Source: Comamonas sp. lk (GTDB lineage Bacteria > Pseudomonadota > Gammaproteobacteria > Burkholderiales > Burkholderiaceae_C). From it: 35,857 nucleotides of DNA. Below are positions 1 to 35,857 of this stretch, piece after piece. The position numbers and the translations under genes are program-made. The notes beneath the pieces are model-generated. The model worked only from the letters and a program-made list of their open reading frames with translations. It did not search any database and was not told where the DNA came from. Position 1 is the stretch's first letter, and each line of letters begins with the position of its first letter. Location of the stretch: positions 1 to 35,857 of the forward strand of contig CAMATX010000016.1 in the NCBI GenBank assembly GCA_945861345.1, read 5' to 3'.

Positions 1-235
1 CAAGTTGCAACAGGAACGCACGACTTGTTGGTGCGTCCGGTCTCGTTCCATCGGAAATGTAAGTTGATTTAACACATTTAGCATACAAGTCAAAATTTTG
101 TCCTACATCACACTCATTCATCACCGCTTGCATCGGCTTTTTGTTAGATACAACTTGCTGAACTTGCGGCTGACTTGCGCACCCTTCAATTAAGATCAAG
201 ATTATCGTCATCAATGATATTTTTAATATTTTCAT
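1..235 (-). CDS. Partial small lipoprotein-like protein, cut by the window edge
   Basis: An open frame reads leftwards from ATG at 235 for 78 codons and runs off base 1, so the C terminus is missing. A good Shine-Dalgarno (AAGGA) lies about 5 bases upstream. The N terminus has a lysine followed by a hydrophobic stretch and then LIEGC at residues 15-19, which looks like a lipoprotein signal, although Glu at -2 of the lipobox is unusual. The mature part contains two further cysteines (in NECD and AKCV). I do not recognise the family. The DNA is AT-rich like the neighbouring integrase, so I infer it is cargo of the same integrated element. It could also be an ordinary secreted protein with an N-terminal membrane helix. 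Confidence 0.5.
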   Translation of the reverse strand, partial: MKILKISLMTIILILIEGCASQPQVQQVVSNKKPMQAVMNECDVGQNFDLYAKCVKSTYISDGTRPDAPTSRAFLLQL

Positions 236-367
236 ATAATTCCTTAATATAATTTTCATTATCAAATTCAATTATCGCTGAAGTAGAAATATTAAAATTT
301 TTCGAGTGTTGCCACCTTAACCTAAGTCTTTGAATAGCGCAAGCGCCTTTATCAATTTGCTTCCATC

Positions 368-1567
368 CTACAGCCGCTTGCCACCCGCAATTGCATGTGC
401 TTTTCTACGCAGCAGTACGTGCCCATAGTGCTCCTCAATCATTTTTACGCTTGTATGCATCACTTTGCTAAGTGTGTAGATGCTCATTCTGTCGTACGTC
501 AAAGCCATTGTTGCGTAGTAATGACGCAGGCTATATAGCGTACGTGGCTTTCCAGTTCTTGGGTCTTTTTGCAATCCTTGCTTTTTCAAAAAGCGTGCAA
601 ACATGCGCCCAAATGTTGTCGTCATGTCCTTGCCGTCTATCCTAAACACATAAGCGTCGTATTTTTTTTCTAAAAATTCTTCAAACGTCCCGTCTTGCCA
701 ATCTGTGTTCAACTTACGTAGCCTATCCAAGTATCTAACCGTGTTCTGCCGCGCTATAACTTCCCTCAGTCCAGTTTTACCATTTACGTTTAGCGCAAGA
801 TATCTAAGTTTGTCTTGCTCAAAGTAAAACACTTGCTGCCATTTCAAGTTCATTGCTTCAGTGCCTGCCCGTATTCCTGTATTTGCTAAAACCAAAACGT
901 ATTCACGCAGCACAGCACGTAATTCTGTTTCCCGTCCTTTACGTGCTTCCTTAACCCACTTACGCATTCCCCTGTATATCGCTGCGTAATCATCTTTCGT
1001 AAAGTCAGGTCGTCGTTCTGTTTTTATACCATCATTACGCAGCATGGGCACTTGAAACTTTGTCATGTAACCGCGTTCCAGTGCTTCGTCAAAAACTCTA
1101 TTTAATGCGCTATTGTGATTGTTGAGTACGCTAGCACTGGGAACTTTTCCCATCAGTTCAAGTCGCTCGCTGTCAAATTTTGTAAGTACAGCGTTGTCAA
1201 TCTTGTCAATGTTGTGATTGCCGATTAGTGGAATAAAGTACTTTTGCAGTGCTTGTATGTAAGTTTTGAAAGTTGCTTTGCCCTTTTTAGCAGCCTCCAA
1301 ATCTTGCATCCTTGCTATTGCAAGTCTTGCAACTGCTGTAAAACGCTTGCTAACAATGGGCAGATTGTTTTGTACTCTGAACATTGCGTTCATCACAATG
1401 TCTGTGCCCGCTTGCTTTGCTTGTTTTAAGTTGGCGCATTTTGTTGTCATGCGCTCCCACTTACCGTGCGCTTTGTACCGCACGTGCCACACATCACTTT
1501 CCGTCCGTCTAAAAAGTGTTGCTTTACCTTCTAATATATGTACGGTGTTATCTGATTTTTGCGGCAT
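368..1567 (-). CDS. Tyrosine recombinase / phage-type integrase
   Basis: This 399-residue protein is a tyrosine-recombinase integrase that would catalyse site-specific insertion and excision of a mobile element. The N-terminal ~75 residues resemble an arm-binding region, and residues ~80-180 fit a SAM-like core-binding domain. The catalytic domain shows Arg233 in NTGIRAGTE, a probable beta-hairpin Lys264 (NGKTG), the box II segment YSLRH (345-349), His371 and the nucleophile Tyr381 in EEHYGHV. The first His of the usual HxxR is Tyr345, a substitution seen in related integrases. It stops at TAG. Its 5' end faces the 3' end of tRNA-Leu(UAA) 187 bases away, the classic position for an integrase of a tRNA-targeted element. 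Codon usage is AT-rich compared with the chromosome to the right. No strong Shine-Dalgarno is visible. Confidence 0.93.
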   Translation of the reverse strand: MPQKSDNTVHILEGKATLFRRTESDVWHVRYKAHGKWERMTTKCANLKQAKQAGTDIVMNAMFRVQNNLPIVSKRFTAVARLAIARMQDLEAAKKGKATFKTYIQALQKYFIPLIGNHNIDKIDNAVLTKFDSERLELMGKVPSASVLNNHNSALNRVFDEALERGYMTKFQVPMLRNDGIKTERRPDFTKDDYAAIYRGMRKWVKEARKGRETELRAVLREYVLVLANTGIRAGTEAMNLKWQQVFYFEQDKLRYLALNVNGKTGLREVIARQNTVRYLDRLRKLNTDWQDGTFEEFLEKKYDAYVFRIDGKDMTTTFGRMFARFLKKQGLQKDPRTGKPRTLYSLRHYYATMALTYDRMSIYTLSKVMHTSVKMIEEHYGHVLLRRKAHAIAGGKRL

Positions 1568-1754
1568 GTTGCAATACGTGTGTGCTTCAAAATGTTCAAT
1601 AAAACTAACCTTAGTGTAGTTTCAATAGACAATTTGTGCAACGAGTGTGCAACGTTTTATGCTTAATTTTTAAGCAGTGCGAAAAACTTGTTTTTGCTTT
1701 TTAGCGCATCAAAGCGCTACTTTTACTGAAAATTTAGCAGTAAATAGCAGGAAA

Positions 1755-1847
1755 TGGTGCCCGAGACCGGAATCGAACCGGTACGCACGTTATTCACGTT
1801 GCGGCGGATTTTAAGTCCGATGTGTCTACCTATTTCACCACTCGGGC
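1755..1847 (-). tRNA. tRNA-Leu(UAA)
   Basis: The minus strand folds as a class II tRNA. It has acceptor stem GCCCGAG/CTCGGGC, a D arm, anticodon loop CTTAAAA with anticodon UAA, a long variable arm, T arm ACCGG-TTCGATT-CCGGT, discriminator A and an encoded CCA at 1757-1755. The gene is intact. Its 3' end faces the integrase, so it is the presumed attachment site of the element at the left edge. Confidence 0.95.
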
Positions 1848-1854
1848 CCTGGGT

Positions 1855-1879
1855 GCATTTGCCACCATTTGGCAAATGC
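1855..1879. repeat. Perfect 10-bp inverted repeat between the reductase-like gene and tRNA-Leu(UAA)
   Basis: GCATTTGCCA is followed by loop CCATT and then TGGCAAATGC, giving a perfect hairpin in the 45 bases between the end of the reductase-like gene (1893) and the 5' end of tRNA-Leu. There is no U-tract on either strand, so it is not a canonical intrinsic terminator. It may be a transcript-end or processing hairpin. Confidence 0.55.
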
Positions 1880-1892
1880 GGGCGCTACGCAA

Positions 1893-2972
1893 TCAGGAGC
1901 CGATTCTACCCATGGCCCGATTGCGGGTCAGCCAGCCGTCCACGCGGCTGACGGCCTGGTCCACGGCGCCGGAATGCAGCCCGTGCTGGGCTGCTACGAG
2001 TTTGATCAGTAAGTCGATCCGTTCGATGTGCGTAGCACCGCCGGCCAAAGCGCGTGCTGCCGACGACGGCTTGAGCAAGCCCAATGCAGCGGCGGCATAT
2101 TTGTCAAAGGGCACCATGTCCTCAGGGGCCGCACCCAGCAACTCACACAAGGAGGTTACCCACGCGTACACCGCTTGGGATTGCGCCAGATCGCCATGCA
2201 CTGCCCGCTCGATTGGCTGAACACTGTCTTCCAAAACGCAGCGGTAGTTGCCAGTCATCAACATGCTCCACTTGGCCAGCGGTACAAACAAAGATTCGTG
2301 GAACTTGAGTTTCACCGGCAAGTCGATCGCCTCGCCATCGACGACTAGGCGAGCGCCGGCGATGTCGTCCTGCAGACCTTGCAGCATCGCGTTGTGCGCC
2401 GGGTCGTCAAAACGTGCCACCTTGAAGTTGGTCGGCAAACCCACTTGCAGCACGTTGGCAGGCTCTTCAGGCGGCCTAAACGCTTGGGGGTCGGGGCTGC
2501 ACAGCGTCATCAGCCCGGGAACAAAGGCGTCCCAAAGGTCCGGATCCAGAAAACTGGCGCGGCACGCCTGGGGGTCGATGCCGGCAATGCGCGCCAAATA
2601 GGGCAGAGGCGGCATATTCATAATCGACATACACGGCACCTTGGCCTGCGCAATGCGCTGCATCAGTGCCCGAACCTCAGGATCGCTGTATTGAGGCTCC
2701 TGCATTGCGAGGCACACCAAATCGTAGTCTGCCGCCTGAACCTGCGTTGGACTTTGTGCGTCCAATGCACCTGGGAGCTGACGCGAGTCAATCTCCACCA
2801 TGGTCGCACGCCCCTTGACCGACATCCTCACACGCGTGCCCTCTTGGTTGATCAGCGCTGCCGTAGTGGCGCGGCAGACCAAAGTCACGCTGTGCCCTGC
2901 CATCAGCAATTTGCTGCCCAAAAGCGACCCGTAGGATGCGCCCAATATCAATACTTTGTAATGCGTAGCCAC
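1893..2972 (-). CDS. Ketopantoate reductase (ApbA/PanE)-like NAD(P)-dependent oxidoreductase
   Basis: This 359-residue protein begins with a Rossmann dinucleotide-binding fold (VLILGASYGSLLG, about residues 8-20, then a beta strand ending VTLVCR), as in the ApbA/PanE ketopantoate reductase family. The second half (from about residue 220, with KLKFHESLF and AKWSMLMTGNYR) fits the helical C-terminal domain that carries the family's catalytic residues. True PanE proteins are usually near 300 residues, so the substrate is uncertain and it may act on another 2-oxo acid. The start is GTG at 2972, preceded by AAGGGG at good spacing. It lies alone between tRNA-Leu and the divergent motor genes, with no pantothenate genes nearby, so I give no gene symbol. 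Confidence 0.72.
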   Translation of the reverse strand: MATHYKVLILGASYGSLLGSKLLMAGHSVTLVCRATTAALINQEGTRVRMSVKGRATMVEIDSRQLPGALDAQSPTQVQAADYDLVCLAMQEPQYSDPEVRALMQRIAQAKVPCMSIMNMPPLPYLARIAGIDPQACRASFLDPDLWDAFVPGLMTLCSPDPQAFRPPEEPANVLQVGLPTNFKVARFDDPAHNAMLQGLQDDIAGARLVVDGEAIDLPVKLKFHESLFVPLAKWSMLMTGNYRCVLEDSVQPIERAVHGDLAQSQAVYAWVTSLCELLGAAPEDMVPFDKYAAAALGLLKPSSAARALAGGATHIERIDLLIKLVAAQHGLHSGAVDQAVSRVDGWLTRNRAMGRIGS

Positions 2973-3123
2973 AAATATCCCCTTGAAGTTGAAATCATTG
3001 CTTTTGCACGAAAAGTGGCCGCATTGAGTGCATAGGCGTCACGCAAAACCCGAAATTTTAGCTAAATAGACAAAGATAGTTGGTTAAACTGGTTTATCCG
3101 CACTATTTACTCAAGCAAACACG

Positions 3124-4098
3124 ATGCAAAGTATTCAACACACAGGGTTTTGGGAGCAGTGGCAACTGCTTTTTGTGCTGGCCTTGATTGCGGCGGTTGC
3201 CTTGAATTTCGCAATCAAATTTGTGCGCGAGGGACTTGCGCTTGCACTTGCGCTCGATGACGTTATCGAAGGCCTGCGTCGTCTCAAAGCAGAGGCTGTG
3301 GACGGCGCCATTGCGCTGGAGGAGGTGCAAGCCCAGGTCATGCACAGCCCGCGGATGCGCCACCTGTGGTCGCAATACACGCACTGCCTGCATGTCCCTT
3401 GGGACCAAATGGCTTCTGCGAACCGTGGGGCGCGCAGCGCCAGCCGAGTGCAAGTACTTTCGGAAATGTTTTTTACCGCCATGAAGGCCAAGTCCGGCGG
3501 GACCGTGGTGGACATGAGCAACATCGAACAGCAGGTGGCCAACGATCCACATTTGTCTGACCTGTGGGCCCAATATTCCCAGGCCCTAGACACCTTGGGC
3601 CAAGAACCCGAGCCCACACCCACCCGCGCGCGGCGCTGGCGCGCTTCGGCGCTGGCAGAGACCTTTTTTTCGGAGCATGCGCTGGTGGACTCGCCCTTGC
3701 GCTCCGATTTTTACAAACACGTGCCGGGCATATTGACGGGCTTGGGCATTATCGGAACCTTTTCAGGCCTGATCATGGGGCTGGTGCATTTCGATGTATC
3801 CAACCCGGAGAACACCCAAGCCCAACTCAGCGTATTGGTGCAAACCGTGGGACAGGCCTTTTTTGTGTCTGCTTTGGCTATTTCATTGGCCATGCTTTTC
3901 ACCTGGATTGAAAAAGCGCTATTGACTGCCCGCTATGCGCAAGTCGAAATACTGCAAAACCTGCTCGACAGCATGTTTGAAGCAGGCTCCGGCCAGGAAA
4001 ACCTGGAGCGCCTGGTGGTGGCCACCGAAGCCCAAGTGACGCTGCTAAGCGACTTGCTTGACGCCGTGCGCAGCGCGGCGCTGCCCCACAATCGCTGA
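3124..4098 (+). CDS. ZorA-like MotA/TolQ/ExbB-family proton channel subunit
   Basis: This 324-residue inner-membrane protein has MotA/TolQ/ExbB topology: TM1 at about residues 12-33, a ~165-residue cytoplasmic segment, TM2 at about 199-221 (VPGILTGLGIIGTFSGL) and TM3 at about 239-261. The TM2 motif and the next gene resemble ZorA, the pentameric stator subunit of Zorya anti-phage systems. The cytoplasmic segment holds two copies of an LWxQY...ExFF module (about 68-118 and 134-184). After TM3 only ~60 residues remain, whereas characterised ZorA proteins carry a long intracellular tail. It is followed 11 bases later by the ZorB-like gene, so the two are probably co-transcribed. No Zorya effector gene is adjacent. 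Membership of the channel superfamily is secure; the Zorya relationship is inferred from motifs and the partner. Confidence 0.82.
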   Translation: MQSIQHTGFWEQWQLLFVLALIAAVALNFAIKFVREGLALALALDDVIEGLRRLKAEAVDGAIALEEVQAQVMHSPRMRHLWSQYTHCLHVPWDQMASANRGARSASRVQVLSEMFFTAMKAKSGGTVVDMSNIEQQVANDPHLSDLWAQYSQALDTLGQEPEPTPTRARRWRASALAETFFSEHALVDSPLRSDFYKHVPGILTGLGIIGTFSGLIMGLVHFDVSNPENTQAQLSVLVQTVGQAFFVSALAISLAMLFTWIEKALLTARYAQVEILQNLLDSMFEAGSGQENLERLVVATEAQVTLLSDLLDAVRSAALPHNR

Positions 4099-4109
4099 CC
4101 TACTGGCCC

Positions 4110-4859
4110 ATGTTTAACCTGCAAACGCCCCGCAACAGACGCGCCAAAGACGAGGCAGAAAAACCGTTTTGGATCTCCTTCTCCGACCTGATGACCGCCT
4201 TGATGGTCTTGTTTTTGATCGCCATGGCAGTAGCCCTGATGGTGCTCACCCAAGGCCTGCGCACCATCGAGGACAAGCGGCGCGACCGGGAGGAGACCAT
4301 CAAAGCGTGCATCGCCGACATGGAAGGTCTGGCCCGGCGCAGCGAATTTGCGGGCGTCAAGATTAGCGGCCACACCATCGACTTTGGGCCATTGGCCGAA
4401 TTTCGAAAAAATGGCAACCAACTTTCCGAAGAGCGCATGGCGTTTTTGCGCGCTTTTGTTCCCAAAGTCTTAGAGGTATCGCGAAAGCCCAATTGCCAGC
4501 AGTGGCTGCGCCGCTTTGTGGTGGAGGGTTTTGCCAGCCAGGAGGGTTCGTACCTGCACAACCTTAACCTCAGCCTGGAGCGTTCCGAACGGGTCTTGTG
4601 CGTCCTGCTCGATGCCAGCGCGCCCAACGCACCCAGCCGGGCAGACCGCAAAACGATCCGCCAACAGTTTCTGGTGGGCGGGTCCTCGTTTAACGCCGCC
4701 ATCCTCGACAAACCCGAAAAAAGCCGCCGCGTTGCCCTGCGTCTGGAGTTTAAGGACTTGCGCACCGTCTGCGAAAAAGGCGATGTCGACTGCGAAGATG
4801 CCGAAACACCGCCCATCCCCTGGGATGATGACTCAAAATGCCCGGTGCTAAGCCGGTAA
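4110..4859 (+). CDS. ZorB-like / MotB-type OmpA-domain motor protein
   Basis: This 249-residue protein has a short cytoplasmic N terminus and one membrane helix (about 19-46) beginning FWISFSDLMTALMVLFL, with Asp26 at the position of the proton-carrying residue of MotB/TolR/ZorB proteins. A periplasmic OmpA/MotB-like domain follows (about 80-215). The peptidoglycan-binding signature is recognisable around NLNLSLERSERV (151-162), but the usual Asp of the GxxD motif reads Ser143 in GFASQEG. The C-terminal tail contains Cys221, Cys228 and Cys244. Together with the preceding ZorA-like subunit it should form a 5:2 ion-driven motor anchored to the cell wall. Unlike typical Zorya loci, no zorC, zorD or zorE-like gene follows; the next gene is a convergent small lipoprotein. 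Confidence 0.82.
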   Translation: MFNLQTPRNRRAKDEAEKPFWISFSDLMTALMVLFLIAMAVALMVLTQGLRTIEDKRRDREETIKACIADMEGLARRSEFAGVKISGHTIDFGPLAEFRKNGNQLSEERMAFLRAFVPKVLEVSRKPNCQQWLRRFVVEGFASQEGSYLHNLNLSLERSERVLCVLLDASAPNAPSRADRKTIRQQFLVGGSSFNAAILDKPEKSRRVALRLEFKDLRTVCEKGDVDCEDAETPPIPWDDDSKCPVLSR

Positions 4860-4873
4860 GTCGTCGCGCAAAC

Positions 4874-5137
4874 TCATTGCCTCTCCTCTTGCGTGCACCA
4901 ATTGCGGGCTTTCGCTTCGTAGTCGCTTCGGGTTTGTCCGGTGGCCTCTGAAATGCGCCAAGGCGTCTTTTCGGAATTGGAATCCCATACCTTGAGGCGG
5001 GACTGTACGCAACGGTCGACGGGGCTTTCGCCACATGCAGCGACTGCAACCGACAAAAATACAACCATGCAATAGAAAGCAGGCCATTGCCGGATTCCTA
5101 GGCTGGATTTGAGATCGTAAATCTTTCGGTAGATCAC
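4874..5137 (-). CDS. Small putative lipoprotein of unknown function
   Basis: This is an 87-codon frame from a GTG start. The N-terminal part has basic residues and then a hydrophobic run ending in VAVAAC, a good lipobox with Cys35. The mature ~52 residues (starting CGESPVDRC) contain two more cysteines and are charged, as expected of a small periplasmic lipoprotein. The exact start is uncertain, since no strong Shine-Dalgarno is seen and an internal ATG at residue 24 would leave a very short signal. It converges on the ZorB-like gene with 14 bases between the stops. I do not recognise the family. The overlapping 126-codon frame in another phase looks like a shadow of this one. Confidence 0.5.
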   Translation of the reverse strand: MIYRKIYDLKSSLGIRQWPAFYCMVVFLSVAVAACGESPVDRCVQSRLKVWDSNSEKTPWRISEATGQTRSDYEAKARNWCTQEERQ

Positions 5138-5251
5138 CTAATTTGCGGCTCCAAATTGCAGCACTTGCCGCCTCAAACGCGGCCATAGCCTGGTTGATAG
5201 GAAGTCGGACGGCGCAATGGTACGCCAAGCTTTTAAATACAGGGAGATTGT

Positions 5252-5325
5252 TGGAGGCGCGGTCCGGAGTCGAACCGGACTAACCGGATTTGCAATCCGG
5301 GGCATAACCGCTTTGCTACCGCGCC
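5252..5325 (-). tRNA. tRNA-Cys(GCA)
   Basis: The minus strand reads GGCGCGG...CCGCGCC with anticodon loop TTGCAAA (anticodon GCA), T arm GTCCGG-TTCGACT-CCGGAC, discriminator U (typical of tRNA-Cys) and an encoded CCA at 5254-5252. It lies downstream of tRNA-Gly on the same strand, but a strong terminator lies between them. Confidence 0.96.
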
Positions 5326-5365
5326 GTATCCAGAACAAGCCTTGCGAACTATTCACAAGACTATG

Positions 5366-5393
5366 AAAAAAGGGAAGCACCAGGCTTCCCTTT
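5366..5393 (-). terminator. Intrinsic terminator after tRNA-Gly
   Basis: On the minus strand AAAGGGAAGC, loop CTGGT and GCTTCCCTTT form a perfect 10-bp stem that runs directly into a six-T tract. It lies 8 bases past the tRNA-Gly 3' end and would end that transcript before tRNA-Cys. Confidence 0.85.
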
Positions 5394-5400
5394 AGGAATG

Positions 5401-5476
5401 TGGAGCGGGAAAAGAGTCTCGAACTCTCGACCTCAACCTTGGCAAGGTTGCGCTCTACCAACTGAGCTATTCCCGC
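5401..5476 (-). tRNA. tRNA-Gly(GCC)
   Basis: The minus strand starts GCGGGAATAGCTCAGTTGG and folds as a normal cloverleaf with anticodon loop TTGCCAA (anticodon GCC). The T arm is GAGAG-TTCGAGA-CTCTT, the discriminator is U and CCA is encoded at 5403-5401. Confidence 0.97.
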
Positions 5477-5488
5477 GAAACGTCTTGA

Positions 5489-5494
5489 ATTATA
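5489..5494 (-). promoter_or_regulatory. Probable -10 box of the tRNA-Gly promoter
   Basis: A perfect TATAAT on the minus strand lies 12 bases before the tRNA-Gly 5' end, so transcription would start a few bases upstream of the tRNA. No clear -35 hexamer is visible at standard spacing. Confidence 0.5.
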
Positions 5495-5547
5495 GCGTTT
5501 AATTTCCGTTTTTTTGCTTTCAAGAAAGCAATTTCCTATTTTTCCCT

Positions 5548-7989
5548 TTAGTGCTTCAGGCTGTCAATGACCGGGGGCTCCGCTGCCGCTGCCGGCACCA
5601 CCGCTGGGACCGCCTCGACCGGCTCCTCGTCGGGCAAAGGCACCGGCTGGGATACCAGTGCGAGTTCCAAGACCTGATCAATCCAGCGCACGGGCACGAT
5701 TTCTAGACCGCTTTTCACGTTGTCGGGAATTTCCTGCAAGTCCTTGGCATTGGCTTCGGGGATCAACACCAGCTTGATGCCTCCACGCAGCGCAGCCAGC
5801 AGTTTTTCCTTCAAGCCGCCAATTTCGGTAATTTCTCCCCGCAGGGTAATTTCTCCGGTCATGGCTACGTCGCCGCGCACCGGAATTCCGGTCAGTGCGG
5901 ACACGAAAGCAGTCGCCATCGCGGCACCAGCGCTGGGGCCATCCTTGGGTGTGGCGCCATCAGGCACGTGGATATGAATATCTTTCTTTTCAAAGGCTTC
6001 GTCCTTGATGCCTAAACGTCGAGCGCGGCTGCGCACCACCGTGCGGGCGGCCTCCACCGACTCTTTCATGACGTCGCCCAAGGAGCCGGTACGGGTGATG
6101 ACCCCTTTGCCCGGAATCAGCGCGGCCTCGATGGTCAGCAAGTCGCCACCGACCTCCGTCCAGGCCAGGCCGACGACCTGCCCCACCTGGTTTTGTTCCT
6201 CGGCGCGGCCGTAGGTGTACTTTTGCACACCAAGGTAGTCGTTCAGGGTGTCGGCGTCTACGATTACCTGCGGCTTTAGTTTCTTAAGCAACAAGGCTTT
6301 GACGACCTTACGGCAGATTTTGGAGAGTTCACGCTCCAGCGAGCGCACCCCCGCTTCGCGGGTGTAGTAGCGAACGATATCGCGCACCGCAGCCTCGGTG
6401 ATGGCTAACTCAGACTCCTTAACGCCGTTGCTTTTCATTTGCTTGGGCAGCAAATACGTCATGGCGATATTGGTTTTTTCGTCCTCGGTGTAGCCCGACA
6501 GGCGAATCACTTCCATCCGGTCGAGCAAAGCTGGCGGAATTTTCATGGAGTTGGACGTCGCCACAAACATGACGTCGCTCAGGTCGTAATCGACCTCCAC
6601 GTAATGGTCGCCAAACTTGTGGTTTTGCTCTGGGTCCAGCACCTCCAGCAACGCGCTGCTCGGATCGCCCCGGAAGTCCGTGCCCAATTTGTCAATTTCA
6701 TCGAGCAAAAACAGGGGGTTGCGGGTGCCCACTTTAGTCAGGCTTTGCAGCACTTTGCCCGGCATAGCGCCGATGTAGGTGCGCCGGTGGCCGCGGATCT
6801 CAGCCTCGTCACGCATGCCGCCCAGGGCCATGCGCACGTATTTACGCCCCGTGGCCTTCGCGATGGATTGGCCCAGCGAGGTTTTGCCCACGCCCGGCGG
6901 CCCCACCAAACACAGAATAGGCGCCTTGACCTTGTCCACGCGCTGCTGCACCGCGAGGTACTCCAAGATCCGATCCTTGACTTTGTCCAGGCCGTAATGG
7001 TCTTGGTTCAGGACCTTTTCGGCGTTGCCCAGGTCGTGCTTGATCTTGGTCTTGGCAGCCCAAGGCAGCCCCACCAGGACATCAATGTAATTGCGCACCA
7101 CGGTCGCCTCGGCCGACATCGGCGACATCAGGCGCAACTTTTTGAGCTCGCTTTCCGCCTTTTTCAAGGCGTCTTTCGGCATGCGGGCGGCTTTAATCTT
7201 TTTCTCGATTTCCTCGATATCCGCTCCGTCTTCGCCATCGCCCAGCTCTTTTTGGATGGCTTTGACTTGCTCGTTCAGGTAGAAATCGCGTTGGTTCTTC
7301 TCCATTTGGCGCTTGACGCGACCACGGATTTTTTTGTCTACATTCAAAATGTCGACTTCGCGCTCGATTTGCTCAAACAAATTTTCCAGGCGCGACTTCA
7401 CCCTTGAGAGCGCCAGCACCGCCTGCTTATTTTCTAACTTCAGCGGAAGGTGCGCAGCAATGGTGTCAGCTAAGCGCCCTGCATCGTCGATGCTTGCAAT
7501 AGAGGTCAGTATCTCGGGTGGAATCTTTTTGTTCAGTTTGACGTAGTGGTCAAACTGCTGCATCACCGCGCGACGCAGGGCCTCGATTTCGCTGGCTTCG
7601 TCGCTGGCCTCGTCCACGCGCGTCGGCTCAATCGGTGTGACATTGGCCATGAAATGCTGGTCGCCGTCAGTTATCAAGTTCACGTCAGCCCGCTGGTGGC
7701 CTTCGACCAAGACCTTGACCGTGCCATCGGGCAGTTTGAGCATCTGCAAAATCGTCGATACGCAGCCGACCTCGAACATATCGCCCACCGCCGGTTCGTC
7801 TTTTGCTGCCGTTTTCTGCGCCACCAGCATGATGCGCCGCTCGGCCTCCATGGCCGCCTCCAGCGCCTTAATGCTTTTAGGGCGCCCGACGAACAGCGGA
7901 ATCACCATATGCGGAAAAACCACCACGTCGCGCAGCGGCAACATGGGTAAATCTACGGGAAGCGCTTCGAGTGGTGTGTAACCGGACAT
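5548..7989 (-). CDS. lon: ATP-dependent protease Lon (LonA)
   Basis: This 813-residue LonA protease degrades damaged and regulatory proteins in the cytoplasm as a hexamer. It has an N-terminal LON substrate-binding domain (about 14-210), a coiled-coil/helical linker, an AAA+ module with Walker A GPPGVGKTS and Walker B LFLLDEIDK, and a C-terminal serine protease domain with the Ser686 (KDGPSAGAA) and Lys729 (GGLKEKLLA) dyad. The last ~30 residues are a proline-, alanine- and glutamate-rich tail absent from E. coli Lon. The ATG start has GAGG upstream. It is the third protease gene of the tig-clpP-clpX-lon series. A heat-shock-like promoter candidate lies in the 119-base gap upstream. Confidence 0.98.
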   Translation of the reverse strand: MSGYTPLEALPVDLPMLPLRDVVVFPHMVIPLFVGRPKSIKALEAAMEAERRIMLVAQKTAAKDEPAVGDMFEVGCVSTILQMLKLPDGTVKVLVEGHQRADVNLITDGDQHFMANVTPIEPTRVDEASDEASEIEALRRAVMQQFDHYVKLNKKIPPEILTSIASIDDAGRLADTIAAHLPLKLENKQAVLALSRVKSRLENLFEQIEREVDILNVDKKIRGRVKRQMEKNQRDFYLNEQVKAIQKELGDGEDGADIEEIEKKIKAARMPKDALKKAESELKKLRLMSPMSAEATVVRNYIDVLVGLPWAAKTKIKHDLGNAEKVLNQDHYGLDKVKDRILEYLAVQQRVDKVKAPILCLVGPPGVGKTSLGQSIAKATGRKYVRMALGGMRDEAEIRGHRRTYIGAMPGKVLQSLTKVGTRNPLFLLDEIDKLGTDFRGDPSSALLEVLDPEQNHKFGDHYVEVDYDLSDVMFVATSNSMKIPPALLDRMEVIRLSGYTEDEKTNIAMTYLLPKQMKSNGVKESELAITEAAVRDIVRYYTREAGVRSLERELSKICRKVVKALLLKKLKPQVIVDADTLNDYLGVQKYTYGRAEEQNQVGQVVGLAWTEVGGDLLTIEAALIPGKGVITRTGSLGDVMKESVEAARTVVRSRARRLGIKDEAFEKKDIHIHVPDGATPKDGPSAGAAMATAFVSALTGIPVRGDVAMTGEITLRGEITEIGGLKEKLLAALRGGIKLVLIPEANAKDLQEIPDNVKSGLEIVPVRWIDQVLELALVSQPVPLPDEEPVEAVPAVVPAAAAEPPVIDSLKH

Positions 7990-8011
7990 GTAAAACCTCT
8001 ATGTATCTTCT

Positions 8012-8043
8012 AAATATGGCCCGGATTGCGCCAAATTCAAGCC
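8012..8043 (-). promoter_or_regulatory. Candidate sigma-32 (RpoH) heat-shock promoter of lon
   Basis: On the minus strand GGCTTGAAT, 14 bases and GCCATATTT resemble the sigma-32 pattern (CTTGAAA, 13-17 bases, CCCATNT). It ends 22 bases before the lon ATG. lon is a classic heat-shock gene, so the placement makes sense. The -10 match is imperfect and this has not been scored. Confidence 0.45.
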
Positions 8044-8108
8044 CCAAACGCTGAAATTCCGGGGCTGCCCGCCAGCTTTGTGGCCTCGGGCAGCAGCCCG
8101 GGGGCATC

Positions 8109-9374
8109 TTAGGCCTTTTTGGCTACTTCCCGGTAGACGAGCAAGGGCGCCTGGTTCTCCACGATGGTGGACTCGTCGACCACCACTTTTTCGACATCGT
8201 TGCTGTCAGGCAAATCGTACATGGTGTTGATCAGCGACTGTTCCAAAATCGAGCGCAGGCCCCGCGCGCCGGTCTTGCGGGCCAAGGCCCGTTTGGCGAT
8301 TGCCCGCAGCGCCTCTGGGCGGATTTCCAGTTCGGCGCCTTCCATGGCGATGAGCTTGCTGTACTGCTTGACAAGGGCATTTTTCGGCTCGGTCAGGATC
8401 TGCACCATGGCGTCCTCGGTCAGCTCGGCCAAAGTGGCCACCACCGGCATACGGCCCACCAGCTCGGGAATCAGACCGAATTTGATCAAATCCTCGGGCT
8501 CAACATCCTTAAAGGTCTCGGTCAGGCTGCGCTGCTCTTTGCTCATGACCGTAGCGCCAAAGCCGATGCCGGAGGTCTGGGTGCGGCCTTCAATGACCTT
8601 TTCCAGTCCCGCAAAAGCGCCGCCGCAAATAAACAGGATATTGGTCGTGTCAATTTGCACGAAATCTTGGTTGGGGTGCTTGCGCCCGCCTTGGGGCGGC
8701 ACGCTGGCCATGGTGCCTTCGATCAGTTTGAGCAAAGCCTGCTGCACGCCCTCGCCCGAGACGTCGCGGGTTATAGACGGGTTGTCCGACTTGCGGGAAA
8801 TTTTGTCGATCTCGTCGATGTAAACAATGCCGCGCTGCGCCCGCTCTACGTCGTAATTGCAACTTTGCAGCAGCTTGAGCACGATGTTTTCCACGTCCTC
8901 GCCGACGTAACCGGCCTCCGTGAGCGTGGTGGCGTCGGCCATCACAAAGGGTACGTCCAGCATGCGCGCCAGGGTTTGCGCCAGCAGCGTCTTGCCCGAA
9001 CCGGTGGGGCCGATCAGCAAAATATTGCTCTTGGTGAGCTCTACCTCGTCTTTTTTGGCGCCTTCTTGGTGTCGAAGGCGCTTGTAGTGGTTGTACACCG
9101 CGACCGACAAAGTCCGCTTGGCCGGCTCTTGGCCGATCACGTAATTGTCCAAATTGCGCTTGATTTCCGACGGCGTAGGCAGTCCGCCCCTGCCGTCAGC
9201 TGCCGTAGTGCTGGCGGGCAGCTCGTCTCGGATGATCTCGTTACACAGGTCAATGCACTCGTCGCACACGAATACCGACGGTCCTGCGATCAGCTTTTTG
9301 ACCTCGTGCTGGCTTTTGCCGCAAAACGAGCAGTACAGGTTTTTCTCGCCGGAAGCGCCCTTTTTTTCGGCCAT
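8109..9374 (-). CDS. clpX: ClpX, ATPase subunit of the Clp protease
   Basis: This 421-residue AAA+ unfoldase feeds substrates to ClpP. The N-terminal zinc-binding domain has Cys15, Cys18, Cys37 and Cys40. Walker A GPTGSGKT is at 122-129, followed by the pore loop GYVGED and Walker B VYIDEIDK. The IGF loop used to dock onto ClpP is intact (TSGIGFGAT), then sensor and C-terminal domains follow. The length matches the family. It lies downstream of clpP on the same strand, but 106 bases including an intrinsic terminator separate them, so it probably also has its own promoter. The intact IGF loop shows that ClpX is still built to dock onto ClpP, which bears on the broken neighbouring clpP. Confidence 0.98.
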
Positions 9375-9419
9375 GTCAGTTTTTGCCTTTGCTTAACGTT
9401 GACTCAATGATAACCACAT

Positions 9420-9451
9420 AAAAAAGGCGTCCTTCCGAGAAAAAGGACGCC
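9420..9451 (-). terminator. Intrinsic terminator between clpP and clpX
   Basis: On the minus strand GGCGTCCTT, an 8-base loop and AAGGACGCC form a perfect 9-bp stem followed by TTTTTT. It lies about 30 bases past the original clpP stop and 45 bases before the clpX start. Confidence 0.85.
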
Positions 9452-9455
9452 TCAT

Positions 9456-9474
9456 GGGGGGTCTCAGAACCCCC
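9456..9474. repeat. G5/C5 hairpin just after clpP
   Basis: GGGGG, 9 bases, CCCCC form a short inverted repeat between the clpP stop and the main terminator. It may stabilise the clpP mRNA 3' end or add to termination. Confidence 0.4.
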
Positions 9475-9479
9475 AAGGC

Positions 9480-10103
9480 TTACGGACGCTTGGCAATCAC
9501 CTCGTCAACCAGGCCGTAGTCCTTAGCCTCCTGGGCTGACAGGTAGTAGTCGCGCTCGGTGTCATTGGCGATTTTTTCCTAGGGCTGGCCGGTGCGTTCG
9601 GCCAAGATTTTGTTCAGCTGCTCGCGGGTTTTGAGGATTTCGCGGGCGTGGATCTCTATCTCGGTGGCCTGGCCTTGCGTGCCGCCCAGCGGCTGATGGA
9701 TCATGACCTTGGAATTGGGCAGGGAAAACCGCTTGCCCTTGGCGCCAGCGGCCAACAAAAAGGCCCCCATGCTCGCCGCCATACCCACGCACAGCGTAGA
9801 TACATCGGGCTTGATGAAGCTCATGGTGTCAAAAATCGCCATGCCGGCGCTCACTGAGCCACCGGGCGAGTTGATATAGAAGGAAATATCCTTGTCAGGA
9901 TTCTCGCTCTCCAGGAACAAAAGCTGGGCGACCACCAGATTGGCCGTATGGTCATTGACCGGGCCGACCAGGAAAATAACGCGTTCTTTGAGCAGCCGCG
10001 AGTAAATATCGTAGGAGCGCTCTCCCCGGCCCGACTGCTCGATAACCATCGGGACCATGCCCAAGGCCTGGGTTGGCATGCTGCCTGGCAACTCGAATTT
10101 CAT
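9480..10103 (-). pseudogene. clpP: clpP, ClpP protease subunit interrupted by an in-frame amber codon
   Basis: The frame from ATG 10103 encodes a ClpP peptidase that would be 207 residues, the same length as E. coli ClpP. Ser111 (GMAASMGAF) and His136 (IHQPLGG) are present. Codon 175, a Leu in E. coli ClpP, is TAG (9581-9579). The frame then continues intact as [22 protein letters not shown] to a TAA at 9480. The third triad residue, Asp185 in DTERD, is therefore downstream of the stop, and the 174-residue product would lack it. Other genes here (feoA, feoB, tolA, dusC, the RND gene, the integrase) end in TAG, so TAG is a real stop. One base change (TTG to TAG) or a base-calling error would explain it. 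It lies between tig and clpX. Confidence 0.9.
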
Positions 10104-10158
10104 ATGGATAGCCTCGTTGGTAAGTAAACCGGCGCACCCGATCGGGGCACGCCGTACA

Positions 10159-11469
10159 TTAATTTTGCCCCATCAACTCGTCAAAGGAGATGGTTTTCTC
10201 AGTGACCTTGACTTTGGACAGGACAAACTCAGTCACATTGTTCTCAATCACCACGGACTCGACATCGCTCATGCGGTTTTGGTCGCCGTAGTACCAGCGC
10301 ACCACTTCTGCCGGGTTTTCGTAGCTGGAGGCCAGCTCTTCCACGTGCTGCTTGATCTGAGCAGGCGTGGCCTGGAGCTGGTTGGCGCGTACCAACTCGC
10401 CCACGACCAGGCCTAAACGCACCCGGCGCTCGGCCTGGGCAGTGAACAATTCCTCAGGGATGGGCGCGTTTTCGGCGTCTTTGACGCCGCGCTGCTTGAG
10501 GTTGGCGCGGGCATCGGCAATCAGACGCTCTACTTCGGCCTTGACGCTGACCTTGGGCAGGTCCAGCTCGGACTTGGCCATCAGTGCTTCCATCACGCCT
10601 TGCTTGTTGCGCGAGAGCAGGCGCGACTTCACTTCGCGCTGCAAATTTTTGCGGATGTCTTCCTTGAGCGCAGCTACCGTGCCCTCGGCAATGCCCAGGG
10701 CGCGGGCCAGCGCGTCGTCCACTTCGGGCAAGTGGGCCGCTTCGATCTTCTTCAAGGTGACCATGAAGTCTGCTGTTTTGCCTGCGACATCCTGGCCATG
10801 GTAGTCGGCGGGAAAGGCCAGCGGAAAGGTCTTGCTTTCGCCAAACTTCATGCCGCGGGTGGCCTCTTCAAATTCCTTGAGCATTTGGCCGTCGCCCAAA
10901 ATAAACTGAAAGTCTTCGGCCTTGCCACCGTCAAAGAGTTCGCCATCAATCTTGCCTTCAAAGTCCACGGTGACGCGGTCGCCGTCCTGGGCGGGGGCCT
11001 CGTGCGGGCGCAGGGCAAAGGTGCGGCGCTGTTTGCGCAGAATGTCGATGGTTTTCTCGATGGCCGCGTCGGTCACTTCGGCGTGCGCTTTTTCCACGTC
11101 GGCCGTAGACAAGTCGTTAATTTTGACTTCCGGGAAGACTTCAAACACCGCGTCAAACGCCATCTGGCCGTCCACCGGCTCGGCCGACTCGGTGATTTGG
11201 GGCTGACCGGCCACGCGCAGCTTGGCTTCATTGGCGGCCTTGGCGAAGGCGTCGCCCACTTTGTCGTTCATCACTTCGTAGTGGACCGAGTAGCCATAGC
11301 GCTGGGTCACCACATTGAGGGGCACCTTGCCGGGGCGAAAGCCGTCCATCTTGACGGTGCGGGCCAATTTGCGCAGGCGCGCCTGCACTTCGTTTTGGAC
11401 GGCATCGACCGGCAAAGTCAGTTTGATTTTGCGTTCTAGCTTGTCCAATGTTTCTACAACTACCGTCAT
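10159..11469 (-). CDS. tig: Trigger factor, ribosome-associated chaperone and prolyl isomerase
   Basis: This 436-residue trigger factor binds nascent chains at the ribosome exit tunnel. The ribosome-docking loop signature GFRPGKVP is at 43-50. An FKBP-type prolyl isomerase domain lies at about 150-245 ([19 protein letters not shown]), and the C-terminal arm domain follows. The open frame extends 71 codons further upstream, but that part reads through tRNA-Leu(UAG). ATG 11469 ([14 protein letters not shown]) is chosen because it matches the family N terminus and has AGGAG 8 bases upstream. It begins the tig-clpP-clpX-lon series, and clpP follows after 55 bases. Confidence 0.97.
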
Positions 11470-11481
11470 TCCGATGCTCCT

Positions 11482-11531
11482 AAAAATTGAAGGGGCAGCA
11501 CGGACCGCACTGTGCGGCCGCAGGCTGCCCC
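11482..11531 (-). terminator. GC-rich hairpin with T-run between tRNA-Leu(UAG) and tig
   Basis: On the minus strand GGGGCAGC (11531-11524) pairs with GCTGCCCC (11499-11492), and a second hairpin (CCGCA/TGCGG) lies inside. TTCAATTTTT follows. It could terminate the tRNA-Leu transcript or act as a leader hairpin just before the tig ribosome binding site. Confidence 0.5.
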
Positions 11532-11559
11532 GCAAATGGGGTTCAACTTGCCTTGTGAG

Positions 11560-11646
11560 TGGTGCGCGGGGGGGGACTCGAACCCCCACACCATTGCTGG
11601 CGTCAGGACCTAAACCTGGTGCGTCTACCAATTTCGCCACCCGCGC
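11560..11646 (-). tRNA. tRNA-Leu(UAG)
   Basis: The minus strand reads GCGCGGGTGGCGAAATTGG at its 5' end and forms a class II tRNA with a long variable arm. The anticodon loop is TTTAGGT (anticodon UAG), the T arm is GGGGG-TTCGAGT-CCCCC, the discriminator is A and CCA is encoded at 11562-11560. Confidence 0.96.
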
Positions 11647-11749
11647 AAAAAAATCAACAACCGGTCGGGTGGCAGGCGCCAAAGGCGCTGTCTCCCTGCC
11701 GGCCGCTAGAAATCGGTCAGCCGAGCATTTTAGCCTGTGCGCCTAAGCG

Positions 11750-14700
11750 CTAGCGCCGCACCCTAAACCAGGCCGCGTACATGGCCGGCAAGGCCAGCAA
11801 GGTCAGGACTGTGGCCACAATCAGTCCGCCCATGATGGCCACAGCCATCGGGCCCCAAAACACCGAGCGCGAGAGGGGAATCATCGCCAAAACAGCGGCT
11901 GCAGCCGTCAACACAATCGGGCGCAGGCGGCGCACCGCCGACTCCACAATCGCGTCCCAGGCCGGCACGCCACGCGAGCGGTCCTGCTCGATTTGGTCGA
12001 TCAGGATCACCGAATTGCGCTGAATCATGCCCATCAGCGCAATCACGCCCAGGAGGGCCACGAAGCCAAAAGGCCGCCCAAAGCTCAGCAAAGCGGCGGC
12101 AACGCCGGCAATGCCCAGCGGGCCGGTCAAAAACACCAGCATGGCACGGCTAAAGCTGTGCAACTGCAGCATCAACAAAGTAAAGGTGATGAACAGCATG
12201 ACCGGAACCCCCGCCGCGATGGAACTGGAGCCTTTGCTGCTTTCCTCGACGGCGCCAGCCACCTCAATGCGGTAGGCGCCACCGCGGTTTTGCCAGTCCG
12301 CCTCGATCTTGCGCAGGGTGGGCAGCAACTCGGCCGTCACTGTGGCACCTTGCAGGCCTTCTGCGATATCGCCCTGCACCGTGATGGCGTAGTCGCGCCC
12401 CTCGCGCCACATCACGCCTGGCTCCCAGACAAATGTGGGTTTGGCGATCTGGGTGAGCGGAATCGAGCGCCCGCTGGCCGTAGGCAGGTAGGCGTTGCCG
12501 ATGTCGGAGATCGCGTTGCGCTCCGATATCGGCTGGCGCAGCACAATATCTATCAGCTTGTCGCCATCCCTGAATTGCCCGACCGTGCTGCCGGTAAGCA
12601 AGGTGCGCGACGCCTGCGCAATCGACTGGCTCGTCACCCCCAGCGCACGCGCCTTGGCCTGGTCCACCTCGAGGCGGATGACCTTGACCGGTTCGTTCCA
12701 GTTGTCGTTGACGCCGCGCATGTGGGCGTTGGCGCGCATGGCCTCTTTCACCTCATTGGCGCGCAGGCGCAGCGTGGCGGGGTCTTCACCGACTACGCGG
12801 AACTGCACCGGATAAGCCACCGGCGGTCCGTTGGGCAAGATCTTGACACGCGCCCGCACCTCGGGAAATTCCTGTGCCATGATGGTCGGCAGTCGGATGC
12901 GTAGGCTTTCGCGCAGCTTCAAGTCCTTGGGCAGCACGATAAATTGCGACACATTGGACTGCGGAAAAATCGCATCCAGTGGCAAATAAAAGCGCGGCAC
13001 GCCCGAGCCAATCCAGGTGGTGACATTGACCACGCCCGCCTCTTGCATCAGGCGCGCCTCGATGCGGCGGGTCACTTCCTCGTTGGCGGCAATGGAGGTG
13101 CCCTCGGCGTACCAGACGTCCATCAGCACCTCAGGGCGGCTCGAATCGGGGAAAAACTGTTGCTGCACCCGCCCCATGCCGCCGATACCCAGCGCAAAAG
13201 TCAGCACCATCAGGCCGATGGTGATCCAGCGGTGTTGCACGCACCAGTTCACCGTGCGCCTAAAGGCGTTGTAAAACGGCGTGTCAAACACCTCCTGGTG
13301 CTCTGCGCCGTCCTGGGTCGACTTGGTCTTGAGCAGCACGGTGCCCAAATACGGCACGAAATACACCGATACCACCCAGCTCACCAATAGCGCCAGCACC
13401 GTCACGCCAAAGATGGCGAAGGTGTACTCACCCACCGTCGAGCGGGCGATGCCAATGGGCAAAAAGCCCACCGCCGTAATCAAGGTGCCGGTCAGCATCG
13501 GCATAGCCGTGATCTCGTAGGCAAAGGTGGCGGCGCGCACTTTGTCGTAGCCCTCTTCGATTTTGCGCACCATCATTTCTACGGCGATGATGGCGTCGTC
13601 GACCAGCAAGCCCAGCGCGATGATCAAGGAGCCGAGCGAGATTTTGTGCAGCCCAATGCCCCAGTAATACATGCCCAAAAACGTCACCGCCAGCACCAGC
13701 GGAATGGTGATCGCCACCACCAGCCCCGGCCGCACGTCCACGTAATAACGACGCCACCAGGGCTGCTGCCCAGGCCGCTTGTGCAAGCCCAGGGCGACAA
13801 AACTGACCAGCAGCACAATCATGATCGCCTCGATCAGCACGGCGATAAATTCATTGACCGACTTGGCCACCGCACTGGGCTGGTCTTGCACCTCCACCAA
13901 ACTGATTCCCACGGGCAAAGCGGCACCGATCTTGGTCGTGGTTTTCTTAAGCGCTTTGCCCAGGGCGATGATGTCGCCGCCCTTGGTCATGGACACGCCC
14001 AGGGCAATCACCTGCTGGCCCTGAAAGCGCACTTTCACGCTGGCGGGGTCCACATAGCCCCGCTTCACGTCGGCGATATCGCCCAGGCGCAGCTGGTTGC
14101 CCGAGCTGCCCCGAATCGGCATGGCACGCAATTGCTCTGCAGCCTCAAAAGCGCCGCTCACGCGCACCTGCACCACGTCCAGCGGGGTTTGCATGGTGCC
14201 TGCGCCTTCCAGCGCGTTTTGCTGTGCCAGTTGGGCCAGCACCTGGTTGATATCCAAACCCAGTTGCGAGAGGCGGCGCTGCGACATCTCGATGTACAGC
14301 TTCTCGTCCTGCGCGCCAAACAACTCGACTTTGTTCACGTCGGGCACGCGCAGCAGTTTTTGGCGCACGTCATCGGCCACCTCTTTGACCTCGGCGGGCG
14401 AAAAACCCTCCGCCTTCAAGGCGTAAATCACGCCATAGACGTCGCCAAATTCGTCATTAAAAAATGGCCCCACCACGCCCTGGGGCAAGGTGCCGCGCAT
14501 ATCGCCAATTTTTTTGCGTACGGTGTAAAACAAATCCGGCACCTCGGCGGCGCGGGTCGAGTCCTTGAGCTGGAAAAGAATCGTGGTCTCGCCCGGCTTG
14601 GAAAAACTGCGGATCTTGTCCGCACCGGGCACCTCTTGCAAAGTGCGCTCGAGCTTGTCGGTCACCTGCTGGGCCACCTGCGTGGCCGTGGCGCCAGGCC

Positions 14701-14878
14701 AAAAGGCGCGCACCACCATGATCCGAAAGGTAAAGGGCGGGTCCTCATCCTGCCCGAGCTGGAAATAGGCGGCCGCGCCCAAAAGCATCAGCACCACCAT
14801 CAGGTAGCGCGTTAGCGCCGAATGCTCCAAAGCCCATTTGGAGAGATTGAAACCGGGCTTGTCTGTATCCATGCTCAT
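11750..14878 (-). CDS. RND efflux transporter permease (AcrB/HAE1-like)
   Basis: This 1042-residue inner-membrane RND pump has the family layout: TM1 near residue 25, a large periplasmic porter domain, TM2-TM6, a second porter domain and TM7-TM12. The proton-relay segment in TM4 is intact (GLLVDDAIIAVE, two Asp), as is the late motif GMIQRNSVILIDQI. It would form a trimer driven by proton influx and expel hydrophobic compounds through an outer-membrane channel. It follows its adaptor gene by 7 bases on the same strand. No TolC-type outer-membrane factor is adjacent, so a shared one would be used. Substrates cannot be read from the sequence. Confidence 0.95.
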   Translation of the reverse strand: MSMDTDKPGFNLSKWALEHSALTRYLMVVLMLLGAAAYFQLGQDEDPPFTFRIMVVRAFWPGATATQVAQQVTDKLERTLQEVPGADKIRSFSKPGETTILFQLKDSTRAAEVPDLFYTVRKKIGDMRGTLPQGVVGPFFNDEFGDVYGVIYALKAEGFSPAEVKEVADDVRQKLLRVPDVNKVELFGAQDEKLYIEMSQRRLSQLGLDINQVLAQLAQQNALEGAGTMQTPLDVVQVRVSGAFEAAEQLRAMPIRGSSGNQLRLGDIADVKRGYVDPASVKVRFQGQQVIALGVSMTKGGDIIALGKALKKTTTKIGAALPVGISLVEVQDQPSAVAKSVNEFIAVLIEAIMIVLLVSFVALGLHKRPGQQPWWRRYYVDVRPGLVVAITIPLVLAVTFLGMYYWGIGLHKISLGSLIIALGLLVDDAIIAVEMMVRKIEEGYDKVRAATFAYEITAMPMLTGTLITAVGFLPIGIARSTVGEYTFAIFGVTVLALLVSWVVSVYFVPYLGTVLLKTKSTQDGAEHQEVFDTPFYNAFRRTVNWCVQHRWITIGLMVLTFALGIGGMGRVQQQFFPDSSRPEVLMDVWYAEGTSIAANEEVTRRIEARLMQEAGVVNVTTWIGSGVPRFYLPLDAIFPQSNVSQFIVLPKDLKLRESLRIRLPTIMAQEFPEVRARVKILPNGPPVAYPVQFRVVGEDPATLRLRANEVKEAMRANAHMRGVNDNWNEPVKVIRLEVDQAKARALGVTSQSIAQASRTLLTGSTVGQFRDGDKLIDIVLRQPISERNAISDIGNAYLPTASGRSIPLTQIAKPTFVWEPGVMWREGRDYAITVQGDIAEGLQGATVTAELLPTLRKIEADWQNRGGAYRIEVAGAVEESSKGSSSIAAGVPVMLFITFTLLMLQLHSFSRAMLVFLTGPLGIAGVAAALLSFGRPFGFVALLGVIALMGMIQRNSVILIDQIEQDRSRGVPAWDAIVESAVRRLRPIVLTAAAAVLAMIPLSRSVFWGPMAVAIMGGLIVATVLTLLALPAMYAAWFRVRR

Positions 14879-14885
14879 GCGCCGC

Positions 14886-16007
14886 TCACTTAGACGCTGC
14901 CGGTGCTGGCGCCGGCGCCGAAGCCGACTTGGGCTGATAAATCGTTACTTTCTGGCCCGGATTGAGCACATGCACGCCGGTGCTTACGATGCGCATGCCC
15001 GGCTCCAAGCCCTGCGCCAGCACGACTTCGTTGCCATCCGCTGTGGCGATCACGACAGGCTGCAAACGCACCGTCATGGTGGCGCCATCGACCACCCAGA
15101 CCGCCGCCTTCTCGCCATCATGCTGCAAAGCGCTGGTGGGCACTTTGATCACAGCCGGCCCCGAGCGGTCCAAGGCCTTGGGGCTGACCGTCACGGTCGC
15201 GCCCAGCGGCCAGGGGGCGGCGCCGTCGAGCCCCACTTTCACCAAGAATGTACGGGTCACCGGATCAGCACTGGCAGCCACCTCGCGTACGCGGGCGCTG
15301 GCCTGCTTGTCCGAAGCCCAGCCTTGCACCGTCACCGCCGAGCCCACATTGATCAGGCCCACTTTGTCCTCGGGCACCGCAAAAACCACGTCGCGCGGGC
15401 CGTCCAAAGCGATGCGCACCACCGGCGTGCCTGCGGCCAGCACCTGGCCGGGCTCGGCGTCCACCGAGGTCACCACGCCCGAGGCGTCGGCCAGCAAATT
15501 GGTATAGGACGCCTGGTTGCCTTGACCGGCCAACTGGGCCTGCGCCTGGTCCACCTGCGCTTGCGCGGCCTTGAGGGCGGCCTCACGGCGCTCCAACTCG
15601 GCGGCGCTGATGAAGTTCTGGTCGCGCAAATCTTTGTAGCGCTTGTAATCGGCCTGCGCCAAGTCGCGGTTGATCTGCGCCGAGGCGAGCAAGGCGCGGG
15701 CGCCATCGGCGGCCAGTTTCAGGTCTTGGGGGTCCAGTTGGGCCAGCAACTCGCCGGCGCGGACGCGCTGACCCAGCTCCACCTGGCGGCGCAGCAATTT
15801 GCCGTTCACCCGAAAGCCCAAGCGCGACTCGGTACGGGCGCGCACCTCGCCAGCGTATTCCAGCCCGCTTTGGATGCCCTCGGCGCCCACGGTAATGACC
15901 TTGACCGCCCGCACCGGCTCCTCGGCGGGGACAGGTTTGGAGCAGGCTTGCAGAAACACACAGGCAAGCACCAGCAAGCGCAGCACAAAGGAATTAGGCA
16001 TATTCAT
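14886..16007 (-). CDS. RND efflux periplasmic adaptor, membrane-fusion lipoprotein
   Basis: This 373-residue AcrA/MexA-type adaptor has an N-terminal lipoprotein signal ending LQAC (Cys near residue 22). Then come a lipoyl-type half motif (GFRVNGKLLRRQVELGQRV), an alpha-helical hairpin (about 95-165, rich in Ala, Gln and Arg), the second lipoyl half (ASGVVTSVDAEPGQVLAAG) and beta-barrel and membrane-proximal domains. It links the RND pump to an outer-membrane channel. Two starts two codons apart (ATG 16007 and 16001) are possible; neither has a strong Shine-Dalgarno. It is the first gene of a two-gene operon and has a TetR-operator-like palindrome upstream. Confidence 0.94.
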   Translation of the reverse strand: MNMPNSFVLRLLVLACVFLQACSKPVPAEEPVRAVKVITVGAEGIQSGLEYAGEVRARTESRLGFRVNGKLLRRQVELGQRVRAGELLAQLDPQDLKLAADGARALLASAQINRDLAQADYKRYKDLRDQNFISAAELERREAALKAAQAQVDQAQAQLAGQGNQASYTNLLADASGVVTSVDAEPGQVLAAGTPVVRIALDGPRDVVFAVPEDKVGLINVGSAVTVQGWASDKQASARVREVAASADPVTRTFLVKVGLDGAAPWPLGATVTVSPKALDRSGPAVIKVPTSALQHDGEKAAVWVVDGATMTVRLQPVVIATADGNEVVLAQGLEPGMRIVSTGVHVLNPGQKVTIYQPKSASAPAPAPAASK

Positions 16008-16042
16008 GGCACAAGAAGGGAATAAAAATGAAAAAACGGCCG

Positions 16043-16068
16043 AATTACTGACCGTCTGGTTATTAATT
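16043..16068. promoter_or_regulatory. TetR-operator-like palindrome upstream of the RND operon
   Basis: AATTACTGACC, GTCT, GGTTATTAATT form a 26-bp inverted repeat whose arms match at 9 of 11 positions. It ends 35 bases before the adaptor ATG in the gap divergent with hpnC. Size and position suit a TetR/AcrR-family repressor operator. No such regulator is encoded in the window. Confidence 0.5.
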
Positions 16069-16186
16069 AAACCACAAGCCCTTTATTGCACAGGAAATTG
16101 CTGCGGGTTTTCCCCATGCGTGAGAGGGCCATTGCGCCCGCTACCCAAGCCTTTGGGCCTGCCACGCCAAGGCACAATGCGCGGCT

Positions 16187-17080
16187 ATGCCCCCCGCCCC
16201 GCCGCCCGCAGCGCCGATTGCGCACTACGAGAACTTTCCTGTCGCCTCCTGGTTGTGCCCACCGCATTTGCGCGCGCCCATTGCGGCCATCTACCACTTT
16301 GCCCGCAGCGCCGACGACCTGGCCGACGAGGGCGATGCCACGCCCGCCCAGCGCCTGGCCGCACTGCAAGACTACCGCCAGGCGCTGGAGCGCGCCTGCC
16401 ACACCGCGCCAGCGCCCGATGCCCATTGGGCGCACGTATTCGTCCCGCTGGCTCACGCGCTGGCCCGCTGGGCGCTGCCCGTATCGCTGTTACATGACCT
16501 GCTCGATGCCTTTGTGCAAGACGTCGAAATGACACGCGACGCCCGCCCCTACACCACAGAAACGCAGCTGCTCGATTACTGCCGCCGCTCGGCCAACCCG
16601 ATTGGTCGCCTGCTTTTGCACCTGTACGGCGTACACGACAGCGCGGCGCTGGCCCAAAGCGACGCGATTTGCACCGCGCTGCAGCTGATCAATTTTTGGC
16701 AAGACCCCAGCGTCGATCTGTTGCGCGGGCGCAATTACTTTCCCTTGGACTGGTGCGCCCGCTTTGGCTGCTGGCCGGGGCGCGAAGGCCAGGTGGAACG
16801 CCCCGAGTTGGCCGGCACGCTGCTGGCCCACTGCACGGCGGACGCCCGCCAGCGCATGGCCCAGGGCGCCGCCTTGGTGCACCGCCTGCCCGGGCGTGCC
16901 GGCTGGGAGTTGCGTCTGGTCGTGCAAGGCGGTCTGCGCGTGCTGGAAAAGACCGAGCGCCTCGGTGCACGCGCCCTGCGGGAGCGCCCACGCCTGCGCG
17001 CCTGGGATGCGCCGCTGTTGCTGTGGCGCGCCCTGGAGATGCGCACCCCAAGCGACAAAGGCTGGCAAAAGCGACAATAA
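16187..17080 (+). CDS. hpnC: Hydroxysqualene synthase HpnC
   Basis: This 297-residue protein of the squalene/phytoene synthase family corresponds to HpnC, which converts presqualene diphosphate to hydroxysqualene. The first Asp-rich motif is DDLADEGD (43-50). The second is in LINFWQDPSVDLLRGRNYFP (about 165-185), with the NFWQD sequence characteristic of HpnC rather than HpnD. It begins the hpnC-hpnD-hpnE operon, and hpnD follows after 3 bases. The start at 16187 gives a proline-rich N terminus; another ATG lies at 16177 but is out of frame. Confidence 0.93.
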   Translation: MPPAPPPAAPIAHYENFPVASWLCPPHLRAPIAAIYHFARSADDLADEGDATPAQRLAALQDYRQALERACHTAPAPDAHWAHVFVPLAHALARWALPVSLLHDLLDAFVQDVEMTRDARPYTTETQLLDYCRRSANPIGRLLLHLYGVHDSAALAQSDAICTALQLINFWQDPSVDLLRGRNYFPLDWCARFGCWPGREGQVERPELAGTLLAHCTADARQRMAQGAALVHRLPGRAGWELRLVVQGGLRVLEKTERLGARALRERPRLRAWDAPLLLWRALEMRTPSDKGWQKRQ

Positions 17081-17083
17081 GGC

Positions 17084-17923
17084 ATGACCCCGGCCCAATA
17101 CGTTCAGGAAAAAGCCGCCGCCTCGGGCAGCAGCTTTTATTACGCCTTTTTGTTTCTGCCGCCGCCCCGGCGCGCCGCGATCACCGCCTTTTATGCGTTT
17201 TGCCGCGAAGTGGACGACGTGGTCGACGAGGCCCGCGACGCCAGCGTCGCCGCGACCAAGCTGGCCTGGTGGCAGGTCGAGGTGCAACGCGCCTACGCCG
17301 GGCAGCCCACGCACCCGGTCATGCTGGCCCTGATGCCGCTGGCGGCCGACTACGGCATCAGCGCAGCGCAGTTGCAAGCCATCATCCGGGGCTGCCAGAT
17401 GGACTTGGAGCAAACCCGTTACCTCGACTTTGCGGCACTGCAGCAATACTGCCATTTGGTAGCCGGCGTGGTGGGCGAAGTGGCGGCCCAAATCTTTGGC
17501 CAAAGCCAGCCCCAGACCACGCAATACGCCCATACCCTGGGTCAGGCGCTGCAGCTCACCAACATCATCCGCGATGTCGGCGAGGATGCAAAAATTGGAA
17601 GAATTTATATACCAATCAATGAGATGCAGAATTTTGATGTGAAAGCACATGAAATATTAAAGTGCATCCCCTCGGCCCGCTTCAGCGCCCTGATGGCCTT
17701 CCAGGCCGAGCGCGCGCAGGGCCTGTACACCCAGGCGCTGGGCTTGTTGCCCGATGCCGACCGGCGCAGCCAAAAGCCGGGGCTGATGATGGCCAGCATC
17801 TACCGCACCTTGCTCGCGCGCATCCAAGCGCAGGGCTTTCCGGTGCTTACCGAGCGCGTGCGCCTGAGCCCTTTGCGCAAATTTTGGCTGGCCTGGAAAG
17901 TCCAGGCGCTGGGGCGCATGTGA
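17084..17923 (+). CDS. hpnD: Presqualene diphosphate synthase HpnD
   Basis: This 279-residue enzyme condenses two farnesyl diphosphates to presqualene diphosphate, the first step of the HpnCDE route. The Asp-rich motifs are DDVVDEARD (44-52) and NIIRDVGED (about 160-168). It overlaps hpnE by four bases (GTGA) and follows hpnC by three, so all three genes are co-translated. Codons ~169-195 (17588-17667) are only about 29% GC against a clearly GC-rich background, yet the reading frame and the expected family sequence (KIGRIYIPINEM) are kept. This suggests a locally imported or mosaic segment rather than a broken gene. Confidence 0.94.
   Translation: MTPAQYVQEKAAASGSSFYYAFLFLPPPRRAAITAFYAFCREVDDVVDEARDASVAATKLAWWQVEVQRAYAGQPTHPVMLALMPLAADYGISAAQLQAIIRGCQMDLEQTRYLDFAALQQYCHLVAGVVGEVAAQIFGQSQPQTTQYAHTLGQALQLTNIIRDVGEDAKIGRIYIPINEMQNFDVKAHEILKCIPSARFSALMAFQAERAQGLYTQALGLLPDADRRSQKPGLMMASIYRTLLARIQAQGFPVLTERVRLSPLRKFWLAWKVQALGRM
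17588..17667. other. AT-rich mosaic patch inside hpnD
   Basis: Eighty bases contain 23 G or C (29%), flanked on both sides by GC-rich hpnD sequence with abrupt edges. The patch stays in frame and encodes plausible HpnD residues using A/T-ending codons (AAA, ATT, TTA, AAT) otherwise rare in this gene. Confidence 0.75.
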
Positions 17924-19308
17924 AGCGCTGGCGCGTCGCCATAGTGGGCGCCGGCTGGTCCGGGCTGGCCGCGGCAGTCAGCGCCACCAACGCCGGTCAC
18001 CAAGTGACGGTTTTTGAAGCCAGCCGCAGTCTGGGCGGCCGGGCGCGCTGCCTGCCCGCAAGCAGCCAGGCTTTGCTGCCCGACGGCAGCGCGGCGGTGC
18101 TGGACAACGGCCAGCACATCCTTATTGGCGCCTACCAAGAAACGCTGGCTTTGATGTACCAGCTAGGCCTCTCGCCTGGCAAGCTGTTGCTGCGTGTGCC
18201 TCTGAATCTGCGCTTTGACGACGGCTGCGGCCTGCGCCTACCCGACTGGCCCCGGCCCTGGAACATGGTCGCCGGTCTGGCACTGGCCTCGGGTTGGAGC
18301 CTGAGCGACAAGTGGTCTTTGGTCAAAGCGCTGCGCGCTTGGCGCAAGCGCGGCTTCCAATGCGATGCGAGCGCCACGGTCGCCGATTTATGCAAAGACC
18401 TGCATACGGCCGTGGTGGAAGACCTGATCGCGCCCCTGTGCATTTCGGCGCTCAACACACCGCCCCAAGTGGCCAGCGCCCAGGTGTTTCTGACCGTGTT
18501 AAACGACAGCCTTTTCACCGAACCGACTGCGCCCGCGCCGGACGCGACCGACCCATGGACGGCGGCTGGCTCCGACCTGCTTTTGCCCCGCGTGGACCTG
18601 GGCCGCTTGCTGCCAGAAGCCGCCGCCGCGTGGTTGCAAGCGCGTGGCGCCCAGGTGCACCTCGGCCAGCGCTGCGAGGCGCCGCAATGGAGCGCCGGGC
18701 AATGGCAGCTGAACGGCCAGGGCTTTGACAAAGTCATTTGGGCCACTGCCCCACAACATGCGCTGCAGGTGTTTAGCGCCTACCAACCCCTGGCACCCCA
18801 CAACCTGGGTTTGCATTTGAAACGCTGGCTGCGCCAGGCGCGCGGCTTGACATACCAATCGATTGCCACCGTCTACGCCCACGCGCCCGGCCTGGTGCTG
18901 CCCCAGGCACTGATGGGTCTGCGCAGCAGTCCCTTGGCGCCAGCGCAGGTGGTGATCGACCGGGGCCAGCTTGATGGGCCGGCGGGCCTGATGGCCTTGG
19001 TGGTGAGCGCGCCGCAAGGCAGCTACGAGAACCTGGAGGACATGGTGATCGCGCAAGCAAACAAGGCGCTGGAGCCCTGGCTGGGCACAGCCCGCCTCTC
19101 GCCGGTACAAACCGTGGTGGAAAAGCAAGCCACCTTCTCCTGCGTACCGGGCTTGTCGCGGCCTCAGCAGCGCGTGGCGCCCGGCTTGCTGGCCTGCGGC
19201 GACTACCTTTACGCGCCCTACCCGGCCACACTGGAGGGCGCGGTGCGCAGCGGCATCATGGCGGCGCTGGCGCTCAATGAAGCTGAGGGTTTTGTTTGGA
19301 AGGAATGA
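17920..19308 (+). CDS. hpnE: Hydroxysqualene dehydroxylase HpnE (FAD-dependent)
   Basis: This 462-residue flavoprotein completes the pathway by reducing hydroxysqualene to squalene. The N-terminal FAD-binding Rossmann motif VAIVGAGWSGLAAA (about 6-19) is followed by VTVFEAS and the GGRARCLP segment typical of amine-oxidase/desaturase-like FAD enzymes. A C-terminal FAD-contact region (LLACGDYLYAPYPATLEGAVRSG) is present. The start is GTG 17920, overlapping the hpnD stop as GTGA. The open frame extends further upstream, but that part is a shadow of hpnD. hpnE converges with the HAD hydrolase gene, with 13 bases between the stops. Confidence 0.93.
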   Translation: MKRWRVAIVGAGWSGLAAAVSATNAGHQVTVFEASRSLGGRARCLPASSQALLPDGSAAVLDNGQHILIGAYQETLALMYQLGLSPGKLLLRVPLNLRFDDGCGLRLPDWPRPWNMVAGLALASGWSLSDKWSLVKALRAWRKRGFQCDASATVADLCKDLHTAVVEDLIAPLCISALNTPPQVASAQVFLTVLNDSLFTEPTAPAPDATDPWTAAGSDLLLPRVDLGRLLPEAAAAWLQARGAQVHLGQRCEAPQWSAGQWQLNGQGFDKVIWATAPQHALQVFSAYQPLAPHNLGLHLKRWLRQARGLTYQSIATVYAHAPGLVLPQALMGLRSSPLAPAQVVIDRGQLDGPAGLMALVVSAPQGSYENLEDMVIAQANKALEPWLGTARLSPVQTVVEKQATFSCVPGLSRPQQRVAPGLLACGDYLYAPYPATLEGAVRSGIMAALALNEAEGFVWKE

Positions 19309-19321
19309 GCGTATGCCATGT

Positions 19322-20017
19322 TTAGACGCCTAGCGCGTCGCACAAGGCGTCTAAGGTCTGGACGGTCAGGTGCGGTTCGGGGCCATCGGCCCAGGACGCG
19401 CCCCGGCGGTTGAGCCACACAGCCTGCATACCGGCGGCCATGGCACCCACAACGTCCAAGCGCGCATCGTCGCCCACGTGCAAAACCTCCTCGTTGCTGC
19501 AGGCCAGGTGCTGCGCAGCAGCGTCAAAAATGGCGCGGTGCGGCTTGGGCTGGCCCCGGGTGTGTGCGCCCACGCTGCCGCAAAAATACGCGCCCAAGCC
19601 CACTAAATGCACATCGGCATTGCCATTGGTCAGCGCCAAAAGGGGAAAGCGCGCCGCCAAACGGGCCAGCGCGGGCTGCGCGTCCTCGTACAGCGTGACC
19701 TTTTGGCGGGCGGCGTAGAACACCTCAAAAGCCGGCTCGCACCAGTGGTCAGGCTCCTCGCTTTGGGCAAGCGCCAGGGCAATGATGTTGCGCCGCAGCG
19801 CGCTCATGTCATGCGCGCATTCGGGGGTTTGGGCCACGACGGCGTCGCGCAGCGCCATGCGCTGGGGCATGTGGGCCAGCAAAGCGGCGGTGCGCGGCGC
19901 GCGCTCGCCCAGCCAGTCTTGCATGGCACGTTCGGCGCCGGCGATGGTGGGCGCCACTGGCCACAAGGTGTCATCTAGGTCCAGGGTGATGGCGCGGATT
20001 TTGGAGGGGTCAAACAT
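19322..20017 (-). CDS. HAD-family hydrolase (subfamily IA-like)
   Basis: This 231-residue HAD-superfamily phosphatase has motif I ITLDLDDTLW with Asp13 and Asp15, motif II around LLALTNGN, motif III Lys in GQPKPHRAIF, and motif IV HVGDDARLDVVGA. A helical cap inserted after motif I suits subfamily I. The substrate is unknown. The start at ATG 20017 (MFDPSKIRAI) is chosen because the upstream extension is a shadow of hemH. It is divergent from hemH with only 18 bases between the two ATGs, so their promoters must lie inside or overlap the coding regions. Confidence 0.88.
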   Translation of the reverse strand: MFDPSKIRAITLDLDDTLWPVAPTIAGAERAMQDWLGERAPRTAALLAHMPQRMALRDAVVAQTPECAHDMSALRRNIIALALAQSEEPDHWCEPAFEVFYAARQKVTLYEDAQPALARLAARFPLLALTNGNADVHLVGLGAYFCGSVGAHTRGQPKPHRAIFDAAAQHLACSNEEVLHVGDDARLDVVGAMAAGMQAVWLNRRGASWADGPEPHLTVQTLDALCDALGV

Positions 20018-20035
20018 AGTGGGCGAGAATAGCGC

Positions 20036-21124
20036 ATGCCATTTTTTGAAGAACCCCCCTTTTTTCACGGCCAAACACCGCGCACTGCGGTGCTTTATTG
20101 CAATCTGGGCACGCCCGATGCGCCCACCCCTGTGGCCGTGCGCCGCTACCTGGCGGAGTTTTTGAGCGACCAGCGTGTTGTCGAGATTCCGCGCCTCTTG
20201 TGGCTGCTCATCCTGCACGGCATTATTTTGCGTTTTCGGCCCGCCAAATCGGCGGCCAAATACGCCAGCATCTGGACGCCCGAGGGCTCGCCACTCAAGC
20301 TGTGGACCGAAAAACAAGCCGCGCTTTTACAAACGGCCCTGCAAGCGCAGGGCGACCATGTGCTGGTGCGCTGGGCGATGCGCTACGGCAGCGGATCGAT
20401 TGCCTCGCAGCTGGACGCGCTCAAAACCGAAGGCGTCACGCGGGTGCTGGTACTGCCGGCGTACCCCCAGTACTCGGCCACGACCACGGCCAGCGTGTTT
20501 GATGCGGTCTACCAGTGGGCCGCGCGCACCCGCTCCATCGTGGAGTTGCGCTTTGTGAACCACTACCACGACCATGCGCAGTACATCGCCGCTTTGCAAG
20601 CGCGCGTGCAGGCGCATTGGGCCGAGCACGGCCGCCCCGAGGTTTTGGTGATGAGTTTTCATGGTGTGCCGGCGCGTACGCTGGCGCTGGGCGACCCTTA
20701 CCACTGCGAGTGCTTCAAAACCGCGCGCCTGCTGGCCGAGGCGCTGGGTCTGGAGAAAACGCAGTACAAAGTCACCTTCCAAAGCCGCCTGGGCCGCGCC
20801 AAATGGCTGGAGCCCTACACCGAGCCCACGCTCATTGCCATGGCGCAGTCCGGCACCAAGCGCGTGGATGTGGTCTGCCCCGGCTTTACCAGCGACTGCC
20901 TAGAAACACTCGAAGAGATCAATATGGAAGCGCGCCACGCCTTCCTAGGTGCAGGCGGCAGCGATTTCCATTACATCGAATGCCTCAACGACAGCGCGCC
21001 GGGCATCCAAGCGCTGGCCGCCGTAGCACGCCAGCACATGGGCGGCTGGCCCACACAGAGCCCGGACGCGGCGCAACTGGCCGCTTCCCAAGCCGCCGCG
21101 CTGGCGCTGGGCGCACCGCAGTAA
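20036..21124 (+). CDS. hemH: Ferrochelatase
   Basis: This 362-residue ferrochelatase inserts Fe2+ into protoporphyrin IX, the last step of protoheme synthesis. Family marks include TAVLYCNLGTPDAP (16-30), RYGSGSI, and the metal-site His209 in VMSFHGVPART, followed by a C-terminal VVCPGFTSDCLETLEEI segment carrying the conserved acidic residue. The length is normal for proteobacteria. dusC starts 4 bases after its stop, so the two are probably co-transcribed. Confidence 0.96.
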   Translation: MPFFEEPPFFHGQTPRTAVLYCNLGTPDAPTPVAVRRYLAEFLSDQRVVEIPRLLWLLILHGIILRFRPAKSAAKYASIWTPEGSPLKLWTEKQAALLQTALQAQGDHVLVRWAMRYGSGSIASQLDALKTEGVTRVLVLPAYPQYSATTTASVFDAVYQWAARTRSIVELRFVNHYHDHAQYIAALQARVQAHWAEHGRPEVLVMSFHGVPARTLALGDPYHCECFKTARLLAEALGLEKTQYKVTFQSRLGRAKWLEPYTEPTLIAMAQSGTKRVDVVCPGFTSDCLETLEEINMEARHAFLGAGGSDFHYIECLNDSAPGIQALAAVARQHMGGWPTQSPDAAQLAASQAAALALGAPQ

Positions 21125-21128
21125 ACGC

Positions 21129-22079
21129 ATGGCGCTGGTCCTGGCCCCGATGGAGGGCCTGCTCGACTTTGTATTGCGCGATGTGCTCACCCGCGTGGGC
21201 GGTATTGACCGCTGCGTCTCTGAGTTCATCCGCGTGACCAACACCTTGCTGCCCGAGCGCGTGTTTTTGCGCGTGGTGCCCGAGCTGGCCCACGGGGGGC
21301 GCACACCTGCCGGCGTACCGGTGCGCCCGCAGCTGCTGGGCTCCGACCCGGCCTGCCTGGCCGACAACGCCGCGCGCGTGGCCGGCATGGGCGCCGATGG
21401 CGTGGACCTGAACTTTGGCTGCCCGGCCAAAGTCGTCAACCGCCACGGCGGCGGCGCGGCCTTGCTGCAAGACCCGCAACAGCTGTTTTCCATCATGCAA
21501 GCCGTGCGCCGTGCAGTGCCCGCGCCACAAACTGTGTCAGCCAAAATGCGTTTGGGCTTTTTGGACGACAGCCGCGCTGAAGAATGCGCGCTGGCCCTGC
21601 AAGAAGGCGGCGCCAGCGAAATCGTGGTCCATGCCCGCACCCGCGCCGATGGCTACCGCCCGCCGGCGTACTGGCACCGCATCGCCGACATCCGCGCACG
21701 CGTGCATACCCCCGTTGTGGCCAACGGCGAAATCTGGACGGTGCAAGATGCGCAGCGCTGCCGCGCTGAGTCGGGCTGCCATACGCTGATGCTGGGGCGT
21801 GGCATGGTTAGCAACCCGGGGCTGGCGCTTGAAATTCGCGACGCGCACGGCGACCAATCGGTTCAACACGGCGTGCAGTGGGCCGCTTTGCAACCGCATT
21901 TACGGGCGTTTTGGACCTTGGTGGTCAGCCGCCTTGAGCCGCGCCAACAGGCTGGGCGGCTCAAGCAATGGCTCTATTTTCTGCGCCGCCATTACCCACA
22001 GGCTGATGCGGCCTACGGGCAACTGCGTGCGCAAAACGACCTGGCCGCCATTGACACCTGGCTGGCCGCGCAGGCCTAG
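21129..22079 (+). CDS. dusC: tRNA-dihydrouridine(16) synthase DusC
   Basis: This 316-residue FMN enzyme reduces uridine in the tRNA D loop. The N terminus LVLAPMEGLLDFVLRD is the TIM-barrel FMN-site signature, and LNFGCPAKVVNRHGGGA carries the catalytic Cys98, the same position as in E. coli DusC. IVVHARTRADGY holds the substrate and FMN-phosphate contacts. The MEG and LNFGCPAK variants, rather than MAGVTD and DINMGCP, point to DusC over DusA or DusB. It follows hemH by 4 bases and converges with the FAH-family gene. Confidence 0.92.
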   Translation: MALVLAPMEGLLDFVLRDVLTRVGGIDRCVSEFIRVTNTLLPERVFLRVVPELAHGGRTPAGVPVRPQLLGSDPACLADNAARVAGMGADGVDLNFGCPAKVVNRHGGGAALLQDPQQLFSIMQAVRRAVPAPQTVSAKMRLGFLDDSRAEECALALQEGGASEIVVHARTRADGYRPPAYWHRIADIRARVHTPVVANGEIWTVQDAQRCRAESGCHTLMLGRGMVSNPGLALEIRDAHGDQSVQHGVQWAALQPHLRAFWTLVVSRLEPRQQAGRLKQWLYFLRRHYPQADAAYGQLRAQNDLAAIDTWLAAQA

Positions 22080-22096
22080 GCGCCACCGAGGGCGCC
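22079..22096. terminator. Short hairpin between convergent dusC and FAH-family genes
   Basis: GGCGCC, ACCGAG, GGCGCC form a 6-bp stem in the 25-base gap between the convergent stops. It has no U-tract on the dusC strand, so it is at best a weak bidirectional terminator. Confidence 0.3.
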
Positions 22097-22104
22097 TTAC
22101 GCAA

Positions 22105-22953
22105 TTAAGCGGCGGCCACGCAGGTTTGACTTTGCTCGCCCAGTCCGGCGATGCCCAAGCGCATAACGTCCCCAGCCTTGAGGTACCAGGGCTCCGGTTT
22201 TTGTCCCAGACCCACGCCTGACGGTGTTCCGGTGCTGATGATGTCGCCCGGATGCAGCGTCATAAAGCCGCTGATGTAGCTCACCAGCTCGGCAATACCA
22301 AAAATCAGATTGGCCGTGGTGCCGTCTTGCACCCGCTTGCCATTGACCTCCAGCCACAGGCTGAGCTGCTGCGGATCGGCCACCTCGTCTGCCGTCACCA
22401 GCCAGGGGCCCACGGGGGTGAAGGTGTCCGCAGCTTTGCCCTTGTCCCACTGGCCGCCGCGCTCGAGCTGAAAGGCGCGCTCGGACACATCGTTCACCAG
22501 CACATAGCCAGCCACATAGGACAAGGCGTCCGCTTGGCTGACATAGCTGGCTTTGCTGCCGATGACTACGCCCAGCTCCACTTCCCAGTCGGTCTTGAGG
22601 GCGCCGCGCGGGATGGTGACCGGGTCATTGGGGCCAGAGAGCGAACTGGTGGGTTTGAGAAAAAGCACCGGTTCTTTGGGTGGCTGCATGCCCGATTCGC
22701 GGGCGTGATCGGCGTAATTGAGGCCGACGCAGACAATTTTCCCGATATCGGGGACCGGGCAGCCCCAGCGCGTGCCCTCGGGCAGTCGCGGCAAGCGGTC
22801 CACATCGACAGCGCGCAAGGCGTCCAAAGCGGCGGGCGCCAAGTGCGCGGCGCGCCAGTCGGGCACCAGCATGGAGATGTCGCGGGCCACGCCGTCGCTG
22901 CCCAAAATACCTGCGCGCTCCTGGCCCGCCGGGCCAAAACGTAACAATTTCAT
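22105..22953 (-). CDS. Fumarylacetoacetate hydrolase (FAH) family protein
   Basis: This 282-residue protein has the FAH catalytic domain over its C-terminal two thirds: KIVCVGLNYADHARE, FLKPTSSLSGPND, the metal-ligand segment WEVELGVVIG, VNDVSERAFQ, and the late GDIISTGTPSGVG. Family members hydrolyse or decarboxylate acylpyruvates or hydrate keto-pentenoates in catabolic pathways; the substrate cannot be fixed here. The start at ATG 22953 (MKLLRFGPAG) is chosen over the upstream codon because it has AAGGA about 8 bases upstream and matches family N termini. It is divergent from hslR. Confidence 0.88.
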   Translation of the reverse strand: MKLLRFGPAGQERAGILGSDGVARDISMLVPDWRAAHLAPAALDALRAVDVDRLPRLPEGTRWGCPVPDIGKIVCVGLNYADHARESGMQPPKEPVLFLKPTSSLSGPNDPVTIPRGALKTDWEVELGVVIGSKASYVSQADALSYVAGYVLVNDVSERAFQLERGGQWDKGKAADTFTPVGPWLVTADEVADPQQLSLWLEVNGKRVQDGTTANLIFGIAELVSYISGFMTLHPGDIISTGTPSGVGLGQKPEPWYLKAGDVMRLGIAGLGEQSQTCVAAA

Positions 22954-23078
22954 GTCGCTTTTTCCTTGAGTTGTGTGCAAAACGGCACCCTAACGCACCG
23001 CCTTTGAGCACCATTGTGCTGCAAAGCCCGCTCTGGTCCGGCGCCCTGCCCGCGCCCAAAAGCCGCTACAGTGGGCGC

Positions 23079-23483
23079 ATGGAAAGTGTTCGTATCGACA
23101 AATGGCTCTGGGCAGCGCGATTTTTTAAGACACGCTCCTTGGCCACCGAGGAAGTCAACAAAGGCCATGTCCAGGTGGGCGCCAACAAAGTCAAGCCCGC
23201 CCGCGAGCTGCGCGTAGGAGAGACCGTCACCGTGCTGCAAGCGCAAATTGCCCGCACTATTGTGGTCAAAGGCCTGAGCGGCCAGCGCGGGCCCGCCCCG
23301 GTGGCGCAGGCCTTGTACGAGGAAACGGCCGACAGCATCAGCGCCCGCCTGGCCCAGCAAGAGCAAAGGCGCCTGCGCGTGGAGCCGGCCAGCGCCATAG
23401 AGCACGGGCGCCCCACCAAACGCGAGCGGCGCAAACTACAGGCTGGGCTAGACGCCCGCTGGAGCGCCACGCTAGACGATTGA
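23079..23483 (+). CDS. hslR: Hsp15-like S4-domain RNA-binding protein
   Basis: This 134-residue protein has an N-terminal S4 RNA-binding domain (VRIDKWLWAARFFKTRSLATEEV, then GHVQVGANKVKPARELRVGE) and a basic C-terminal tail (RPTKRERRKLQ). In E. coli Hsp15 binds free 50S subunits carrying stalled peptidyl-tRNA. The start at ATG 23079 is chosen because MESVRIDKWLWAARFF is the usual N terminus; the longer frame upstream is non-homologous. It is divergent from the FAH gene and precedes ribBX by 98 bases. Confidence 0.88.
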   Translation: MESVRIDKWLWAARFFKTRSLATEEVNKGHVQVGANKVKPARELRVGETVTVLQAQIARTIVVKGLSGQRGPAPVAQALYEETADSISARLAQQEQRRLRVEPASAIEHGRPTKRERRKLQAGLDARWSATLDD

Positions 23484-23581
23484 GGGGCCAGGCAGCCGCT
23501 TGCGGCGATAATCCGACCCTGCACCTGCGGCCCTATGGCCCCCAAGCAAGCCGCGCCGCAGGAAAACCCGAAAGTTACCCG

Positions 23582-24712
23582 ATGACCGCCTCCGCCTCCA
23601 CGCCTGTACCGATTTCCCCTGTTCAAGACATCGTGGCCGATATGCGCGCCGGGAAAATGGTCATCTTGGTCGACGAAGAGGACCGCGAAAACGAGGGCGA
23701 TTTGGTGCTTGCCGCCCAGCACGTCAGCGCCGAAGCCATCAATTTCATGGCCCGTTTTGGGCGCGGTCTCATTTGCCTGACGCTCACCCGCGAACACTGC
23801 GAACGCCTGCAACTGCCGCCCATGGTAGTGCGCAACGGCACCAAGCACGGCACCGCCTTTACCGTCTCCATTGAGGCCGCCGTGGGCGTGAGCACCGGCA
23901 TTTCGGCTGCTGACCGCGCTTGCACCGTGCGCGCTGCCGTAGCGCCCCATGCCCAGCCCGACGACTTGGTGCAGCCGGGCCATATTTTCCCCCTGCAAGC
24001 GGTGGACGGCGGCGTGCTGATGCGCGCCGGCCATACTGAGGCCGGCTGCGACTTGGCAGCCATGGCAGGCTGCGCACCGGCCGCCGTGATTTGTGAAATC
24101 ATGAAAGACGACGGCACCATGGCGCGGCTGCCTGATTTGCAGCTGTTCGCTGCCGAACATGGCCTGAAGATTGGCACGATTGCCGACCTGATCGCCCACC
24201 GCAGCCGCGTGGAGTCGCTGGTCGAGCGCAAGGGCAGCCGCCCCTTGGAAACAGCTTTTGGACAATTTGAAGCACATGCCTTCCAAGACTCCACCGGCCT
24301 AGGTGTGCACCTGGCCCTGGTCATGGGGCAGTGGGACGCTGACCAAGCGGTGGCCGCGCGCGTGCACGAGCCGCTGTCGGTCCTCGACGCGCTGGAGCGT
24401 GGGCGCACCCTGCACTCTTGGAGCCTGGACGCCAGCCTGGCGCATATCGCCGCTGAAGGCAAAGGCGTTTTGGTGCTACTCAATTGCGGCGAAACCGGCG
24501 AGCAACTGCTGTCTCAGTTTGAGGGCACGGCCCGCCCCGCCCAAGCGCCCGAGCGCGGCCGTATGGATTTGCGTACCTACGGCGTGGGCGCCCAAATTTT
24601 GCGCCTGTGCGGTGTGCACAAAATGCGCCTCATGGGCTCTCCGCGGCGCATGCCCAGCATGGCCGGCTACGGGCTGGAGACCACCGGCTACATCAGTGCG
24701 CCAGCCCCTTAA
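23582..24712 (+). CDS. ribB: RibBX: 3,4-dihydroxy-2-butanone-4-phosphate synthase with degenerate RibA-like domain
   Basis: This 376-residue protein makes the four-carbon unit of riboflavin from ribulose 5-phosphate. The RibB domain (about 10-210) is complete: [10 protein letters not shown] (31-40), [10 protein letters not shown], and the loop [11 protein letters not shown]. The C-terminal domain (about 220-376) keeps the overall RibA outline and a late [13 protein letters not shown] segment but lacks the zinc-binding CxxxxxxxxxxCxC cluster and other catalytic motifs of GTP cyclohydrolase II. It therefore matches the RibBX variant described in Proteobacteria, and GTP cyclohydrolase activity must come from elsewhere. 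The start is ATG 23582. It precedes ribH by 26 bases. No FMN riboswitch was recognised in the 98-base leader. Confidence 0.92.
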
Positions 24713-24738
24713 AAATTATTGAGAAACGAAAGAAAACC

Positions 24739-25212
24739 ATGTTTGGTGCAGACAAAGGCAATATCGACGCGCAAGACCAGCGCCTGCAAGGCAAAGGCCT
24801 GCGCATTGCGTTGGTGCAGGCGCGCTTTAACGCCGACATCACCGACGCGCTGGCCCAGGCCTGCAAGCAAGAGTTGCTGGTGCTCGGTGTGGCCGAGCGC
24901 GATATCCACCACCTCACGGTTCCCGGCGCACTCGAGGTGCCGGTGGCCCTGCAGGCCTTGGCCGAGCGCGCTAAGTACGATGCGCTGATTGCGCTAGGCT
25001 GCATCATCCGAGGCGAGACTTACCACTTTGAGCTGGTGGCAAATGAATCGGGCGCTGGCGTGACCCGCATTGCGCTGGATTACCAAATTCCGATCGCCAA
25101 CGCCATCCTCACCACCGAAGACCTGGCCCAGGCGCAGGCCCGCCAAATCGACAAAGGGCGCGACGCCGCGCGCGTGGCCGTTGAGATGGCCAATCTGCTT
25201 GAAAGCATTTGA
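24739..25212 (+). CDS. ribH: 6,7-dimethyl-8-ribityllumazine synthase
   Basis: This 157-residue lumazine synthase condenses the RibB product with 5-amino-6-ribitylaminouracil, the penultimate step of riboflavin synthesis. Visible family features are [10 protein letters not shown] (substrate loop), [25 protein letters not shown] with the catalytic His region, and [13 protein letters not shown]. The start at ATG 24739 gives the usual length; the upstream part of the frame overlaps ribBX and is a shadow. Its stop overlaps the nusB start by one base (TGATG), so ribBX-ribH-nusB read as one operon. Confidence 0.96.
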
Positions 25213-25742
25213 TGGCCGACATCGATACCGGCATCACCACCAACGCGCCCGCCAAGCCCGCCCAGCTCAGCAGCACCGGCGTGCGCAAAACCGCCACCAA
25301 AAACAAACGCAGCCGCGCCCGCGAGTTCGCGGTGCAAGGCCTCTACCAAAGCCTGGTAGGCAAAAACACCCCGGCTGATGTGGACAGCTTTACCCGCGAC
25401 CTGTCGGGCTTTCATAAAGCCGATGCGGCGCACTTTGATGCGCTGCTGCATGGCTGTATCGCGCAGGCCCAAGACGCGGACGCCCTGATCAGCACCCGCC
25501 TGGACCGGCCGTTGACCGAAATCTCACCCGTCGAGCATGTGGTGATGTGGATTGGCGTCTACGAAATGCAGCACTGCCCCGACGTGCCCTGGCGCGTGGT
25601 GCTCAATGAGTGCGTCGAGCTGGCCAAAGAGTTTGGTGGCACCGACGGCCACAAATACGTCAACGCGGTGCTCAATGGCCTGGCGCCGAGCTTGCGGGCC
25701 CTGGAAGTCGAGGCCGACCGCGCCCGGCGCGAGACCGCTTAA
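25212..25742 (+). CDS. nusB: Transcription antitermination factor NusB
   Basis: This 176-residue NusB helps form the rRNA antitermination complex with NusE (S10) and boxA RNA. The all-helical core starts at [16 protein letters not shown] (about 35-50) after a ~33-residue Ala/Lys/Thr-rich extension. The C-terminal signature is [32 protein letters not shown] 25212 is translationally coupled to the ribH stop (TGATG). Pairing of ribH and nusB is common in bacteria. An aminotransferase gene follows after 21 bases. Confidence 0.95.
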
Positions 25743-25763
25743 GCGCAGCGGGCCGAGCAGCCG

Positions 25764-26954
25764 ATGGCCATGCAAATTTCCCGGCGCGCCCAGGCCATTG
25801 AGCCCTTTTATGTCATGGAGGTGGCCAAAGCCGCCGCCGACATGGCGCGCGGCCTGCAGGGCAGCGCCAGCCCCATGGTGTTTTTGAACATCGGCGAGCC
25901 CGATTTCACCGCTCCGCCCGCAGTGCAAGCGGCCGCGCAAGAAGCCATTGCCCAGGGGCGCAGCCAGTACACGCCGGCCACCGGTCTGCCCCCACTGCGC
26001 GAGCGCATCAGCCACTGGTACAGCCAGCGCTTTGGCCTGGCAATTGCGCCCGAGCGCATTGTGGTGACCGCCGGGGCCTCGGCCGCGCTGCAACTGGCCT
26101 GCCTGGCCTTGCTCAATGCTGGCGACGAAGTGCTCATGCCCGACCCCAGCTACCCCTGCAACCGGCACTTTGTCAGCGCGGCCGATGCCAAGGCAGTCTT
26201 GCTGCCGACCACGGCCGACCAGCGCTTTCAACTGAGCGTTGCGCAGGTGGAGGCGGCCTGGGGCCCGAACACGCGCGGCGTGCTGCTGGCCTCGCCCTCC
26301 AACCCCACGGGCAGCTCCATCGATCCGGCAGAGATGGCGCGCATCGCCCAGGCGGTGCAGGCGCGCGGCGGCGTCACCTTGGTCGATGAGATTTATTTGC
26401 CGCTCAGTTACGACGCCCGTTTCGGCCAAAGCGCTTTGGCGCTGGACGAGTCCGTCATTAGCATCAACAGCTTTAGCAAGTATTTCAATATGACGGGCTG
26501 GCGTCTGGGCTGGCTGGTGCTGCCGCCCGCTTTGGTGCCGGTGGTCGAGCGCTTGGCGCAAAACCTGTTCATTTGCCCGAGCGCGATTGCACAGTACGCC
26601 GCCTTGGCCTGTTTTGAGCCTGAAAGCATTGCCATATACGAATCGCGGCGCGCCGCCTTCCAAGCGCGGCGCGACTATTTTGTGCCCGCCTTGCAGCAAC
26701 TGGGCCTGGACGTGCCTGTCGTACCCGACGGCGCGTTTTATGCCTGGGCCGATTGCACCCAGGTCAGCGCCCAACTGGGCGTGCAAGGCAGCTGGGACTG
26801 CGCCTTTGCGCTGATGGAGCGTGCCCATGTGGCGGTCACGCCGGGGCGCGATTTTGGCAACTTCCAGACCGGGCAGTTCATCCGTTTTTCCACCGCCAGC
26901 TCCATGGAACAATTGGAAACCGCGATTGCGCGCTTGCGCCTGTTGCTGGTTTAG
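25764..26954 (+). CDS. PLP-dependent class I/II aminotransferase
   Basis: This 396-residue fold-type I aminotransferase has NIGEPDFTAP near the N terminus, TAGASAALQLA for phosphate binding, SPSNPTG (177-183) with Asn180, Asp208 in TLVDEIY, the Schiff-base Lys239 in SFSKYFNMTGWRLGW, and Arg247 in that segment. The exact amino donor is not readable; aspartate or alanine aminotransferase-like annotations are plausible. It sits between nusB (21 bases) and tolQ (41 bases), where many tol operons have ybgC instead. Confidence 0.9.
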   Translation: MAMQISRRAQAIEPFYVMEVAKAAADMARGLQGSASPMVFLNIGEPDFTAPPAVQAAAQEAIAQGRSQYTPATGLPPLRERISHWYSQRFGLAIAPERIVVTAGASAALQLACLALLNAGDEVLMPDPSYPCNRHFVSAADAKAVLLPTTADQRFQLSVAQVEAAWGPNTRGVLLASPSNPTGSSIDPAEMARIAQAVQARGGVTLVDEIYLPLSYDARFGQSALALDESVISINSFSKYFNMTGWRLGWLVLPPALVPVVERLAQNLFICPSAIAQYAALACFEPESIAIYESRRAAFQARRDYFVPALQQLGLDVPVVPDGAFYAWADCTQVSAQLGVQGSWDCAFALMERAHVAVTPGRDFGNFQTGQFIRFSTASSMEQLETAIARLRLLLV

Positions 26955-26995
26955 TAGCGACTTGCTTTGTCATCCACCTCACCACCCTTGACACC

Positions 26996-27694
26996 ATGAA
27001 CCAAGACCTCGACATCCTCCAACTTGTGCTGCACGCCAGCTTGGTCGTGCAACTTGTGATGCTGCTTTTGCTGCTGGTCTCGGTGGCCAGTTGGGCAGCC
27101 ATTTTCCGTAAGATCTTTGGCCTGCAACGCGTCAAGTCGCAAAACGAGGGCTTTGAGCGCGAGTTTTGGTCCGGCGCCAGCCTCAATGAGCTCTACTCCA
27201 CAGCGGCGAGCAAGGGCAAAGCCTCTGGGCCCATGGAGCGCATTTTTGCCAGCGGCATGCGCGAGTTTCAAAAACTGCGTGAACGCCGTGTCAGCGATGT
27301 GGCCACGCTCATGGACGGCGCACGCCGCGCGATGCGGGCCAGTTTTCAGCGCGAGATGGACGAAGTCGAGAGCAACCTGTCCTTCCTGGCCTCGGTCGGC
27401 TCCGTCTCACCGTATGTGGGCTTGTTTGGCACGGTCTGGGGCATCATGCACGCCTTTACTGGCCTGGCCGCGCTGCAACAGGTGACGCTGGCCACGGTAG
27501 CACCGGGCATTGCTGAGGCCCTGGTGGCCACGGCCATTGGTCTGTTTGCGGCCATTCCTGCGGTCATCGCGTACAACCGCTTTGCGCGCGATATTGACCG
27601 CATTGCCATCAGCCACGAGACTTTCATCGAAGAGTTTTCTAACATCTTGCAACGCAATGTGAGCGCGCAGGTCAGCGTTGCTGCGCCGCGTTAA
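26996..27694 (+). CDS. tolQ: TolQ, Tol-Pal proton channel subunit
   Basis: This 232-residue inner-membrane protein has the three-helix TolQ topology: TM1 at about 11-38, a cytoplasmic loop with FEREFWSGASLNELY, then TM2 (VGSVSPYVGLFGTVWGIMHAF) and TM3 (GIAEALVATAIGLFAAIPAVIAYN). With TolR it forms the proton-driven motor that energises TolA for outer-membrane constriction at division. The start at ATG 26996 is chosen because the upstream frame is a shadow of the aminotransferase. tolR follows after 10 bases. Adjacency to tolR and tolA supports TolQ over ExbB. Confidence 0.93.
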   Translation: MNQDLDILQLVLHASLVVQLVMLLLLLVSVASWAAIFRKIFGLQRVKSQNEGFEREFWSGASLNELYSTAASKGKASGPMERIFASGMREFQKLRERRVSDVATLMDGARRAMRASFQREMDEVESNLSFLASVGSVSPYVGLFGTVWGIMHAFTGLAALQQVTLATVAPGIAEALVATAIGLFAAIPAVIAYNRFARDIDRIAISHETFIEEFSNILQRNVSAQVSVAAPR

Positions 27695-27704
27695 GGAGCC
27701 CGCC

Positions 27705-28130
27705 ATGCCAGCAGTGAGTTCACGGGGGCGCGGACGGCGCACCATCAGCGAGCCCAATATGGTGCCCTTCATCGATGTGATGTTGGTGCTGCTCATCATT
27801 TTTATGGTGACCGCGCCACTGATCACGCCCAGCGTGATCGATTTGCCCAGCGTGGGCAGCGCCGCCAAACAACCCGACATGGTGATCCAAGTCATCGTAG
27901 GCAAAGACGATGGTTTGGAACTCAAAACCAAAGATGGCAGCGACGCGGTCAGCCTGGATACTTTGGCCAAGGCAGTGCGCCAAGCCCAAAGCTCCGCCCC
28001 GCCCAATGCAGCGGCCGTGGTGATCAGCGCGGACAAGACCGTGCAGTACGAGCGCGTGGTCAAGGTGATGGACACCTTGCAGCGCGCCGGTATTGCGCGT
28101 ATCGGCCTGTCCGTCCAATTGGCGCCTTAA
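27705..28130 (+). CDS. tolR: TolR, Tol-Pal motor subunit
   Basis: This 141-residue ExbD/TolR-family protein has one N-terminal membrane helix (about 19-42, NMVPFIDVMLVLLIIFMVTAP) containing the essential Asp24, and a periplasmic domain ending RIGLSVQLAP. The start at ATG 27705 is preceded by AAGGAG. It pairs with TolQ and acts on TolA, whose ATG lies 6 bases downstream. Confidence 0.93.
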   Translation: MPAVSSRGRGRRTISEPNMVPFIDVMLVLLIIFMVTAPLITPSVIDLPSVGSAAKQPDMVIQVIVGKDDGLELKTKDGSDAVSLDTLAKAVRQAQSSAPPNAAAVVISADKTVQYERVVKVMDTLQRAGIARIGLSVQLAP

Positions 28131-28136
28131 TTGCCC

Positions 28137-29075
28137 ATGCGCCAAAGCCAAGCGCACACGGATTTCATGCCCCCGCGCAGCCCGGGGATGGGGCCGGCTT
28201 TGGTTTTGGCGGTGATCGTGCACATTCTTTTGGTCATTGCGCTGTCGGTGGCGGTGCGCTGGCGCCACCATAGCGTGGAGATCGTCACCGTCGAGGCGCA
28301 ATTGTGGTCCGAACTACCGGTGCAAGCCGCGCCCTCGCCCCCGCCACCACCCCAAGAGGAAACCGTAGTCAGCCCACCACCGCCTGCGGTCGAAGAAAAG
28401 CCGGCGCCGGCGCCCGTGCCCGACCCGGCCATCGTGCTGGCCGAACGCAAAGCTGCCGAGAAAAAAGAGGCTTTGCAAAAAGCGATGGAAGAAAAAAGGC
28501 GCAAGGCCAAAGAGTTGTTGGAGCAGCGCAAAGCCGAACAACGCAAAGAAGACGAGCGCAAACAGGCCCAGCGCGAGGAGGACAAGAAAAAGGCCGAGGC
28601 ACTGAAAGCCAAAGCGGACAAGGCCAAAGAAGAAAAGACCAAACTTGCCAAGGCGGAGCAAGCCAAGAAACTAGAAGAGGCCAAAGCCCGCGAGGAAACG
28701 GCCCAAAGCGAGCAGCGCCTCAAAGAAGCCACCGAACGCGCGCTGCGTCTGGCTGGCGCCAGCGGCAGTGGCAGCGCCACTGGCACGGCCAGCCACAGCA
28801 GCGGTCCTACTGCCAAATACAGCGCCAAGGTAGTAGCGGCCATCCGGCCCAATATTTCGCAACTCAAAGAATTCAGTGCCAGCCTGATGGCCGACTACGC
28901 GGTCTACACCGATGCCAGCGGCAAAGTCATTAGCGCCAAATTGGTCAAACCAAGTGGAGATCCGGCCTGGGACGAGGTGGCACTTAACGCCATCTTGAAA
29001 ACCGATCGCCTGCCGCTGGACGAAAACGGGCGCGTGCCCTCACCCATGACGATCGGCCTCAAACCCCGCGATTAG
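28137..29075 (+). CDS. tolA: TolA, cell envelope integrity protein
   Basis: This 312-residue protein has one membrane helix (about 19-40), a proline-rich stretch (PSPPPPPQ), a long Lys/Ala/Glu-rich coiled coil (about 95-215, repeats such as KAEALKAKADKAKEE), a Ser/Gly linker and a C-terminal TonB-like domain (about 225-312, ending in PMTIGLKPRD). It spans the periplasm to link the TolQR motor with Pal. ATG 28137 is preferred; an in-frame TTG two codons earlier immediately follows the tolR stop. Its last 17 bases overlap the convergent small gene downstream of feoB. tolB and pal do not follow. Confidence 0.93.
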   Translation: MRQSQAHTDFMPPRSPGMGPALVLAVIVHILLVIALSVAVRWRHHSVEIVTVEAQLWSELPVQAAPSPPPPPQEETVVSPPPPAVEEKPAPAPVPDPAIVLAERKAAEKKEALQKAMEEKRRKAKELLEQRKAEQRKEDERKQAQREEDKKKAEALKAKADKAKEEKTKLAKAEQAKKLEEAKAREETAQSEQRLKEATERALRLAGASGSGSATGTASHSSGPTAKYSAKVVAAIRPNISQLKEFSASLMADYAVYTDASGKVISAKLVKPSGDPAWDEVALNAILKTDRLPLDENGRVPSPMTIGLKPRD

Positions 29076-29352
29076 TCCGCTTCGGCGCAAATCCAGATCG
29101 GGGGCGGCGCTGCATAAAAATGATTTTTTTCTCTGCCGGGGGCGCCGGGCTGCCTTGGTCGCAACCGTCGCACTGGCAGGCTCCGCCCGCAGTGGCTATG
29201 GACAGGCGCAAACGCGCCCACGCGGGTAAGGGCCACTGCAGCATGGCGCCTGTCAATATCCCGCGCCAGTGCGCGGGCATCAGGCTCCAAGTGGCATAGC
29301 AAAAGCTAGCGACTACAAGGGCAGCGGTGATGAGGTCTTGCCAAGCGCGCAT
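29059..29352 (-). CDS. Small membrane protein of the feo operon (DUF6587-like)
   Basis: This 97-residue protein starts at ATG 29352, two bases after the feoB stop. It has an N-terminal membrane helix (about 5-28, LITAALVVASFCYATWSLM) and a CQCDGCDQG cysteine cluster (about 58-66) that could bind metal. Small proteins of this form occur next to feoB in Burkholderiales; I recall them as DUF6587, but this is not checked. Position and cysteines suggest a role in ferrous iron uptake, possibly replacing FeoC. It overlaps the convergent tolA 3' end by 17 bases. Confidence 0.6.
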   Translation of the reverse strand: MRAWQDLITAALVVASFCYATWSLMPAHWRGILTGAMLQWPLPAWARLRLSIATAGGACQCDGCDQGSPAPPAEKKIIFMQRRPRSGFAPKRTNRGV

Positions 29353-29354
29353 GC

Positions 29355-31268
29355 CTAGCCCCCTGCCCCGCCAAGCCACAAAGTAAGGCGGTAAGTCAGC
29401 CAGGACGCGGCATAGGCCAGCGCAAACAAGTACGAAGCCATCAGCAGCGGGTAACGCCAGGAATTGGTCTCGCGGCGCACCACGGCCAGCGTCGAGAGGC
29501 ACTGCGGTGCGAACACAAACCAGGCTAGCAGCGAATACGCCGTAGCCAAAGACCAGCTGGCCGCCAGCACGGGTGAAAGCGCATCGGCCACGCCGCTGTC
29601 GGCCGCCGACAAGGAATACACCGTGCCCAAAGCGCCAACCGCCACTTCACGCGCAGCCATGCCGGGCACCAGGGCGATGGAGATTTGCCAGTTAAAGCCC
29701 AACGGCGCAAACACATATTGCAACGCATGCCCCAAGATGCCTGCGGCGCTGTAGGCAATGGCCGGGCCTTGGCTGGCGTCCCAACGCGCTGGCGGGGCCG
29801 GGTAAGTGGACAAGAACCACAAAATCACCATCAACGAGAAAATGATGCCGCCGACACGGCGCAAAAATATCAAGGCGCGCTCCCACAGCCCTTGGGCAAG
29901 GTTGCGCAGGCTGGGGTAACGGTAAGGTGGCAGTTCCAGCATCAGCGGCTGGTAGCTCGATTTCATCCATACGCGCTTGAACACATAGGCCACCGCCATG
30001 GCAGACACCACGCCAGCGAGGTACAAGCCAAACAGCGTCAGCCCGCGCAGGCTCAGCCCGGCCACGCTGCGCTCGGGTACAAAGGCGCCAATCAGCAAGG
30101 CATACACCGGCAAACGGGCCGAGCAGGTCATGAGGGGCGCCACCATGATGGTAGCCAGTCGGTCACGCCAATTGGCAATGGTCCGCGTGGCCATGATCCC
30201 GGGAATGGCGCAGGCAAAGCTGCTGAGTAGCGGAATGAAGGCGCGCCCGGACAAGCCCACTTTGCCCATCACGGTGTCCAGCAAAAAGGCGGCGCGCGGC
30301 AGGTAGCCCGAGTCCTCGAGCAGCAAGATAAAGAAAAACAAGATCAAAATTTGCGGCAAAAACACCAGCACGCCGCCCACGCCGGCGATCACACCATCGA
30401 CCAGCAAGCTGCGCAGCGGACCGGGCGCCATGGACTCCGTAATCCAGTCACCGACGGCTGCCATACCTTGTTTGATGAGGTCCATGGGCACGGTGGCCCA
30501 GCTAAAAACGGCTTGGAATATCAAAAACAAAACCGCCGCCAGCACCACCAAACCCAGCACGGGATGCATGACGACGGCGTCCAAACGGTGCTGAAAGCGC
30601 GCCCGCGCAGGCGCTGTCGGTGCGACCAGGGCCAGTATGCGGCGCACCTGGGCCTGCAAATCGGCCGCGTTGGAAGCAGCGGGTGCTTGCGGCGCCTGCG
30701 CTCCATAGTGGGCTGCGCTTTGCGCAAAGAAAGGACCGAGCGCATGGAGCAAGTCCCTGTGCCCGTGGGCCTTGACGGCCACGGTTTGCACCACGGGACA
30801 GCCCAACTCCTGGGCTAAGCGGGCGGTATCGATCGCCAAGCCGTTGGCGCGTGCCACATCGGCCATGTTGAGCGCCACCACCATGGGTCGGCCAAGACCG
30901 CGCAGCTCCAGAACGAGGCGCAAATTCATGCGCAAATTGGTGGCATCGACCACAGCGATGATGAGGTCAGGAACAGCTTCGCCAGCGCGCTCGCCAAGCA
31001 GCACCTCGCGCATCACCTGCTCGTCCGGCGTGGCCGGGCTCAGGCTGTAGGCGCCAGGCAAATCGACGACAAGCAAGCGCTGGCCATCGGCCAGTTGCGC
31101 CTCGCCTTGCTTGCGCTCGACGGTGACGCCGGCGTAATTGGCTACTTTTTGGCGCGCTCCTGTCAGCAAGTTAAAGAGCGCGCTCTTGCCACAGTTGGGG
31201 TTGCCGACCAAGGCCACCGTGAACGGGCCCGAGCGCTGAGTGAAAGTCGGCTCCATGGTGCGGGCCAT
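29355..31268 (-). CDS. feoB: Ferrous iron transporter FeoB
   Basis: This 637-residue Fe2+ transporter has an N-terminal G-protein domain (G1 GNPNCGKS at 22-29, G3 VDLPGAYSL, G4 LNMADV), a helical guanine-dissociation-inhibitor-like spacer and a C-terminal membrane domain with gate motifs (GVLVFLPQILILFF, SSFACAIPGIMATRTI, TCSARLPVY with a conserved Cys). It is shorter than E. coli FeoB (773 residues), as in many betaproteobacteria. Starts at 31301, 31268 and 31256 are possible. ATG 31268 is chosen because it begins 8 bases after feoA without overlapping it. It lies in the order feoA-feoB-small protein. Confidence 0.95.
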   Translation of the reverse strand: MARTMEPTFTQRSGPFTVALVGNPNCGKSALFNLLTGARQKVANYAGVTVERKQGEAQLADGQRLLVVDLPGAYSLSPATPDEQVMREVLLGERAGEAVPDLIIAVVDATNLRMNLRLVLELRGLGRPMVVALNMADVARANGLAIDTARLAQELGCPVVQTVAVKAHGHRDLLHALGPFFAQSAAHYGAQAPQAPAASNAADLQAQVRRILALVAPTAPARARFQHRLDAVVMHPVLGLVVLAAVLFLIFQAVFSWATVPMDLIKQGMAAVGDWITESMAPGPLRSLLVDGVIAGVGGVLVFLPQILILFFFILLLEDSGYLPRAAFLLDTVMGKVGLSGRAFIPLLSSFACAIPGIMATRTIANWRDRLATIMVAPLMTCSARLPVYALLIGAFVPERSVAGLSLRGLTLFGLYLAGVVSAMAVAYVFKRVWMKSSYQPLMLELPPYRYPSLRNLAQGLWERALIFLRRVGGIIFSLMVILWFLSTYPAPPARWDASQGPAIAYSAAGILGHALQYVFAPLGFNWQISIALVPGMAAREVAVGALGTVYSLSAADSGVADALSPVLAASWSLATAYSLLAWFVFAPQCLSTLAVVRRETNSWRYPLLMASYLFALAYAASWLTYRLTLWLGGAGG

Positions 31269-31276
31269 TTTTGGGG

Positions 31277-31543
31277 CTAGACCGGTTCCACTTGGATGCA
31301 CTGGGCCTCTGCATGGCGCAAGGCGAACTGGGTGTCGCCAATTTGCACTGCCAGCGGTTCGCGCCCGCCGGGGCCGCGGCGCAGCATCTGCACCGGCTCG
31401 CCGGGAATAAAGCCCAGCTCGCCCAGGCGTCGCACCAAAGCCGCTTGTTCAGGCCCCTGGGCGCAGTGCAGTGCCTGTACAACAGCGTGGGCGCCAGTGG
31501 GCAGATCGGCCAGCGGGCGCAGGGTCTGGTGGGAATCTGTCAT
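31277..31543 (-). CDS. feoA: FeoA, ferrous iron transport accessory protein
   Basis: This 88-residue protein has the SH3-like FeoA fold, with the hallmark RRLGELGFIPGEPVQMLRR in the middle and a C-terminal FALRHAEAQCIQV. FeoA is a small cytoplasmic partner needed for full FeoB activity. It is the first gene of the feo operon and ends in TAG 8 bases before feoB. A 31-bp Fur-type palindrome lies 17 bases upstream of its ATG. Confidence 0.93.
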   Translation of the reverse strand: MTDSHQTLRPLADLPTGAHAVVQALHCAQGPEQAALVRRLGELGFIPGEPVQMLRRGPGGREPLAVQIGDTQFALRHAEAQCIQVEPV

Positions 31544-31560
31544 TGCGCGGTTTTTGCCTG

Positions 31561-31591
31561 AATCTAGATGAGATTGTATCTCATTTAGATT
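31561..31591. promoter_or_regulatory. 31-bp near-perfect palindrome upstream of feoA, probable Fur box
   Basis: AATCTA-G-ATGAGAT, TGT, ATCTCAT-T-TAGATT has 14-base arms with a single mismatch. The core AAATGAGAT...ATCTCAT resembles Fur-binding sites, and a TACAAT -10-like hexamer for the feo strand lies inside it, so a bound repressor would block the promoter. The location before feoAB supports iron-dependent repression. Confidence 0.75.
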
Positions 31592-31615
31592 TGAGCCCCC
31601 GCTGTGAACGGACTT

Positions 31616-34600
31616 TTACTCGTACGCGATGGTCGCACGGCCATGGTCGGCGTGCACGCGCCAGCGGGCCAGCGCCTCGTCACTGGGGTAAAAGCGCAGC
31701 TGCTCATCGAGCTGGACCTCGGCTGCGGCGCCTTCGTCCTCGCCTTGGGCTGAACACTCCAGGCTGATACGCACAGGTAAACCGCGCACCAGCGCGCCCT
31801 GCTCGCTCATTTCGCGCCGGGCGGGGAAGTCGCGCAGCAAAGCGGCCAGGTCCGGGCCACGGCCTTCGCCGTTGACGCATACCCGCAGGTAACGCCCAAA
31901 ACGGCAACGCGCCGCCTCCAAGTCCCACATCTGGGTGATCGTAAATTGCATGCCGCCTGAAAAACGGTCGGTCTGGGCTTTGCCCATGGCGATGACCAGC
32001 GCGTCTTCCTTAAACCAGTGTTTGTGCGCGTTGATCAGTGCTTCGTCGGCGCGCGCATCGATGGCGCCTGATTTGTCGTCCAGCTTGAACAGCGCCAGCT
32101 TGCCGCGTTGGCCGTTGATGGTACGCAGGTCGTTAACGATGCCCACCAAAAGCTGCGGCTCGCGGGTTTCGAGCAATTCGTCGATGGGGCGCTTGGCAAA
32201 GCGACGCACTTCCTGGGCCACCTCGTCAAACAAATGGCCTGACAAGTAAAACCCGAGCGCCGTTTTTTCCTGGGTCAGACGTTCTTTGACGCCCCAGGGC
32301 AAGGCGGGCACCACCTCGGGCTCCTGGGTGCTGGAGCCGTGGTCGTCTTCGCCACCCATGTCAAACAAACCGACCTGGTGCACATTGGCACTTGCAGCGG
32401 CAGCAAAGTCAAAAGCGCGGTCCACCGAGGCGATCAGACAGGCGCGGTTGAGCTCCAGGGTGTCGAAAGCGCCGGCCTTGATCAAAGCTTCCAGGCAGCG
32501 CTTATTCAGACGGGTGCGCTCCACGCGCCGGCAAAAGTCAAACAAGCTGGTGAAAGGCCCCGCCTCGCCGGTGGGGCCGCGTCCTTCACGGGCCGCAACA
32601 ATAGCCTCGATCGCTTGCTGCCCGGTTCCCTTGATGGCGCCCAGCCCATAGCGAATTTCGCGGTTGGAGATGGGCTCGAAGCGGTGGGTGCCGCGGTTGA
32701 TATTGGGTGGCTCAAAATGGATGTCAAAGCGCTCAGCATCCTCAAACAAAAGCTTGAGCTTATCGGTGTTGTCCATCTCCACCGTCATATTGGCGCAGAA
32801 GAACTCGGCCGTGTAATGCACCTTGATCCAGGCGGTGTGGTAGGCCAAAAGCGAATAAGCGGCAGCGTGCGATTTGTTAAAACCGTAGCCGGCAAAGCGC
32901 TCCATCAGGTCAAAAATTTCGTCGGCTTTTTCCTCAGTAATCGCATTCTTGGCTGCGCCGGCGCGGAAGATGGCGCGGTGCTCGGCCATCTCTTCGGCTT
33001 TTTTCTTGCCCATGGCCCGGCGCAGCATGTCGGCGCCGCCCAGCGAGTAGCCGCCCAGAATCTGCGCCGTCTGCATCACCTGCTCTTGGTAGACCATGAT
33101 GCCGTAGGTCTCGGACAGCATCTCGGCCACCAAGGGGTGCGGGTACTCGACCTCTTCGCGACCGTGTTTGCGCGCCACAAAGCTGGGAATCAGGTCCATC
33201 GGGCCGGGGCGGTACAGTGCGTTGAGGGCGATCAGGTCTTCCAAACGCGTGGGCTTGGCATCGCGCAGCATGCCTTGCATGCCACGGCTTTCAAACTGGA
33301 ATACGGCCTCGGTCTTGCCGGCAGAAAACAGGCGGTACACCTCGGCATCGTCCAGCGGCAGGTCCTCGTAATTGAAGTTTTCCTGGCTCCGGTGGCGCCG
33401 GGCGATGAGCTCGCGGGCGATTTCCAATATGGTGAGCGTTGCCAGGCCCAAAAAGTCAAACTTCACCAAGCCGATGGCCTCGACATCGTCTTTGTCAAAT
33501 TGGCTGACCGCCGAGTCGCTGCCCGGCTGCTGGTAGAGCGGGCAAAAATCGGTGAGCTTGCCCGGGGCGATAAGCACGCCGCCGGCGTGCATCCCCACGT
33601 TGCGGGTCAGTCCCTCGAGTTTGCGGGCCAGTTCGAGCAAGGTTTTGACGTCCTCTTCCTGCGCTTCGCGCTGGGCCAGCAAGGGTTCGGTTTCGCTGGC
33701 GTAAATCGTTTTGTCGTCCTTCTTGCGCTCGGCCGCAGGCGGGGGCAATTGCAAGGTCACTGAGGTGCCGGGCTTGTTGGGAATGAGCTTGCTGATGGTG
33801 TCGCAAAAGTTGTAGCCCAGATCCAGCACCCGCCCGACATCACGAATGGCCGCACGGGCCGCCATGGTGCCAAAGGTGACGATTTGGCTGACCGCCTCTT
33901 TGCCGTATTTGTCTTTGACGTAATCGATGACCCGGTCGCGGTTGCTTTGGCAAAAGTCGATGTCAAAGTCGGGCATGGACACCCGCTCGGGGTTCAGAAA
34001 GCGCTCAAACAGCAGCTTGTATTTGATCGGGTCCAGGTCGGTGATTTTGAGCGCATAGGCCACCAACGAACCGGCGCCCGATCCACGGCCCGGCCCTACC
34101 GGGCAGCCATTGTTTTTGGCCCAGTTGATGAAATCGCCCACGATCAGGAAATAGCCCGGAAAGCCCATCTTGACGATGGTGTCGAGCTCAAACTCTAGAC
34201 GCTCCAGGTACAGCGGCATGTGGGCCTGGCGGGCCGCCGCATCCGGGTACAGGTGCAGCATACGTTCTTGCAGCCCGAGGTGCGAGGCGTGTCGGAAATA
34301 CTGCTCGGGCGTCATCTGCACACCATCTACCAGGGGCGTGGGGAACTCGGGCAGCTGCGGTTTGCCCAGCACCAGCGACAAATTGCAGCGCTTGGCGATC
34401 TCCACCGTGTTGTCCAACGCAGAGGGCAGATCCGCAAACAAAGACTGCATTTGGGCGGCGGATTTGAAATACTGCTCGCGCGTAAAGCGACGCACCCGTT
34501 TGGGATTGCTGAGCAAGTCGCCATCGGAAATGCACACCCGCGCCTCGTGCGACTCGAAGTCGTCGGCATGCGCGAACTGAACCGGGTGGGTAGCCACCAG

Positions 34601-35176
34601 CGGCAAGTGCATGCGGGCAGCCAGTTCGGCGGTGGCGCCAACATGGTTTTCATCCTCGGGCCGCCCCGCGCGCTGCACCTCCAGGTAAAAACGGTGCGGG
34701 AAAGTGGTGCTCAGTTGCAAAGCCGCTTCGTGGGCACGTGCCGTGTCGCCCTGCACCAAGGGCATTCCCACCGGCCCCGCCTGGGCGCCGGAGAGGCAGA
34801 TAAGGCCCTCATGGAGCTCGGCAAGCCACTGCCAGCGCACGGTAATCTGGGCTTTTGCGCCGTTTTGGGTGTGCGCCCGGGCCAGCAATTCCGACAAATT
34901 AAGGTAACCCTGCGCGTTTTGGACCAGCAAAACAATGCGCGATCCCTGCGCAGCATCCGCGCCTAAGCCCTCCAAATTCACCTCAGCGCCTACCAGGGGC
35001 TTTACGCCCAGGTCACGGCAGGCGCGGTAAAACTTGACCGTGGCAAAGAGGTTGTTCAGATCCGTAATGGCCAATGCGCCCTGGCCATCGGCGCAGGCCA
35101 TTTCGGCCGCCGCGTCCACGCGTATCGTGCTATCGACGACGGAGAATTCGGTGTGCAAGCGCAAATGGACAAACAT
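31616..35176 (-). CDS. dnaE: DNA polymerase III alpha subunit
   Basis: This 1186-residue replicative polymerase starts with a PHP domain (VHLRLHTEFSVVDS, 3-16). The polymerase core contains GFPGYFLIVGDFINWAK, CPVGPGRGSGAGSLVAYAL, and catalytic Asp403 and Asp405 in MPDFDIDF. Fingers, the beta-binding and helix-hairpin-helix region and a C-terminal OB domain follow. The length fits DnaE1 of betaproteobacteria (E. coli 1160). ATG 35176 is chosen because the longer frame upstream is non-homologous promoter DNA. Codons about 46-85 are the source of the 119-base sequence repeated at the right end of the window. It is divergent from rpmB. Confidence 0.97.
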   Translation of the reverse strand: MFVHLRLHTEFSVVDSTIRVDAAAEMACADGQGALAITDLNNLFATVKFYRACRDLGVKPLVGAEVNLEGLGADAAQGSRIVLLVQNAQGYLNLSELLARAHTQNGAKAQITVRWQWLAELHEGLICLSGAQAGPVGMPLVQGDTARAHEAALQLSTTFPHRFYLEVQRAGRPEDENHVGATAELAARMHLPLVATHPVQFAHADDFESHEARVCISDGDLLSNPKRVRRFTREQYFKSAAQMQSLFADLPSALDNTVEIAKRCNLSLVLGKPQLPEFPTPLVDGVQMTPEQYFRHASHLGLQERMLHLYPDAAARQAHMPLYLERLEFELDTIVKMGFPGYFLIVGDFINWAKNNGCPVGPGRGSGAGSLVAYALKITDLDPIKYKLLFERFLNPERVSMPDFDIDFCQSNRDRVIDYVKDKYGKEAVSQIVTFGTMAARAAIRDVGRVLDLGYNFCDTISKLIPNKPGTSVTLQLPPPAAERKKDDKTIYASETEPLLAQREAQEEDVKTLLELARKLEGLTRNVGMHAGGVLIAPGKLTDFCPLYQQPGSDSAVSQFDKDDVEAIGLVKFDFLGLATLTILEIARELIARRHRSQENFNYEDLPLDDAEVYRLFSAGKTEAVFQFESRGMQGMLRDAKPTRLEDLIALNALYRPGPMDLIPSFVARKHGREEVEYPHPLVAEMLSETYGIMVYQEQVMQTAQILGGYSLGGADMLRRAMGKKKAEEMAEHRAIFRAGAAKNAITEEKADEIFDLMERFAGYGFNKSHAAAYSLLAYHTAWIKVHYTAEFFCANMTVEMDNTDKLKLLFEDAERFDIHFEPPNINRGTHRFEPISNREIRYGLGAIKGTGQQAIEAIVAAREGRGPTGEAGPFTSLFDFCRRVERTRLNKRCLEALIKAGAFDTLELNRACLIASVDRAFDFAAAASANVHQVGLFDMGGEDDHGSSTQEPEVVPALPWGVKERLTQEKTALGFYLSGHLFDEVAQEVRRFAKRPIDELLETREPQLLVGIVNDLRTINGQRGKLALFKLDDKSGAIDARADEALINAHKHWFKEDALVIAMGKAQTDRFSGGMQFTITQMWDLEAARCRFGRYLRVCVNGEGRGPDLAALLRDFPARREMSEQGALVRGLPVRISLECSAQGEDEGAAAEVQLDEQLRFYPSDEALARWRVHADHGRATIAYE
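34922..35040. repeat. 119-base direct repeat, copy inside dnaE
   Basis: These 119 bases are identical and in the same orientation as 35739-35857. Here they are part of the intact dnaE frame, so this is the original copy. Confidence 0.95.
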
Positions 35177-35274
35177 GGCGGCATTGTAGGTTTGCCCCGT
35201 GGATCGGTATTGGCTGCGCGAGCAAGTTTTGCTGCACCGCAACCCAGGCCTAGAGCCTGCCTGCTCAGCTTGGC

Positions 35275-35280
35275 TATAAT
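35275..35280 (+). promoter_or_regulatory. Probable -10 box of the rpmB-rpmG promoter
   Basis: A perfect TATAAT preceded by CTTGGC lies 145 bases before the rpmB ATG in the dnaE-rpmB divergent gap. No good -35 is visible at 17 bases. The rest of the gap (35281-35425) would be a long 5' leader; I recognise no riboswitch in it. Confidence 0.5.
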
Positions 35281-35425
35281 GGCGGGCTTTGCTGCTAGTT
35301 GCACCCAATTGGATGCATGTACTGGCGGCTACGGGTTACCGCCACCCGGATTTTGGCGAGGTGAGGTTTGGCTGCGCTGACTTGTCAGGCATGGCTGGAC
35401 CGTTAAAAAGTATCGGAGTGTCCTT

Positions 35426-35659
35426 ATGGCACGCGTATGTGAAGTCACGGGCAAAGGCCCCATGGTCGGAAACAATGTTTCCCACGCCAACAACAAAACC
35501 AAGCGCCGTTTTCTGCCTAATCTGCAGTACCGCCGTTTCTGGGTGGAATCTGAAAACCGCTGGGTGCGTCTGCGTATTTCGAACGCCGGCCTGCGCCTGA
35601 TTGATAAAAACGGCATCGACGCCGTGCTCGCAGACCTGCGCGCACGTGGTCAGGCATAA
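35426..35659 (+). CDS. rpmB: 50S ribosomal protein L28
   Basis: This complete 77-residue L28 begins [24 protein letters not shown] and continues with [14 protein letters not shown], both diagnostic of the bL28 family. The length is normal. rpmG follows 11 bases later behind AAGGAG, the usual rpmB-rpmG pair. Confidence 0.97.
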
Positions 35660-35670
35660 GGAGCAAGACC

Positions 35671-35742
35671 ATGGCAACCAAAGGCGGACGCGAAAAAATC
35701 AAGCTGGAATCGACAGCCGGCACCGGTCACTTCTACACGACC
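35671..35742 (+). CDS. rpmG: 50S ribosomal protein L33, 5' part only
   Basis: ATG 35671 with AAGGAG upstream starts a normal bL33 ([24 protein letters not shown]). After about codon 24 the sequence no longer matches L33, which should continue with a Lys-rich stretch and end near residue 55. It becomes instead the 119-base dnaE copy. The fused frame runs on to TAA at 35847 and by chance gives a 58-codon product close to L33 length, but its second half is reverse-strand dnaE DNA and should not be annotated as L33. Confidence 0.9.
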
Positions 35743-35857
35743 AGCAAAACAATGCGCGATCCCTGCGCAGCATCCGCGCCTAAGCCCTCCAAATTCACCT
35801 CAGCGCCTACCAGGGGCTTTACGCCCAGGTCACGGCAGGCGCGGTAAAACTTGACCG
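35739..35857. repeat. 119-base direct repeat of dnaE DNA at the window end
   Basis: Exact copy of 34922-35040, joined to rpmG at a short shared GACC and ending at the last base of the window. The length, perfect identity and terminal position suggest an assembly-graph overlap or chimeric join rather than a biological duplication. Confidence 0.92.

Follow-up and report, generated by a model that had tools for sequence, protein, structure and literature searches.

The window, by which is meant the whole stretch of DNA analysed here (35,857 nucleotides), carries a zorA-like and a zorB-like ORF that are separated by 11 bases and lie in an interval bordered by tRNA genes. The features of this locus are as follows.

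1755..1847, minus strand: tRNA-Leu(UAA), the left border of the interval
1848..5251, no strand: interval of 3,404 bases from tRNA-Leu(UAA) to tRNA-Cys, holding a reductase-like gene and zorAB (comparison with non-carriers)
1893..2972, minus strand: ketopantoate-reductase-like gene (Pfam ApbA, 21.4 bits, just under the cut-off of 22.2)
3124..4098, plus strand: zorA-like ORF with ATG start, a short motor subunit of 324 aa (PADLOC, PDB, alignment and hhalign evidence)
3301..3498, plus strand: copy 1 of the repeated TM1-TM2 domain, at residues about 60-125 (hhalign, copy 1 against copy 2)
3499..3693, plus strand: copy 2 of the repeated domain, at residues about 126-190 (hhalign; only one copy is aligned in the full-length ZorA of L022)
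4110..4859, plus strand: zorB-like ORF with ATG start, 249 aa, with one membrane helix bearing D26 and an OmpA-like, presumed peptidoglycan-binding domain (PADLOC, Pfam, PDB)
4874..5137, called convergent: lipoprotein-like ORF
5252..5325, minus strand: tRNA-Cys, the right border of the interval
5401..5476, minus strand: tRNA-Gly, after which lon comes next

The architecture given for the pair in the preliminary description was recovered, since both ORFs, the GILTGLGIIGTFSGL stretch of the ZorA-like TM2, the FWISFSDLMTALMVLFL stretch of the ZorB-like protein and D26 are all present, with the helices judged by eye. The flanks named there stood as regards the reductase-like gene and the tRNA genes. 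Their weak point is the small lipoprotein: the ORF at 4874-5137 matched no Pfam or NCBIfam family and gave no tblastn match in seven loci, five of which are carriers at the same site, and it was rejected on these grounds as a partner of zorAB. The reductase-like gene was rejected in the same role, because it was not seen in the other neighbourhoods of the short pair; it lies beside zorAB in the Rhodoferax-like lineage only and was not found in L017 and L040. Scanning of the locus returned 0 promoter sites against 0.8 expected and three terminators against 4.2 expected. Additionally, a weakly integrase-like gene (Pfam matches below cut-off) was observed at 368-1567, adjoining the 3' end of tRNA-Leu(UAA) at 1755; it perhaps belongs to an integrated element that continues beyond the start of the contig, and the tRNA separates it from zorAB.

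Profile searches gave ZorAB as the best matches of the pair, as had been proposed for it. The PADLOC models matched at 1.4e-83 for ZorA1 (PDLC00598) and at 3.9e-81 for ZorB1 (PDLC00611, residues 1-219 of the window protein, nearly full length), and the best PDB matches were ZorAB chains (7e-34 for 8qyk_A and 9.6e-34 for 8qyd_A with ZorA, 1.5e-43 for 8qyd_F with ZorB), which are presumably E. coli proteins; with such E-values the ZorAB identity is not due to chance. The scores of the NCBIfam equivalog models were 139.6 against a cut-off of 750 for ZorA1 and 198.5 against 400 for ZorB1, which fits a divergent form of these two proteins. By these profile matches, the window pair is ZorA/ZorB of type I descent; a ZorAB-type motor is common to Zorya types II and III, but the models of these types scored lower. 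Membership of the Tol/Exb/Mot families was rejected. The motor superfamily is shared with TolQR, ExbBD and MotAB by weak homology, with MotA_ExbB (PF01618) reaching 18.6 bits in ZorA, below the cut-off of 22.9, and PF13677 reaching 24.4 bits (cut-off 24) in ZorB, where OmpA scored 20.3, below its cut-off of 27.2. In contrast to those families, the best matches of the window pair are ZorAB, and 26753-29075 of the window holds a separate TolQ-like gene, whose MotA_ExbB match exceeds the cut-off, ahead of ORFs that by our reading resemble TolR and TolA, so that zorAB is probably not the Tol motor of the cell.

In the ZorA-like protein, TM1 is followed by a cytoplasmic domain in two tandem copies and then by TM2-TM3, and there is no rod or tail (helices again assigned by eye). 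In the best PADLOC ZorA1 model, residues 124-314 aligned to model positions 56-246 of 663, and the remaining 417 positions were unmatched; as the match stops at position 246, the long intracellular tail is absent, in agreement with the preliminary description. In the solved ZorA, the counterpart of residues 143-309 is 79-244, with an offset of 65 after one gap, which places T212 and S249 opposite residues 147 (T) and 184 (S) of the solved protein, which we take to be ion-path residues. Both were invariant among the 73 rows of the ZorA alignment, a small number of these rows being fragments of the long type.

The extra length ahead of TM2 is explained by a tandem duplication of the TM1-TM2 domain. 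Comparison of copy 1 with copy 2 by hhalign gave a probability of 98.1 and an E-value of 7.2e-14 over 59 columns, against 0.35 or less for three control regions. For the window ZorA the copy-against-copy score was 64, compared to a maximum of 41 in 500 shuffles, and among the short ZorA sequences compared pairwise the z value was above 3 in 22 of 25 and the score exceeded all 200 shuffles in 20 of 25. Both copies are spanned by all 25 aligned short ZorA, while the full-length ZorA of L022, from the same genus, has 766 aa, one domain copy and a tail. In stop-to-stop frames, complete short ZorA measured 328-394 codons, except for L065 (778, open upstream), and long ZorA 551-848. The zorA of L093, one of the 36 short loci, is truncated where its contig begins and is apparently divided over different frames.

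In ZorB, positions E17, P19-S23, D26, N151-S155, R158-S159 and R206-R207 were kept in 33 of 33 short sequences, in all of which the N-L-x-L-S..R-S stretch is identical; D26 was also present in the 21 of 21 long rows. By motif, and not by the published numbering, we equate these positions with the aspartate that binds the ion and the pocket that binds the wall, as discussed in PMC11890865. As a separate observation, C221 and C228 (window 4770-4793) were invariant in the 33 short sequences, in a region near the C terminus where the 21 long rows show mostly gaps, and a periplasmic disulfide between them is possible.

The protein search with ZorA found 170 relatives at E 1e-5 among 8,000 candidates scored, the first 90 being 44-95% identical and 186-343 aa long. 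Among the matches listed, relatives (P0001-P0120) carry the precomputed Pfam family PF28082, which the Pfam scan of the window did not report. When one genome from each of 84,980 species was scanned, 63 loci were recovered, of which 35 were short and 28 long; with that of the window, 36 short loci were available. The labels of the 35 were Comamonadaceae or its genera for 31, only Burkholderiales or betaproteobacterium for three and Akkermansia for one; the last, L068, is a MAG labelled Akkermansia muciniphila, its zorAB groups with Limnohabitans, and it is probably mislabelled or contaminated. In the window's genus, the short form was found in 13 of 103 genomes, the long form with zorBCD in G023, and a weak match (E 2e-5) in G103 that was left out of both classes. 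Limnohabitans had the short form at full length in 22 of 90 genomes, plus one fragment (G546); the genus was recognised from the match in G531, whose coordinates are those of L058. Its carriers include records of named strains, not MAGs, among them Limnohabitans sp. G3-2 and T6-20 (L058 and L063). Of 399 genomes sampled evenly across the family, 25 gave a match, four being short, in 2 of 141 genera. One Limnohabitans genome, G507, has a short ZorA and, at a distance of about 230 kb on the same contig, a long ZorA (open frame of 524 aa), with no zorC match. The short form is mainly a feature of freshwater Comamonadaceae, as far as habitat can be read from record titles, and its patchy distribution (13/103, 22/90) resembles that of accessory defence genes.

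The short sequences formed one side of a branch in both unrooted comparisons, with support of 100/99 for ZorB (33 of 54 rows) and 100/97 for the ZorA core. Both trees held 54 of 64 rows; L059, L066, L075, L078, L079, L089, L090, L093, L097 and L102 were left out because zorB was unseen, the motif was not found by the script or the sequence was incomplete. For a rooted ZorB tree the short set was thinned to 13 of 33, L098 was dropped for its very long branch and eight outgroup rows were added; these are weak matches, each of which has a DUF3348 gene on its contig at a distance of no more than about 3 kb, and were for this reason taken as type III Zorya. In this tree, whose outgroup is very distant and whose bootstrap had not fully settled, the 13 short rows were nested (100/98) among nine rows of the long form; every one of these has a zorC match and six have zorD. 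The short rows adjoined L073 (96/93), which carries zorABCD. The domain duplication and the tail loss point in the same direction. On these trees, the short pair is one clade nested among type I systems with zorC. The tandem duplication and this conserved clade of type I descent go beyond what had been described for the locus.

In the window's lineage, the cassette splits a group of tRNA genes that lie close together in non-carriers. The distance between tRNA-Leu(UAA) and tRNA-Cys was 7-122 bases in 12 non-carriers of the genus and 1,891-4,757 bases in five distinct carriers, with zorAB inside in each and the reductase gene in four, L017 being the exception; 14 of 19 non-carrier loci entered this comparison, two with an inverted tRNA-Leu being uncounted, and in the other five no tRNA-Leu was seen. 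Integration of the cassette at tRNA-Cys was considered and rejected: the best internal match to the tRNA-Cys 3' end covers only 13 of 18 bases, so no repeat is present. Among the eleven genomes with the highest Lon scores, the window's own included, ten are carriers; in the eleventh, G109, the contig ends 171 bases beyond lon and the carrier state cannot be judged. In total, the short loci occupy at least five different chromosomal neighbourhoods, and their identified flanks are ordinary chromosomal genes. The other sites are beside rpoH (L049), beside a TcdA-like gene and a hydrolase-like gene (L050), beside an O-antigen-ligase-like gene (L053 and its kind), and beside ahcY, either with prfC or with a histidine kinase.

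Nei-Gojobori dN/dS values were 0.054-0.213 for zorA (12 of 13 pairs, one being saturated) and 0.017-0.187 for zorB (13 pairs), the pairs with dS near or above 1 being rough estimates. By this measure, the short zorAB is under purifying selection. It is highly improbable, then, that the pair is the degenerate leftover of a Zorya operon that is being lost, as the missing tail and effectors and the apparently broken zorA of L093 might imply: the measured pairs have dN/dS far below 1, the short sequences form a single old clade, and a domain copy has been gained. The 35 further loci with the short pair also mean that the window locus is not a case of local decay, and a remnant or an assembly artefact was rejected, with one possibly broken copy (L093) in the whole set.

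Purifying selection, together with the fixed chromosomal site kept across the window's lineage and the conserved wall-binding domain, would be consistent with a housekeeping motor of the envelope, working in the maintenance of the wall or the outer membrane by analogy with TolQR or MotAB. This assignment is possible but less likely than not, since five further proteins of the MotA/ExbB/TolQ family are encoded in the window's genome (one of them inside the window, beside the TolR/TolA-like ORFs) and the pair is absent from most genomes of both genera.

The absence of a Zorya effector gene beside the pair was borne out. With the G023 genes as queries, zorC and zorD were unmatched in all 36 short loci, that of the window included, within the available DNA (14 of the 36 with about 9 kb or more on each side, the others cut by contig ends), and no effector conserved beside the pair in relatives and lost only here came to light; the same queries found zorC in 17 and zorD in 12 of 28 long-ZorA loci. 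Eleven long loci gave no zorC match; four were cut before zorB and seven have zorB, so that long forms too can lack a zorC match, and a truncated zorC was seen in four of the seven. A truncated zorC located 3' of the short pair was rejected, as the five matches in 34 loci (E 0.003-0.72, the best of which spans 52 aa of the opposite strand) were taken as chance. The four truncated genes represent another reduced form of Zorya, in which long ZorA and ZorB are followed by a small gene like the N-terminal part of ZorC (about 150 residues), with no zorD match.

L084, 12397-12936: small ZorC-N-terminal-like gene (tblastn)
L094, 12129-12593: small ZorC-N-terminal-like gene (PADLOC ZorC1, 1.1e-10)
L096, 12313-12846: small ZorC-N-terminal-like gene (PADLOC ZorC1, 2.2e-8)
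L085, near 12,490-12,780: small ZorC-N-terminal-like gene (tblastn)

The searches were extended to whole genomes, many of the carrier genomes being incomplete assemblies. In the window's genus, zorC was found in 0 of 13 carriers and in 1 of 103 genomes (G023), zorD-like helicases at E 1e-30 in 0 of 13 carriers and 39 of 103 genomes (full length only in G023), and ZorF, the DUF3348 protein that marks type III, in 0 of 13 carriers and 38 of 103 genomes. One PADLOC model of ZorE, the nickase of type II, matched in 0 of 16 carriers. In Limnohabitans, zorC-like matches occurred in 4 of 90 genomes, three with a long ZorA and one a short carrier, G581, which alone among the 22 carriers of that genus showed a weak match (22%, E 1.2e-7), on another contig. 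The proposal of a free-standing motor therefore stood, while its branch with unlinked effectors was weakened unless the effector is a new one. An effector of such a new kind could use the doubled cytoplasmic domain, in place of the rod, as its docking site, and the presence of both domain copies in every aligned short ZorA means that something may bind there. Nevertheless, the known effectors searched for (ZorC, ZorD-like helicases, ZorF and one model of ZorE) were not found in the carriers tested, bar the one weak zorC-like match, no neighbour gene was common to all flank arrangements of the short pair, and we regard a defence motor with such an unlinked partner as rather improbable.

A minimal form of phage defence would need no nuclease: the motor would sense damage to the wall by the phage and open as an ion channel, and the cell would be depolarised, stalled or sacrificed. 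Descent from type I Zorya, retention of the wall-binding and ion-path positions and the patchy distribution are all in favour of this explanation. However, the identified flanks are of the ordinary kind described above, dN/dS is low, and ZorAB lacking effectors did not protect. According to PMC11890865, both the rod and the wall-binding domain are required for defence by Zorya I and II, and there was no protection after deletion of ZorA residues 237-696 or from ZorAB without ZorC and ZorD; PMC8565338 likewise states that ZorAB without effectors is unprotective. We consider minimal defence possible but unlikely.

Compared to type I Zorya, the window pair retains the channel core of ZorA with its T and S positions, ZorB with D26 and the N-L-x-L-S..R-S stretch, and a sister position to a system with zorABCD, but it has no ZorA rod, no zorC or zorD was found with it, and its TM1-TM2 domain is doubled. 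We consider it fairly probable that the short pair is an effector-free rotary motor descended from type I Zorya, likely a wall-gated ion motor or channel of the envelope; the immune, unlinked-effector and housekeeping proposals for its job are narrower, overlapping versions of this same reading. The sequences show that ZorA has kept its channel core, lost its cytoplasmic rod and doubled its TM1-TM2 domain, and that ZorB has kept the membrane aspartate and the OmpA-like wall-binding domain. Homology and the conserved residues suggest that five ZorA would surround two ZorB, as in Zorya, that ZorB would grip the peptidoglycan while ion flow turns ZorA, and that activation of the motor would be gated by the wall. 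With neither a rod nor a nuclease, its output should not be the published one, in which a nuclease is recruited through the rod. The output might be the ion flux itself, with local loss of membrane potential upon disturbance of the wall; alternatively, the enlarged cytoplasmic collar might contact a cell protein encoded elsewhere. Among the literature titles and abstract openings searched, an effector-less short form of Zorya was not described, and the 2025 Nature paper on the Zorya structure may mention it.

In the usual account of Zorya, motor parts were recruited into immunity. The lineage of the short pair appears to have gone one step further, keeping the motor, discarding the rod and the nucleases and duplicating one domain, a pattern suggestive of a defence machine retained for another function. 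A more specific version, which we put forward with reserve, is that a defence motor was domesticated in freshwater Comamonadaceae as a stand-alone envelope machine, its nuclease-recruiting rod exchanged for a doubled cytoplasmic collar and its present work, the driving or gating of something at the wall, non-immune. As a tail-less motor has already been made by nature, it becomes possible, in the Limnohabitans strains with the pair, to ask directly what a wall-anchored ZorAB does without its rod.
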